DNA from: Pseudomonadota bacterium
Lineage (GTDB): Bacteria; Pseudomonadota; Alphaproteobacteria; Caulobacterales; Caulobacteraceae
Direction of reading: 5' to 3'
DNA: 53,705 nt
Assembly: GCA_019348195.1 (NCBI GenBank)
Contig: JAHWJX010000009.1
Location: 1 to 53,705 of the forward strand
Numbering within the stretch: the first letter of the stretch is position 1; each line of letters starts with the position of its first letter. The notes below the pieces were generated by a model. That model was given only the letters and a program-made list of their open reading frames with translations, ran no database searches and was not told the DNA's origin. Position numbers and translations under genes: made by a program. Shown here piece after piece: positions 1-53,705 of this stretch.

Positions 1-116
1 TAAGCTATTGTTTACCTAAGCGCCTGTTTTCCGCCGCGTTCCTCCTCAACAAGGAGATGGCGCTCGGACCTGTTTCGAGGGGTGACGCTCATGGGTGCTG
101 GCGGCTAGGATTGGCG

Positions 117-1418
117 ATGCGCTTCGGCCTGATTCTCTTGAGTGCGCTGGCGATCGCCGCGGTCCCGTTCGCGCCGACGTCGCCGCAGGCGCAGGTCGCC
201 ATCGACGTCAACCAGGGCATCGTCGAGCCCCTGCCCATCGCCCTGCCCAACTTCGCCGGTGCGGGGCCGTACGGCGCCGACATCGCCCGGGTGGTCGCGG
301 CCGACCTGGAGCGCTCCGGCTATTTCCGACCGCTGAACGGCGCGGGCCTGCCTGCGGCCGACGTCGCCTCCACGCCGCCCCTGGCCGAATTCAGGGCGGG
401 CGGCGCCCAGGCGTTGGTTGCGGGGCGCTCCGCCGTGGGACCGGACGGACGACTGCAGGTGGAGTTCCGCTTGTGGGACACGGCGCTCAACCAGCAGCTC
501 ACGGCGCTGCAGTTCACCGCCACCCCCGACAACTGGCGGCGGGTGGCCCACAAGGTGGCCGACGCGGTCTATCAGCGGCTCACGGGCGCCCGCACCGGCT
601 ATTTCGACACCCGCGTGGTGTTCGTGGCTGAGACCGGACCTCGCGACCGACGGGTCAAACGGCTGGCCATCATGGACCAGGACGGCGCCACGCCGCAGTA
701 TCTGACGGACGGCTCGGCCATCGTCACTTCGCCCCGGTTCAGCGCCAACAGCCAGGAGATCGTCTATATGGCGATCAAGGGGGGCCGCTCGCGCCTGTAC
801 CTGTTCAACATCGAGACGGCGCGTCAGGAGACGCTGGGCGAGTTCCCGGGCCTGGTCTATGCGCCGCGCTTCTCGCCGGACGGCCAGCAGGTGGCGTTCA
901 GCGCCGAGCGCAACGGCAACTCCGACATCTTCGTGATGGACCTGCGGACGCGCAAAAGCACGCGCCTGACCAGCGATCCCGGGATCGACACCTCGCCGTC
1001 CTTCTCGCCCGACGGACGGCGGATCGCCTTCAACTCCGACCGGGGCGGCGACCCGCGGCTCTACCTCATGAACGCCGACGGCTCCGGCCAGCGGCCGATC
1101 GCGGCCAGCGGCGGGCGGTACTCGACGCCGGTCTGGGCGCCCCGCGGCGAGTTGATCGCCTTCACGCGGCAGAACGGCGGACAGTTCGGCATCGGCGTGA
1201 TCAACGCCGACGGAAGCGGGGAGCGCATGCTCACCTCCTCCTACCTCGACGAGGGCCCGACCTGGGCCCCCAACGGCCGCGTCATCATGTTCAGTCGCGA
1301 AAGCGGGCCCGGAGGGGAAAGCCGGCTCTTCTCCGTGGACGTCTCCGGGCGCAATCTTCGACCCGCCGCCTTTCCGGGCGGCGCCTCCGACCCGGCGTGG
1401 TCGCCCATGCTGAACTAG
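117..1418 (+). CDS. tolB: Tol-Pal system beta-propeller protein TolB
   Basis: Periplasmic protein of the Tol-Pal envelope complex, which links the outer-membrane lipoprotein Pal to inner-membrane TolA and supports outer-membrane constriction during division. The 433-residue product has an N-terminal signal peptide ([16 protein letters not shown], cleavage near AQA), an N-terminal TolB domain ([20 protein letters not shown]), then a C-terminal propeller of repeated SPDG/NADGSG motifs (for example [34 protein letters not shown]). I place the start at ATG 117: it directly precedes the signal peptide and has AGGA upstream, whereas the in-frame ATG at 57 would add a non-signal extension. pal and cpoB follow in the same direction. 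tolQRA would normally lie upstream but is outside the window; bases 1-116 hold no gene I can support. Confidence 0.97.
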
Positions 1419-1437
1419 ACCAGAAGGAGCAACTTCA

Positions 1438-2028
1438 ATGCGTCCCCAGCAGATCGGATTGGTTCTCGCGCTCGCCGCCGCGCTCGGCTCCAGCGCTTGC
1501 GCCTCACGCCGCGCGCCGCCGCCCACGGCGGCCAGCACCCCGCCGCCGCTGACCGAAACGGCGCCAGGCGGGACCGTGGTGGGCGCGTCGCCGATCAACC
1601 CGGCTCCGGCCGACCCTTCCTTCGGCGCCGCGCAGGCCAACATTCCGGCTTCGGGTCCGGGCTCCCGTCAGGACTTCGTGGCCGTGGCGGGCTCCGAGCG
1701 GATCTATTTCGCGACGGACAGCTACGAGCTGACGCAGGAGGCCGGTTCCGTCATCCAGGCCCAGGCCCAGTGGCTGCAACGCTATCCCGGCGTGCTGGTC
1801 ACGGTGGAAGGCAACGCCGACGAGCGCGGCACCCGAGAATACAACCTGGGCCTCGGCGCGCGCCGGGCGCAGGCCGTTCGTGAGCGGATGATCCAGCTGG
1901 GTCTGCGTCCGGAGCGGATCGCCACCATCTCCTACGGCAAGGAGCGGCCCGTCGACACGCGGTCCAGCGAGGAAGGCTGGGCCATCAACCGCAATGCGCG
2001 CACCAACTTCACCGGCTCCAGCGAATAA
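1438..2028 (+). CDS. pal: Peptidoglycan-associated lipoprotein Pal
   Basis: Outer-membrane lipoprotein that binds peptidoglycan through an OmpA-C domain and interacts with TolB. The 196-residue protein starts with a lipoprotein signal ending GSSAC (Cys at about residue 21), followed by a Pro/Ala-rich linker to about residue 75 and an OmpA-like domain. Typical motifs are visible: IYFATDSYEL, VEGNADERGTREYN, LGARRAQAVRERM and a C-terminal SYGKERPV followed by NRNARTNF. It lies 19 nt after tolB with AGAAGGAG upstream of the ATG, so it is surely co-transcribed. Length and gene order are those of the usual family. Confidence 0.97.
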   Translation: MRPQQIGLVLALAAALGSSACASRRAPPPTAASTPPPLTETAPGGTVVGASPINPAPADPSFGAAQANIPASGPGSRQDFVAVAGSERIYFATDSYELTQEAGSVIQAQAQWLQRYPGVLVTVEGNADERGTREYNLGLGARRAQAVRERMIQLGLRPERIATISYGKERPVDTRSSEEGWAINRNARTNFTGSSE

Positions 2029-2053
2029 GGGCCGGTCCTCTGGACCTCAGCAC

Positions 2054-2881
2054 ATGACACAGCCGCGCCTGATCGCCGCCGCCGCGCTCGCCGCATTGGC
2101 GCTGGCCTCCACTCCGGCCCACGCCCAGCTGTTAGGCGGCAAGCGCCAGGACGAGGCCATCGCCGCCATCCAGGCGCGCATCGCCGAACTGCAGAACGCC
2201 CACCGGACGGCGCAGGCCGAGATCAAGGCCCTTACCCAGGCGCACGACAACACCAAGGGCGAGCTTACGGCCGCCAGCGCACGGGTCGACGACATGGAGG
2301 CCACGGTGAAGTCGCTGAACGGCACGGCCGAAACCCTGGCCGCCGACCTAGCCACGGCGCGTCGAGACCTGGGCGCGGCCCAGGCGCAGAACCGCGACCT
2401 GCTGGAGCGCCTGGCGCGGGTGGAGTCCGCCCAGGCGGCGCTGACGGTAGCGAGCGGGAGCTCGGCCGTGCCGGCTGCGGCCACCGCGCCCAGCGATCCC
2501 GTCGCCGCCTTCGCCGCCGCGCGCGCCCTGATGGACGGCGGCCGCTTCGCCGAGGCGGGGGACGCGTTCGAGGCCTATGCGTCGGCGCACGCGTCCCAGC
2601 CCAATGCAGCGGAGGCGAACTATTGGCTGGGCGAGACCCTCTACCTCCGCGAGAACTACGGTGAGGCCGCTCAGGCCTATATCGTCGCGCTGAAGGGCTG
2701 GCCCAAATCGTCCTGGGCGCCCGACGCCCTGGTGAAGCTGTCCAGCAGCTTGATCGCGCTGAAACAGCCGACGGAAGCCTGCAAGACCCTGGGCGAGTTC
2801 GACCGGCGCTACCGCTCCGCCCCGGCCGCGCTGAAGACCCGCGCGCGCTCGGCCCGCGCTCAGGCCAAGTGCGCCGCCTGA
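2054..2881 (+). CDS. cpoB: Cell division coordinator CpoB (YbgF), coiled coil plus TPR
   Basis: Periplasmic Tol-associated protein that in E. coli coordinates peptidoglycan synthesis with outer-membrane constriction. The 275-residue product has a signal peptide (MTQPRLIAAAALAALALAS, cleavage after AHA). An Ala/Gln-rich coiled coil follows (roughly residues 30-130: IAAIQARIAELQ, ASARVDDMEATV). The C-terminal TPR/YbgF domain begins at about residue 155 (PVAAFAAARALMDGGRF, AEANYWLGETLYLRENY, SSWAPDALVKLSSSL). The start is ATG 2054, immediately before the signal peptide; an earlier in-frame start would overlap pal. It is the third gene of the tolB-pal-cpoB row and overlaps tilS by 13 nt. Confidence 0.95.
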   Translation: MTQPRLIAAAALAALALASTPAHAQLLGGKRQDEAIAAIQARIAELQNAHRTAQAEIKALTQAHDNTKGELTAASARVDDMEATVKSLNGTAETLAADLATARRDLGAAQAQNRDLLERLARVESAQAALTVASGSSAVPAAATAPSDPVAAFAAARALMDGGRFAEAGDAFEAYASAHASQPNAAEANYWLGETLYLRENYGEAAQAYIVALKGWPKSSWAPDALVKLSSSLIALKQPTEACKTLGEFDRRYRSAPAALKTRARSARAQAKCAA

Positions 2882-4122
2882 GGTGTACGGGCGAGGACTG
2901 GGCCGCGGCCGCGCTCGCCCAACTCGACGCCCGGCTCGAGACGGAGAGCTCGGCGCCGCTGGCCGTTGCGGTCTCGGGCGGCGGCGACTCGGTGGCGCTG
3001 CTCCATCTGGCCCATGCCTGGTCGGTCCGACGCGGCCGCAGGCTGCTGGTGCTGACCGTTGATCACGGCCTGAATCCCGATGGGTCGCGCTGGGCGGGCT
3101 TGGTGGCCCAGACCGCCCGCGAGCTGGGCCATTCGGTTCAGATGCTCGCCTGGGCCGGCCCCAAGCCCGTGACCGGGGTTCCGGCGGCGGCCCGGGCCGC
3201 GCGGCACGCGCTGCTGGCCGAGGCCGCCCGAGAGGGGGGGGTGCGGGTGATCCTGTTGGGCCACACGGCCGACGATCGCGCAGAGGCCGAGCACATGCGC
3301 GCGGAAGGTTCCACCCTCGGGCGTCTGGAGATCTGGTCGCCCTCGCCCGCCTGGCCGGAGGGGAGGGGAATCATGCTGCTCCGACCGCTGTTGGGCGCCC
3401 GCCGCGAGGCGCTTCGCGCCTGGCTTTGCGCGCGCAGCATCAGCTGGATCGAGGACCCGGCCAACGCCGATCCCCGGTTTGCGCGGACTCGCGCCCGGGC
3501 GGCCCTCCGCGGGGCGGCCGCAACCCGGGAGAACGACCCGCTCGAAGCGCTTCAGCCGCGTCTAGCCGCTGGGTTGACGGGCGTTGATCCTGCGGAGGCG
3601 CCGGGTGGTCTCGTGCTCGATCGGGCGGAGCTCTCCATTGCGCCAAACGCCCACCGCCTTCTCTCGGCGGCGCTGTTGTGCGCCTCCGGCCAGCGTCGCC
3701 CGCCTCGGGGCCGCTCCGTTTTCGCGCTCCTGGCCCGGCTTGGGGAGCCAGCCGAGGTCACCGCCACCCTGGCCGGTGCGCGCCTGCATGCGGGGCCCGG
3801 GACGATCCTGCTGACGCGGGATCCCGGACGCAGCGGCCTGCCGCAGCTGTCGGTCGCGGCGGGCGAGCGGATCGTCTGGGACGGCCGCTTCGAAGTGGTG
3901 GCCGGGGAAGCCGGGGTCGTTAGGGCGGCGGGCGGCGTGGCCGGGCGGCTGTCGCGGCCCGACAAGGCGGCGCTCAGGGCGATGCGCCCGCCGTGCCGTC
4001 CGACGCTGCCCGCGCTGGAGACGCCGTCCGGCGGCGTCCACCTGCTTCGAGCCCGAGCCCTGGGCGGCGAACGTCTGCGGGCGGCGCTGAACGGTTACGT
4101 CCGGGAAGGCGAGCTTCCCTGA
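2869..4122 (+). CDS. tilS: tRNA(Ile)-lysidine synthase TilS
   Basis: Ligates lysine to C34 of the tRNA(Ile) CAU anticodon, changing decoding to AUA. The 417-residue protein carries the PP-loop SGGGDS (residues 36-41), the following LLVLTVDHGL, GHTADDRAEAEHMRAEGS and a WIEDPANADPRFARTRAR segment, all typical of the N-terminal TilS domain. The C-terminal part is less conserved and Ala/Arg-rich. The start is taken as GTG 2869 inside the end of cpoB, giving 13 nt of overlap and likely translational coupling. In many proteobacteria tilS is followed by ftsH; here it meets a convergent gene after 6 nt, so the usual continuation is absent. Confidence 0.93.
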   Translation: MRRLRCTGEDWAAAALAQLDARLETESSAPLAVAVSGGGDSVALLHLAHAWSVRRGRRLLVLTVDHGLNPDGSRWAGLVAQTARELGHSVQMLAWAGPKPVTGVPAAARAARHALLAEAAREGGVRVILLGHTADDRAEAEHMRAEGSTLGRLEIWSPSPAWPEGRGIMLLRPLLGARREALRAWLCARSISWIEDPANADPRFARTRARAALRGAAATRENDPLEALQPRLAAGLTGVDPAEAPGGLVLDRAELSIAPNAHRLLSAALLCASGQRRPPRGRSVFALLARLGEPAEVTATLAGARLHAGPGTILLTRDPGRSGLPQLSVAAGERIVWDGRFEVVAGEAGVVRAAGGVAGRLSRPDKAALRAMRPPCRPTLPALETPSGGVHLLRARALGGERLRAALNGYVREGELP

Positions 4123-4128
4123 CCGCCC

Positions 4129-7100
4129 TCAGTTCAGCTCGCCGATGCCGGCGTCCAGCAGAAGGTAGGCGCGGCCGGGGTCGGAGCTGAGCAGCGCGGC
4201 CACCATATAGCCTTCACGGTCCTTGGCGGCGGCGTCGGACAGGATTTCTCCGTAGCGGCGGAGATACTGCTCGGTCTGGGCGCGCAGGTCGGCGTTCAGC
4301 AGGACGCGGCGCGAGAGGCGCTGGACGGCGGCGGGCGCCAGGCGCCGGACCACGTCGCGGGCGGCAGACTGGTCGCCCAGCTGGATGGCGGCCGCGATCT
4401 CATCGATGCGGGCGCGGGGCAGCAGCACGCCGGCGTCCAGTCCCAGAGCCTCGATCTCGGCGATCATTCGGTCAGCCAGGACATCCTCCTGCGAAGGCCC
4501 CTCGCCGGCGCTCTCGGTATCAATGGAGGACAGCAGGTCGGTCCAGCTCCAGCCGCCGCCCTCCTCGCCGCGCGCGGCCCCCTCCCCGGTGGAGACCACG
4601 GGGGCGGAGACCCGGCCCTCGAACACGCTTTGCACGCTGGGGGGTTCGGCGCGCGCGGTGATGCGGATGCCCGGGCGCAGGCTGACGGGCGCAAAGGTCG
4701 GGATGGGCGCGGCGGGCGTGACCGGGGCGGTGGCGACATCCGGCACGGTGATCGGGGCGGGAGCCTTGGTGAACCGCCCTGGCCGGCGTGCGGTCGCGGC
4801 GGGAAGGGCGGAGGAGAACGCCGGGGGCTGGGCCGGCTCGAGCTGCGGAGCCGGAGGCTCGGGTTCGGACGGAGCTTCCGCCAGGACCTCCGCCGCGGGC
4901 GCCTCGATCGGCATGGGCTCTACGGCCGGGAGCGCAGGCGAGGGCGCCGCCGGCTCAAGAGCGGCGGCGGTCGCGGTGGGCAGGCCGCCCCCAACCACGT
5001 TCGGCAGGGCGGGAGAGAGCGGCTCAGGCGTGAGCGGCGGGAAGCCGGCGGGGGAGGCGACCGCGCCCATAAGGCGGACGGCCTCGCTCAGCATCTGGTA
5101 GTTGCGACGCACCCGCTCCTGGAAGGCGGCGTCCAACGCCTGGGTCTCCTCCGCGGCGCGGCGGGCCGCAGCGGTCAGGTCGCCCACGCCGCGCTCCACC
5201 GCCACCCGGACCTCGTCGGCGCGGAGCTGGGCTTCGGCCGGCAAACGCTCCACGCGCGCGTCGATCTGCGTCATGATCTCTTCGAGCTTGCCCATCGCCA
5301 CGCGGGTGGCCTCGAGCTGGCCGTCCAGCCGGCTGGCCGAGCGCTCTCCGGCCGCCTCCACCAGGGCCGCGGACTGATCGATCAACTTGCGCGCGGCGTT
5401 GAGGCGGCTGTCGAAGGTCTCGTCCGCCTTGCGGCCGACCACAAAGGCGGCCTCGTTGAGCTGCTCCACCTTGCCGCGCGCCGCCTCGGCGTGGACTCCG
5501 GCCGCGTCCCGGGCCGCCTCGGCGGCCGTGGTGAGGGCGTCCAGCGCGCTCTGGGTGGCGGCCTGCAGGGCGTCGCGCTCGGCGGAGCCGGAGTTGGCGA
5601 TCTCCTCGAGCGCGCGCTGGATGCCCGTTTGCAGCGTCTCGCGTTCGCCGGCCCCGGTGCGCGACAGGCGCTCCAGCGCGCCCTCCGTCTCGCTGGTGAT
5701 GATCTCACGGGCGCCTGCCCCCGTCTGGGCCAGGGCGGCCAGGGCCTGTTGCGTGTCGCCGGCGATGGCGGCGCGTTCGGCGGAGCTCGTGGCGGCCAGG
5801 GCGGCCACGGCGGTCTGAGTTTCGGCTTCGAGCCCTTGGCGCGCGGCGGCGCCGCTGGCGAGCATGGCTTCCACCGCTTCACGCGTGCGGTGCTCCACGG
5901 CGTCGCGCTCCGAGGCGCCCGTGCGGGAGAGGATCTGCAACGCCCGCTCCGTGTCGGCCTGGACGGCCTGACGCTCGGCGGCCCCGGTCTGAGTGAGGTC
6001 GCCGATGGCGCGCTCGGTTTCCTCCTGGGCGGCCCGGCGCTCGGCCGCCGCGGCCTCCGCCATGGCCAGCAATGCACGGTGCGTTTCGGCCGACACCGCG
6101 TTGCGTTCGCTGGAGCCTGTTTGAACCAGCGCCTGGAGGGCGGTCTGGAAATCCGCCTGGGCGGACTGGCGCTCGCCCTGCGCGGTCGAGGCCAGCACCT
6201 CCAGCGCGCGCTGGGTGTCGGCCTCGACGGTCTGGCGCTCGGTTGCGCTGCGCTCGATAAGCGCTTCGATGGCGCGCACGGCGGCGGCCTGGAGGGCCTC
6301 GCGAGAGCTCGATCCGGTCTGAACGAGGCCCTCCATGGCGGTGCGGGTGTCGGACTCCAGCGCGGCCCGTTCCTCCTGGGCGGTCCCGGCTAGGTCCGCC
6401 AGCACGGCGCGGGTGCGCTCGTCCAGCGCCTTGTGCTCGGTGCGGGCCGTATCCGTCATCTCCCGGAACTGTTCGGAGGCGCCCGAAAGCAGGGTCCGGA
6501 GCGCTTCGGCGCCCTGGGTGGAGAGCTGGCCGAGCTCCACGGCGCCCGCGCGGGTGTGGGCCAGTGCGTCGGCCAGGCTGGCGCGCTGATCTTCGATCTG
6601 GCCGGAAAAGGCCAGCTGTTCGGTGCGGAGCTGGTCCCCGAGGGTGGCCAGGGCGCCGCGCTGAGAGGTGAGCGTCTCCTCCACGGCCCGGACCTGTTCG
6701 GAGAGACCGGAGCCGGAGATCTCCAAGCGCAGCACCTGCCGGCCAAGATCCTCGCCGGCGGTGCGTGCGGCGTCGCCGGCCTCGGCGGCGGCGGCGGCCA
6801 GATCGGCGGCGCGAGCGGCCAGGGCGGCCTCGGCTTCCCGAATCTGGGTCTGGGCCAGGTCCGAGGCGTCGGCCACCATGCGGGCCTGGCGGCTGACGGC
6901 TTCCGTGACGCCCGTCGCCTGCCTGTCCAGCGAGTGGGCGAGGTCGAACAGCTGTTCGCGCTCGCGGCCGAGGGTGCCTTTGATGGTTTCGGCGGAGCGG
7001 GAGGCCGATTGAGAGGCCTCCAGCAGGGCGCGGGTTTCGGTGGCCACGGCGTCACGCAGCGCGGCGAGGTCCACGCGGGCCTTTTCGGCCGCCGCGCTGG

Positions 7101-7674
7101 CCTCCCCGATGCGTCGGCGAACCTCGTCCACCGCCGTGCCGGCGTCGGCCGCGGCCAGCATGGCTGGCCCTAGCATGCGCTCCGCAACCGCTTTGGCTCG
7201 CCGGGTCTCGGCGGCGAGTTTGGCGCCCTGGCGCAGGGCGTAGGCGATCAGGATCGCCATGGCGAAAGGCGCCGCGGCCAGCACGGACAAGACCAGGAAC
7301 TGCAGGGGCCCAAACTGGAGCACTCCGCCCTGGCCCATGCCGAGCATGAAGGCCACCAGGGCTCCGGCCCACAGCACCCCGAAGACGACGGCGGCCGCAT
7401 AGCCGCGCCGGCCGATGTCGGGATCCTCGGCCTCCACAGGCGCCAAGCGCTGCAGTGCGGCAGGAGGAGGACGTATGGCCAGGTCGGCGGCCTCGTCCGG
7501 CGAGAGTGCGGGCAGGGGCGCGCGGGGCGCCTCCCTCAAGGCCTGGGGCGCAGGCGGGGCCGTCGAGGGCGCGGGCTGAGGCGCCGGTGAGGGCGCGGGG
7601 GTCGGCGAACTGTCGCCGACCTTGGACTCGCCCGGGTTGGAGAAGTCGAGCGGCGGGCGGACCGGGGATTTCAT
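4129..7674 (-). CDS. TipN-like polar-localisation membrane coiled-coil protein
   Basis: Large 1181-residue protein. Residues 1-80 are Pro/Ala-rich. Two hydrophobic segments follow (about 92-112, VVFGVLWAGALVAFM, and 123-146, FLVLSVLAAAPFAMAILIAYAL region split by a short loop), then an uninterrupted coiled coil to about residue 870. After that comes a Pro-rich linker, then a helical C-terminal domain (LADRMIAEIEALGLDAG to GRAYLLLDAGIGELN). This is the architecture known for Caulobacter TipN, the new-pole landmark that positions flagellum and division machinery: two N-terminal TM segments plus a long coiled coil. Residues 413-720 are fourteen exact-length 22-residue repeats. ATG 7674 is preferred over upstream starts because MKSPVRPP begins the proline-rich region. 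The protein is longer than I remember for TipN (about 890 aa), so orthology is an inference. Two GANTC sites lie upstream. Confidence 0.7.
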   Translation of the reverse strand: MKSPVRPPLDFSNPGESKVGDSSPTPAPSPAPQPAPSTAPPAPQALREAPRAPLPALSPDEAADLAIRPPPAALQRLAPVEAEDPDIGRRGYAAAVVFGVLWAGALVAFMLGMGQGGVLQFGPLQFLVLSVLAAAPFAMAILIAYALRQGAKLAAETRRAKAVAERMLGPAMLAAADAGTAVDEVRRRIGEASAAAEKARVDLAALRDAVATETRALLEASQSASRSAETIKGTLGREREQLFDLAHSLDRQATGVTEAVSRQARMVADASDLAQTQIREAEAALAARAADLAAAAAEAGDAARTAGEDLGRQVLRLEISGSGLSEQVRAVEETLTSQRGALATLGDQLRTEQLAFSGQIEDQRASLADALAHTRAGAVELGQLSTQGAEALRTLLSGASEQFREMTDTARTEHKALDERTRAVLADLAGTAQEERAALESDTRTAMEGLVQTGSSSREALQAAAVRAIEALIERSATERQTVEADTQRALEVLASTAQGERQSAQADFQTALQALVQTGSSERNAVSAETHRALLAMAEAAAAERRAAQEETERAIGDLTQTGAAERQAVQADTERALQILSRTGASERDAVEHRTREAVEAMLASGAAARQGLEAETQTAVAALAATSSAERAAIAGDTQQALAALAQTGAGAREIITSETEGALERLSRTGAGERETLQTGIQRALEEIANSGSAERDALQAATQSALDALTTAAEAARDAAGVHAEAARGKVEQLNEAAFVVGRKADETFDSRLNAARKLIDQSAALVEAAGERSASRLDGQLEATRVAMGKLEEIMTQIDARVERLPAEAQLRADEVRVAVERGVGDLTAAARRAAEETQALDAAFQERVRRNYQMLSEAVRLMGAVASPAGFPPLTPEPLSPALPNVVGGGLPTATAAALEPAAPSPALPAVEPMPIEAPAAEVLAEAPSEPEPPAPQLEPAQPPAFSSALPAATARRPGRFTKAPAPITVPDVATAPVTPAAPIPTFAPVSLRPGIRITARAEPPSVQSVFEGRVSAPVVSTGEGAARGEEGGGWSWTDLLSSIDTESAGEGPSQEDVLADRMIAEIEALGLDAGVLLPRARIDEIAAAIQLGDQSAARDVVRRLAPAAVQRLSRRVLLNADLRAQTEQYLRRYGEILSDAAAKDREGYMVAALLSSDPGRAYLLLDAGIGELN
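5515..6438 (-). repeat. Fourteen tandem 66-bp units (22-residue repeats) in the TipN-like gene
   Basis: Fourteen consecutive 22-residue units, each exactly 66 bp with no indels. Most units open with E-R or A-R, carry a Thr near position 9, a hydrophobic A-L-x-x-L core near positions 12-16 and a T-G near 19-20. Examples are ERQAVQADTERAL then QILSRTGAS, and ERDALQAATQSAL then DALTTAAEA. DNA identity between units is imperfect, so this is an old, selected repeat rather than a recent slippage event. The period is two hendecads (11 x 2). Confidence 0.9.
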
Positions 7675-7755
7675 CGCAACCTGAAACTCACGGCGCGAAC
7701 CCCCACCGGGCCCGCGCAATTCGAAGCGAGGCTACAGTCTCGTTCGCCGGTTGAC

Positions 7756-7775
7756 GAGTCGGTGTTGAACGATTC
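7756..7775. promoter_or_regulatory. Two GANTC (CcrM-type) sites upstream of the TipN-like gene
   Basis: GAGTC at 7756-7760 and GATTC at 7771-7775 lie about 80-100 bp upstream of the ATG at 7674. In Caulobacter, GANTC is methylated by CcrM, and methylated sites near promoters recruit GcrA to cell-cycle genes, including polarity and division genes. Two sites 15 bp apart in a short intergenic region suggest the same control here, but no promoter boxes were confidently identified. Confidence 0.4.
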
Positions 7776-7807
7776 GCGAGACGGGAGGACCTCGCCTTGC
7801 GGCGTGG

Positions 7808-7990
7808 TCAGAGAGCCGCCCTGAAGGCGACGGGCGGGCGCTCGGAAATGCGGCTCCGCTTGATGACGCGCTCATTCTGGGCCTTGGGGGCGCGCACTTC
7901 AAGGCTGTCGGTGCAAAGGCCGAGATGAGCGAGGGCGGTGGCCGCCACAGCGAACGCGACGTCCGCGATGAGTTGAGCCAAAGCTTCCAT
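7808..7990 (-). CDS. Small hypothetical protein (60 aa)
   Basis: I do not recognise a named family. The 60-residue product begins MEALAQLIADVAFAVAATAL, with a hydrophobic/amphipathic helix over residues 5-27. A basic, polar C-terminal half follows (KAQNERVIKRSRISERPP). Third codon positions are mostly G/C as in neighbouring genes, and the reading has sensible amino-acid use, which argues for a real gene. It sits between the crystallin-like gene's terminator and the TipN-like gene on the same strand, 133 nt upstream of the latter. Function unknown; a small membrane-associated protein is possible. Confidence 0.55.
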   Translation of the reverse strand: MEALAQLIADVAFAVAATALAHLGLCTDSLEVRAPKAQNERVIKRSRISERPPVAFRAAL

Positions 7991-8106
7991 GGCCTTCCCG
8001 CCGATCCGCCGTGCTTATGGCTCAGCTTCTCGGTGCGACGCAAGGTCGCCCTTGCATGAAATTCCTGTAAGGCGGAGGCGGCCGGGGCGGGAGAACAGCT
8101 TCGGCG

Positions 8107-8139
8107 AAAAAGGGGGCCGTGGGTTGCACGAGCCCCTTT
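8107..8139 (-). terminator. Rho-independent terminator of the crystallin-like gene
   Basis: Read on the minus strand, AAAGGGGC (8139-8132) pairs with GCCCCCTTT (8117-8109), with one bulged base, and the stem runs straight into a run of five T (8111-8107). It lies 38-70 nt past the stop codon of the crystallin-like gene. Confidence 0.7.
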
Positions 8140-8176
8140 GCGCCCGTCTTCCTGATGGAAGGGCGGGTCCGGCTGC

Positions 8177-8929
8177 TCAGCGCAGCCGGCAGAGGACGTC
8201 GCGCAGCGCGGGAGCCTCGACCAGGCGTCCGTCCTGGTCAACCGCGCGGCGGGAGCGTTCGCCTTGGTTGAAGTAGACGGCGGAGCCGTGGCCGGAGGCG
8301 CGGCAGAACTGGTCGGCCGAGCTCTGGCCGCGGGCGGCCACGTCGCTTCCGCCGATGCTGGGTCGGGCGAAGAAGACCACGCTGCGGCCCTGGACGCCGT
8401 CGCGCCGCGGGGCCCCGTAGGCCCTGCCCGAACCCGGACGGAAATCATCGTCGCGGTCGTCTCGCCCGTAGCCGTCCCGCTCGTACCGGTTGTCCTGTTC
8501 GTAGCGGTCGTCGTCATCGACGTATCCGCCGCCAGCGAAGCCGCCTCCCTGCTCCGCGCGGACGGAGGAGATGCGGGCGTTGAGGCCCAGGCGGTCCAGG
8601 CTGCGGATTGAGCCCGTCAGGCGTTCGCAACGGCCGCGGAACTCGCTGTCGTCGCAAACGGTGAAGCTGCCCGAAGTGCGGGCGCTGCGGGCGCGATCGT
8701 TGAAGCCGATGCGGGAGAAGTCCCGCTCCTCGCCGTAGATGGTGACCTGGCGGCCGGTGAAGTTCTCGCCCTCATAGAAGGTGATGCTGGGCCCCGAGCC
8801 GTAGGTCTGACCATAAGGCTGCTGCTGCTGGCCGAACGGAAACGGGAAGGGGAAGGACTGCTGGGCCGAGGCGGCGCCGGCGGCGAGGGTCGCGAGCGCG
8901 GCGGCTCCGGCGGCGAGGATGCGGTTCAC
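8177..8929 (-). CDS. Secreted beta/gamma-crystallin-fold protein
   Basis: The 250-residue product has a clear signal peptide (MNRILAAGAAALATLAAGAASA) and a Phe/Gln/Pro-rich spacer. A beta/gamma-crystallin-type Greek-key pair follows at about residues 48-125 (ITFYEGENFTGRQVTIYGE, then FTVCDDSEFRGRCERLTG and LDRLGLNARISSVR). A Gly/Asp/Arg/Tyr-rich linker (about 130-185) leads to a second conserved C-terminal segment with two Cys (SADQFCRASGHGSAVYF, ALRDVLCRLR). Related secreted or membrane-associated crystallin-fold proteins are common in Caulobacterales and Sphingomonadales; some bind calcium, but I cannot identify a canonical Ca site here. It is monocistronic with its own terminator. The precise role is unknown. 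Confidence 0.8.
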   Translation of the reverse strand: MNRILAAGAAALATLAAGAASAQQSFPFPFPFGQQQQPYGQTYGSGPSITFYEGENFTGRQVTIYGEERDFSRIGFNDRARSARTSGSFTVCDDSEFRGRCERLTGSIRSLDRLGLNARISSVRAEQGGGFAGGGYVDDDDRYEQDNRYERDGYGRDDRDDDFRPGSGRAYGAPRRDGVQGRSVVFFARPSIGGSDVAARGQSSADQFCRASGHGSAVYFNQGERSRRAVDQDGRLVEAPALRDVLCRLR

Positions 8930-9108
8930 GGGCGGTCTCCTTCTAAGCGCAGCGGTTCTGCGCCTCCACGCCTGAACCTCGGCTGACCGCCACGGCTGCT
9001 TTTGGGTTCAGCGACGGTCTGCGTCGCGGGGGTCGCCGACATGACGGTTCCTTAACTTGAGCGTGCCCCTGCGGCTTGCGATGACGAGCGGACCGGGGGT
9101 CGACTCGC

Positions 9109-10002
9109 ATGCTGGTCATCGAAAAGCTGACGCACGTCTATGGAAACGGCGTGCGGGCGCTGGACGAGGTGAGCCTCACGGTTCCAACGGGGATGTACGG
9201 CCTCCTGGGACCCAACGGCGCGGGCAAGTCGACGCTGATGCGCTCGATCGCGACCCTGCAGACCCCGAGCTCCGGGGCCATCCGCTTCGGCGAGCTGGAC
9301 GTGATCAAGGCGCCGGAGGCGCTCCGGCGGACGCTGGGCTATCTGCCTCAGGACTTCGGCGTCTACCCCCGGGTCTCCGCCTACGACATGCTGGACCACA
9401 TGGCCGTGCTGAAAGGGATCAGCGGGGCGAAGGATCGCAAGCACACCGTCGAGACCCTGCTGCAGCAGGTGAACCTGTGGGGCGTGCGCAAGAAGGCGCT
9501 GGCGGGCTTCTCGGGCGGGATGCGACAGCGGTTCGGCATCGCGCAGGCGCTGATCGGCAATCCGAAGCTGGTCATCGTGGACGAGCCCACCGCGGGACTG
9601 GATCCGGAGGAACGCAACCGCTTCCTCAATCTGCTGGGCGAAATCGGTGAGAACGTCGTCGTCATCCTGTCCACCCACATCGTCGAAGACGTGGCGGACC
9701 TGTGCCCGCGCATGGCGGTGCTGGCCGGCGGGCGCATCCTGCGGGAGGGCGCGCCCTCCGAGCTGATGCGCGAGCTGGAAGGGCGCGTCTGGAGCAAGAC
9801 GATCAACAAGGAGGAACTGGAGGTCCATCGGGCGCAGCACGAGGTGATCTCCACGCGGCTGTTCGCGGGGCGCACGGTGATCAACGTCCTGGCCGACAGC
9901 GCTCCGGGGCCGGGCTTCGAGTCGGTGCGAGGCGGGTTGGAGGACGTCTATTTCTCCACCCTGGCCGCCTCGCGACAGGCCGCTTCCGCCAAGGCGGCCT
10001 GA
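9109..10002 (+). CDS. ABC transporter ATP-binding protein
   Basis: 297-residue cytoplasmic ATPase subunit. Walker A is GPNGAGKSTL, the signature is FSGGMRQRFGIAQAL, and Walker B is LVIVDEPTAGLDPEERN with the H-loop STHIVEDV. The C-terminal 80 residues (from about 215) form the accessory region typical of ABC-2 type exporters. It begins at ATG 9109, directly before MLVIEKLTHVYGNGVRALDE. The next gene starts 2 nt after its stop and encodes the cognate permease fused to a peptidase, so the two act as one membrane system. A substrate cannot be deduced from sequence. Confidence 0.93.
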   Translation: MLVIEKLTHVYGNGVRALDEVSLTVPTGMYGLLGPNGAGKSTLMRSIATLQTPSSGAIRFGELDVIKAPEALRRTLGYLPQDFGVYPRVSAYDMLDHMAVLKGISGAKDRKHTVETLLQQVNLWGVRKKALAGFSGGMRQRFGIAQALIGNPKLVIVDEPTAGLDPEERNRFLNLLGEIGENVVVILSTHIVEDVADLCPRMAVLAGGRILREGAPSELMRELEGRVWSKTINKEELEVHRAQHEVISTRLFAGRTVINVLADSAPGPGFESVRGGLEDVYFSTLAASRQAASAKAA

Positions 10003-10004
10003 GC

Positions 10005-13000
10005 ATGTTCGGCAAGATCGCGGGCTTCGAGCTCCGCTACCAACTGGGCCAGCCCGTCTTCCATGTGGTGGCCACCCTGTTCTTCCTGCTGAGCTTCGGC
10101 TCGGTGGCCAGCGAGTTCATCAGCGCGGGCGCGGGCGGCGCCGTCCACCGGAACGCGCCGTACATCATCGGCACGCTGATGCTGGGCTTCACCCTGTTCT
10201 ACATGCTGGCGGCCGCGGCCTTTGTGGCCAATGTGGTGATCCGGGACGACGCAACGGGTTACGGTCCCATCGTGCGCTCCACGCCCGTGCGCAAGTTCGA
10301 CTACCTCCTGGGGCGGTTCACCGGCGCGTTCGGGGCGGTGCTGCTGTCCTTCCTCGCCGTGCCGATCGGGATGATCGTGGGCACGCTGATGCCCTGGGTG
10401 GATCCCGAGCTTCTCGGACCGCTGCGCCCCGGCGACTATCTTTACAACCTTGTGCTCTGGGCGGCGCCGGGCCTGCTGCTGACCTCGTCGCTGTTCTTCG
10501 CCTTGGCGACCGTGACCCGGTCGATGATGTACACCTACCTCGGCGTGATCGCCCTGTTCGCGATCTACACGGTGGCCGGCAGCTACCTGGATCGGCCACA
10601 GTTCGAGGAGGCCGCGGCGCTTTTCGAGCCCTTTGGCAACGCCGCTTACGGCCAGGCGACCGAATACTGGACGCCCGCCGAGCGCAACAGCCGCAATGTC
10701 GCCCTCAGCGGGACGGTGATCGCCAACCGCTTGTTCGCCCTGGCGCTCAGCGTCGGGGCGCTGGCGCTCGCCTATGGGCTGTTCCGCTTCGAGGTGCAGG
10801 GCAAGGCGGCGCGTCGCAAGCAGAAGCTGGCCCGCCTGGAAGCCACCGACGCGCCCGCCGGGGCGGCCGGACCCCTGCCCATGCCGGCGTTCGGTCCCGC
10901 GACGGGCTGGGCGGTCCTGATCAAGCGCACCCGGTTCGAGCTGGGTCAGGTGTTCAAGAGCCCGGCGTTCTTGATCCTTCTGATCCTGGGCGTGCTCATG
11001 GCTGCGCTCATCCTGTGGACCCTGGGCGAGGCCTCCGGGACGCGGACCTACCCCGTGACCCGGATCATGATCCTGGGGATTGGCGGCGCGTTCGGCCTGC
11101 TGAACACCATCGTGGCCACCTACTATGCAGGCGAGCTGGTCTGGCGCGAGCGGGAGCGGCGTGTCCACGAGATCACCGACTCCAGCGCCGTGCCGGACTG
11201 GGCCTTCGTCCTTCCCAAGACGCTGGCCGTCTTTCTCGTCCTCTGCTCCCTCATGGTCGTCGGCGTGGTGACGGGGGTGGGCGTGCAGCTGGTCAGGGGC
11301 TTCACGGACGTCCAGCCGGGACAGTACCTGGGCTGGTACTTCCTGCCCGGGCTGTTCAGCGCTTTTTCACTCGCGGTCTTGGCGGTGTTCGTTCAGACGC
11401 TGTCGCCCAACAAGTTCGTCGGCTGGGGCGTGATGGTGCTCTACATCGTAGCCAGCATCGTCCTGTCGGTGCTGGGCTACGACCATCCGCTCTACAGCTA
11501 CGGGACCACCTCGCCGGTGCCCCTGTCCGACATGAACGGGCAGGGCGACTTCCGGGCTCATGCGAGCTGGTTCGACCTGTATTGGACGGCCTTTGCGGTG
11601 CTGCTGCTGGTGCTGGCCTACGCCCTGTCTCGGCGGGGCGCCGAGACCCGCTACGGCCCGCAATTCCGGCGGCTGCCGATGCGCCTCAAGGGCCCGGCCG
11701 GCCTGATCGGCGCGACGGCCGCCGCGGCCTTTGTGGGGCTGGGCGCCTGGATCTTCGTCAACACTAACGTCTGGAACGAGTACCGCTCCAGAACGGACGA
11801 GGATCGCTTCCTGGCCGATTACGAGAAGACGCTGCTCCGCTTTGAAACCACGCCGCAGCCCGCCGTGACGGCCGTGCGGCTGAACGTCGAGCTGCACCCT
11901 CACGAACCCCGGGCCGTGACGCGCGGCGAATACCTGCTGGAGAACCGGACAGGCGCGCCTTTGCGGGAGGTCCATCTTCGCCGTCTGAACCGCGACCTGG
12001 AGCTGCGGTCGCTGACGGTTGAAGGTGCGCGCCAGAGCCGCCGCTTCGACAGATTCGACTACCGCATCTTCACCTTCGACCAGCCCTTGGCGCCGGGCGC
12101 GCGCAGCACCGTGCGCTTCGAGTCCGTGCTGGCCCAGCGTGGGTTCAGGGCGCGAGGCAATCTGCGGGAGGTGGCGGATAACGGCACCTTCATCAACAAC
12201 TTCAGCTTTGCGCCCATGATCGGCATGGACCGATCGGACCTCCTGCAGGACCGGGCCAAGCGGCGGAAATACGGGCTGCCGTCCGAGCTGCGCATGGCCA
12301 GGCTGGAAGACCAGGGTGCGCGCGCCAGCAACTACTTCCCCGGGAACGCAGACTGGGTGAAGGCCGACATCACCGTTTCCACCGTGGCGGACCAGACCCC
12401 CCTGGCGCCGGGCTACAAGCTGTCGGACGCAGTCGCGAACGGCCGAAGGACCGCCCGGTTCGTGACGGAGGCGCCCATACTCCACTTCTTTTCGGTGCAG
12501 TCGGCGCGCTACGCCATCGAGCGGCGGAACCACGGGGGCGTGGACCTGGCCATCTATCACCACCCCGGGCACGAGTATAACATCGAGCGGATGTTGACGG
12601 CCCTTCGCACGGGGCTGGACTATTATCAGTCAGCATTCGGGCCTTATCAGTTCCGGCAGGCGCGGATCGTCGAATTTCCGTATGGGAACTTCGCCCAGGC
12701 GTTCGCGAACACCATGCCCTATTCGGAGAACGTCGGCTTCATCGCCGATCTGCGCGATCCGGAGAAGATCGACTACGTGACCTACATCACCGCGCACGAA
12801 CTGGGGCACCAATGGTGGGCGCACCAGATCATCGGCGCCGACATGCAGGGGGCCACGACCCTGTCCGAGACCCTGGCCGCCTATTCGGCCCTGATGGTCA
12901 TGGAGCGGCTGTATGGGCCGGACCAGATGCGTCGCTATCTCAAATACGAGCTGGATCAGTACCTGGCGGCGCGGGGGCGGGAGGTGGCCGAGGAGCTGCC

Positions 13001-13580
13001 GCTGATCCGCGTGGAGAACCAGGGCTACATTCATTACGAGAAGGGCTCCCTGGTGATGTACCTTCTCAAGGACCGCATGGGGGAGGCGAGGGTGAACCGG
13101 GCGCTCCGGCGCGTGCTGGAGGCCTATAAGTTCCAGGCCGCGCCCTATCCGAGTTCGGTCGATCTGGTGCGCGCCTTGCGGCAGGAAGCCGGGCCGGAGC
13201 ACCAGGCGCTGATCACAGACCTGTTCGAGCGCATCACCCTCTACGACCTCAAGACCACGGAGGTGACTTCGCGGCGGCGGCCCGACGGTCGCTACGACGT
13301 CACGCTCACGGTGGAGGCGCGCAAGCTCTACGCCGACGGCCAGGGCGAGGAGACGGAGGCGCCGCTGAACGAGTCGCTGGACGTGGGGCTGTTCGCCGCC
13401 GAGGTGGGGAACAAGGCCTTCAACCGCGAGGACGTGATCCTGTTCGAACGCCGGCCGATTCGCTCGGGGCGGCAGACGCTCACCTTCATCGCCGACCGGG
13501 CGCCCGGCTGGGCGGGCGTGGACCCCTACAACAAGCTGGTGGACCGCAACTCGGGAGACAATTCACGCAAGGCGGGTTGA
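10005..13580 (+). CDS. ABC-2 permease fused to an M1-family metallopeptidase
   Basis: 1191-residue membrane protein. Roughly residues 1-590 form two ABC-2 permease-like halves with about twelve hydrophobic segments (LGQPVFHVVATLFFLLSFGS near the N-terminus; FLILLILGVLMAALILWTL mid-region). The C-terminal half is an M1 (gluzincin) peptidase domain. It has zinc ligands HELGH at residues 931-935, a downstream Glu in TLSET, and an NTMPYSENVGF motif in place of canonical GAMEN. The start is ATG 10005, two nt after the ATPase stop; upstream in-frame extensions run through that gene in the wrong frame. Permease-M1 fusions next to a single ATPase are known from Caulobacterales and Bacteroidetes genomes, but substrates are not established. 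The peptidase domain probably faces the periplasm. Confidence 0.92.
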   Translation: MFGKIAGFELRYQLGQPVFHVVATLFFLLSFGSVASEFISAGAGGAVHRNAPYIIGTLMLGFTLFYMLAAAAFVANVVIRDDATGYGPIVRSTPVRKFDYLLGRFTGAFGAVLLSFLAVPIGMIVGTLMPWVDPELLGPLRPGDYLYNLVLWAAPGLLLTSSLFFALATVTRSMMYTYLGVIALFAIYTVAGSYLDRPQFEEAAALFEPFGNAAYGQATEYWTPAERNSRNVALSGTVIANRLFALALSVGALALAYGLFRFEVQGKAARRKQKLARLEATDAPAGAAGPLPMPAFGPATGWAVLIKRTRFELGQVFKSPAFLILLILGVLMAALILWTLGEASGTRTYPVTRIMILGIGGAFGLLNTIVATYYAGELVWRERERRVHEITDSSAVPDWAFVLPKTLAVFLVLCSLMVVGVVTGVGVQLVRGFTDVQPGQYLGWYFLPGLFSAFSLAVLAVFVQTLSPNKFVGWGVMVLYIVASIVLSVLGYDHPLYSYGTTSPVPLSDMNGQGDFRAHASWFDLYWTAFAVLLLVLAYALSRRGAETRYGPQFRRLPMRLKGPAGLIGATAAAAFVGLGAWIFVNTNVWNEYRSRTDEDRFLADYEKTLLRFETTPQPAVTAVRLNVELHPHEPRAVTRGEYLLENRTGAPLREVHLRRLNRDLELRSLTVEGARQSRRFDRFDYRIFTFDQPLAPGARSTVRFESVLAQRGFRARGNLREVADNGTFINNFSFAPMIGMDRSDLLQDRAKRRKYGLPSELRMARLEDQGARASNYFPGNADWVKADITVSTVADQTPLAPGYKLSDAVANGRRTARFVTEAPILHFFSVQSARYAIERRNHGGVDLAIYHHPGHEYNIERMLTALRTGLDYYQSAFGPYQFRQARIVEFPYGNFAQAFANTMPYSENVGFIADLRDPEKIDYVTYITAHELGHQWWAHQIIGADMQGATTLSETLAAYSALMVMERLYGPDQMRRYLKYELDQYLAARGREVAEELPLIRVENQGYIHYEKGSLVMYLLKDRMGEARVNRALRRVLEAYKFQAAPYPSSVDLVRALRQEAGPEHQALITDLFERITLYDLKTTEVTSRRRPDGRYDVTLTVEARKLYADGQGEETEAPLNESLDVGLFAAEVGNKAFNREDVILFERRPIRSGRQTLTFIADRAPGWAGVDPYNKLVDRNSGDNSRKAG

Positions 13581-13641
13581 AGCAGCCGCGTGGCGGGGGA
13601 CCTCGTTCGCGTGGCCGTTTCCCTGTGCTAGCCAGGGGTGG

Positions 13642-13800
13642 ATGACGCCGCCGCCCCCCAGCGACTCCGCCGAGCTCACGCCCGCCTTGAACATCCCCGG
13701 CGGCCCCGCCGCCCGGCCCAGCCTGTTCGACTTTCCGAGTTCATTGAACGGGAAGCTGCTGTTCGATGTGTTCAGCGGCGGCGTCGCCATCTTCGAATGA
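13642..13800 (+). CDS. Small hypothetical protein (52 aa), coupled to the DUF2272 gene
   Basis: A 52-codon ORF (MTPPPPSDSAELTPALNIPG at the N-terminus, KLLFDVFSGGVAIFE at the C-terminus). Nearly every third codon position is G or C, as in established neighbours, and a purine-rich AGGGG precedes the ATG. Its stop overlaps the start of the next gene in an ATGA arrangement (ATG 13797, TGA 13798-13800), the hallmark of translational coupling. The product is proline-rich at the N-terminus with a hydrophobic C-terminus and no signal peptide. I know no family for it. Confidence 0.6.
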   Translation: MTPPPPSDSAELTPALNIPGGPAARPSLFDFPSSLNGKLLFDVFSGGVAIFE

Positions 13801-14621
13801 GACATGCGCTCGCCTTTGGCTTGTTGCTGGCCACCGGCGCCTGCGCGGCCGTTCCGCGCCCGATACCACCAACGGCGGCGTCTGGCGCAGTCAGTGATCC
13901 CTGCCGTTCCCAAGCCCGGCCGGAATGGTCCCTGCGGCGCCGGGTCGTCCACTTGGCGGGGTGCGAATGGACGGCGTTCGGGCGTCAAAGCGTGTTGCTG
14001 GACCGCGGCTGGCCCGAGGCGCAGGTCGCCTTCGGCCCTGACGAGGATGCGCTGTCGGTGTGGGCCCGCGTTGGCGGTTACTGGGACGTGGCCGACCCCG
14101 GCCACGCTGCGGAGGCGCGCGCCGCCGCTGCCAGCGCGCCCTCCCGCGAGCTCTGGCCCGCTTGGCGCCGGCCCTGGTCCGCCGCCTTCATCAGCTGGGT
14201 CATGCGCACCGCCGGAGCGCCCGACTTCACGCCGGACCCCGCCCATGCGGACTACCTCCGCGCCTCGCTGGAGCGGAGGCCGGAGTCGGTGGTCGACCTT
14301 GCAGCCTATAAGCCCGTCGCGGGTGATCTCATCTGCGCCGGCCGCGGATCGGGCCCCCGGGACGCGCCGGAGTTCCTGCGCCGCCTGCGCGAGGAGCGGA
14401 GCTTCTTCCCTTCGCACTGCGACGTCATCGTGGACGTCGGTCCCGACGCGCTCACTCTGATCGGCGGCAACGTCAAGAACGCCGTCGCGGCCACGGTCAC
14501 GGCCGTGACCGTGGGCCGTGTTCCGCCCGCGACCACCCGATCGTGGGCGGTCGCGCTACGGCTGGCCGAGCCGCCCGATCCCTGCGCCGCACTGCGGCCG
14601 GGACCGAACTGTCAGCCTTAG
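13797..14621 (+). CDS. DUF2272 domain lipoprotein-like secreted protein
   Basis: 274-residue protein with an N-terminal export signal ending in TGAC (MRHALAFGLLLATGACAAVP), consistent with a lipoprotein. The body matches my recollection of DUF2272: WSAAFISWVMRTAGAPDF, a GDLICAGRG motif, HCDVIVDVG and TLIGGNVKNAV. This Cys/His pattern resembles NlpC/CHAP-type amidase folds, so a cell-wall hydrolytic role is possible but unproven. Start ATG 13797 overlaps the 52-codon gene's stop. Its 3' end overlaps the convergent helicase gene by 4 nt. Confidence 0.8.
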   Translation: MRHALAFGLLLATGACAAVPRPIPPTAASGAVSDPCRSQARPEWSLRRRVVHLAGCEWTAFGRQSVLLDRGWPEAQVAFGPDEDALSVWARVGGYWDVADPGHAAEARAAAASAPSRELWPAWRRPWSAAFISWVMRTAGAPDFTPDPAHADYLRASLERRPESVVDLAAYKPVAGDLICAGRGSGPRDAPEFLRRLREERSFFPSHCDVIVDVGPDALTLIGGNVKNAVAATVTAVTVGRVPPATTRSWAVALRLAEPPDPCAALRPGPNCQP

Positions 14622-16063
14622 CGACGACGCGTGGGGCGCGCTTCGCCGCTGTCGGCCATGGGGGACCAATCGCTACGCTTGGCGGGCGCGCTCGTGTCGC
14701 GGCCGTAGCCGTTCGCCTTGGACGGCGTGGGCCGCGGGGCCCGGCCGAAATCGCCGGTGGGCTTGGCCGCCTGGGTCTGGCGGTGTCCGAAGCTCGGACG
14801 CGCCTCGCCGCTCGCGGGTGCGAGACGCGAATCGCGGCCGCCCTCCGGGCGCGCCCGGCCCCGCTTGCGCTGGGCCTGTTTGGCGGCCCGCTGCGGCTCC
14901 GGACGCCCTTCCGGCAGGGGCCGGCTCTGGTCGACCCGGCGATCCTCGGCGGGAATGGCGAGCTTGGTCAGCTTCTCGATGTCCCGCAGCAGCCCGCGCT
15001 CGGTCACATCGCAAAGCGTGATGGCCACGCCCTCAGCCCCGGCGCGCGCGGTGCGGCCGATGCGGTGAACATAGGCTTCCGGCACGTTGGGCAGCTCATA
15101 TTGGAAGACGTGGGTCACGTCCTCCACATCGATCCCGCGCGAGGCGATGTCGGTGGCGATCAGCGACTGAACCTTGCCCGCCTTGAACTCGGCCAGGGCC
15201 CGTTCGCGCTGCCCCTGGCTCTTGTTGCCGTGGATGGCCACGGCGTTCAGGCCGGCCTTGTCGAGGTACTGGGTCAGCTTGTCGGCGCCGTGCTTGGTGC
15301 GGGTGAACACCAGCGCGCGTTTCACGTCGCGTTGCGCCAGCAGTTCAACCAGCAGGTCCTTCTTAGCGCCGGCCTCGATGTGGAAGACCTTTTGGGCGAT
15401 CTTCTCCACCGTGGTGGCCTGAGGCGTCACGCGCACCTCCTGCGGATTGCGCAGGATCTCGCCCGCGAGCGCCGCGATGGCCGGCGGCATGGTGGCCGAG
15501 AAGAACAGGTTCTGACGGTCGGACGGGAGCTTTCGGACGATCTTCTTGATCGGCTCCATGAAGCCCAGGTCCAGCATCTGGTCCGCTTCGTCCAGCACCA
15601 GAGCATGGGTGTTGTCGAGCTTCACCGTGCCCTGGCTCATATGGTCGAGCAGGCGGCCGGGGGTGGCCACAAGCACGTCCACGCCGGGAGCCAGCGCCTT
15701 GATCTGGGCGCCGTACTTCACGCCGCCCACGAACACGGCCACGGTCACGCCCATGTTCTTGCCATAGACGCGGAAGCTGTCGGCGATCTGGTTGGCCAAC
15801 TCGCGCGTGGGCGCCAGCACCAGGATGCGCGGCGTGCGGCGTTCGGGACGGCCGCCCGTCGCGCCCAGGCGGTGAAGCAGCGGCAGGGCGAAGGCGGCCG
15901 TCTTGCCGGTGCCCGTCTGGGCGATGCCCAGCAGGTCCTTGCCGGCCAGCACGGGCGGGATCGCCTGCGCCTGGATCGGGGTGGGGGTCTCATAGCCTTC
16001 GGCGGCGAGCGCTTTGAGAAGCGGCGCGCCTAGGCCGAGGTCGGAAAAAGTCTGCACGGTCAT
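14618..16063 (-). CDS. DEAD-box RNA helicase, RhlE-like
   Basis: ATP-dependent RNA helicase of 481 residues. Motifs in order: Q motif (FSDLGLGAPLLKAL then TPIQAQAIP), I AQTGTGKT, Ia PTRELANQ, Ib TPGRLLDH, II VLDEADQML, III SATMP, IV ALVFTRTKHGAD, V TDIASRGIDV, VI HRIGRTARAG. From about residue 375 the tail is low-complexity, Arg/Pro/Gly-rich and basic, typical of RhlE-group enzymes that act in ribosome assembly and RNA decay. The upstream leader (16064-16306) is 243 nt with a GC-rich hairpin, so post-transcriptional control is possible. No partner gene is in the operon. Confidence 0.93.
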   Translation of the reverse strand: MTVQTFSDLGLGAPLLKALAAEGYETPTPIQAQAIPPVLAGKDLLGIAQTGTGKTAAFALPLLHRLGATGGRPERRTPRILVLAPTRELANQIADSFRVYGKNMGVTVAVFVGGVKYGAQIKALAPGVDVLVATPGRLLDHMSQGTVKLDNTHALVLDEADQMLDLGFMEPIKKIVRKLPSDRQNLFFSATMPPAIAALAGEILRNPQEVRVTPQATTVEKIAQKVFHIEAGAKKDLLVELLAQRDVKRALVFTRTKHGADKLTQYLDKAGLNAVAIHGNKSQGQRERALAEFKAGKVQSLIATDIASRGIDVEDVTHVFQYELPNVPEAYVHRIGRTARAGAEGVAITLCDVTERGLLRDIEKLTKLAIPAEDRRVDQSRPLPEGRPEPQRAAKQAQRKRGRARPEGGRDSRLAPASGEARPSFGHRQTQAAKPTGDFGRAPRPTPSKANGYGRDTSAPAKRSDWSPMADSGEARPTRRR

Positions 16064-16117
16064 GCTTTCGCGTAGGAGCGCGCGCCGCCTGTCCTCTGGG
16101 GACTCAAGGCGTGCGGG

Positions 16118-16140
16118 CGCGGGGTGGAGAACGCCCCGCG
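16118..16140 (-). other. GC-rich hairpin in the helicase leader
   Basis: CGCGGGG (16118-16124) and CCCCGCG (16134-16140) are perfect inverted 7-mers with a 9-nt loop, about 55-77 nt upstream of the helicase start. No T-run follows, so it is not an obvious terminator. It could be a structured 5' leader element, or incidental given the high GC content. Confidence 0.3.
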
Positions 16141-16306
16141 TGTCCAGGCGTCGTATGATCAGGAGGATCGGGCGTTCAGACCGTGGGCGGCTCCATTCAG
16201 AGCGCCCTCACGCGGGTCGAACACCGGTGTCGCCAGTGCGGCGAGACAGGAATGTAGGGGCGGAACCTTAAAATGTCCATACCCCGGACTCGGGTATTCG
16301 GTTCTG

Positions 16307-16747
16307 CTACCAACCGCCCGTGTTCGGCATGGACGCCCAGGGCTCGGCTGCGGGCAGGCTTTCGCCCTTTTGCAGCAGTTCGATCGAGATGCCGTCCGGC
16401 GAACGCACGAAAGCCATGTGGCCGTCGCGCGGCGGCCGGTTGATGGTCACGCCCTTGGCCTGCAGGTGCGCGCAGGTCGCGTAGATGTCATCCACCAGAT
16501 AGGCGAGGTGGCCGAAATTCCGCCCGCCGGTATAGCTCTCCGGATCCCAGTTGTAGGTCAGCTCAACCATGGGAGCCTTGGTGGACCGGGCCGCGTCCAT
16601 GTCCTCCGGAGCGGCCAGGAAGACCAGGGTGTAGCGGCCCTTCTCGTTCTCCAGGCGGCGGACCTCCTGTAGGCCCAGGCCGTCCCGCCAGAAGTCGAGG
16701 GCCGCGTCCAGGTCGGCCACGCGAACCATGGTGTGCAGATATCGCAT
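16307..16747 (-). CDS. gloA: Lactoylglutathione lyase (glyoxalase I), VOC family
   Basis: Converts the hemithioacetal of methylglyoxal and glutathione to S-lactoylglutathione. The 146-residue protein has the two-module VOC fold and all four expected metal ligands: His in YLHTMVRV, Glu in MVELTYNW, His in [13 protein letters not shown] and Glu in [10 protein letters not shown]. The segment [21 protein letters not shown] matches the GloA substrate-binding region. It is transcribed alone on the minus strand and diverges from the small lipoprotein gene across about 67 bp. Confidence 0.9.
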
Positions 16748-16814
16748 GGTCGGCGCTCCCTTTCCGAGGCTCGCGAGTTAACATCGGGAGAGGCTGGTGC
16801 AAGCGGAGGCGAAG

Positions 16815-17210
16815 GTGAAACGGTGGGTTCTGGCGGGCCTGGCGACCGTGGCGGCGGCGGGCTGCGCACCCGTGGACCCGGCGACGCCCGGCCGAGCGGC
16901 TTCGGCCCCGGCGCGGCAGTGCTTCAATGCTCGAAATGTGAACGGCTTCCAGGTGGTCGACGACCGCGCGGTTGACCTCAACGTGGGCGCCAACCGCGTT
17001 TTCCGACTCCAGCTGCTCGGAACGTGTCCGGACGTCCGTGACGCGGTGGGCGTAGCCGTGCGCACGCGCGGCGGCTCCAGCTATGTCTGCGAGGACAATG
17101 ACGTGGAGCTGCTGGTTCCCGCCCAGACGGGACCGCGCGTGTGCCCGGCCGTAGACCTGCGCCAGCGCACACCCGAGGAGCTCGCGGCCGAACGCGCAGT
17201 GGGCCGCTGA
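16815..17210 (+). CDS. Small lipoprotein, DUF6491-like
   Basis: About 131 residues. GTG 16815 is chosen because GGAGG lies 5 nt upstream and it gives a compact lipoprotein signal, MKRWVLAGLATVAAAGC. A GTG at 16797, six codons earlier, is the alternative. The mature part contains CFNARNVNGFQVVDDRAVDL, FRLQLLGTCPD and YVCEDNDVELLVP, a pattern I associate with the DUF6491 family, common in Caulobacterales as small cysteine-containing lipoproteins. Four Cys in the mature part could form disulfides. Function is unknown. Its stop lies 1 nt from the end of convergent rnhB. Confidence 0.72.
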   Translation: MKRWVLAGLATVAAAGCAPVDPATPGRAASAPARQCFNARNVNGFQVVDDRAVDLNVGANRVFRLQLLGTCPDVRDAVGVAVRTRGGSSYVCEDNDVELLVPAQTGPRVCPAVDLRQRTPEELAAERAVGR

Positions 17211-17211
17211 C

Positions 17212-17886
17212 CTATTCGGCCGCCATGAGCGGCAGGTCCTCCTGCACCAGCTCGGCGTAGACGCCCATGGGGTCCAGGCCGAGCACGGCCAGCTTCACCG
17301 GCCCCCAGGCATGCCGGTGGATGGGCGTCACGCCCCGCTCGAGCAGGGCGCGCGCATGGACGGCCGCGCGGTAGCCCTTGTGCGACGCGAAGCCGTAGCC
17401 CGGGTATTCGACGTCGTACGCGGCCATGACCCGGTCCCGCTCCACCTTGGCCAGGATCGAGGCGGCGGCGATGGAGCGCGACAGTCCGTCGCCGCCCACC
17501 ACCGTCTTGACCGTGCAGGGCAGGGCGAAAGGATAGTTGCCGTCCACCAGGGCGCAGGCCGGCTTCACCGCCATGGCCTCCACCGCGCGGCACATGGCCA
17601 GTCCCGTGGCGTGCAGGATGTTGAGTGAGGCGATCTCCTCGACCGTGGCGAACCCCACTCCCCAGGCCACCGCCTTTTTCTTGATCTCCAGTTCGAGCGC
17701 TTCGCGCGTTTTCGCATTCAGCTTCTTGGAGTCGTTGAGTCCCTTGGGGGCCCGCTTGGGATCGAGCACCACCGCCCCGGCGTACACGGGCCCGGCCCAG
17801 GGGCCGCGCCCCGCCTCGTCCACCCCGCAGACCAAGCCGTCGCATTCGCGCTCGAGCAGGAAGTGGGGCGGGCGGGGGCGGGCCAT
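17212..17886 (-). CDS. rnhB: Ribonuclease HII
   Basis: Removes RNA from RNA-DNA hybrids, including single misincorporated ribonucleotides. The 224-residue product carries [14 protein letters not shown] (catalytic Asp and Glu), [18 protein letters not shown] (third acidic residue) and [17 protein letters not shown], with the [10 protein letters not shown] region. Normal length. The ATG start at 17886 begins MARPRPPHF. It is convergent with the small lipoprotein gene and lies downstream of the glycine-zipper gene's terminator, so it is probably transcribed separately. Confidence 0.96.
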
Positions 17887-17947
17887 GGGGCCCGACTAGC
17901 GCCCGAGGCGAGTCGGAGAAAGCGCGGCAGGGCGCCTCACCCGCATG

Positions 17948-17977
17948 AAAAAGGCCGCCCGCGGCTGCGGACGGCCT
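17948..17977 (-). terminator. Rho-independent terminator of the YGYSQ-repeat gene
   Basis: On the minus strand AGGCCGTCCGC (17977-17967) pairs with GCGGGCGGCCT (17962-17952) with one mismatch and a 4-nt loop, followed by TTTTT. It lies 20 nt downstream of the stop codon at 17997. Confidence 0.8.
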
Positions 17978-17996
17978 CCTCAAGTTTATCGCCGAC

Positions 17997-18545
17997 TTAG
18001 TAGCCGTACGGATAGTAGGTCCGGCGCGCCCGGCGGCTCGAATAGCCGTAGCCGTAGCTCGACTGGCCGTAGCCGTAGCTCGACTGGCCATAGCCGTAGT
18101 GGGGCTGGCTGTAGCCGTACTGGGGTTGGCTGTAGCCGTACTGGGGCTGGCTGTAGCCATAGCTGCGTTGCGAGTAGCCGTAGCTGGGCTGGCTGTAACC
18201 GTAGCCGTACGGCTGGCTGTAGCCGTAGCTGGGCTGGGCGTAGCCGTACGAAGGCTGGCTGTAGCCGTAAGACCCGCCGTAGCCAGAGCCCTTGCCCACC
18301 TGGGAGCCCACGATGGCGCCAAGAGCGCCGCCGATGATGGCCCCTTCGGTGCGGTTGCCACGACGGGCGACGTTGGAGCCGACAACGGCCCCGATGCCGC
18401 CGCCGACCACCGCTCCAGCCACCACACGGCCGGAACGGTCGTAGTCGTAGCCATTGTAGTAGCCCTGGGCGGAGGCGGCGGTCGCCCCCGTAAGGGTCAA
18501 GCCGAGGACGGCGGCGCCGGCCAGGGCGGAACGAGCGAAGTTCAT
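17997..18545 (-). CDS. Exported glycine-zipper protein with YGYSQ low-complexity tail
   Basis: 182 residues. Signal peptide MNFARSALAGAAVLGLTLTG (cleavage after ASA), then a glycine-zipper segment at about residues 38-85 (VVAGAVVGGGIGAVVGS, AIIGGALGAIVGSQVGKG), which usually forms two membrane-inserted helices. Residues 92-168 are a low-complexity array of seven-residue units such as YGYSQPQ, YGYSQPS and YGYGQSS, ending in an Arg-rich RRARR and YYPYGY. The start at 18545 places the signal peptide at the N-terminus. A 26-nt gap separates it from the upstream glycine-zipper gene, so the two may share a transcript, and a strong terminator follows. An outer-membrane or periplasmic location is likely; function is unknown. 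Confidence 0.82.
   Translation of the reverse strand: MNFARSALAGAAVLGLTLTGATAASAQGYYNGYDYDRSGRVVAGAVVGGGIGAVVGSNVARRGNRTEGAIIGGALGAIVGSQVGKGSGYGGSYGYSQPSYGYAQPSYGYSQPYGYGYSQPSYGYSQRSYGYSQPQYGYSQPQYGYSQPHYGYGQSSYGYGQSSYGYGYSSRRARRTYYPYGY
18041..18271 (-). repeat. Imperfect 21-bp tandem repeats encoding YGYSQPx units
   Basis: The phrase ctgtagccgtactggg and variants recur at 21-bp spacing (visible at about 18109-18160), encoding seven-residue Tyr/Gly/Ser/Gln units. Some units are interrupted by two-residue YG insertions, so the array is degenerate. Confidence 0.8.
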
Positions 18546-18571
18546 TCTGGACTCCCGATCTAGATCAGAGC

Positions 18572-18985
18572 TTAGCGCCACCGGCCGTCGGGCTGGAGGC
18601 AAACGGAACGGCCGCCGGCGATCGCCTTGCAGGCGGGCCGCGAATAGCCGGGCTGGTAAGCGTAGGCTCGGTGCTGAGCCTGGCGGTAGGCGGCCTGGCA
18701 GCCGGTCCGACGACCGATCTCCTGACCCGCGGCCGCCCCGGCGAGAGCGCCAAGCGCCTTGCCTTCCTGCTTCGTGTTGTCGGCGGCGATCCTGCCGCCC
18801 AGGAAGTAGCCGGCCACCGCGCCCACGCCGCCGCCGACGATGCGGTGGTTGCGCTGGGTTGGCCCGCAGGGGTTGGACAGGTAGGGCGCAGCTTGCGCGG
18901 CGGCCACGCCCGGCAGGGCCACGGTGGCGGCGGCGGGAGCGACGACGGTCGCAGCCGCGGCCAATAGGCTGAGCGTCTTGCGCAT
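18572..18985 (-). CDS. Exported glycine-zipper 2TM domain protein
   Basis: 137 residues. Signal peptide MRKTLSLLAAAATVVAPAAA, a Cys-containing segment (YLSNPCGPTQRNH), then a glycine-zipper pair (RIVGGGVGAVAGYFLGGRIA, KALGALAGAAAGQEIGRRTG). The C-terminus is Tyr/Gln/Cys-containing (CQAAYRQAQHRAYAYQPGYS) and resembles the start of the neighbouring YGYSQ protein's tail. It belongs to the broad 2TM glycine-zipper group associated with the envelope (Rick_17kDa-like). It precedes the YGYSQ gene by 26 nt on the same strand, and its promoter region is shared with the divergent RNA methyltransferase gene. Confidence 0.8.
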   Translation of the reverse strand: MRKTLSLLAAAATVVAPAAATVALPGVAAAQAAPYLSNPCGPTQRNHRIVGGGVGAVAGYFLGGRIAADNTKQEGKALGALAGAAAGQEIGRRTGCQAAYRQAQHRAYAYQPGYSRPACKAIAGGRSVCLQPDGRWR

Positions 18986-19106
18986 GGTTCGATCTCCTCT
19001 TCGTTTCCGGAACCGCTTTGGGCGGCGTCGAGGATGGGTTTAGAGGTCCCCGCCTGAACGCCGTTTGAGCGTGCCGTTCATACTTGTTCACCTTGTCGGA
19101 GGACCG

Positions 19107-20411
19107 ATGCGAAGCACGAGCCGCCGTCGCCCTACACAACGCCCAAGCTCGGCTCCGGCTCCTGCGACGCAAGCGCGCGAAGTCGAGATCGCGGCGATGG
19201 GTGCGCAAGGTGACGGGGTGGCGGAGGAGGGCGGCTTTGTCCCGTTCACCCTTCCCGGCGAGCGGGTGCAGGCGGGGTTCGCCGGAGATCGGGGCGAACT
19301 GCTGGAGCTGCTCCGGCCCAGTTCCCACCGCGCCGAGCCTCCCTGTCCACACTTCTTCGCCTGCGGCGGTTGCGCCCTGCAGCACTGGGCGCACGAGCCC
19401 TACCTGCAGTGGAAGGCCGAGCAGGTCCGGCTGGCGCTGGCTCGTGAGCGGTTGGAATGCGAGATGCTCCCCGCCTACGCCGCGCCGCCCTGGTCGCGGC
19501 GGCGCTTCGCCCTGCACGCCCGGCGTGGGGCCGGGCCGAACGAAGCGCGCCTGGGCTACAAGGCGCGACGGTCGTGGGATCTGGTCGAGATCGAGACCTG
19601 CCCGATCAGCGACAGGCGGCTGGTCGAGGCCCTGCCGGCGCTGCGGCGTCTGGCCGCTCCCTTCCTGGAGCATCCCAAGAGCGCGCCGACGCTCCACGTC
19701 ACCCTGACCGAGACCGGACTGGACGTCGATGTGACGGGCGTGGAGCGCAAGAGCGGCGGCCTGTCCGCCCCCGCCCGCCGCCGCGCCGCCGAGGCCGCCT
19801 CCGCAGCCGGCTTCGCCCGGGTGACCATGAGCGGCGAGGTCGTCTACGGCGCTCGGCCCCCGGTGGTGCGGCTGGGTCCGGCCAGCGTGACCCTGCCGCC
19901 CGGCGCCTTTCTGCAGGCGGTGCCCGGCGCTGAGGCGGCCATAGCGGCCGACGCGGTGGAGGCCGTCGCGGGCGCACGGCGGGTGCTGGACCTGTTCTGC
20001 GGTGTGGGCACGTTCAGCTTCCGCCTGGCGGAGCGCGCCACGGTTCACGCGGTGGACAGCGCGCCTGAAGCCGTCGCCGCGCTCAGGGCCGCCGTGGGCG
20101 CCACGCCGGGCCTGAAGGCGCTCACCGCGGAGGTGCGCGACCTCGACCGCCGCCCGGTGCTGGCGATGGAGTTGAAGAAAACCGATGCGGCCGTGTTCGA
20201 CCCGCCCCGGGCGGGCGCCGCGGCCCAGGCCGCCGAGCTCGCCCGGGCGCCCAGCCTGCAGACCGTCGTGGGGGTGTCGTGCAACCCGGCCACCTTCGCC
20301 CGCGATGCGCGCCTCCTTGTGGACGGCGGCTTCACCCTGGCGCGCGTGCGCCCGGTGGATCAGTTCCTGTGGTCACCCCATATGGAACTGGTCGGCGTCT
20401 TCATCCGGTAA
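19107..20411 (+). CDS. RNA (uracil-C5) methyltransferase, RlmD/TrmA family
   Basis: 434-residue SAM-dependent RNA methyltransferase. An N-terminal TRAM-like domain (VEIAAMGAQGDGVAEEGGF, FTLPGERV) is followed by the iron-sulfur cysteines CPHFFACGGC plus a later Cys in IETCPIS. Then come the Rossmann SAM site VLDLFCGVGTFSFRLA and the catalytic-loop motif VSCNPATFARDA with the nucleophilic Cys. Family members methylate U1939/U747 of 23S rRNA or U54 of tRNA; which target applies cannot be told by eye. ATG 19107 has GGAGG 5 nt upstream and is preferred over a start 14 codons earlier. The next methyltransferase gene begins 8 nt later. Confidence 0.9.
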   Translation: MRSTSRRRPTQRPSSAPAPATQAREVEIAAMGAQGDGVAEEGGFVPFTLPGERVQAGFAGDRGELLELLRPSSHRAEPPCPHFFACGGCALQHWAHEPYLQWKAEQVRLALARERLECEMLPAYAAPPWSRRRFALHARRGAGPNEARLGYKARRSWDLVEIETCPISDRRLVEALPALRRLAAPFLEHPKSAPTLHVTLTETGLDVDVTGVERKSGGLSAPARRRAAEAASAAGFARVTMSGEVVYGARPPVVRLGPASVTLPPGAFLQAVPGAEAAIAADAVEAVAGARRVLDLFCGVGTFSFRLAERATVHAVDSAPEAVAALRAAVGATPGLKALTAEVRDLDRRPVLAMELKKTDAAVFDPPRAGAAAQAAELARAPSLQTVVGVSCNPATFARDARLLVDGGFTLARVRPVDQFLWSPHMELVGVFIR

Positions 20412-20419
20412 GCCCTGCC

Positions 20420-21463
20420 TTGAGCGATCAACCCCGCCCCGCCTTCACCGCTGACGTGGCCAGCCAGCGCGTGCGCTCCTTGACGCGGGCCGCCTGGTAC
20501 GCCGGCGCGGCCGCGGCCGGGCGCCTCATCGTCCGCCCGGAGCTCGGGGGCGAACCGGAAGCCAGGCTCGACATGCCGGCGCCCTCCCGCGCAGCCATCC
20601 GCCGCGCCTATGGCGAAGCCTTCGCCAAGGACGCCCGGGACGTCGCCACGGGCCTGTACCCCGCCGCGCCCGACGGGGTGGAGCCGCTCAAGGCCGTGCG
20701 CAGCGCCGCCGATGTGATCGCTGACGCTCGCGCCGTGGAGGCCCGCCGCCGCCGTCAGGGCGGAACCGAAGCCCGCGCCGAAGCCGGTTCGGACGCCTTT
20801 CCCACCTACTACCGCCAGAATTTCCACTTCCAGTCCGGGGGCTGGTTCACGGCCGACAGCGCCCGCCGCTATGAAGATCAGGTCGAGACCCTGTTCGCCG
20901 GCGCCGCCGGCCCCATGCGCCGCCGCGCCCTTTCGCTGCTGGCCCGCGCCTGGCGCGGGCGCGACCACCGCGGGCTGCGCGTGCTGGACCTCGCTTGCGG
21001 CTCGGGCGCTTTTCTCGCCGACCTGCGGCGCACCTTTCCGCGGGCGCACCTTGCGGGTCTCGACCTCTCGCCCGCCTACCTCGCGGAAGCCCGCAGCCGC
21101 TCGGGCGTGGCGGCGAGGGTGCAAGCCCCGGCCGAGCGGCTTCCCTTCGCCGACGGCAGCCTGGACGCCGTCACCTGCGTTTATCTGTTCCACGAACTGC
21201 CCCCGCGCGTGCGCCCCCAAGTAGCCGGCGAGATCGCTCGCGTGCTCAAGCCCGAGGGCGTCTTGGCCCTGGCCGACTCCGTCCAGGGCGGCGACGAGCC
21301 GGAGCTTCGCCGCATGCTGCAAAGCTTCCCGGCCTATTTCCACGAGCCCTATTACGGGTCCTACCAGGAGCTGGACGTGCCGGCCCTGTTCGCCGGGGCG
21401 GGGCTGACGTTCGAAGGGTCGGACAAGGCCTTCCTGACCAAGGCCTGGCTGTTCCGGAAGTAG
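20420..21463 (+). CDS. Class I SAM-dependent methyltransferase
   Basis: About 347 residues if it starts at TTG 20420, the first in-frame start after the preceding gene; no clear ribosome-binding site is visible, so the start is uncertain. The N-terminal half holds NFHFQSGGWFTADSARRYEDQ, VETLFAGAAGPMRRRAL. The C-terminal half has a canonical SAM site (VLDLACGSGAFLADL, LAGLDLSPAYLAEAR), then LDAVTCVYLFHELPPRVR and LKPEGVLALADSVQGGDE. This is the UbiE/SmtA-like layout. The long N-terminal extension is shared with a subgroup I recall from cyanobacteria and alphaproteobacteria; the substrate is unknown. Probably co-transcribed with the upstream RNA methyltransferase. Confidence 0.85.
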   Translation: MSDQPRPAFTADVASQRVRSLTRAAWYAGAAAAGRLIVRPELGGEPEARLDMPAPSRAAIRRAYGEAFAKDARDVATGLYPAAPDGVEPLKAVRSAADVIADARAVEARRRRQGGTEARAEAGSDAFPTYYRQNFHFQSGGWFTADSARRYEDQVETLFAGAAGPMRRRALSLLARAWRGRDHRGLRVLDLACGSGAFLADLRRTFPRAHLAGLDLSPAYLAEARSRSGVAARVQAPAERLPFADGSLDAVTCVYLFHELPPRVRPQVAGEIARVLKPEGVLALADSVQGGDEPELRRMLQSFPAYFHEPYYGSYQELDVPALFAGAGLTFEGSDKAFLTKAWLFRK

Positions 21464-21688
21464 AGCGCTGCCCGCAGCGCATCCCCACAGGTCGTCACCC
21501 TCGCACCTGTTCCGAGGGCCCAGGGTTGAGCGAGCCGTGCCCACCGAAGCGGACCTACTGCAGCGCCCGCCTCGACTTTCCGCTTAGCCGGATCCTGGGC
21601 CCTCCGACCAAGTCCGGGGGTGACGTCCTGTTTGGTGCTGGCGTTCGGAACGGGTCCCGCGCGGCGAGATCGGTGATCGACGTACAGC

Positions 21689-22768
21689 TCAAAACAGCGC
21701 CAGTTGATCGCCCGGCTTTTCCGGCACGCGGAACTGCTCCAGGTCCAGCGGCGCCCAGTTCCGGTTCAGCCCAAATCGCGTGCACGCCAGCTGGAAGCGT
21801 TGCGCGATCAGCTCCGCGATCGGCCCTCCGCCCGTCTGCCGCTTGCGCCATTGCGGGTCGTAGTCCCGCCCACCGTGCATCTGCCGCACCAGCGACATCA
21901 CGCGTCGCGCCCGGTCCGGCCGCTCCAGCTCCAGCCATTCCCGGAACAGGTCCTTGATCTCCAGCGGCAGCCGCAGAGCCACATAGCCGGCGTTCACCGC
22001 CCCGGCCTCGGCCGCCCGCTCCAGCACCGCCTCCAGTTCGTGGTCGTTCAGGCCCGGGATCACGGGCGCGAACATCACCGTCACCGGACAGCCCGCCGCC
22101 GCCAGCCGCCGGATCGCCTCCAGCCGCCGCTCGGGCGTGGCCGCCCGCGGCTCCATCGCCCGCGCCAGCTTGCGATCCAAGGTGGTCACGCTGACCGCCG
22201 CTCGGGCCAGGTTCGCCTGCCCCATGGGCCCCAATATATCCAGGTCCCGCGTGATCGCCTGCGACTTGGTGATGATGGAGAAGGGGTGCCGGAAGCGCTC
22301 CAAGGTCTCCAGAATCTCGCGCGTGACCCGCAAGTGGCGCTCCGCCGGCTGGTACGGATCGGTGTTGCCGCCGATCTGGATGTTCTGGACCCGGTACCGC
22401 GCCCTGCTCAGCTCGGCGGCCAGAAGGCGCCCTGCGTCCGGCTTGAAGAACAGCTTGCTCTCGAAGTCCTGCCCGGGGCTCAGCCCCATGTAGGCGTGTG
22501 CCGGACGAGCGTAGCAATAGACGCAGCCATGCTCGCACCCCCGGTAGGGGTTGATCGACTGGTTGAAGCTGATGTCCGGGCTGTCGTTGGTGGTCAGGAT
22601 CACCCGCGCCGTTTCGGCCGTAACCGTGGTGCGGAGTGGGGCGGGCGCTGAATCGCCTTCCCGCCAGCCATCGTCGAAGTTCTCTCGCTCCAGGCTTTCG
22701 TACCGCCCGGAAGCGTTGGACCGCGCGCCGCGTCCTTTTTGGGCCGGAGCAGGGGAGGACGGGAGCAT
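21689..22768 (-). CDS. PA0069-family radical SAM protein
   Basis: 359 residues. The radical SAM motif GCEHGCVYCYARPAH (Cx3Cx2C) binds the 4Fe-4S cluster. It is preceded by VILTTNDSPDISFNQSINPY and followed by IQIGGNTDPYQPAERH and FSIITKSQAITRDLDIL, all characteristic of the PA0069/SplB-related family. The N-terminal 45 residues are polar and poorly conserved. Members are widespread in proteobacteria; their reaction has not been established to my knowledge. It stands alone between convergent and divergent neighbours. Confidence 0.9.
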   Translation of the reverse strand: MLPSSPAPAQKGRGARSNASGRYESLERENFDDGWREGDSAPAPLRTTVTAETARVILTTNDSPDISFNQSINPYRGCEHGCVYCYARPAHAYMGLSPGQDFESKLFFKPDAGRLLAAELSRARYRVQNIQIGGNTDPYQPAERHLRVTREILETLERFRHPFSIITKSQAITRDLDILGPMGQANLARAAVSVTTLDRKLARAMEPRAATPERRLEAIRRLAAAGCPVTVMFAPVIPGLNDHELEAVLERAAEAGAVNAGYVALRLPLEIKDLFREWLELERPDRARRVMSLVRQMHGGRDYDPQWRKRQTGGGPIAELIAQRFQLACTRFGLNRNWAPLDLEQFRVPEKPGDQLALF

Positions 22769-22930
22769 GCAGGAAATGTACCCGAGTCCCAGAACAAAAC
22801 AAGAACCTAGTCCGGCAGGTCGTGAGGTGGCTCAAAGTCTGGGTGCGAGTTCGACGTGCAGGGCGGTGGGCCCGGCACACGGGGTCCCCCGAGCCGGGCG
22901 ACGCTGCCCTTGGTCGAACAAGCTGGATAG

Positions 22931-22963
22931 ACATCCTGAGCCTCAGCCTGTCGAAGGACGAGC
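22931..22963 (+). repeat. Dispersed intergenic repeat (CCTGAG...CTGTCGAAGGAC type)
   Basis: The segment catcctgagcctcagcctg followed by tcgaaggacgagc matches a short palindromic repeat that I know to be scattered in intergenic regions of many alpha- and gammaproteobacterial genomes (CTTCGACAGGCTCAG in the other orientation). It ends exactly at the ATG of the glycosyltransferase gene, so its GAAGGACGA serves as that gene's ribosome-binding site. Confidence 0.65.
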
Positions 22964-23638
22964 ATGACGGGCCCGATTTCGGTGATCATCCCAACGCTGA
23001 ACGGCGCCGCGAGCTTGGCCGACTGCCTGCGAGCGCTGGATGGGCCGCTCGTGCACGAGGTGATCGTCGTCGACGCCGGCTCGTCCGACGACACCCGGAA
23101 GGTCGCCGAGCAGGCCGGGGTCCGCGTTCTCGGTCCCCTCCCGCCCTCGCGCGGCGGGCAGCTCCGCGCGGGTTGCGCCGTGGCGAGGGGCGAGTGGCTG
23201 CTCGCGCTGCACGCCGACACCCGTCTCGCGCCGGACTGGGCCGAGGCGGCCGGGCGCCATCTCGCGAATTGGTCGGGCCGGGCGGGCTGGTTCACCTTCG
23301 CCCTCGACGATCCTCGCCCGGTGGCCCGTCTCTGGGAAGTCGGAGTGGGGCTGCGCAGCCGTCTGGGCTGGCCCTACGGCGATCAGGGTCTGCTGATCTC
23401 CCGCCCGCTTTACGAGGAGGTTGGCGGCTACCGCGACCTGCCGCTCATGGAGGATCTGGATATCGTCCGCCGTCTCGGGGCCAAGAGGTTGCGCGGCGTC
23501 GGCGCTCGCGCGCTCACCAGCGCGGAGCGCTACCAGCGGAACGGCTACCTCAAGCGAGGCCTGCGCAACTGGGCCCTGGTCAGCCGATGGCTGGCCGGCG
23601 CCGACCCCAAGGACCTCGCCCGGAGCTATCGCCGGTGA
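22964..23638 (+). CDS. TIGR04283-type family 2 glycosyltransferase
   Basis: 224-residue cytoplasmic GT-A glycosyltransferase. Starts MTGPISVIIPTLNGAASLAD, with nucleotide-binding EVIVVDAGSSDDT, a DxD-like LHADTRLAPDW and the acceptor region PLMEDLDIVRRL. The companion gene begins inside its stop codon (GTGA overlap) and encodes the TIGR04282/DUF2064 protein almost always paired with this family. The pair's product is not established. The ribosome-binding site is donated by the dispersed repeat directly upstream. Confidence 0.9.
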   Translation: MTGPISVIIPTLNGAASLADCLRALDGPLVHEVIVVDAGSSDDTRKVAEQAGVRVLGPLPPSRGGQLRAGCAVARGEWLLALHADTRLAPDWAEAAGRHLANWSGRAGWFTFALDDPRPVARLWEVGVGLRSRLGWPYGDQGLLISRPLYEEVGGYRDLPLMEDLDIVRRLGAKRLRGVGARALTSAERYQRNGYLKRGLRNWALVSRWLAGADPKDLARSYRR

Positions 23639-24231
23639 ACCGGCCGACCCTGATCGTCTTCGCGCGCGCACCCGCGGTGGGCGTCGGCAAGACACGCCTG
23701 GCGCGCGACGTGGGCCGGGTCGAGGCCTGGCGGGCCTATCGCGCCATGAGCCTTCCGCTGATCCGGAGTCTCGCCCGCGATTCGCGCTGGCGCACCGTGG
23801 TGCGGATGGCCCCGGACCGCGCCTCTTGGCCGGGCGTGGAGAGCGAAGGGCAGGGCGGGGGCGGCCTGGGTGAAAGGCTTCAGGCCGCCTTTCGGGCGCA
23901 CGCGCGGGGCCCGGTCGCGGCGGTCGGCGCCGATGCTCCGGACGTCACCCCCGAACGGGTCTGGCGCGCCTTTCAGCAGACCAAACGCGCCGGCGTCGTC
24001 CTGGGCCCGGCGGAGGACGGCGGCTTCTGGATCCTGGCCATGGACGCCCGCCGCGCCCGCACGGTCCGCTTTCCCGGCGTGCGCTGGTCCAGCCCGTACG
24101 CCCTGGCCGACACCCGCGCCGTGCTGGGCGGTCGCGCTCTACTGCTGGAGACCCTGCTGGACGTCGACACCGGCGAAGCGCTTCGGCGTTGGCGCCGCGT
24201 CCAGCCGCGGATCGATCGTAGCCGCGCCTGA
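23635..24231 (+). CDS. DUF2064/TIGR04282-family nucleotidyl- or glycosyltransferase-like protein
   Basis: 198 residues starting at GTG 23635, which overlaps the preceding stop by 4 nt. Motifs: LIVFARAPAVGVGKTRLAR (N-terminal nucleotide-binding loop), AAVGADAPDVTPERVWRAF, VLGPAEDGGFWILAM and a C-terminal VRWSSPYALADTRAVL. The fold is GT-A/CofC-like. It invariably accompanies TIGR04283 glycosyltransferases, implying a joint sugar-phosphate or nucleotide-sugar step. The last 93 nt overlap the 3' end of the convergent lytic transglycosylase gene, which is unusually long for such an overlap. Confidence 0.88.
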   Translation: MNRPTLIVFARAPAVGVGKTRLARDVGRVEAWRAYRAMSLPLIRSLARDSRWRTVVRMAPDRASWPGVESEGQGGGGLGERLQAAFRAHARGPVAAVGADAPDVTPERVWRAFQQTKRAGVVLGPAEDGGFWILAMDARRARTVRFPGVRWSSPYALADTRAVLGGRALLLETLLDVDTGEALRRWRRVQPRIDRSRA

Positions 24232-25734
24232 AGCCACCGCGTCCAGCGTAGCGGAATCGCGGCCGAACAGCCGGCGATAGATCCAGTAGTTGGCCATGAC
24301 GCGCTCGACGTAATTGCGCGTCTCGGCGTAGGGCAGGCTCTCGATGTGCATGAGTACGTCGTCGTCAGCGCCCAGCTTGCGCCGCGTGCTGAGCACCGCG
24401 CCCCGCCCCCCGTTGTAGGCGGCCAGCGCGCGAAGAAGATCGCCCTCCACCCCGGCCTGGCGCAGCAGCTGCGCCAGATAGGTCTGCCCCAGGCGCAGGT
24501 TGAACGCGGGGTCGTGCAGCGGGGACGGATCGGCCCGCAGTCGTGGATCCCCGGCCACCTCCGCCGCCGTGGCGGGCATCAGCTGCATCAGCCCGCTCGC
24601 TCCTACCCGGCTTCCCGCCCGTGGGTTGAACCGGCTTTCCTGGCGCACCACCGCATAGACCAGCGCCGGGTCCAGGGTGAACCCGCCCTGCGGCCGCAGG
24701 TCCGGCGTAGGGAAGTCCGCGGGCCGGAACCGCCCGCCGTCCTCACCCAGCGGCACGCCCGCACTCGAAGCCAGCGCCAGCCAAGCCTGCCGTCCTGTTT
24801 CGTCCCTGGCCGAAGCCAATCCCAGCCGCAGCTCCGCCGCGGCGTCCTCCAACTCGCCCACCTGCACCAACGCGGCGGCTCGCCGAGCCCGCGCTTCCTT
24901 GGCCACCAGAGGGGCGAGGTCCACGAGCTCCGTCACCCGGGCCGCCTCCACCAGCTCGGCGGGGGGCGGCGCGATCTCCGGCTCCAGCCCCAGCTGGCGC
25001 TCCGCGATCAAACCGTAGAAGGTGGTCGGATAGGCGGCGGCCTGTCGCAGGAACTCCGGCGCCATCTCCGGCGAGCCTCCGGCCGTGGCGGCCCGCGCCG
25101 CCCAGAACCCGCCCGCAGCCCGCAGCCAGGGACTCTCCGACCCGTCCCGCGCCACGGCGGCGAAGCGGCGCAGCGCCTCCTCGAACCGGCCCATGCGAAA
25201 GGCCGCCAGCCCAGCGATCCAGGTCTCCCCCGAGGCCGCCGCCGCCTGGTAGGCCGCTCGGGTCTCGCCCGAGTAGAACAGTTCCCGCGCGCTCCGCCCC
25301 GCGGCGCTCGGGCCCTCGGCTGCAGGCCGGGGTCGCCCCACCAGATCGGCCCAGCGTCGGGCGCCGCCTACCGCGGCGGGCCGGGCGGGCTCCGGAGCCC
25401 CAGCCGGTTTACGCTGCAGCGCCAGGGCATGCACCCGGGCCGCCTCCGGGTGCTCACCATAGCTCTCCAGCCAGGCCGCAAGCTCGGAGTACGTCGCCTT
25501 GTGATCGGGGCTGAGCAGCTTTCGCAGCTGCAGGTGGCCGCGCAGGGACGGGTCGGAGGCCTGCGCCGCGTGCGTCTCCGCCGCAGCGAACTCGCCCTGC
25601 TCGGCCGCCGCAAACGCGGCCGCATAGATCTGGGCGTCCCAGGGCGACAGCGGCTTGGGCGCCGTCTGGGCCTGAGCGCCCGTGGCCAAGGCGGCCACGC
25701 CGACGGTCAGCAGCAGGGATCGGATAAACCGCAT
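24139..25734 (-). CDS. Soluble lytic murein transglycosylase (SLT domain)
   Basis: 531-residue periplasmic peptidoglycan-cleaving enzyme. Signal peptide MRFIRSLLLTVGVAALATGA; a helical TPR-like superhelix from about 30 to 360 (AAFAAAEQGEFAAAETHA, AFRMGRFEEALRRF); then the SLT catalytic domain with YAVVRQESRFNPRAGS (catalytic Glu), GASGLMQLMPATA and LRALAAYNGG. The C-terminal 30 residues lie beyond the domain and are encoded in the 93-nt overlap with the convergent DUF2064 gene. The family produces 1,6-anhydromuropeptides during wall turnover. It follows the uracil-DNA glycosylase-like gene by 36 nt on the same strand. Confidence 0.93.
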   Translation of the reverse strand: MRFIRSLLLTVGVAALATGAQAQTAPKPLSPWDAQIYAAAFAAAEQGEFAAAETHAAQASDPSLRGHLQLRKLLSPDHKATYSELAAWLESYGEHPEAARVHALALQRKPAGAPEPARPAAVGGARRWADLVGRPRPAAEGPSAAGRSARELFYSGETRAAYQAAAASGETWIAGLAAFRMGRFEEALRRFAAVARDGSESPWLRAAGGFWAARAATAGGSPEMAPEFLRQAAAYPTTFYGLIAERQLGLEPEIAPPPAELVEAARVTELVDLAPLVAKEARARRAAALVQVGELEDAAAELRLGLASARDETGRQAWLALASSAGVPLGEDGGRFRPADFPTPDLRPQGGFTLDPALVYAVVRQESRFNPRAGSRVGASGLMQLMPATAAEVAGDPRLRADPSPLHDPAFNLRLGQTYLAQLLRQAGVEGDLLRALAAYNGGRGAVLSTRRKLGADDDVLMHIESLPYAETRNYVERVMANYWIYRRLFGRDSATLDAVASGAATIDPRLDAAPTPKRFAGVDVQQGLQQ

Positions 25735-25770
25735 GCCTGCCGGCTTAGTTCAACAGGGTTGACGTCCCGT

Positions 25771-26580
25771 TCACCCTTCCGGTTCGCCCTCCAGCCGGGC
25801 TGCGAGCGCCAGCAGGTCGGCCCAGAACAGCTTCTTGCTGCGCGGCTGGCGCAACAGGAATCCCGGGGACAGGCTCGCAAGCGCCGGCGTCACGGAGGCG
25901 CCGTCGTCCGCCGCACGCTCGAACCAACGTCCGCGCAGCCCGAGGATCCCCCCTTCCTGCCGCAGCAGCGACCGCACCGGCCCCGCCCCCAGCAGCAGCA
26001 GCGCCTGCGGCCGCACCAAGCCGATCGCCCGGTCGAGGAACGGCTCCAGCACCGCCTGCTCGTCGGCCGTGGGCGCCCGGTCCCCCGCCGGTCGCCAGAA
26101 CACCGTGTGCGTCAACAGCGCCCGCTCCCCCAGGCCGGCCGCCGCCAGCGCCCGGTCCAGCAAGGCGCCCGCACGCCCCGCGAAGGGTCGGCCGGCCGCC
26201 TCGTCGTCCGCCCCCGGCGCCTCGCCCACCACCATCACGGCCGCGTTCGGCGGTCCTCGAAAGCTCACCGCGGCCCGGCTCCCTCGGCGCAGGGTGGAGC
26301 CGTCAAAGGCCCCGATCGCCGCGGCCAGCGCGTCCAGGCTTTCGCAGGCCAGCGCCGCTTCTCGCGCCCGCGCGGCGCCTTCGGCAACATCCGGTCCTGC
26401 CGGCGGGAGCACGGCGGGCGCCACCGCATCCGGCGGCGGCGCCTTGGCTCGCAGCCTCTCGGCGGCCTCCAGCGTCCGGTCGTGCGGCTGGTCGTCGGTG
26501 AGTTCCGCCACACCCGCGTCGCGCCAAAAGGCGAGCAGGCTTTCCAGCGCGCGGGGGTCGGGGGCCGGGCTCGGCGTCAT
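25771..26580 (-). CDS. Uracil-DNA glycosylase superfamily protein (type 4-like), divergent active site
   Basis: 269 residues. Motif 1 is VVGEAPGADDEAAGRPFAG, followed by LLDRALAAAGLG, THTVFWRPAGDRAPT and LLLLGAGPVRSLL, as in alphaproteobacterial type 4-like uracil-DNA glycosylases. These recognise and excise uracil from DNA. The region that normally reads HPAYLL or HPS (motif 2, with the conserved His) reads SLSPGFLLRQP here, so Ser replaces the His. Only one Cys is present, so the 4Fe-4S cluster of classical type 4 enzymes is lacking, as in related alphaproteobacterial proteins. Activity is therefore uncertain. It is divergent from the ETF oxidoreductase gene across about 104 bp. Confidence 0.82.
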   Translation of the reverse strand: MTPSPAPDPRALESLLAFWRDAGVAELTDDQPHDRTLEAAERLRAKAPPPDAVAPAVLPPAGPDVAEGAARAREAALACESLDALAAAIGAFDGSTLRRGSRAAVSFRGPPNAAVMVVGEAPGADDEAAGRPFAGRAGALLDRALAAAGLGERALLTHTVFWRPAGDRAPTADEQAVLEPFLDRAIGLVRPQALLLLGAGPVRSLLRQEGGILGLRGRWFERAADDGASVTPALASLSPGFLLRQPRSKKLFWADLLALAARLEGEPEG

Positions 26581-26684
26581 CGGGGCAGCATAGGCCGGAC
26601 GCGCTGGGAGCGCAGCCCGTTCCGTCGTCCCTTGCTCCCGCCCCCTGCGGCTCCGATAAGGCGGGCTGGGTGACGGAGCGGATC

Positions 26685-28361
26685 ATGGCTTTCGACGCGG
26701 AGATCGAGCGCGAGTCGATGGAGTACGACGTCGTGATCGTGGGCGGCGGGCCGGCGGGCCTGGGCGCCGCGATCCGGCTCAAACAGCTCGCCGCCGCCGC
26801 TGGGGCCGAGGTTTCGGTGGCCCTGGTCGAAAAGGGCTCTGAGATCGGGGCTCATATCCTCTCCGGCTGGGTGTTCGACCCCGGCGCGCTGAACGAGCTC
26901 TTCCCCAACTGGCGCGAACTGGACGCTCCCGTGGGCCAGCCGGTCACCAAAGAGAAGTGGCTGGTTCTGGGCCCGCACGGCGAGCTCGACATCTCCTGGG
27001 CTCCCATGCCGCCTTTCATGAGCAACCACGGCAACACGGTGGGCTCGCTGGGCACCTTCTGCCGCTGGCTGGCTGAGCAGGCGGAAGGCCTGGGCGTGGA
27101 GATCTACCCCGGCATGGCCGCGTCCGAGGTCGTCTATGGCCCGGACGGCGCCGTGAAGGGCGTGGTGGCCGGCGTTTTCGGGATCGGCAAGGACGGCCAG
27201 CCCAAGCCCGACTTCCAGCCCGGCCTGGAGCTCCACGGCAGGTACACCCTGCTGGCCGAAGGGGTCCGCGGCTCGCTCTCCAAACTGGTGATCGAGAAGT
27301 TCGGCCTGGACCAGGGCCGCGACGTGCAGAAGTACGGCATCGGCATCAAGGAGATCTGGCAGGTCCCGGACGAGGCTTTCCAGCCCGGCCTCACCCTGCA
27401 CAGCTTCGGCTGGCCCCTGGACGCGAAGACCGGCGGGGGCGGCTTCTGCTACCATTTCGGCGACAACTATGTGTCGATCGGGTTCGTGGTGCATCTGAAC
27501 TACCGCAACCCATACTTGTCGCCTTTTGACGAGTTCCAGCGGTGGAAGCTCCACCCCTCGATCCGGCCCTATATCGAGGGCGGAAAACGCATCGCCTACG
27601 GGGCCCGCGCCATCAGCGAGGGCGGCTACCAGTCGGTGCCCAAGCTCAGTTTCCCGGGGGGCGCCCTAGTGGGCGACGCCGCAGGTTTTGTGAACGTTCC
27701 CAGGATCAAGGGCAGCCACAACGCGCTCAAAACGGGCATGCTGGCCGCCGAACAGGCCTTCGCCGCCCTTCAGGAGGGCCGGGGCGGAGACGACCTGACC
27801 GGCCTCGACGAGGCCTACCGCCGCTCCTGGGTCGCCAAGGAGCTCAAGGCCGTTCGCAACGTCAAGCCGTTGTGGTCCAAGCTGGGGACGCTGGGCATCG
27901 GTCTGGCCGGCGTGGATATGTGGACCACCCACCTGCTGCGCGGCTTCTCGCCCTTCGGCACGTTGAAGCACGGAAAGACGGATGCGGCCTCCACCGAGCT
28001 GGCGGCCAAGCACAAGCCGATCACCTATCCCAAGCCGGACGGCGTGATCACCTTCGACAAGCTCTCCTCGGTCTTTCTGTCCAACACCAATCACGAGGAG
28101 GACCAGCCCAGCCACCTCAAGCTGCGCGATCCCTCCATCCCCATTTCGGTCAACTTGCCCAAGTACGCGGAGCCCGCCCAACGCTACTGCCCCGCGGCCG
28201 TCTATGAGGTGGTGGCCAATGAGGACGGCTCGGACCCACGCTTCGTGATCAACGCCCAGAACTGCGTTCACTGCAAAACCTGCGACATCAAGGATCCGTC
28301 GCAGAACATCGTCTGGACCACGCCGGAAGGCGGGGGCGGGCCCAACTACCCGAACATGTGA
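26685..28361 (+). CDS. Electron transfer flavoprotein-ubiquinone oxidoreductase
   Basis: Inner-membrane-associated flavoprotein that passes electrons from ETF (fatty-acid and amino-acid oxidation) to ubiquinone. The 558-residue product has an FAD dinucleotide fold YDVVIVGGGPAGLGAAIRL, then EKGSEIGAHILSGWVFDP and GDAAGFVNVPRIKGSHNALK. The C-terminal 4Fe-4S domain shows CPAAVYEVV and NAQNCVHCKTCDIKDPSQN, giving all four cluster Cys. ATG 26685 is preferred because GGAG lies upstream; an in-frame GTG at 26670 is possible. It heads an operon with the TPR lipoprotein and ispE. Confidence 0.96.
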   Translation: MAFDAEIERESMEYDVVIVGGGPAGLGAAIRLKQLAAAAGAEVSVALVEKGSEIGAHILSGWVFDPGALNELFPNWRELDAPVGQPVTKEKWLVLGPHGELDISWAPMPPFMSNHGNTVGSLGTFCRWLAEQAEGLGVEIYPGMAASEVVYGPDGAVKGVVAGVFGIGKDGQPKPDFQPGLELHGRYTLLAEGVRGSLSKLVIEKFGLDQGRDVQKYGIGIKEIWQVPDEAFQPGLTLHSFGWPLDAKTGGGGFCYHFGDNYVSIGFVVHLNYRNPYLSPFDEFQRWKLHPSIRPYIEGGKRIAYGARAISEGGYQSVPKLSFPGGALVGDAAGFVNVPRIKGSHNALKTGMLAAEQAFAALQEGRGGDDLTGLDEAYRRSWVAKELKAVRNVKPLWSKLGTLGIGLAGVDMWTTHLLRGFSPFGTLKHGKTDAASTELAAKHKPITYPKPDGVITFDKLSSVFLSNTNHEEDQPSHLKLRDPSIPISVNLPKYAEPAQRYCPAAVYEVVANEDGSDPRFVINAQNCVHCKTCDIKDPSQNIVWTTPEGGGGPNYPNM

Positions 28362-28372
28362 GATAGGCCGTC

Positions 28373-30160
28373 ATGCGCTCCGCCCCGCTTCTCGCCGTTC
28401 TGCTCGCCGCCTCCTCCCTGGCCGGCTGCGCCGGCGGGGCCGCCACAGGGGTTCAGGCGCGTGTGGAGCGCGACCGCCAGCTGATGACGGTGGGGCAGGG
28501 GCGCTCGCCCTATGGTTTGTTTCTCGCGGGCGAGGCCGCTTTGGCCGCGGGCCGCGCCGAAGAAGCCGCCGCCTTGTTCGCGCGGGCCAGCGCGGGATCG
28601 CCGGACAACGGCGTGATCCGCGGCCGGGCGCTGGCCGCCGCCCTGACCGCGGGCGACATGGACCGCGCGGCCCGTTTGGCCGCCCAGCTTGAGCCGACGG
28701 ACGCGACCGCCTCCACCTTGGGCCGCCTGGCGCGCGCGGTGGATGCGCTGGCCGACGACCGTGCCCGCGAAGCCTACGCCCTGCTCTCAAGCGGCGGGAG
28801 CGAACCGCCCCATGGACTCGCCGCGGAGATACTCAAACCCTGGGCCGCCGCCGCCTCGGGCGATCTGGCCGCGGCCCTGGCGCCCCCGCCCGTCCCCGCC
28901 GCGCCGCTGAGCGTCTCGCCTGGCCAGAGCGCCGCCCCGGCGAGGGCCTCCGTGGGTCAACTCGCCGAGACGCTCAACCAGGGCGGTCGCCTGATCCTGC
29001 TGGAGCGGGCCGGGCGCTTCGGGGAAGCGGACGCCCTTGTGATGGCGCTGAACCCCGTCGAGGCGAGCCCCAATCAGGTGATCAGGGCTGGCGCCTATCT
29101 CGAGCGGCGTCGCCGCCGTCCCGAAGCCGTGGCCCTTTACCAGCGAGCGCTGGACCGTAATCCCGGCGAGCGCGCGTTGCTGGGCGCGCTCGCGCGAGCC
29201 CAGGGGGGACGACCTGCGCCCGCCGCCCCGTCGCTGAAAGCGGGCGCGGCCGAAGCCATGTTGATTCCCGCCCAGGCCTTCGCCGGCGGACGTCAGTTCG
29301 AGACCGCCCTGGCCTACGCCCGGATGGCGCTGCACCTCGATCCGCAGTTCGACCAAGCCCGCGTGCTGGTGGGCGACTTGGCGGCTGCGTCCGGCGACGT
29401 GGATGGCGCCCGCCGCGCCTACCTGGCCCTCAAGCCCGCTTCGGACCTCTACCCCGGCGCCCGCTCGCGGCTGGCCCTCCTGCTCAACGACAACGGCCGT
29501 AAGGCCGAGGCCTTGAACCTCATCCGCGAAGCCGCCGCCGCGGCTCCGGAGGACGGCTCGGTCCTGACCGCCTATTCCGCCCTCCTGGCCGAGAACGGCC
29601 GGGAGGGGGAGGCCGCCGACGTCTTCGACCGCGCGCTCGCCAGCGAGCGGGGTCGGGGCGACTGGCGCCTGTGGTGGTTGCGAGGTTCCGCGCGCCAGCG
29701 CGCCGGACGCTGGCCCGAAGCCGAACGGGACCTCCAGGAGGCGCTGCGGCTGGCTCCCAACGAACCGGAGATCCTGAACAGCCTGGGTTACAGCTGGATC
29801 GACCGCGGCGAGCGGCTGCAAGAGGCCATGGCCATGGTGCAAAAGGCCGCCGCCCTCCGCCCACGATCGGGCGCCATCGTGGACTCCCTGGGATGGGCCC
29901 ACTACCGACTGGGCCAGTTCGCTGCTGCGGTTGAGGCCCTGGAACGAGCCGTGGAGCTGGAGCCCGGCGACCCGACCATCAACGACCACCTGGGCGACGC
30001 TTATTGGCGCGCGGGCCGCCGCACCGAGGCTCAGTTCCAATGGACCCGCGCGCTCAGCCTGGAGCCCGAGCCCAAGCTGCGCGCCGAGGTCCAGGCCAAG
30101 CTGGCCTCTCCGGCAGGGCCCGACGTCGCCCGTCCCTCGGCCCAAGCCGCCCAGCCTTGA
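28373..30160 (+). CDS. TPR-repeat lipoprotein
   Basis: 595 residues. Lipoprotein signal MRSAPLLAVLLAASSLAGC, then helical TPR repeats over most of the protein. They are clearest from about residue 240 to 580: EAVALYQRALDRNPGERALL, FETALAYARMALHLDPQFDQ, EAERDLQEALRLAPNEPEIL, AVEALERAVELEPGDPTIND and the closing AEFQW-like TEAQFQWTRALSLEP. It likely acts as a periplasmic or outer-membrane scaffold for protein interactions. It follows the ETF oxidoreductase by 11 nt, and its stop TTGA overlaps the possible ispE start. ETF-QO, TPR protein and ispE recur together in Caulobacterales as I recall. Confidence 0.9.
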   Translation: MRSAPLLAVLLAASSLAGCAGGAATGVQARVERDRQLMTVGQGRSPYGLFLAGEAALAAGRAEEAAALFARASAGSPDNGVIRGRALAAALTAGDMDRAARLAAQLEPTDATASTLGRLARAVDALADDRAREAYALLSSGGSEPPHGLAAEILKPWAAAASGDLAAALAPPPVPAAPLSVSPGQSAAPARASVGQLAETLNQGGRLILLERAGRFGEADALVMALNPVEASPNQVIRAGAYLERRRRRPEAVALYQRALDRNPGERALLGALARAQGGRPAPAAPSLKAGAAEAMLIPAQAFAGGRQFETALAYARMALHLDPQFDQARVLVGDLAAASGDVDGARRAYLALKPASDLYPGARSRLALLLNDNGRKAEALNLIREAAAAAPEDGSVLTAYSALLAENGREGEAADVFDRALASERGRGDWRLWWLRGSARQRAGRWPEAERDLQEALRLAPNEPEILNSLGYSWIDRGERLQEAMAMVQKAAALRPRSGAIVDSLGWAHYRLGQFAAAVEALERAVELEPGDPTINDHLGDAYWRAGRRTEAQFQWTRALSLEPEPKLRAEVQAKLASPAGPDVARPSAQAAQP

Positions 30161-31071
30161 GCGTGCGGGCGGACGGGGCCGGCCGGGCGCTGGCCCCCGC
30201 CAAGGTGAACCTCTTCCTGCACGTCGGGCCCGTCCGCCCTGACGGCTACCATCCTGTGGCCAGCTGGATGGTGTTCGCCGACATCGGCGACGAACTTCAG
30301 CTCGTCCCCGCCCCGAACTGGAATTTCGGGGCGGAAGGTGAGATGGCGGGGGCCATCGGCGGGGGCGAGAACCTCGTGGAGCGCGCGGCTCGCCTCCTGT
30401 TCCAAGCCGCCGGGGTTCCCCCGCCGGGCTTGCGACTCACCTTGCGCAAGTCCTTGCCCGTCGCAGCGGGCCTGGGCGGCGGATCCAGCGACGCGGGCGC
30501 GGCGCTTCGTTTGTTGAACGCGCGCCTGCCGGAACCGCTCGCCCCCGAAGCCTTGGAGGCCGTGGCCGCCGGGCTGGGAGCCGACGGTCCCGCCTGCCTC
30601 CAGGCCCGTCCCGTCCTTGCCACCGGCGTGGGCGAGGTGCTCGGGCCCGCCCCGTCCTGCCCGCCGCTTCCGGCCGTGCTGGTGAACCCGCGAAGGCCAT
30701 CCCCCACGGGAGACGTTTACCGCGCCTATGACGCCGGTCCGGTCGCGGCGGCCGACCTGCCGGACCTGCCCCGAGCGATCGGCAGCCCGGAGCAGGCCGC
30801 CGCTGTCCTGCGAGCTTGCCGCAACGACCTGCAGGCGGCCGCCTCGGCGCTCGAACCCGCTATTGGCGAGGTTCTGAACCTCGTCTCGGACCAACCGGAA
30901 ACGCTTCTGGCCCGCATGTCCGGGTCCGGCGCCACCTGTTTCGCCCTTTGCGCCACGCGGGCAGCGACGAGGGCGCTGGCGTCCCGCATCACTCAGGCGC
31001 GGCCGGACTGGTGGGTGCGGACCTGCCTTCTGAGTGGTCAAGCCGACAAAGTTCACGAACACGTGACCTGA
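30157..31071 (+). CDS. ispE: 4-diphosphocytidyl-2-C-methyl-D-erythritol kinase
   Basis: GHMP-family kinase of the MEP isoprenoid pathway, phosphorylating the 2-OH of CDP-ME. Motifs: LAPAKVNLFLHVGPVRPDGYH (motif 1 region with the active-site Lys), LPVAAGLGGGSSDAGAALRL (ATP-binding motif 2 with Asp) and ARMSGSGATCFAL (motif 3). About 304 residues if it starts at TTG 30157 overlapping the upstream stop; GTG 30163 is equally plausible, and neither has a clear ribosome-binding site, as expected for coupled translation. Normal family length. Confidence 0.94.
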   Translation: MSVRADGAGRALAPAKVNLFLHVGPVRPDGYHPVASWMVFADIGDELQLVPAPNWNFGAEGEMAGAIGGGENLVERAARLLFQAAGVPPPGLRLTLRKSLPVAAGLGGGSSDAGAALRLLNARLPEPLAPEALEAVAAGLGADGPACLQARPVLATGVGEVLGPAPSCPPLPAVLVNPRRPSPTGDVYRAYDAGPVAAADLPDLPRAIGSPEQAAAVLRACRNDLQAAASALEPAIGEVLNLVSDQPETLLARMSGSGATCFALCATRAATRALASRITQARPDWWVRTCLLSGQADKVHEHVT

Positions 31072-31165
31072 CGCCGCAGCGGGCAACCGAGCGTCGAGCG
31101 AGCCGCTTACCGGTTAACGCCGGCGCGTTCTCCTGGCTGGCGCTCCATCAGAAAGGAACTTCGCG

Positions 31166-31693
31166 ATGAACACCGCTCGAATGCTGACCGCGGCCGCTGC
31201 GGCCGCCGCGCTCCTCACTGGCACGGCTTTCGCCCAAGGAACTACGGGCGGCGGCTCCACGACGACCTCTCAGTCCGGCACGATGTCCGGCTCGACCACC
31301 GGCCAGGGCTCCGGCTCCATGTCCGGCCAAGGCTCCGGTTCGATGGGCTCAGGCTCCATGTCGGGTCAAGGCTCCATGGGCTCCACCAACGCCGGGGGCA
31401 GCATGGGCGCGGCCGCCAGCGGCAACATGAACGCGGGCGGCTCGATGGGCGCGGCCGCCAGCGGCAACATGAACGCCGGCGGCGCCATGGGCTCCTCCAT
31501 GGCCGGCAGCCCCAACGCCATGGGCGGCACCACCATGCCGAACGGCTTGATGATGAGCACCAACGCTCAGGGCGTCACCGTCATCTCCAACGCCCCCATT
31601 CCGGACTCCCCCTCGACCCGCGCCCGCACGGGCGGACCGGAGTCGCAAGGCGGCCGCCGCACGCGGGCCCGCCCGGGCCGCGTCCGCCGCTAA
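31166..31693 (+). CDS. Secreted Gly/Ser/Met/Asn low-complexity protein
   Basis: 175 residues. Signal peptide MNTARMLTAAAAAAALLTG with cleavage after AFA, then a Gly/Ser/Thr/Met-rich region (GSGSMSGQGSGSMGSGSMSG, residues 50-70). It contains a 14-residue duplication with GAAASGNMNAGGSM. The last 50 residues are distinct: QGVTVISNAPIPDSPSTRAR, then a basic tail. The APIPDSP...RA pattern resembles a C-terminal segment I recall in other small exported Caulobacterales proteins (PVPDTPENR). AAGGA lies upstream of the ATG. Transcribed with or just ahead of glyQ. Function unknown. Confidence 0.75.
   Translation: MNTARMLTAAAAAAALLTGTAFAQGTTGGGSTTTSQSGTMSGSTTGQGSGSMSGQGSGSMGSGSMSGQGSMGSTNAGGSMGAAASGNMNAGGSMGAAASGNMNAGGAMGSSMAGSPNAMGGTTMPNGLMMSTNAQGVTVISNAPIPDSPSTRARTGGPESQGGRRTRARPGRVRR
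31403..31478 (+). repeat. 42-bp tandem duplication in the low-complexity gene
   Basis: The sequence beginning atgggcgcggccgccagcgg at 31403 recurs at 31445, exactly 42 bp later, with the first 34 bases of each copy effectively identical. It encodes the duplicated MGAAASGNMNAGG unit and looks recent compared with the rest of the gene. Confidence 0.85.
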
Positions 31694-31791
31694 GCGCGCC
31701 CACATCGCTTGAAGCCTGAGCCGGCGGCCCCTAAGGTCCGCCGGCTTTCGCATCTGCGAAGAAGGGGAGGGCCGTTCGGTCCGCCGAGTGC

Positions 31792-32688
31792 ATGGCCGAC
31801 GACGAACTGTCCAAAGAACCGCTCAGCTTTCAGGATCTCATTCTCACCCTCCAGCACTATTGGAGCGAGCGCGGCTGCCTGATCCTCCAGCCCTATGACA
31901 TCGAGGTGGGCGCCGGCACCCTGCACCCCGCCACCGTGCTTCGGGCGCTGGGTCCCAAGCCCTGGCGCGCCGCCTATGTTCAGCCCAGCCGCCGTCCCGC
32001 GGACGGCCGCTATGGCGAGAATCCCAACCGGCTGCAGCACTATTACCAGTTCCAGGTCATCCTGAAGCCCAACCCGCCCGACCTGCAGGAGCTCTACCTG
32101 GGTTCCCTGGCTGCGATCGGCATCGACGCCCGGCTGCACGACATCCGTTTCGTGGAGGACGACTGGGAGAACCCCACCGTGGGCGCATGGGGTCTGGGGT
32201 GGGAGGTCTGGTGCGACGGCATGGAGGTGACCCAGTTCACCTACTTCCAGCAGGTCGGCGGCCTGGACTGCGAGGTCGTTTCCGGCGAGCTCACCTACGG
32301 CCTGGAGCGCCTGGCCATGTATGTGCAGGGTGTCGACAACGTCTATGACCTCCGGTTCAACAAGGCGGGGGTGACCTATGGCGAGGTGTTCCTCGAAAAC
32401 GAGCGCGAACAGTCCGCCGCCAATTTCGAGATCTATGACGTGGACGGGCTGAAGAGCCGCTTCGAGGCGATGGAGCGCGAGGTGGCCCGCTTGCTGGACG
32501 CCAGGGGACCCCAGGGCCAAGCCCTGGTCCTGCCTGCCTACGACCACGTGCTGAAGTCGTCCCACCTGTTCAACCTGATGGACGCCCGGGGGGCCATCGC
32601 CGTGGCCGAACGTCAAAGCTACATCGGCCGCATCCGCGACCTCACCCGCGCCTGCGCCCAGGCCTGGGTGGAAGGACCGGGCGCCTGA
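31792..32688 (+). CDS. glyQ: Glycine-tRNA ligase alpha subunit
   Basis: Catalytic-core subunit of the bacterial alpha2beta2 glycyl-tRNA synthetase. 298 residues with [20 protein letters not shown] at the N-terminus, [36 protein letters not shown] and [12 protein letters not shown], plus [20 protein letters not shown]. These are the characteristic GlyQ sequence blocks. The length is typical of the family. glyS starts 1 nt after its stop, so both subunits are made from one message. Confidence 0.98.
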
Positions 32689-32689
32689 C

Positions 32690-34759
32690 ATGCCCCAGCT
32701 CCTCCTGGAGATCCTGTCCGAAGAGATTCCTGCGCGCATGCAGGCCGGGGCCGGGCGCGACCTCGCCCGTCTGTTCAGCGAGCACCTCGCCAAAGCCGGG
32801 CTTTCGCCCGAGTCGCTGCAGACCTATGCGGGCCCCCGCCGCCTGACGCTGGTCGCCGAAGGCCTACCGCCCGCCACGCCCGACCAGTCCGACGAGATCA
32901 GGGGCCCGCGGACCAACGCCCCGCCCCAGGCCCTCGAAGGGTTTCTGCGCAAGACCGGCCTGGCCCGCGAGCAGCTCACCGAACGCGACGGCGTCTTCTT
33001 CGCCACCGTCTCCGCCCGGGGCCGCCCCACGCCGGAGATCGTGGCCGAGGCCGTGCCGGCCGTCGTCCGCGCCTTTCCCTGGCCGAAGTCCATGCGCTCC
33101 GCCGCCGGCCAGCTACGTTGGGTGCGCCCCATCCGGCGCATCGTCTGCCTGTTCGACGGCGCCGTAGTCCCGTTCAGCGTCGAAGGGGTGGAGAGCGGGA
33201 ACGTCACGGAGGGCCATCGTTTCATGGGGTCGGGCCAGCCGGTCGCGGTCCGGGACTTCGCCGATTACCGCGGGGCGCTCGAACGCGAGTTCGTGGTGCT
33301 CGACGCCGCCGAGCGCCGCGCCCGCATCCTGGATCGCGCCCGCCGGCTGTGCTCCGCCGAGAACCTGGAGCTGATCGAGGACGAGGGCCTGCTGGACGAG
33401 GTCTCCGGCCTCTCCGAGTGGCCGATCCCCGTGCTGGGCGCCATGGATCCGAGGTTTCTGGACCTGCCGCCCGAAGTGATCCGCACCTCCATGCGCACGC
33501 ACCAGAAGTATTTCGCCGTGCGTGCGCCGGGCTCGACCGGCTTGGCCCCGCGCTTCCTGGCGGTGGCCAACATCGAGGCCTCCGACGGTGGCGCAGCCAT
33601 GACGGCCGGCTACGGCCGCGTGCTCTCGGCCCGGCTGGGCGACGCCCGCTTTTTCTGGGATGAGGATCGCAAGGGCGCCTTCGACGCTTGGCTAGGGAAG
33701 CTCAACGGCGTCACCTTCCACGCCAAGCTCGGGACGGTCGCCCAACGCGTGGAGCGCATCGCCGCGCTTGCACGTGAACTGGCCCCGCTGGTTGGTGCGG
33801 ACTCCGACCTGGCCCAGCAGGCGGCGCGCCTCGCCAAGGCCGATCTCGCGAGCGGCATGGTGGGCGAATTCCCTGAGCTGCAGGGCGTCATGGGGGGCTA
33901 CTACGCCCGCGAGTGGGGCCTGGACCCGCAGATCGCCGACGCGATCCGTGACCATTACAAGCCGCAGGGCCCCAACGACGCCGTCCCGACCGCGCCCGTC
34001 ACCGTCGCGGTGGCTCTGGCCGACAAGCTCGACCAGCTGGTCGGCTTCTTCGCCGTCAATGAGAAGCCGACGGGGTCGAAGGACCCGTATGCGCTCCGCC
34101 GGGCGGCGCTGGGGGTGATCCGGATCGTGGTTGAGGGCCAGCTCAGGGCGCCGTTACGGAAGGCCCTCCTTTCTGCGGATCGGGCCCGCATGGAGCAGCC
34201 CCAAGGCGCGTTGGGCGGGTCCGCTGCGGAGATCTTGCCGGATATCCTCGCCTTTTTTGCTGACCGCCTGAAAGTCGTCTTGCGGGACCAAGGCCGCCGG
34301 CACGACCTCGTGGACGCCGTATTCGCGCTAGGTGACGACGACCTCGTCCGCATTGCGGCCCGCGTGGAAGCCCTGTCGGCCTTTCTCAACACGGAAGACG
34401 GGGCCAACCTGCTGGCCGGCTACAAGCGCGCGGTGAACATCCTGCGCGCCGAAGGCAAGAAGACGGGCGACACCTTCCAGGGCCGCCCCGACCCCGCAGC
34501 CTTCACCGCGGAGGAGGAGAGGGCGCTCCACGCCGCCGCCGAGCGCGCCGCGCCGGAGGTGGATGCAGCCCTGGACCGGGAGGATTTCGCCGCCGCCATG
34601 ACCAGCCTGGCCGCTCTACGGGCGCCCGTGGACGCCTTTTTCGACCGCGTTCTGGTCAACGATCCCGATCCCGCCGTGCGCCTCAACCGCCTGCGCCTGC
34701 TGGGCCAGGTCCGCGACCTGATGAACCGCGTGGCCGATTTCTCGCAGGTGGCGGGGTGA
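32690..34759 (+). CDS. glyS: Glycine-tRNA ligase beta subunit
   Basis: 689-residue tRNA-binding subunit of glycyl-tRNA synthetase. Starts MPQLLLEILSEEIPARMQAG, followed by YAGPRRLTLVAEGLP, WPKSMRSAAGQLRWVRPIR, an HD-like region SGMVGEFPELQGVMGGYYAR and the SKDPYALRRAALGVIRI block, all GlyS hallmarks. The C-terminal part is the anticodon-binding-like helical domain (RLRLLGQVRDLMNRVADFSQ). Normal length. A large inverted repeat separates it from ppdK. Confidence 0.98.
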   Translation: MPQLLLEILSEEIPARMQAGAGRDLARLFSEHLAKAGLSPESLQTYAGPRRLTLVAEGLPPATPDQSDEIRGPRTNAPPQALEGFLRKTGLAREQLTERDGVFFATVSARGRPTPEIVAEAVPAVVRAFPWPKSMRSAAGQLRWVRPIRRIVCLFDGAVVPFSVEGVESGNVTEGHRFMGSGQPVAVRDFADYRGALEREFVVLDAAERRARILDRARRLCSAENLELIEDEGLLDEVSGLSEWPIPVLGAMDPRFLDLPPEVIRTSMRTHQKYFAVRAPGSTGLAPRFLAVANIEASDGGAAMTAGYGRVLSARLGDARFFWDEDRKGAFDAWLGKLNGVTFHAKLGTVAQRVERIAALARELAPLVGADSDLAQQAARLAKADLASGMVGEFPELQGVMGGYYAREWGLDPQIADAIRDHYKPQGPNDAVPTAPVTVAVALADKLDQLVGFFAVNEKPTGSKDPYALRRAALGVIRIVVEGQLRAPLRKALLSADRARMEQPQGALGGSAAEILPDILAFFADRLKVVLRDQGRRHDLVDAVFALGDDDLVRIAARVEALSAFLNTEDGANLLAGYKRAVNILRAEGKKTGDTFQGRPDPAAFTAEEERALHAAAERAAPEVDAALDREDFAAAMTSLAALRAPVDAFFDRVLVNDPDPAVRLNRLRLLGQVRDLMNRVADFSQVAG

Positions 34760-34773
34760 GCCCTTCCGTCCCG

Positions 34774-34872
34774 CTCTTCCCGGCGGAGGCCGGGGCCCAC
34801 CGTCGTTCCAGGCGCTCAAGCGACGGAGTGGGCGCGCGCGAGGGAATGAGCCCCGGCCCCCGCCGGGGAAAG
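34774..34872. repeat. Extended inverted repeat (REP-like) between glyS and ppdK
   Basis: A 26-nt left arm at 34774-34799 (ctcttcccggcggaggccgg...) and a right arm at 34847-34872 match as reverse complements at 22 of 26 positions. A nested inner pair, CCACCGTCG (34797-34805) and CGACGGAGTGG, lies between them. The CCCGGCGGAGGCCGGG core resembles a dispersed intergenic palindrome common in alphaproteobacteria. The right end abuts the ppdK ribosome-binding region, so the stem could attenuate or insulate glyQS from ppdK. Confidence 0.75.
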
Positions 34873-34892
34873 CGGACGTGGAAGGGACGGCG

Positions 34893-37574
34893 ATGACCGA
34901 AACGCGCTGGGTGTACGGCTTCGGCGGGGGCGGCGCGGACGGCGACGCTTCCATGAAGAACCTCCTGGGCGGCAAGGGCGCCAACCTGGCGGAGATGTCC
35001 TCGCTGGGTCTGCCCGTGCCCCCCGGCTTCACCGTCAGCACCGAGGCCTGCACGCACTATTACGCCAACGGCCGCAGCTGGCCCGCCGGGCTGGAGGACC
35101 AGGTCCGCGAAGGGCTGGCCCGCGTGGAGCACGCCACCGGCAAGCGCTTCGGTGACCCCGCCAACCCGCTCCTGGTCTCCGTTCGCTCCGGCGCGCGCGC
35201 GTCCATGCCCGGGATGATGGACACCGTGCTGAACCTCGGTCTCAACGACCAGACGGTCGAGGGCCTGGCCGAGCTGTCCGGCGATCGTCGTTTCGCTTTC
35301 GACAGTTACCGCCGCTTCATACAGATGTACTCGAACGTCGTGCTCGACCTCGACCACCACCTGTTCGAGGAGGTGCTGGACGAGGCCAAGGCCGAGCTGG
35401 ACGCCCAGGTCGACACGGACCTGACCGCCGCCGACTGGGAGCGCGTGGTGGCCGGCTACAAGGCCGTGGTTCGTCGGGAGCTGTGCCGCGACTTCCCCCA
35501 GGACGCTCAGGAACAGCTGTGGGGCGCAGTCGGCGCCGTCTTCGCCAGCTGGATGAACGACCGGGCCAAGTTCTACCGCCGCATGCACGACATCCCCGAG
35601 AGCTGGGGCACGGCGGTGAACGTCCAGTCGATGGTGTTCGGCAATATGGGCGCCACCTCGGCCACGGGCGTCGCCTTTACGCGCAATCCTTCCACCGGCG
35701 AGGCGCGGCTGTATGGCGAGTTCCTGATCAACGCTCAGGGCGAGGACGTCGTGGCCGGCATCCGCACGCCCCAGGCGCTCACCCGTCAGACGCGCGAGGA
35801 GATGGGCGAGACCGCGCCTTCGATGGAGGAAGCGCTGCCGGAGGTGTTCGCCGAATTCAAGGCGGTGGTGGAGCGGCTGGAGCGCCACTACCGCGACATG
35901 CAGGACGTTGAATTCACGGTCGAAAACGGCCGCCTTTTCATGCTGCAGACGCGCTCGGGCAAGCGCACCGCCAAGGCCGCGCTCCGCACTGCGGTGGAGA
36001 TGGCCTCGGAAGGCCTGATCACCGAGCAGGAGGCGGTGGGGCGCGTGGACCCCGCCTCGCTCGACCAGCTGCTGCACCCGACCCTGGACCCGGACGCGGA
36101 GCGGATCGTGATCGCCGCCGGCCTGCCCGCCTCGCCGGGCGCCGCCAGCGGCAAGGTGGTGTTCGACGCCGACGAGGCCGAGCGCCTGGGCGGCCTGGGG
36201 GAGGCCGTCATCCTGGTGCGTCAGGAGACCAGCCCGGAGGACATCCACGGCATGCATGCGGCGCGCGGCATCATCACCGCCCGGGGCGGCATGACCAGCC
36301 ACGCCGCCGTGGTCGCCCGCGGCATGGGCCGTCCCTGCGTGAGCGGCGCGGGCGAGTTGAACATCGACAGCAAGGGCCGGACCTTCACGGCCCGCGGCCG
36401 CACGGTCCGCGCCGGGGACGTCGTCACGATCGACGGCTCCAGGGGCGAGGTTCTGCTGGGAGCCGTGGCCACGCTGGAACCCGAACTGGGCGGCGACTTC
36501 GCCCAGCTGATGCAATGGGCCGACAAGGTGCGCCGCCTGCGGGTGCGCGCCAACGCCGAGACGCCGCTGGACGCCTCAACCGCGCGGCGGTTCGGGGCGG
36601 AGGGTATCGGGCTCTGCCGCACCGAGCATATGTTCTTCGACGAAGATCGCATCGCCGCGGTTCGCGAGATGATCCTGGCCGACGACGAAGCCGGTCGCCG
36701 CGCGGCCCTGGCCAAGATCGCGCCATTCCAGAAAGGCGACTTCCTCCAGCTGTTCCGCATCATGGAGGGCCTGCCGGTCACCGTGCGTCTGCTCGACCCG
36801 CCGCTGCACGAGTTCCTGCCGCACACGGAGGCGGAGCTTCAGGCCGTGGCGGACGCCTCCGGGCTCGACGCCGCCAAGCTGACCCGCCGCGCGCGCGAGC
36901 TGCACGAGACCAACCCCATGCTGGGCTGGCGGGGCTGCCGCCTGGGAGTGGCCTTTCCCGAGATCTACGAGATGCAGGTCCGCGCCATCATGGAAGCCGC
37001 CTGCGAGCTGGCCAAGGCCGGTCGTCCCCCCATCGTCGAGATCATGCACCCCTTGGTGGCCAAGAAGGAGGAGATGAGCTTCCTGCGCGAACTCACGGAC
37101 CGCACGGCCAAAATCGTCATCACCGAACAGGGCGTCGAGGCGCCTTACCTGGTCGGCACCATGATCGAACTCCCCCGCGCCGCGCTCCGTGCGGACGAGC
37201 TCGCCCAGTCCGCCGAGTTCTTCTCCTTCGGCACCAACGACCTGACCCAGACCACCTTCGGCATCAGTCGAGACGACTCGGGCGCCTTCCTGCCCTACTA
37301 TCTCGAGAAGGGGATCTTCGAGCGCGACCCGTTCGTCTCGCTGGACCAGGAGGGCGTGGGCGACCTGATCCACATCGCCGCCGAACGCGGCCGCGCGACC
37401 CGCCCCGACCTCAAGCTCGGCATCTGCGGCGAGCACGGCGGCGACCCGGCCTCCATCGCCTTCTGCGAGCGGGTGGGCCTGGACTACGTCAGCTGCTCTC
37501 CCTACCGCGTGCCCATCGCGCGCCTGGCGGCGGCGCAAGCCGCGCTGAACGCCGACGCCCGCGAGGGCCGCTGA
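34893..37574 (+). CDS. ppdK: Pyruvate, phosphate dikinase
   Basis: Interconverts pyruvate, ATP and phosphate with PEP, AMP and diphosphate, giving gluconeogenic or glycolytic flexibility. The 893-residue protein has an N-terminal ATP-grasp domain (LLGGKGANLAEMSSLGLPVP, SVRSGARASMPGMMDTVLNL). The swivelling phosphohistidine domain has GGMTSHAAVVARGMGRP (phospho-His at residue 470). The C-terminal PEP-binding barrel has GFGEGIG-like GAEGIGLCRTEHMFF, SFGTNDLTQTTFG and CGEHGGDP (Cys845). ATG 34893 is chosen over GTG 34878 because it begins MTETRWVYGFGGG, as in homologues, and follows GAAGGGA. Gene order after glyQS is shared with other alphaproteobacteria. Confidence 0.97.
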   Translation: MTETRWVYGFGGGGADGDASMKNLLGGKGANLAEMSSLGLPVPPGFTVSTEACTHYYANGRSWPAGLEDQVREGLARVEHATGKRFGDPANPLLVSVRSGARASMPGMMDTVLNLGLNDQTVEGLAELSGDRRFAFDSYRRFIQMYSNVVLDLDHHLFEEVLDEAKAELDAQVDTDLTAADWERVVAGYKAVVRRELCRDFPQDAQEQLWGAVGAVFASWMNDRAKFYRRMHDIPESWGTAVNVQSMVFGNMGATSATGVAFTRNPSTGEARLYGEFLINAQGEDVVAGIRTPQALTRQTREEMGETAPSMEEALPEVFAEFKAVVERLERHYRDMQDVEFTVENGRLFMLQTRSGKRTAKAALRTAVEMASEGLITEQEAVGRVDPASLDQLLHPTLDPDAERIVIAAGLPASPGAASGKVVFDADEAERLGGLGEAVILVRQETSPEDIHGMHAARGIITARGGMTSHAAVVARGMGRPCVSGAGELNIDSKGRTFTARGRTVRAGDVVTIDGSRGEVLLGAVATLEPELGGDFAQLMQWADKVRRLRVRANAETPLDASTARRFGAEGIGLCRTEHMFFDEDRIAAVREMILADDEAGRRAALAKIAPFQKGDFLQLFRIMEGLPVTVRLLDPPLHEFLPHTEAELQAVADASGLDAAKLTRRARELHETNPMLGWRGCRLGVAFPEIYEMQVRAIMEAACELAKAGRPPIVEIMHPLVAKKEEMSFLRELTDRTAKIVITEQGVEAPYLVGTMIELPRAALRADELAQSAEFFSFGTNDLTQTTFGISRDDSGAFLPYYLEKGIFERDPFVSLDQEGVGDLIHIAAERGRATRPDLKLGICGEHGGDPASIAFCERVGLDYVSCSPYRVPIARLAAAQAALNADAREGR

Positions 37575-38011
37575 TGCCCGCGATCTGGCGGGAGGGCGTC
37601 TCCCCCGCAGAGCGGTTCGCCTTTGGCCGCGAGGGCACCTTGATCGGCGCGCTCGGCATGGAGTTCCTCGAGGCCGGCGACGACTGGGTGCGCGGCCGCA
37701 TGCCGGTCGACGAGCGCACCCGCCAGCCCTACGGCTTCCTCCACGGCGGCGCTTCGGTCGCGTTCGCGGAGACCATGGCGTCGTGGGGCGGCGACTGCTG
37801 CGTGCCCTACGGCAAGACCTGCATGGGAATGGAGATCAACGCCAATCACGTCCGCCCGGCGCCAGCCGGCTGGGTCTACGGCCGGGCAACTCCTGAGTCG
37901 CTGGGCCGCACATCCCAAGTCTGGACGGTGCGGATCACCAATGAAGCCGACAAGCTGGTCTGCATCTCGCGGGTCACGCTGGCCGTGGTGGACGTGAAGT
38001 CCTCAGCGTAG
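37574..38011 (+). CDS. PaaI-family hotdog-fold thioesterase
   Basis: 145 residues. The hotdog core is recognisable: RMPVDERTRQPYGFLHGGAS (active-site HGG loop), VAFAETMASWGGD, GMEINANHVRPAPAGWVYGR and WTVRITNEADKLVCISRVTL. The family hydrolyses aryl- or acyl-CoA thioesters. The start ATG overlaps the ppdK stop (TGATG), implying translational coupling to the dikinase. Substrate unknown; the PaaI/YbdB/YbgC-type subgroup cannot be separated by eye. Confidence 0.9.
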   Translation: MPAIWREGVSPAERFAFGREGTLIGALGMEFLEAGDDWVRGRMPVDERTRQPYGFLHGGASVAFAETMASWGGDCCVPYGKTCMGMEINANHVRPAPAGWVYGRATPESLGRTSQVWTVRITNEADKLVCISRVTLAVVDVKSSA

Positions 38012-38155
38012 CCCGGCCTGGACCCCGTACCAGGCGCGTGCGCCGAGCAGCAAGGCGTTGGCGGCCAGAACGCGGGCGAGGAAATCGATGTGGCGGCCGA
38101 AGGTCACAAGGGCTTTGTCGCCCCGCGTCCTTAACGTCGTCTTGACGGCGCACAC
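38003..38155 (-). CDS. Possible small protein (up to 50 aa), unrecognised
   Basis: A minus-strand reading from GTG 38155, or an internal GTG giving about 34 residues, ends at 38003, overlapping the thioesterase 3' end by 9 nt. The C-terminal stretch FGRHIDFLARVLAANALLLG followed by ARAWYGVQAGLR has strong third-position G/C and a plausible amphipathic composition. The N-terminal 15 codons look less coding-like, and no clear ribosome-binding site is visible. It lies just downstream of the KAS III gene on the same strand, so it could be its operon partner. Weak call. Confidence 0.3.
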   Translation of the reverse strand: MCAVKTTLRTRGDKALVTFGRHIDFLARVLAANALLLGARAWYGVQAGLR

Positions 38156-38217
38156 CGAGCTTTCGGGACGGGCTCGTTCGGGCTCGGTCCGGTGCGACGG
38201 AGCCGCGCCGCGCAGGC

Positions 38218-39342
38218 TCAGCGCTTGCGCACGAACACCGTGCCCGCGGAATAGCCCGCTCCGAACGAGCATAGGAGGCCGGTCTCGCCGGGCGCGAAGC
38301 CTGAATTGTGCTTGTGAAAGGCGATGATCGAACCGGCTGAGGAGGTGTTCGCATATTCGTCCAAGATGATCACGTTCTCCTCCGGCGTGGGCTCCCGCCC
38401 CAGGACGCGGCGCGCGATCAGATCGTTCATGTTGATATTGGCCTGGTGCAGCCACAGCCGCTTCAGCCGCCGCGGATCGACGCCCAGGTCCCCTGCGTGC
38501 TCCAGGATCATGGCGCTGACCATGGGGACCACCTCCTTGAACACCTTTCGACCCTGCTGCACGAACAGCCGATCGTCCTGGTGCGCGAGCCGGTCGCGCT
38601 CGGGATGGGTGCTGTTCAGGAAGCCGAAGTTGTTGCGGATGTTGTTGCTGAACACGGTCTTGAGCCGCGTCCCCAGCACGTCCCAGCCCCCCGTGGCCTG
38701 GTCGGCTCGCTCCACGATCACCGCCGTGGCGACGTCGCCGAAGATGAAGTGGCTGTCGCGGTCGCGGAAGTTCAGGTGCGCCGAGGTGATTTCCGGATTG
38801 ACCATCAGCACGGCGTCCACCGAGCCCGTGGCGATGTAGTCCACGGCCGTCTTGATGCCGAAGGTGGCCGATGAGCAGGCCACGTTCAGGTCGAAGCCGA
38901 AGCCTTCCACGCCGAGCGCTCCTTGCACCTCGACCGCCATGGCGGGGTAGGGGCGCTGCATGTTGCTGGCCGCGCAAAGAACCGCCCCGATCAGGGAGGC
39001 GGGCTTCCCCCAGGCCGCGATCGCCTCGCGGGCCGCGAGCACGGCCATCTCGGCCAGGATGGACAACTCCTCGTTTGGACGCTCCGGCAGGTCCGGCGCC
39101 ATGCGCGCCGGGTCCAGCACGCCCGCCTTGTTCACGACGTACCGCGACTTGATCCCGGAAGCCTTCTCAATGAATCCTTCGGAAGAGGGCTCCAGGGCGG
39201 CGATCTCGCCCGACGCGATGGCCCCGGCGTTTTGGGCGTTGAACCGTTCCGCGAAGGCGTTGAAGGCCGCCACCAACTCGGCGTTGGACACGCTCTCCGC
39301 CGGGGTGTGCAGGCCGGTGGCCGCGATGACGGCTTGGCGCAA
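38218..39342 (-). CDS. Beta-ketoacyl-ACP synthase III-like enzyme
   Basis: 374-residue thiolase-fold condensing enzyme (FabH group). Catalytic Cys156 is in NVACSSATFGIKTAVDY, the His is in LWLHQANINMNDLI and the Asn is in DEYANTSSAGSIIAFHK, so the full Cys-His-Asn triad is present. It is about 50 residues longer than E. coli FabH because of an N-terminal insertion (about 25-60). It resembles the second KAS III class found in many proteobacteria rather than the housekeeping FabH, which usually sits with plsX. Its role may be initiation of a specialised fatty acid or lipid. The promoter region is shared with the divergent outer-membrane barrel gene. Confidence 0.9.
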   Translation of the reverse strand: MRQAVIAATGLHTPAESVSNAELVAAFNAFAERFNAQNAGAIASGEIAALEPSSEGFIEKASGIKSRYVVNKAGVLDPARMAPDLPERPNEELSILAEMAVLAAREAIAAWGKPASLIGAVLCAASNMQRPYPAMAVEVQGALGVEGFGFDLNVACSSATFGIKTAVDYIATGSVDAVLMVNPEITSAHLNFRDRDSHFIFGDVATAVIVERADQATGGWDVLGTRLKTVFSNNIRNNFGFLNSTHPERDRLAHQDDRLFVQQGRKVFKEVVPMVSAMILEHAGDLGVDPRRLKRLWLHQANINMNDLIARRVLGREPTPEENVIILDEYANTSSAGSIIAFHKHNSGFAPGETGLLCSFGAGYSAGTVFVRKR

Positions 39343-39417
39343 GCGGACTCCTCACGATCAGCCGCAGCTTACGGGACCTGCGGGCCGTAGGCCAACGGAG
39401 ACGCCCAGTAAAAGTCA

Positions 39418-39432
39418 CTGTTGCACAAAAGC
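39418..39432. promoter_or_regulatory. Shared upstream element, copy 1 (CTGTTGCACAAAAGC)
   Basis: CTGT-TGC-ACAA forms a near-palindrome and is followed by AAGC. The 13-base core GTTGCACAAAAGC is identical in copy 2 upstream of the paralogous gene. It lies 118 nt upstream of the first barrel gene's ATG and 76 nt upstream of the divergent KAS III start. Candidate operator or activator site. Confidence 0.5.
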
Positions 39433-39550
39433 ACCGCAGAGAAAGCTTGATCCCCGCGCAGGCGCCTGCCCCTTTTTCGGCATGGGCTCCCCGCCTAGTT
39501 GGGCTGCCTCGGATCGCGTCGGCCCGGCGCGGATTACTCAAGGAAATGAG

Positions 39551-40120
39551 ATGAAAGTCCTTTTCGCCGCCGCCGCCGCCGCCGGCCTGCTTGTCGCCTC
39601 GCCGACCTTTGCTCAAGGCTTCGGCCAGGAGACTTACCTGAACGTCGGCTACACCAGTTTCGCGCTCGACCAGGTCCGCGGTCAGGACGTCAGCGACGCG
39701 GATTTCAATCTCGGCGCGGTGACCGGCCGTTTCGGCTCCAAGCTCAACACCAACTTCGGCCTGGAAGCCGAGCTCGGGGTCGGGGTGCAGGACCAGGAAG
39801 CAACCTTGCGCACGACCACCGTCACCAGCAAGCTCAACTATGAAGCTGCGGCCTTTGCGGTGGGCTATCTCCCGGTGACAACCAGCACCGAGCTGTTCGC
39901 GCGGGTGGGCGTGGGTCGGATCGAGATCGAGTCCGAAGTCACCCCTCCGACCGGCGCCGCCAGCGGCGGGGGCGCCCAGACCATCTTCGGCCTGGGGGTC
40001 GGGGTTCAGCACTTCTTCGACGGCGTGAACGGCATCCGCGGCGACTACACCCGCTACACCGGTGAGGAGAGGGGGGCCGAGGCCGACGCCCTCGGGATCT
40101 CCTACGTACGTCGGTTCTGA
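39551..40120 (+). CDS. Outer-membrane beta-barrel protein (paralogue 1)
   Basis: 189 residues. Signal peptide MKVLFAAAAAAGLLVASPTF with cleavage after FAQ, then alternating hydrophobic strands and glycine turns (TYLNVGYTSFALDQV, LGAVTGRFGSKLNTNFGLEA, LFARVGVGRIEIES, VGVQHFFDGVNGIRGDYTRY). The C-terminal strand ends in Phe (ISYVRRF), the BAM recognition signal. This is the eight-stranded OmpA/OmpW-like barrel class, with no C-terminal peptidoglycan domain. The closest visible relative is the next gene, 240 nt downstream, which shares layout, length class and C-terminus. Both have the same upstream element. Confidence 0.88.
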   Translation: MKVLFAAAAAAGLLVASPTFAQGFGQETYLNVGYTSFALDQVRGQDVSDADFNLGAVTGRFGSKLNTNFGLEAELGVGVQDQEATLRTTTVTSKLNYEAAAFAVGYLPVTTSTELFARVGVGRIEIESEVTPPTGAASGGGAQTIFGLGVGVQHFFDGVNGIRGDYTRYTGEERGAEADALGISYVRRF

Positions 40121-40223
40121 TCCGCTCAACCTGACGAGGGCAAGCTTCTCCGTGGAGCGCGCCCTCGCTTGGTTTACCGATCCTGCACGCCGCCGCTCGT
40201 CCTTAACCCGATCGAAACCACTA

Positions 40224-40238
40224 TTGTTGCACAAAAGC
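40224..40238. promoter_or_regulatory. Shared upstream element, copy 2 (TTGTTGCACAAAAGC)
   Basis: TTGT-TGC-ACAA is a perfect 4+4 inverted repeat around TGC. The 13-base core is identical to copy 1, and it sits 121 nt upstream of the second barrel gene's ATG, against 118 nt for copy 1. Conserved spacing supports a functional site or a duplicated promoter. Confidence 0.5.
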
Positions 40239-40359
40239 CTCGTTGCGGGGCGGTGGGTGTGGCGTCGGGAACGCGCTCTTTATCGGCCGCAAGCAGGGCT
40301 CCTAGCCGGGCCGTAATGAAAGCCGCGGTCACCTGGCGCGGGCGAGAGAAGGACTGAAC

Positions 40360-40977
40360 ATGAAGCTCCTGTTTGGCGCGGCCGCCGCCGTTGCTCTGCT
40401 GGCCGGCGGCTCCGCCATGGCCCAAACCGCACCGGTCCAGTACTATGGGACCATCGGTTACACCCAGGCCTCCGCGACCCTGGAGGATGACGGCACCTTC
40501 GGCCAGGATATCGACCTCGACGCGGGCGCCATCACCGGTCGCCTGGGCGCCCGTTTCGGCCAGTACGTCGGCGTGGAGGGCGAAGTGGCTTTCGGGGTGA
40601 CCGAAAGTGAAGAGAGCATCACCACCACCTTCCAACGCGTGCCTGTGACGGCCGACATCAACTACAAGATCAATGGCAAAGCCGCCGTCTACGGTGTGGG
40701 CTTCCTGCCCGTCAGCCCAAACGCGGATCTGTTTGGGCGCATCGGCGTCGGTCGACTTTCGTCGGAATTCGACGTCACGGCCCGCGCCGGCGGCTTCTCC
40801 CAGAGCGAGCAGATGGAGGGCGAGGCCAACTTCTTCGCCTTCGGCGGCGGCGGACAGTACTTCTTCGACGGGCTTAACGGCGTGCGCGGCGAGTACACCC
40901 GCTTCAACCTGGACACGGACGAGGACGAGGGCGCCGAGTTTGACAGCTTCAGCATCTCCTACGTCCGCAAGTTCTAG
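40360..40977 (+). CDS. Outer-membrane beta-barrel protein (paralogue 2)
   Basis: 205 residues. Signal peptide MKLLFGAAAAVALLAGGSAMA, then barrel strands: VQYYGTIGYTQASATLED, LDAGAITGRLGARFGQYVGV, EGEVAFGVTESEESITT, DLFGRIGVGRLSSEF and FFAFGGGGQYFFDGLNGVRG. The C-terminus is ISYVRKF, again ending in Phe. An acidic turn (DTDEDEGAEF) precedes the last strand. Tandem paralogue of the preceding gene, each apparently with its own promoter region. Followed by a strong hairpin terminator. Substrate or pore function unknown. Confidence 0.88.
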   Translation: MKLLFGAAAAVALLAGGSAMAQTAPVQYYGTIGYTQASATLEDDGTFGQDIDLDAGAITGRLGARFGQYVGVEGEVAFGVTESEESITTTFQRVPVTADINYKINGKAAVYGVGFLPVSPNADLFGRIGVGRLSSEFDVTARAGGFSQSEQMEGEANFFAFGGGGQYFFDGLNGVRGEYTRFNLDTDEDEGAEFDSFSISYVRKF

Positions 40978-41001
40978 ACCCGGCAAAGGCCAGACCTGCT
41001 G

Positions 41002-41034
41002 AACGGCGCGCCTTTCGGGGCGCGCCGTTCTCAT
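41002..41034 (+). terminator. Hairpin terminator after the second barrel gene
   Basis: AACGGCGCGCC (41002-41012) and GGCGCGCCGTT (41019-41029) are a perfect 11-bp inverted repeat with a 6-nt loop, followed by a short T-rich TTCTC. It lies 25 nt past the barrel stop and 7 nt before the end of the convergent NAD-regulator gene, so it may work in both directions. Confidence 0.75.
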
Positions 41035-41040
41035 GCGTCC

Positions 41041-42000
41041 TCAACCCTCGCGCGGGCTCGTTGGAAGCGACAACCCGCCGACGGGCTGGGCTCCCAGCAC
41101 CTCGCGTCTGAAACGAAACAGTTCGGCGGGGCGTCCCCCGGCGGCCGCGTCTAGGCGGCCCAGGCCCTCCACCAGCCCGCTGCGTTCAACCGTTCTCCGG
41201 AAATTGGGCTTGTGCAGGCGCACGCCCGCGATCGCCTCCGCCGCCCGCTGCAGCCCCAGGAGGGTGAACTCCGGCGGCATCAGTTCGAAGATCACCGGCC
41301 GGTAGCGAACCTTGCTGCGCAGCCGCCCCAGCGCGGTGGCCAGGATCCGGCGGTGGTCGGAGATCATGGGGTCGCCCAAGCCGTCGGGAGACGGTGCGGA
41401 GCCGCCTCGATCCCGGACCGCCTCGTGGACTAAACCGGCCTCGTAAAGCAGCTCATAGCGCTCCAGCACCCGCTCCTCGTTCCAGCCCACGCCGTCCAGG
41501 GCGAAAGACAGCCGGGCGCGCGACGAGCGTCCCTCGTCCCCTGCGGCCCAGCTGCGCAAGGCCGGCTCCACCACCGCGTCCAGGATCGCCGGTCGGCCGC
41601 GGCGCCAGTCCTCCCAAGGGAAGAACCGCGACCAGGGCGACCACGCGGTGTCGCTCGCACCCTGGGTCGTCGCCGGCGCCAGGGCCAGATAGCCGACGGA
41701 GACGATGCGCGCCGCCTCCGCATCCAGCCCGTGCAGGTCAGCCACGGGCGCGTCCCGGCCCTTGTCCCCGAAGGTGTAGAGCTGTTCCACATAGCCCAGG
41801 CTGAAACCCGTCTGGGCCGTCACAAAGGCGCGCAGGGCCAGTTCGAAGGTCCGATGTCCGTCGGGATCGAAGCGTCCGAACGGCAGCCCCAGGCCGTCCC
41901 GCGTCCGCACGGTCAGCACGGAGGCCTCGCCGCCGCGCAGGGCCGCCACCACGGCCGACAAGCCGATCACGACGTCGCGCGGGCGGGCGGGCGGGCTCAT
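41041..42000 (-). CDS. NrtR-type Nudix-winged-helix NAD regulator
   Basis: 319 residues. The N-terminal Nudix-like domain (VLTVRTRDGLGLPFGRFDPD, VEQLYTFGDKGRDAPVADLH, ARIVSVGYLALAP) lacks an intact GX5EX7REUXEEXGU Nudix box, as in the non-catalytic NrtR group. The C-terminal winged helix shows ELMPPEFTLLGLQRAAEAIA and LHKPNFRRTVERSGLVE, typical of NrtR repressors of NAD-cofactor genes that respond to ADP-ribose-type ligands. An insert of about 90 residues between the two is characteristic of the alphaproteobacterial "NAD regulator" form. Its ATG overlaps the HD hydrolase stop by 4 nt. Confidence 0.85.
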   Translation of the reverse strand: MSPPARPRDVVIGLSAVVAALRGGEASVLTVRTRDGLGLPFGRFDPDGHRTFELALRAFVTAQTGFSLGYVEQLYTFGDKGRDAPVADLHGLDAEAARIVSVGYLALAPATTQGASDTAWSPWSRFFPWEDWRRGRPAILDAVVEPALRSWAAGDEGRSSRARLSFALDGVGWNEERVLERYELLYEAGLVHEAVRDRGGSAPSPDGLGDPMISDHRRILATALGRLRSKVRYRPVIFELMPPEFTLLGLQRAAEAIAGVRLHKPNFRRTVERSGLVEGLGRLDAAAGGRPAELFRFRREVLGAQPVGGLSLPTSPREG

Positions 42001-42650
42001 TCGGTGTTCAAGGCGTGGGCGCCGGGCTCAAGTCCCAGGCTTTCCAGCAGGAGATGGAACCGGGTCAGATAACGAGCCTGGGCCGCTGACGGGCTCAAAG
42101 GCGCCAAACTGGCGCTCAATCCGGATGGAGCCGGCCCGAACAGCCTGAGGGCCTCGGCTGGCGCGAAGCCCGCCAACTGAACCGCCTCCAGGCCGGCGCA
42201 GGCCCGGTCGGCCGTTTTGATGAGGTCCCTGATCTCCGACGGCGTCTGGGCGGGCAGGCCGAAGCGAAGGTGGATCGCCGTCTCCAGCCTCGCCTCGAAA
42301 CGCTTGTAGTCGAACCCCAAGGCCGCTTTGAAGGGCGAGATCATATCGCCGATCACATACTCAGGCGCGTCGTGCAGCAGGGCCGCCAGCCGCCAGCGCG
42401 GCTCCAGCCCCGGACGGAGGTGAGCGGCGATCTCCTCCACCACCAGGCTGTGCTGGGCCACGGAAAAGGCGTGCTCGCCGACCGTCTGGCCGTTCCACCG
42501 CGCCACCCTGGCGAGCCCGTGGGCGATGTCCTCGATCTCCACATCGAGCGGCGAGGGATCCAGCAAATCCAGTCGCCGTCCCGACAACATCCGTTGCCAG
42601 GCGCGCGGGGGCTCGCCCTTGCCGGAGGTTCCACGCAGCCCTTTGCGCAC
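41997..42650 (-). CDS. HD-domain phosphohydrolase (YfbR-like)
   Basis: 217 residues from GTG 42650. The HD metal site reads TVGEHAFSVAQHSLVV, AALLHDAPEYVIGDMISPFK and a later Asp in IKTADRACAGLEA, as in YfbR/HDDC2-type 5'-nucleotidases. It begins with RAWQRMLSGRRLDLLDPSPL, a segment I know from alphaproteobacterial members of this family. It is translationally coupled (ATGA) to the NAD regulator downstream, hinting at a nucleotide-salvage or NAD-degradation role. The exact substrate is unproven. Confidence 0.87.
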   Translation of the reverse strand: MRKGLRGTSGKGEPPRAWQRMLSGRRLDLLDPSPLDVEIEDIAHGLARVARWNGQTVGEHAFSVAQHSLVVEEIAAHLRPGLEPRWRLAALLHDAPEYVIGDMISPFKAALGFDYKRFEARLETAIHLRFGLPAQTPSEIRDLIKTADRACAGLEAVQLAGFAPAEALRLFGPAPSGLSASLAPLSPSAAQARYLTRFHLLLESLGLEPGAHALNTE

Positions 42651-42772
42651 TCGGCCGTTTCCCTCTCAAGCTGGAAGCCGTGGCCGCCTCAATGTGCGAG
42701 GCCCGTCGCGAGTTCAACGGCGCCGGCGTCCAAGGCCGTCTTTGGGCGCGCATCATCGACGGAGAAGTTCGC

Positions 42773-43144
42773 ATGGGTCTGTCCCGCATCATCATGCGCC
42801 TGGCGCGCAATCCCGGAACGGAGTTCGCCGATGGCGACGACCACCGCGGTTATACGCTTACCGCGCCGCTGACCCCGGACGGCATGTTCGACGAGTCCGC
42901 CTGGCAGGCCGCGCGCAATCGGTGCACGGTTCGCCGCTTCGCCCCCGGTGACGACGTGGAGGAAGGCCGTCTGGCCCGCCGCGGCCAGACCTGGTTCTTC
43001 GACTATGACGACGAGGACGCCGCCGACGACGAGCCGATCCATCGCCTCGGCCAACACCGGTTCGCCGTGGGCGAATATGTGAGCGTCACCGACGAAGACG
43101 GCCGGCTGCTCACCTACAAGGTGACCGAGGTCGCCCCGCTCTAG
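42773..43144 (+). CDS. Conserved-type hypothetical protein (123 aa)
   Basis: Start ATG 42773 has GGAGAAG about 6 nt upstream and begins MGLSRIIMRLARNPGTEFAD; a longer reading from 42680 would overlap the divergent promoter region. The mature body is acidic and beta-rich: YTLTAPLTPDGMFDESAWQA, CTVRRFAPGDDVEEGRL, TWFFDYDDEDAADDEPIHRL and GEYVSVTDEDGRLLTYKVTE. No signal peptide or membrane segment. It resembles uncharacterised proteins I recall from Caulobacterales, without a named domain. Confidence 0.7.
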   Translation: MGLSRIIMRLARNPGTEFADGDDHRGYTLTAPLTPDGMFDESAWQAARNRCTVRRFAPGDDVEEGRLARRGQTWFFDYDDEDAADDEPIHRLGQHRFAVGEYVSVTDEDGRLLTYKVTEVAPL

Positions 43145-43166
43145 CGCCGCTCGCGCGGGCGCCTGC

Positions 43167-43397
43167 TCACTGCTGGACGGGGCTGTCGCCATCACCAACC
43201 CCCTTGGCCTTACGGGCGATCTCGGATCGCTGCTCCGGCGTAAGCGCTTCAGGCCGCGCGGCGTCGCCCGTCTTTCCGCTCCGGCGATGGTGTTCCTTGG
43301 ACGGGTCCCTGTATCCTCCACCTCGGCGCTGGCGATCCTGCCGACCAGCACGGCCGCGCCGATCAGGTCGAACGCAGACTCGTCTCGGAGCCCGCAT
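43167..43397 (-). CDS. Small hypothetical protein, apparently frameshifted
   Basis: The 3' half in one frame (43167 to about 43310) reads DPSKEHHRRSGKTGDAARPE, LTPEQRSEIARKAKG and has coding-like third positions. It resembles the LTPEQR...IARKA motif of small alphaproteobacterial basic proteins. Upstream of about 43310 that frame turns Arg-rich with poor third-position G/C, while the adjacent frame becomes clearly coding-like (ESAFDLIGAAVLVGRIASAE). A single-base shift near 43305-43320 would join the two. Either a sequence error, a pseudogene or a misjudged start. It follows the lipoprotein gene on the same strand. Confidence 0.4.
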   Translation of the reverse strand: MRAPRRVCVRPDRRGRAGRQDRQRRGGGYRDPSKEHHRRSGKTGDAARPEALTPEQRSEIARKAKGVGDGDSPVQQ

Positions 43398-43437
43398 GAA
43401 CGGCCTGGCCCAAGTCCGTCGAGCTTCAGTATGCGCT

Positions 43438-44163
43438 TCAGCGCCGGGCGTTGCGCTCGATCAGATCCTCAAGGTCGTCCATCAGGCCGCGCTGGCGCTC
43501 CCGTCGCGCACGAACGACGCCCAGGACCACGCGGCCCGTCTCGGAACCGCGTGCCTGATAGCCGGCCAGACGCCAGCCCGCGGGCCCCGGCTCCTCGCTC
43601 CTGACGAGGAAGGTCGAGCGGAGAGCGCCTCCGTCCGCCTCTTCGGCGATGTGGATCACCGCCCCGCGGTCGTGGGCCCGGATGTCGACGCTCTCGCCGT
43701 CCTCGCCGCCGATCTGCACGTCGGCGTTATCGCCGTCCGCATCGACGCGGATCCCCGGCATGCGGACCGAGGCGCGGTCGCTTTGGGCGTTGATGTCGAC
43801 GCCGGGCAGGCGGACCTGGGTGCGGTCGCCGTCCTCCGCTCTGGGCGGGGAGGGCGGCTCCGGCGGCGCAGCTGCCGCCGGAATCAGCCCTTTCAGCTCC
43901 CCTTCCACCGACGGCAGTTCGCTCGCCGCCGCCAGGCGCAGCTCCACTTCGGCGCCATCCTCTCCGCGATAGGCGCAAGCCAGACCATCGGCGGCCCTCG
44001 AGGCCAGGCGCAGGTCGCCCTCCCGCTCGGGGCAGTCCAGTCGGGCGGCCACGCGCGCCGGAGCGCCGGGCTCGCCCGCGGCGGCGGCGACCTGCCCCCT
44101 GTCGGAGCAACCGGCCGTCAGCACGACTGCGGCCGCCCCCGTAATCAACCAGAATGCGCCCAT
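43438..44163 (-). CDS. Lipoprotein of unknown function with adhesin-like repeats of VRxPGxxxxA
   Basis: 241 residues. ATG 44163 has AGGAGGGG a few bases upstream and starts MGAFWLITGAAAVVLTAGC, a lipobox signal (LTAGC). The mature region has YRGEDGAEVELRLAAASELP, a Pro-rich linker, then short beta-like repeats VRLPGVDINAQSDRASVRMP, GIRVDADGDNADVQIGGEDG and SVDIRAHDRGAVIHI. The C-terminus is helical and basic (RARRERQRGLMDDLEDLIER). No named family recognised. The VRLPG/VRMPG beta strands suggest a small adhesin-like (DUF4097-type) surface module, a tentative idea. Confidence 0.7.
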   Translation of the reverse strand: MGAFWLITGAAAVVLTAGCSDRGQVAAAAGEPGAPARVAARLDCPEREGDLRLASRAADGLACAYRGEDGAEVELRLAAASELPSVEGELKGLIPAAAAPPEPPSPPRAEDGDRTQVRLPGVDINAQSDRASVRMPGIRVDADGDNADVQIGGEDGESVDIRAHDRGAVIHIAEEADGGALRSTFLVRSEEPGPAGWRLAGYQARGSETGRVVLGVVRARRERQRGLMDDLEDLIERNARR

Positions 44164-44273
44164 GAACCCCTCCTGTCCCTCGGGGCGAAGGTGCGCTGGG
44201 CGGGGTCTCGGGTCGAGTGAATTCGCGGTAAGGCGGGCGTCGAACCCGAGCGGCGGCGGAGCGTTGGAGCCGG

Positions 44274-44546
44274 ATGACCTCCGCTGATCGGACAATTGAC
44301 GGGCAAGCCGGAGGAGGGGTGCAGCCGGGCGACCTCTGCCACCACGGGACCAACGCCCTGCCGCTCTACCGCGTGATCTGGATCCACGACGGCAAGGCCT
44401 GGCTGCGCGACGTCAACAACGGCGCGGACTCCGTAGTGTCCCTGGACCGTTGCCGCGCCTGCGGGGACGGGGACGTCGAACAGGACCTTGACGCCAGGGC
44501 CAAGCCCGCCCCCCTTACCTGGCCGGACGGCACGCCGCGGCCCTAG
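44274..44546 (+). CDS. Small hypothetical protein (90 aa)
   Basis: Start taken at ATG 44274; GTG 44319 behind GGAGGAGG is an alternative giving 75 residues (MQPGDLCHHGTNALPLYRVI). The core VIWIHDGKAWLRDVNNGADS, VVSLDRCRACGDG reads like a compact beta-barrel module with paired Cys and His. No known domain recognised. The 3' end overlaps the convergent MoxR ATPase gene by 4 nt (44543-44546). Third-position composition supports coding. Confidence 0.6.
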   Translation: MTSADRTIDGQAGGGVQPGDLCHHGTNALPLYRVIWIHDGKAWLRDVNNGADSVVSLDRCRACGDGDVEQDLDARAKPAPLTWPDGTPRP

Positions 44547-45400
44547 CCGGGCCGCGTCTCCCGGCGCGCCATAAAGGCCAGGCGCTCGAACAGGTGCACG
44601 TCCTGCTCGTTTTTGAGCAGCGCCCCGTGCAGCGGCGGGATCAGCTTGCCGGCGTCGCGCTCGCGCAGCACGCGCTCGTCGACGTCCTCGACCATCAGCA
44701 GCTTGAGCCAGTCCAGCAGCTCGCTGGTGGAGGGTTTCTTCTTCAACCCCGGCGCGGACCGGAGCTCGTAGAAGATGCGTAACGCTTCCGAGACCAGCTT
44801 CTGCTTGATCCCCGGGTAGTGGACATCCACGATGGCCCGCATCGTGTCCTCGTCCGGAAAGCGGATGTAGTGGAAGAAGCACCGCCGCAAAAAGGCGTCG
44901 GGCAGCTCCTTTTCATTGTTGGAGGTGATCACCACGATCGGCCGCTGGCGCGCGCTGATCGTCTCTCCCGTCTCATAGACGAAGAACTCCATACGATCGA
45001 GTTCCTGCAGCAGGTCGTTGGGAAACTCGATGTCGGCCTTGTCGATCTCGTCGATCAGCAGGACCGCCCGGCGTTCAAGCTCGAACGCTTCCCACACCTT
45101 GCCCCGGCGGATGTAGTTGCGGACCTCGCCCACCCGCGGGTCGCCCAACTGGCTGTCGCGCAGCCGGCTCACCGCGTCGTATTCGTAAAGGCCCTGGTGC
45201 GCCTTGGTGGTCGACTTGACGTGCCAGGTGATCAGGGGTGCATCCAGCGCGCGCGCGATCTCATAGGCCAGCACGGTCTTGCCTGTGCCAGGCTCCCCCT
45301 TGACCAGCAGCGGGCGCTCCAGCGCAACCGCCGCATTGACCGCGACCTTGAGGTCCTCGGTCGCGACATAGTCGGCGGTGCCGGTGAAACGCAGAGCCAC
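44543..45400 (-). CDS. MoxR-family AAA+ ATPase
   Basis: 285 residues from GTG 45400. Walker A LLVKGEPGTGKTVLAYEIA, Walker B AVLLIDEIDKADIEFPNDLL, sensor 1 IVVITSNNEKELPDAFLRRC with the Arg finger, and the MoxR-typical FHYIRFPDEDTMRAIVDVHY. MoxR ATPases are chaperone-like and normally work with VWA/CoxE partners encoded immediately downstream. Here the next minus-strand position is occupied by a convergent small gene and no VWA gene is present. Its upstream neighbour, 6 nt away, is the D/E-rich protein. Confidence 0.93.
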   Translation of the reverse strand: MALRFTGTADYVATEDLKVAVNAAVALERPLLVKGEPGTGKTVLAYEIARALDAPLITWHVKSTTKAHQGLYEYDAVSRLRDSQLGDPRVGEVRNYIRRGKVWEAFELERRAVLLIDEIDKADIEFPNDLLQELDRMEFFVYETGETISARQRPIVVITSNNEKELPDAFLRRCFFHYIRFPDEDTMRAIVDVHYPGIKQKLVSEALRIFYELRSAPGLKKKPSTSELLDWLKLLMVEDVDERVLRERDAGKLIPPLHGALLKNEQDVHLFERLAFMARRETRPG

Positions 45401-45406
45401 GCGCGC

Positions 45407-46162
45407 CTAGGTGATCCGCTTCACCGACACTGGATCGCTGGCGGGGAAGGTCTCCTCCACCCCCTCGTCCAACAGGACGTCCTGCCGATCCTTCGCGTCG
45501 AGTTCATCCAGGTCGTTTTTGTGCACGCGTTCGGCGGCCAGATCGGCGGCCTCCCCGCTGTGACCCTGTGCAGCCTGGCCAGGGCCGCTGGGGACGAGGC
45601 CCGGACCGTGCGCACGGTCGTCTTCTCCTTCTTCCACCTCCTCCTCCTCCTCGTCGTCGCCAGCGAGGTCCTCTTCCTGGTAGCCCAGCTCTTGAACGTC
45701 CTCGTCGCTGAGTTCGTCCTCCGATTCATAGTCGGCGACCTCGTCGTCTTCGCCCGCTTCGTTCAGGTCGCCGCCGAGCTCCTGATCGACCTCGTCGTCT
45801 TCGAGATCGTCCACGCCGTCGACCTCGTCCAGGTCGTCCACGTCGTCGGTGATCTCGTCGTCCTCCGCGACGTCCTCGAGCTCGTCGTCCAGGGTGTCGT
45901 CTTCGGCCTCATCGTCGTATTCGAGGTCGTCGCCGATATCGTCCAGCGCCTCGTCGTCCAGTTCGTCCGCGTCCTGAGCCGCGTGAACGTCGTCCACGTC
46001 GCGGTCGCCGAGCGCGGTGGTCACGTCGTAGACGTCCGGCAGCTCTTCAAAGGTCAGCATGTCCGAGCCGCTGCCGGCGCCGTCCAGCGCAGTGGTGTTG
46101 TCCTCGTCAAAGACCTCGGACTGATCCTGTTCGTCGAATTCAGGAAGATCGGCGTCGGCCAT
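45407..46162 (-). CDS. Extremely acidic (Asp/Glu-rich) protein with C-terminal ETFPASDP motif
   Basis: 251 residues beginning MADADLPEFDEQDQSEVFDE. By my count 105 residues are Asp or Glu (about 42%), and residues 1-180 contain about half acidic residues with only one Arg and no Lys. No signal peptide. The C-terminal about 50 residues are different: HKNDLDELDAKDRQDVLLDE then GVEETFPASDPVSVKRIT. The ETFPASDP segment is a motif I know from small alphaproteobacterial proteins of unknown function. Start ATG 46162 lies before the flagellar intergenic region. It is transcribed 6 nt ahead of moxR. It could be a protein- or metal-binding partner or client of MoxR; untested. Confidence 0.75.
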   Translation of the reverse strand: MADADLPEFDEQDQSEVFDEDNTTALDGAGSGSDMLTFEELPDVYDVTTALGDRDVDDVHAAQDADELDDEALDDIGDDLEYDDEAEDDTLDDELEDVAEDDEITDDVDDLDEVDGVDDLEDDEVDQELGGDLNEAGEDDEVADYESEDELSDEDVQELGYQEEDLAGDDEEEEEVEEGEDDRAHGPGLVPSGPGQAAQGHSGEAADLAAERVHKNDLDELDAKDRQDVLLDEGVEETFPASDPVSVKRIT

Positions 46163-46284
46163 AGGAACTCTCCAGGTCGGCCGGTTAACGTGGCGGGCCG
46201 CGGGGCCGTTCCGAGCCGAGCGGCGGGGCGGGCGAAAATGCGCGCGCCCGGCCCCGCAAGGCGGTATTTGCTCCCGGTCACAAG

Positions 46285-46306
46285 AGGGCGTTAACGCCAA
46301 CGCCCT
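46285..46306. promoter_or_regulatory. Inverted repeat upstream of flbT
   Basis: AGGGCGTT (46285-46292) and AACGCCCT (46299-46306) are a perfect 8-bp inverted repeat with a 6-nt spacer, ending 28 nt before the flbT ATG, in the divergent region with the acidic-protein gene. It could be an operator or an mRNA hairpin near the flbT ribosome-binding site. Confidence 0.4.
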
Positions 46307-46334
46307 AGCATCCCCCCATGCCTGGAGCCTGTCC

Positions 46335-46730
46335 ATGCCGTTGAAGCTCTCGCTCAAGCCCGGCGAGAAGTTCGTCCTGAACGGCGCCGTGGTCCAGAAC
46401 GGCGACCGCCGCGGAACCCTCGTGCTCCAGAACAAGGCCTCGGTCCTGCGTGAAAAAGACATCATGCAGATCGAAGACGTCACCACGCCCGGACGGCGCG
46501 TCTATTTCCCGGTTATGATGATGTACCTCGATGAAGGGAACGCCGGGAAGTACTACGACGAGTTCGTGCGACGCATGACAGAGTTCATGGGCGTGATCAG
46601 CAATCCCGACGTGCTGACCGAATGCGTAAACATCTCCAGGCACGTGCTGGCGCGTGAGTTCTACAAGGGCTTGATGGGCTGCCGCAAGCTGATCGACTAC
46701 GAGGATGCGAGGATGGCCGATGTCGCTTAA
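46335..46730 (+). CDS. flbT: Flagellar biosynthesis repressor FlbT
   Basis: 131 residues: [75 protein letters not shown]. In Caulobacter, FlbT binds the 5' leader of flagellin mRNA and promotes its decay until the hook is complete, coupling flagellin translation to assembly. GGAG lies about 8 nt upstream of the ATG. The stop overlaps the flaF start by 11 nt. Unlike the Caulobacter flagellin cluster, no flagellin gene is adjacent. Confidence 0.93.
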
Positions 46731-47088
46731 CGCCTATAAACAAGCGACGCAGCGCGGGGAAAGCCCGCGCGAGATGGAATACCGCCTCTTCGGCCAGGTC
46801 ACCCGCGCCCTCCTGCACGCCTCGGAGCTGGACCCTTTGCAGATTGCGGCCCGGATGGACGCGCTGGACTGGAACCGCCGCTTGTGGACGACCCTGGCCA
46901 ACGACTGCTCTTCTCCGGACAACGGGCTGCCCGCCTCCGTCAGAGCGTCCATCATCTCGCTCAGCCTTTGGGTCGGCCGGCACACCAGCGCCGTTATGCG
47001 CGGGGAGGAGACGTTCGACCCCCTGATCGAAATCAACCGCATGATCATGTCCGCCCTGGTGCCGGCCGCAGAAGCGGCCGCCGCCTGA
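46720..47088 (+). CDS. flaF: Flagellar biosynthesis regulator FlaF
   Basis: 122 residues starting [20 protein letters not shown], then [38 protein letters not shown] and [20 protein letters not shown]. This is the FlaF family, which in Caulobacter is needed for flagellin secretion or stability and acts opposite to FlbT. ATG 46720 overlaps flbT by 11 nt in a different frame, indicating coupled expression. The usual neighbours (flagellin genes) are absent in this window. Confidence 0.92.
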
Positions 47089-47263
47089 CACCACCAAGGT
47101 GGACGCCAGGTCGCCGCCGCGCGCGTTCCGCCCGACACGGTGCTGGCTGAACGGCCCCGGCCGATAGGCGAGCCGGGGTCCGGGCAGTCCTGACTCATGC
47201 CGCGGCCCCTCGGAAGTGGAACCCCGGACTTCTCCAGCGGGGCGGATCGAAGCAGAACCCCGG

Positions 47264-47283
47264 AACCCCGCGTCCGCGGGGTT
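47264..47283 (+). other. Hairpin upstream of the methyltransferase gene
   Basis: AACCCCGC (47264-47271), loop GTCC, GCGGGGTT (47276-47283): a perfect 8-bp stem that ends 15 nt before ATG 47299, next to its GAGCGGAG ribosome-binding site. It could affect translation or be the flaF transcript's end; no T-run follows. Confidence 0.4.
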
Positions 47284-47298
47284 GAGCGGAGTGCTCCC

Positions 47299-48075
47299 AT
47301 GGCGCCGATGGACGACGGTCTCACCGCTATGCAGCTCATGCTGGGCGCGCCCACGCTGGAAGCGGCGCGGGCGGAGGCGTCTCCCGAAATCCTGCCTTTG
47401 CTGACCGAGACCGCCTACGCCCTGGTGAAGCGCACGGCGGCGGAGGCGGACCACGCGTCCGACAACTCGCCCGAGGCCTGGGCGGCCGTCTTCGACGAAC
47501 TGGCCCGCCGTTCGCGGGCCGCCAGCGTCGCCCTCTACTCGCCGGGCGACGAGGGCCGGCTGCAGACCGCGACCGACGAGGTGGTCGCCTGGCTGCGCGC
47601 GCAGCGGCTGCTCGGCCCCGATCGGCTGGTCCTGGAGATCGGCTGCGGTATCGGCCGCTTCCTCCGCGCACTGTCGCCGGAGGTCGAGGCCATCGTCGGG
47701 CTGGACGTCTCGGGGGTGATGTGCGCGGAGGCGCGCGCCCGCACCACCGGGCTGGACAATGTGGTGGTGCTGCAGACGCCTGGCCGAGACCTGTCCATGA
47801 TCGATGACGCCAGCGTCGATCTGGTTCTGGCGGTGGACAGCTATCCTTATCTGGTGGGGGCCGGTCTGGCCGAGGCGCACGTGAAGGAAAGCGCCCGGGT
47901 GCTGGCGCCGGGCGGGGACTTGGTGATCTTCAACTGGAGCTATGTCGAACAGCCGACCAAGCAGGCCGAAGCGTTCGAGCGCGCTGCGCAAAAAGCGGGA
48001 CTTGCACCCGAGCATCTGGGCAAGCACGCCCTAAGAACTTGGGATGGCCTGGCCTTCACCGCGCGCCGTCTCTAG
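47299..48075 (+). CDS. Class I SAM-dependent methyltransferase
   Basis: 258 residues if it begins at ATG 47299 (GGAG upstream); a reading from 47197 would start in GC-rich intergenic sequence. Motif I is LVLEIGCGIGRFLRALSPEV, followed by IVGLDVSGVMCAEARART, VVVLQTPGRDLSMIDDASVD and LVLAVDSYPYLVGAGLAEAH, a standard methyltransferase core. The N-terminal 95 residues are helical. Substrate unknown. Its position right after flaF is probably incidental. Confidence 0.85.
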   Translation: MAPMDDGLTAMQLMLGAPTLEAARAEASPEILPLLTETAYALVKRTAAEADHASDNSPEAWAAVFDELARRSRAASVALYSPGDEGRLQTATDEVVAWLRAQRLLGPDRLVLEIGCGIGRFLRALSPEVEAIVGLDVSGVMCAEARARTTGLDNVVVLQTPGRDLSMIDDASVDLVLAVDSYPYLVGAGLAEAHVKESARVLAPGGDLVIFNWSYVEQPTKQAEAFERAAQKAGLAPEHLGKHALRTWDGLAFTARRL

Positions 48076-48151
48076 TCCCGGATAGGGTGGAAACCTTAGG
48101 CCTTTCCGTGTGTTCCGCTCCTGTATGCAATGGTTAACAGGACAGCGCAGC

Positions 48152-48709
48152 ATGACCAAGTCGCTCAGCCGGCGCGAAGCCGGCGCCATGGCGGTTCTAA
48201 CCGCCTTCGCCGGCACGGCCGCCGTAGCCCAGCCTCGCGGCCCCATAGGACCGGGCATCTCCCACAGTACCATGGGCATCACCGTGGGCGACCAGCGCTA
48301 TGTCATGGACACCCTGCGCGTGGGCGGCGTGGCGCTCCGCGCCAGCCAGCTTGCCCGCAGCCGGGCCGCCTCGCCCCTGGTCCGCGCCTTTGCGGAGATG
48401 GAGCTGCGAGAACAGACGGGCCTGTCCCAGGTGCTGGGCGAGATCTCCGGCGTGCGCGCCCCGCCGCCGCCCGACCCGCGCAACGCCGCGCTGGAGGCTC
48501 AATTGGCCCGCGTCAACGGCCCCGCTTTCGATCGGCTCTACGGCATAGGCCAGATCGAAGGGCACCAGCAGATGCTCCGCATCCAGGAGGACTACCTCCG
48601 GGGCGGGCGCAATATGCACCTGCGCCACATAGCGACGCTTTCACGCAGCCAGATCCTCGACCACCTCACCTTGCTGCGCGACGGCCCCCGCCTGCTCGGC
48701 ATCCGCTAG
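48152..48709 (+). CDS. Exported DUF4142 (ferritin-like helical) protein
   Basis: 185 residues. ATG 48152 begins MTKSLSRREAGAMAVLTAFA; the SRRE pair followed by a hydrophobic stretch is compatible with a Tat signal, with cleavage near AVA. The mature part has the DUF4142 helical pattern (VMDTLRVGGVALRASQLARS, PLVRAFAEMELREQTGLSQV, LYGIGQIEGHQQMLRIQEDY). Function unknown. The 3' end comes within 3 nt of the convergent methyltransferase gene. Confidence 0.78.
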   Translation: MTKSLSRREAGAMAVLTAFAGTAAVAQPRGPIGPGISHSTMGITVGDQRYVMDTLRVGGVALRASQLARSRAASPLVRAFAEMELREQTGLSQVLGEISGVRAPPPPDPRNAALEAQLARVNGPAFDRLYGIGQIEGHQQMLRIQEDYLRGGRNMHLRHIATLSRSQILDHLTLLRDGPRLLGIR

Positions 48710-48712
48710 AGG

Positions 48713-49360
48713 TCAGGCGATCGTCCACACGCCCGTCTGCTTGACGGCCGCATCCTCCAGTTCGCGCGTAGTGGGAACGCGGTAGTCGGCCAGCTGAGTG
48801 AGGCTGGTTGAATCGAAATAGGTGCGCCCGGGATCACCGATCAGGACGGTGACGCCGGCGCCATGGGCTTGGCGCAGCCACCCATGCACCCGCTCGGCGA
48901 GAGGCCTCTCATAGAAGACGTCCCCGACCAAGATGACGTCCGCCTGGGGCGGCGGACTGTCCAGCAGGTTCTCGGCCGTGAAGCCCACGGCCACCCCGTT
49001 GGCCTCCGCGTTCAACGCGATCGCCGCCTCGCAGAAGGTGTCCAAATCGGCAGCAATGGCCTCGGCCGCGCCGGCGCGCATGGCCGCGATCGCAACGATC
49101 CCGCCGCCCGCGGCGAAATCCACGACGCGGCGCCCGCGCACCCACTCCGGATGGTCCAGCACCCAACGCGCCAGACCCTGACCTCCCGCCCAGGCGAAGG
49201 CCCAGAACGGCGGCGGGAGCCCGATCTCGCCCAGCGCCTTCTCGGTCATCCGCCAGATCGGCGTGACCTCGTCCGCTAGGTGGAGCCGCAGTTCCGGCGT
49301 GTGCGGCGGGGTTTGCAACGTGGTGTTTGCCAGGATGAAGGCGCGGCGGTCCTCGATCAC
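48713..49360 (-). CDS. Protein lysine methyltransferase, ETF-beta (METTL20)-like
   Basis: 215 residues: IEDRRAFILANTTLQTPPHT, PPPFWAFAWAGGQGLARWVL, VVDFAAGGGIVAIAAMRAGA (motif I) and VILVGDVFYERPLAERVHGW. The DxFYE post-motif II is diagnostic of the seven-beta-strand lysine methyltransferase group that includes METTL20. Bacterial members methylate the ETF beta subunit and ribosomal protein L7/L12 in at least one alphaproteobacterium, as I recall. It overlaps ubiA by 4 nt (ATGA). It fits the presence of an ETF-ubiquinone oxidoreductase elsewhere in the window, though its substrate here is unproven. Confidence 0.82.
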   Translation of the reverse strand: MIEDRRAFILANTTLQTPPHTPELRLHLADEVTPIWRMTEKALGEIGLPPPFWAFAWAGGQGLARWVLDHPEWVRGRRVVDFAAGGGIVAIAAMRAGAAEAIAADLDTFCEAAIALNAEANGVAVGFTAENLLDSPPPQADVILVGDVFYERPLAERVHGWLRQAHGAGVTVLIGDPGRTYFDSTSLTQLADYRVPTTRELEDAAVKQTGVWTIA

Positions 49361-50406
49361 GGACGCCAGGCGCCTACCGACAAGGCCGCGAACAGGATCA
49401 GCCCCGCCCAGGCGTTCGACTTGAACAAGCCCAGGGCGCCCCTGGGGTCATCCACCCGGACCCGCCAGGCCTGCCAGCCGAGATGCGCGGCGAAGGCGGC
49501 GACGCCCGCTGTGAACAAGGGCCCGAGTTCCGAACTTGCACCCGCAGCAAGGGCCAGTCCCACGCAACCGGCATAAAAGCCCGCCACCCCAAGCCGCGCC
49601 CGCCTGCCCAATCGGCGCGCGGACGACTTCACGCCCGCCAGCGCATCATCCTCCAGGTCCTGCAAGGCGTAGATGGTGTCGTAGCCCAGGGTCCAGAGCC
49701 CGCCGGCCGCGTACAGCAGCATGAGCGGTTGGATTTGCGCGTCCAGGAAGCCGGAGTAGACCTCCATCGAAGCCTCGGTGCTCCAGGTCACTCGTAAGAG
49801 GGTCGGCTCCGGGGAACTGCCGGTCACGGCGGCCCACCCGACGAGCACGCCCCAATTGAAGGTGAGCCCCAGCCACAGTTGCGGCCACCAGGTGATCCGC
49901 TTCATGAATGGATAGGCCCCCACCAGACCTAGGGACGAGACGCCGAGCATGACCGCCGCAAGCGGCATCTGCACCAGCACCACGAGCCCAAGCAGGCTGA
50001 GCCCCACCGCATAGGCCAGCGCCGCCCGCCGGCTGATCCGCCCGGAGGCGACCGGCCGCCCTGCCGTGCGAGCGACCCTCCGGTCGAGATCACGGTCCAC
50101 CGCGTCGTTGTAGGCGCAGCCTGCGGCGCGCATCACCGCGGCCCCGAGAAGAAACAACACAAGCAGCCGCGGGTCCGGCCAGCGTCCCTCCTGCGCGCTG
50201 GCCAGCGCCACCCCCCACCACCCGGGCAGCATCAGCAGCCAAATTCCCACAGGCCGATCGAAGCGGCCCAACCGCAGCCAGGGCCGCAGGCGCGCGGGCG
50301 CCCAGCGGTCCACCCAGTTGGCGGGCGCCGCATCGGGAAGGGCAGGGGAGGTCACGGCCGGGCAGGAACGCCGGACGCGCGGTGAGGTCAAGCGGGGCAT
50401 CCCCAT
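49357..50406 (-). CDS. ubiA: 4-hydroxybenzoate polyprenyltransferase
   Basis: Inner-membrane prenyltransferase of ubiquinone biosynthesis. The 349-residue product shows the two Asp-rich motifs, YNDAVDRDLDRRVARTAGRP and YDTIYALQDLEDDALAGVKS, within eight to nine hydrophobic segments. The start is ATG 50406 (GGGGAG upstream); ATG 50400, two codons later, or GTG 50355 are alternatives. The 4-nt overlap with the downstream methyltransferase implies coupled translation. Confidence 0.93.
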   Translation of the reverse strand: MGMPRLTSPRVRRSCPAVTSPALPDAAPANWVDRWAPARLRPWLRLGRFDRPVGIWLLMLPGWWGVALASAQEGRWPDPRLLVLFLLGAAVMRAAGCAYNDAVDRDLDRRVARTAGRPVASGRISRRAALAYAVGLSLLGLVVLVQMPLAAVMLGVSSLGLVGAYPFMKRITWWPQLWLGLTFNWGVLVGWAAVTGSSPEPTLLRVTWSTEASMEVYSGFLDAQIQPLMLLYAAGGLWTLGYDTIYALQDLEDDALAGVKSSARRLGRRARLGVAGFYAGCVGLALAAGASSELGPLFTAGVAAFAAHLGWQAWRVRVDDPRGALGLFKSNAWAGLILFAALSVGAWRP

Positions 50407-50595
50407 CCCGCTCCCCTCGGCGGAAGCGAGCGTCCATGTCGCCGGCAATGCTGAGCTTGAGAGCCGAACGCCCTGCCGTTCGATCAACCGCGGCGGTCTT
50501 CGGGGAGAGCTGATCCTTGGCGATCCGAGCTCCCGTTTAACCACTCCACCCTGAGTGACTCGACGCCGACCTCCGCTTTGTGTCTAGATTGCGGC

Positions 50596-51741
50596 ATGAG
50601 CCAACGCTCGCCCATCAGCGGCCTGCCGCTGCACGCCGACACCGCCTGGTCGCTCAGCGACGGCCGGAACGAACGCTGGCCGGTGGTGGACGGCATCGCC
50701 TATCTGCGCGTTGGACGCGACGCCTTGGTGCGCGACGCCCTGACCTGCCTGGACGCGGGGCGGCCCGATGACGCGCTGGTGCTTCTGCTGGCCGACCGCG
50801 ACGACCTGTGGAACGGTGCGCCGGCCGATCCGGAACACCTCCGGGCCCTGGTGCGCGACCGGGAGCGGCTGACCTTTCGCGAGGCCATGGCCCACCTCGG
50901 CTTTGACGGCGCCGGCGTCTACAACGCCCACCGCTGGAGCGATCCGACCTTCCTGGCCGGCCTCGCGTTGCTGGAGGCGCACTGGCCCGATCCGGCCCCG
51001 CGAACTGCTTTCGAGCTGTCCTGCGGGGCGGGGCATTACCTTCGCGAGCTCTGTCGTCGCGGCGTCAAGGCCACCGGCGCGGACCTCGTCTTCGCCAAGC
51101 TGTGGCTGGCCAGGCACTGGGTGGCCTGCGGCGCCGCCGAACTCATCTGCTTCGACGCCGCCGCGCCCTGGCCCACTGGCCGCGACACCTACGACCTGGT
51201 GTTGTGCCAGGACGCGTTTTCCTTTCTCGACAACAAGCCGGCCGTGGTTGAGGCCCTGCGGGCGCTGGCCGGTCCGGGCTGGGTGGCGGTAGGCCACGTG
51301 AAGAATGCGGACTGGCCGGGGTTGGCCAGCCGCGGCGCGGTCACCGCCGCCGACATCGACAAACTCTTCCCCCGCGGCGTGGTCTATGAGGACGCCGAGC
51401 TCACGCGCGCCCTGGTCCAGAACCGCGCGCCCGAACCCGCCCTCCCTCGCAATCTCAAGCGGGTGGAGGCATTTTCGCTCGTGTTCGGGCCTGGTCTGCA
51501 TTGCAAGCCGCACAGCCTGGCCGGCGGGCTGGCCTTGCCGCCTGAAGGCGCGCCTCTCCGCCGCAACCCGCTCTATGACGGCTGCCTGATCCGCTGGCCC
51601 ACCGAACGCTATCGCCAGGAGTTCCAGCCCCGCGCGACCTACCCCCTGCGCACGGACGCGCCCGAGAGCGCCGTGTGCGGTCCGGCCGTGGCCCAGGCCG
51701 CTCGACGGCGGGAGCTCGTCGACCTGCCCGAACGCTGGTGA
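50596..51741 (+). CDS. SAM-dependent methyltransferase domain protein
   Basis: 381 residues from ATG 50596. The N-terminal part begins SQRSPISGLPLHADTAWSLS, then VDGIAYLRVGRDALVRDALT, LDAGRPDDALVLLLADRDDL. The methyltransferase core is AFELSCGAGHYLRELCRRGV, GADLVFAKLWLARHWVACGA and LVLCQDAFSFLDNKPAVVEA. The C-terminal 100 residues are unfamiliar. Motif I is ELSCGAG rather than the usual DxGxG, so activity needs confirmation. It precedes the ABC exporter gene by about 110 nt in the same direction. Substrate unknown. Confidence 0.75.
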   Translation: MSQRSPISGLPLHADTAWSLSDGRNERWPVVDGIAYLRVGRDALVRDALTCLDAGRPDDALVLLLADRDDLWNGAPADPEHLRALVRDRERLTFREAMAHLGFDGAGVYNAHRWSDPTFLAGLALLEAHWPDPAPRTAFELSCGAGHYLRELCRRGVKATGADLVFAKLWLARHWVACGAAELICFDAAAPWPTGRDTYDLVLCQDAFSFLDNKPAVVEALRALAGPGWVAVGHVKNADWPGLASRGAVTAADIDKLFPRGVVYEDAELTRALVQNRAPEPALPRNLKRVEAFSLVFGPGLHCKPHSLAGGLALPPEGAPLRRNPLYDGCLIRWPTERYRQEFQPRATYPLRTDAPESAVCGPAVAQAARRRELVDLPERW

Positions 51742-51853
51742 TCCGAACACGGCCGCAGCTCGGCAGGCGCGGTCCAGCCGTTCTTGCGACCCGCTTCAGC
51801 CAGCGCCGGCCCGCGGGTGCGTTGCCGCCGCTCCGTCCCCATCTTGGCCGGGC

Positions 51854-53705
51854 ATGTCTGACTCCACCCAGCCAGAGCAGGCGCGCCCTCGCGCCCTGTC
51901 CAACGCCGCCGTCCTGCGCTTCGCCTGGGCCCGCTGGACCCGTCGTCCGGGACGGCTGGCCGCCATCCTGGCCGTCACCCTGCTGGCCACGGTCTGCGAC
52001 CTGTCCATACCCTGGGCCGTCAAGGCCCTCACCGAGACCGTCTCCGACCCGGTGCGCCGCCCGGACGCCGCCTGGGCCGCCTGGGCCGGCCTCACCGGTC
52101 TGTACGTGCTCTTTTACAGCTTCCGGCAGGGGCTGTTCCGCCTGATGAACGGCTTTGCGGCCCGCAACATGGAGGACCTCACCAACGAGGCCTTCCGGCG
52201 TGTTCAGGCGTTCAGCGCCGATTGGCACGCCAACACCTTCGCGGGCTCCACCGTCCGCCAGGTCAGTCGGGCCATGTGGGGCCTGGACAGCGTCAGCGAC
52301 ACCGTTTTCCTGATGCTCGGGCCCGCCGTGCTGGTCCTGACCGGGCTGTCGGTGTCCCTGGCCATCAACGACCCGGTGATCGGGGCGGTCGCCGCCCTGC
52401 TGATCATTCTGTACGTCGCGGCCAACGTCGTTCTGAACACTCGTTATGTGCGCCCCGCCAACCTCCGCTCCAACGCCTTGGACAGCAAGTTGGGCGGCGC
52501 CCTGGCGGACGCCATGAGCGGCAACCCCACCGTGAAGAGCTTTGGCGCGGAGGAGCGTGAAACGGCACGACTGGGCGAGACCACCTCCGCCTGGCGCAGG
52601 GCTTCCATCGAAACCTGGACCCGTTTCACCGATGTGGGCCTGCTGATGAACGTGCTCCTGGTGGCGCTCCAGGCCTCGCTCACCGGGATGATGGTGTACA
52701 ACTGGGCGCAGGGGCGGGCCGATACCGGCGACGTCCTCTTCGCGGTCACCAGCTTCATGTTGATGAGCGGCTATCTCCGCAACGTGGGCGAGATGGTGCA
52801 GGGCCTGCAGAAAGGGGTCGACGACCTCACGGATGTGGCCGTGTTCATGCAAACGCCGCCTCAGGTCGGGGACCGCCCAGACGCTCCGGCCTTCCGGCCC
52901 GTCCGGGGCGAGGTGGTGCTGGATCACGTCACCTTCGGCTACGCCAACGCCGCTGAACCCCTCTACCGCGACTTCTCCCTGGCCATCGCTCCGGGCGAGC
53001 GGGTCGCCCTGGTCGGACCGACGGGGGCGGGGAAGTCCACCTTCGTCAAGTTGATCCAGCGCCTCTACGACCTCGACGGCGGCCGGATCCTCATCGACGG
53101 CCAGGACATCTCAACCGTGACCCAGGCCAGCCTGCGCCGGTCCATCGCCGTGGTGCCCCAGGACCCCGCGCTTTTCCACCGCTCGGTGGCCGAGAACATC
53201 AGCTACGGCCGGCCGGACGCCACCGCGGACCAGATCAAGGCCGCCGCGCGCCGCGCGCGCGCCCACGACTTCATCACCCGCCTGCCCCAGGGCTACGACA
53301 CCCTGGTGGGGGAACGTGGCGTGAAGCTGTCCGGCGGCGAGCGCCAGCGGGTGGCGCTGGGGCGGGCGCTCTGCTCCGGTCCCCGGCTGCTGCTGCTGGA
53401 CGAGCCGCTGGCGTCGCTGGACGCGGCCCTGCGGCGCAAGGTGCTCCCCTTCCTGCGCCGCGTGCGCGACGAGTTCGCGCTTCCCATGCTGCTGGTGTCG
53501 CACGACCCGGTAGAGGTGCAGGCGCTCTGCGACGACCTGGTGGTGCTGAACGAGGGCCGCATCGTCGCGCGCGGCGAGCCGCGCGCCGTGCTGGCCCGCC
53601 CCGAGGTGTTTTCGCTGGGCCAGGGGGAGGCGGAGGGGTTCCAGAACGTGATCCCCGCGCGCGTGGTGGAGACGCGCGACGGGGTGAGCGTGGTGCGCCT
53701 GGGCG
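51854..53705 (+). CDS. ABC exporter half-transporter with importer-type (ModC-like) C-terminus; partial, possibly chimeric
   Basis: Open to the window end (617 residues so far). Residues about 35-330 are an exporter membrane domain (LAAILAVTLLATVCDLSIPW, LLIILYVAANVVL). The nucleotide-binding domain starts conventionally: VALVGPTGAGKSTFVKLIQR (Walker A about 388) and GYDTLVGERGVKLSGGERQR (signature about 492). Beyond the signature it no longer resembles an exporter. It reads LGRALCSGPRLLLLDEPLAS, LDAALRRKVLPFLRRVRDEF, LLVSHDPVEVQALCDDLVVL, then EGFQNVIPARVVETRDG, which is the Walker B, H-loop and TOBE start of a molybdate/polyamine-type importer ATPase. The frame is continuous. An assembly join at the conserved signature is the simplest explanation. 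Confidence 0.8.
   Translation, partial: MSDSTQPEQARPRALSNAAVLRFAWARWTRRPGRLAAILAVTLLATVCDLSIPWAVKALTETVSDPVRRPDAAWAAWAGLTGLYVLFYSFRQGLFRLMNGFAARNMEDLTNEAFRRVQAFSADWHANTFAGSTVRQVSRAMWGLDSVSDTVFLMLGPAVLVLTGLSVSLAINDPVIGAVAALLIILYVAANVVLNTRYVRPANLRSNALDSKLGGALADAMSGNPTVKSFGAEERETARLGETTSAWRRASIETWTRFTDVGLLMNVLLVALQASLTGMMVYNWAQGRADTGDVLFAVTSFMLMSGYLRNVGEMVQGLQKGVDDLTDVAVFMQTPPQVGDRPDAPAFRPVRGEVVLDHVTFGYANAAEPLYRDFSLAIAPGERVALVGPTGAGKSTFVKLIQRLYDLDGGRILIDGQDISTVTQASLRRSIAVVPQDPALFHRSVAENISYGRPDATADQIKAAARRARAHDFITRLPQGYDTLVGERGVKLSGGERQRVALGRALCSGPRLLLLDEPLASLDAALRRKVLPFLRRVRDEFALPMLLVSHDPVEVQALCDDLVVLNEGRIVARGEPRAVLARPEVFSLGQGEAEGFQNVIPARVVETRDGVSVVRLG

Follow-up and report, generated by a model that had tools for sequence, protein, structure and literature searches.

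An exporter/ModC hybrid reading frame at the end of a Caulobacteraceae contig very probably arose by a false join

Introduction

At the 3' end of a draft contig from a member of the Caulobacteraceae, an open reading frame starts as one kind of ABC transporter and finishes as another. The window analysed here, 53,705 bases long, is the whole of that contig (G000:C153:1-53705, hereafter C153), which belongs to an assembly (G000) of 2,545,146 bases in 153 contigs, with estimates of 93.88% completeness and 0.4% contamination. The frame, at 51854-53704, stays open and runs off the end of the contig. A sequence-only reading of this DNA had described a type IV exporter that turns into a ModC-type importer ATPase at the ABC signature, and had offered two explanations: that two loci, perhaps from two organisms, were joined during assembly, or that this is a natural in-frame recombinant. 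We asked whether the hybrid protein is a real feature of the organism or a product of the way in which the contig was built.

Results

The 5' part of the frame (51854..53358, + strand) encodes a type IV ABC exporter half-transporter, from the membrane domain through the first part of the ATPase as far as the signature. Over its first 502 residues the protein is 99% identical to that of G001:C1:1008326-1009831 in a same-genus genome of 6 contigs (G001), our reference for collinearity, and together with the profile matches and the collinearity this marks it as the genuine 5' part of an exporter gene. Its first 502 residues, which exclude the tail, match ABC_membrane (PF00664) and ABC_tran (PF00005) over 51854-53361, both above the Pfam cut-offs, and the best NCBIfam matches are the exporter models PRK13657 and TIGR02204. 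Because the scores of these two models are under their curated cut-offs, the exporter subfamily is not fixed; the assignment to the exporters as far as the signature agrees with what had been read from the sequence.

The remaining 347 bases (53359..53705, + strand) form an out-of-place tail. It has no match at this place in G001 and represents part of a ModC-type gene for an importer ATPase, truncated by the contig end. The best NCBIfam match of the last 121 residues (53342-53704) is modC_ABC (TIGR02142) with 119.7 bits, over profile positions 137-233 of 353, as the earlier description of a ModC-type ATPase would lead one to expect. The score is under the whole-protein cut-off of 285.05 bits, the tail being a fragment. 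Residues LGRALCSGPRLLLLDEPLASLD and SHDPVEVQALCD of the tail are shared with ModC, and the stretch holding the Walker B, D-loop and H-loop motifs in the window copy is that of the tail, unlike in type IV exporters. A C-terminal TOBE domain is a feature of ModC; the tail, in which a TOBE-like start had been read, gave no TOBE match, although it extends as far as modC profile position 233, where the contig ends. The GC content of 0.749 in the tail versus 0.692 in the exporter part is weak evidence, and composition at a 500-base scale does not change clearly around the junction.

We then located the junction against G001. By BLASTN, window bases 1-53358 matched 74 kb of that genome in a single orientation and order, with some gaps and with long pieces at 93-96% identity, and no match was found in the 74 kb past window base 53358. 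Base by base, the two genomes are identical over 53318-53358 and the alignment is lost from 53359, which places the switch in the codons that follow LSGGERQRVAL, at 53358/53359 or slightly upstream of it. The switch thus falls at the signature, 347 bases before the contig end, in line with its earlier placement there within 400 bp of the end of the window. The identical stretch of 41 bases (53318..53358, + strand) encodes the ABC signature, and a false join would lie at its end or inside it. After this point the exporter gene of G001 goes on as LARAFLADARILVLDEATSSLD...IAHRLSTIR, and its frame, read after the signature as LARAFLADARILVLDEATSSLDVETERQ...IAHRLSTIR, reaches a normal stop at a total of 594 aa.

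The missing 3' part of the exporter gene is present in the same assembly. When the corresponding part of the G001 gene was used to search G000, it matched G000:C40:1-1454 at 96%, and the true continuation of the exporter is therefore found at a contig end elsewhere in G000. On the G001 scale, base 1 of this contig (C40) falls at window position 53405, 46 bases past the break, and the contig encodes ATSSLDVETERQ...IAHRL through to the stop codon. C40 is 3,565 bases long, and its match to G001 starts at the first base and stops no more than one base short of the opposite end. Both parts of the exporter gene thus exist in G000, with 46 bases absent between the contigs. The tail of C153 (347 bases) does not fit into that gap. 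The 5' part at 51854-53358 plus the continuation, as seen in C40 and in G001, corresponds to the type IV exporter half-transporters.

We also examined the exporter in relatives. Among 99 genomes of the family (G000 and G001 included) that were searched with the full chimeric protein, 60 matched at E <= 1e-120, and from these the exporter loci of G000 and 29 others (G001 included) were kept. With G000 set aside, each of the 29 loci, that of G001 counted, carries DEATSSLD beyond the signature, and IAHRL comes next in the same frame in 28; in the exception, L197, an unread codon follows DEATSSLDVETER and the sequence is then out of frame. The exporter/ModC junction occurs in 0 of the 29. Viewed from the other side, the 80 ModC-type loci that were the best of 573 relatives of the tail showed no fusion to an exporter; one of these loci (L078) is readable only 498 bases upstream. 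Open frames of more than 250 aa lie upstream of the match in 11 of these 80, with ModC-type sequence just before the match in 11/11. A search for the same junction in other genomes, which had been proposed as a check, thus came back empty in the loci read on either side. Among the titles listed in one literature search, none names a natural exporter/ModC fusion, by which its absence is not established.

These results bear directly on a natural in-frame recombinant, in which the second half of the exporter ATPase would have been swapped for that of a ModC-type importer. The single open frame, the complete set of ATPase motifs and a crossover in register at the signature, between homologous motifs, are what a real recombinant would be expected to give, and they count against a false join. 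However, a normal second half starts at base 1 of C40, where G001 predicts it, the exporter loci are normal in the relatives, the ModC-type loci hold no exporter fusion, and foreign-looking tails stand at other contig ends of G000 (see below). We consider such a recombinant very unlikely.

To look for the source of the tail, we searched G000, G001 and 58 further relatives for a close copy at the DNA level and found none; the best match outside the window was 69% over 223 bases. Some match to the tail at E <= 0.001 occurs in 40 of the 60 genomes (G000's own copy counted), and we take these common partial matches to reflect conserved ABC motifs, so that the absence of the tail rests on there being no close match. 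Within G000, the search gave as its best other mainly tail-side match 80% over 82 bases at C116, and the 60-genome search gave a match outside the window of 77% over 62 bases at C86; the first-look candidates scored were 40 in the former search and 11 per genome in the latter. At the protein level, in 398 genomes of a phylum sample, only G000 reached E <= 1e-28, at the window itself. Among the best 80 of 573 relatives, the best tail matches listed for species genomes were a Planctomycetota MAG (57% protein identity) and a Polyangia MAG (53%), and the closest tail relatives among the matches listed are ModC-type; a nearer donor than the 57% match may lie outside these 80. All 95 plasmid records that matched were below 60% identity to the tail. 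A ModC above the curated cut-off was found in neither G000 nor G001, by a search that was positive in 1 of 14 control genomes. A join to a copy in the same genome was also considered and is rejected, these searches having given no close copy of the tail and no ModC over the cut-off in G000. Most likely, the donor would be another organism of the sample and a different species, and the earlier suggestion of two organisms as sources is consistent with this.

The same searches weigh on another explanation, that a real foreign insertion bearing modC sits in the exporter gene, either throughout the strain or in a fraction of the population, and splits C153 from C40. Such an insertion would fit with C40 beginning 46 bases past the break, so that C153 and C40 are not joined. 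However, the left end of C40 carries no foreign bases, its match to G001 starting at base 1. Matching positions of two homologous genes, as seen at this join, are not required for an insertion, and no close relative of the tail is found among the sampled genomes of the genus and family. Its probability is very low.

To obtain a base rate, we compared both ends of ten other G000 contigs with the 24 stretches of G001 that hold their expected places, rather than with the whole of G001. In 8 of the 20 contig ends, an edge of more than 100 bases was unmatched, and the three of these eight tails that were traced further, at the left end of C83 and the right ends of C101 and C65, are absent from G001. 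The C83 and C101 tails both match SCO6880_fam above its cut-off, each over a different profile segment. Among 60 relatives, this family was found only in G000, only at these two contig ends, and in none of the other 59; none of 14 control genomes was positive in the same search, whose power is therefore seen on G000 alone. In both, the fragment reads inwards from the contig edge, and the ends fall on different G001 contigs, which argues that they are not two sides of one insertion. Thus the ends of C83 and C101 are probably foreign tails like that of the window. Open frames of 823 aa and 210 aa run across the C101 and C83 tails, respectively; since the C101 tail is also joined in an open frame, an in-frame join by itself is no sign of a natural fusion in this assembly. 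The remaining five of the eight unmatched ends may be natural variation or repeats, and reading by eye suggested a transposase in one of them, calcium-binding-type repeats in another and a likely tRNA region in a third.

The SCO6880-family fragments lie at G000:C83:1-480 (L157 1-480) and G000:C101:14505-15110 (L162 1395-2000). At the end of C65, G000:C65:108364-108812 (L164 1552-2000) holds a fragment that is phosphoribosyltransferase/ComF-like and absent from G001; there, similarity to G001 ends at a TGA; judged by eye, this triplet resembles the stop codon of the gene at that place.

The ABC signature is the site of greatest likeness between exporter and importer ATPases and would be the natural spot for a false join between them. 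We measured the longest exact run shared between 53300-53358 and each of the 80 ModC-type loci (the best of 573), and did the same with two control stretches, for which a longer part of each locus was compared. The signature stretch gave a median of 8 and a maximum of 17 bases, with only one locus at 16 or more, and each control stretch gave a median of 7 and a maximum of 12. This difference is modest and no more than suggestive of a join seeded by a short stretch in common, although with the true donor the shared run may be longer than 17 bases.

Discussion

We conclude that the 3' end of C153 is chimeric through a false join and that the exporter/ModC protein is very probably not a real feature of this organism. 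This follows from the presence of the true 3' part in C40, from the relatives in which the gene is normal and from the foreign-looking tails at other contig ends. Of the two earlier alternatives, the assembly join is thereby supported, and the natural recombinant is opposed by the same evidence. A remaining variant would have a real in-frame exporter/ModC recombinant in a subpopulation, beside a normal allele kept in C40, and this too we regard as highly improbable.

In the sequence of events that we favour, bases 1-53358 of C153 are genuine genome sequence, and at the exporter signature a ModC-type gene fragment of 347 bases was added to the contig, its source most likely being a different organism present in the sample. 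The exporter gene itself resumes in C40 after the 46 missing bases. We infer that the join was made via a short shared stretch, in assembly or in library preparation, and that the donor of the tail is a different species; seeding by conserved signature DNA fits such a join.

Chimeric contig ends in drafts share with C153 an abrupt loss of similarity near the end, a continuation on another contig and other ends of the same kind. In contrast to the usual cases, the join in C153 is in frame, in register and inside a motif common to two ABC families, and the end of the contig therefore resembles a fusion protein. This serves as a warning that a false join in a conserved motif can yield a protein that is in frame and has every ATPase motif. 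Several contig ends of G000 carry foreign-looking tails despite the contamination estimate of 0.4% for the assembly. Apparent fusions at the ends of draft contigs should first be compared with a relative and with the remaining contig ends.

The comparison with G001 also bears on the surroundings of the window. Measured on the G001 scale, base 1 of a further contig, C98 (L155), lies ~660 bases past the left end of C153, and these positions suggest the contig order C98, C153, C40. Within the window, two insertion/deletion differences separate the genomes: 11 bases at 17929-17939 stand against about 1.2 kb in G001, and 206 bases at 43171-43376 against about 1.5 kb.
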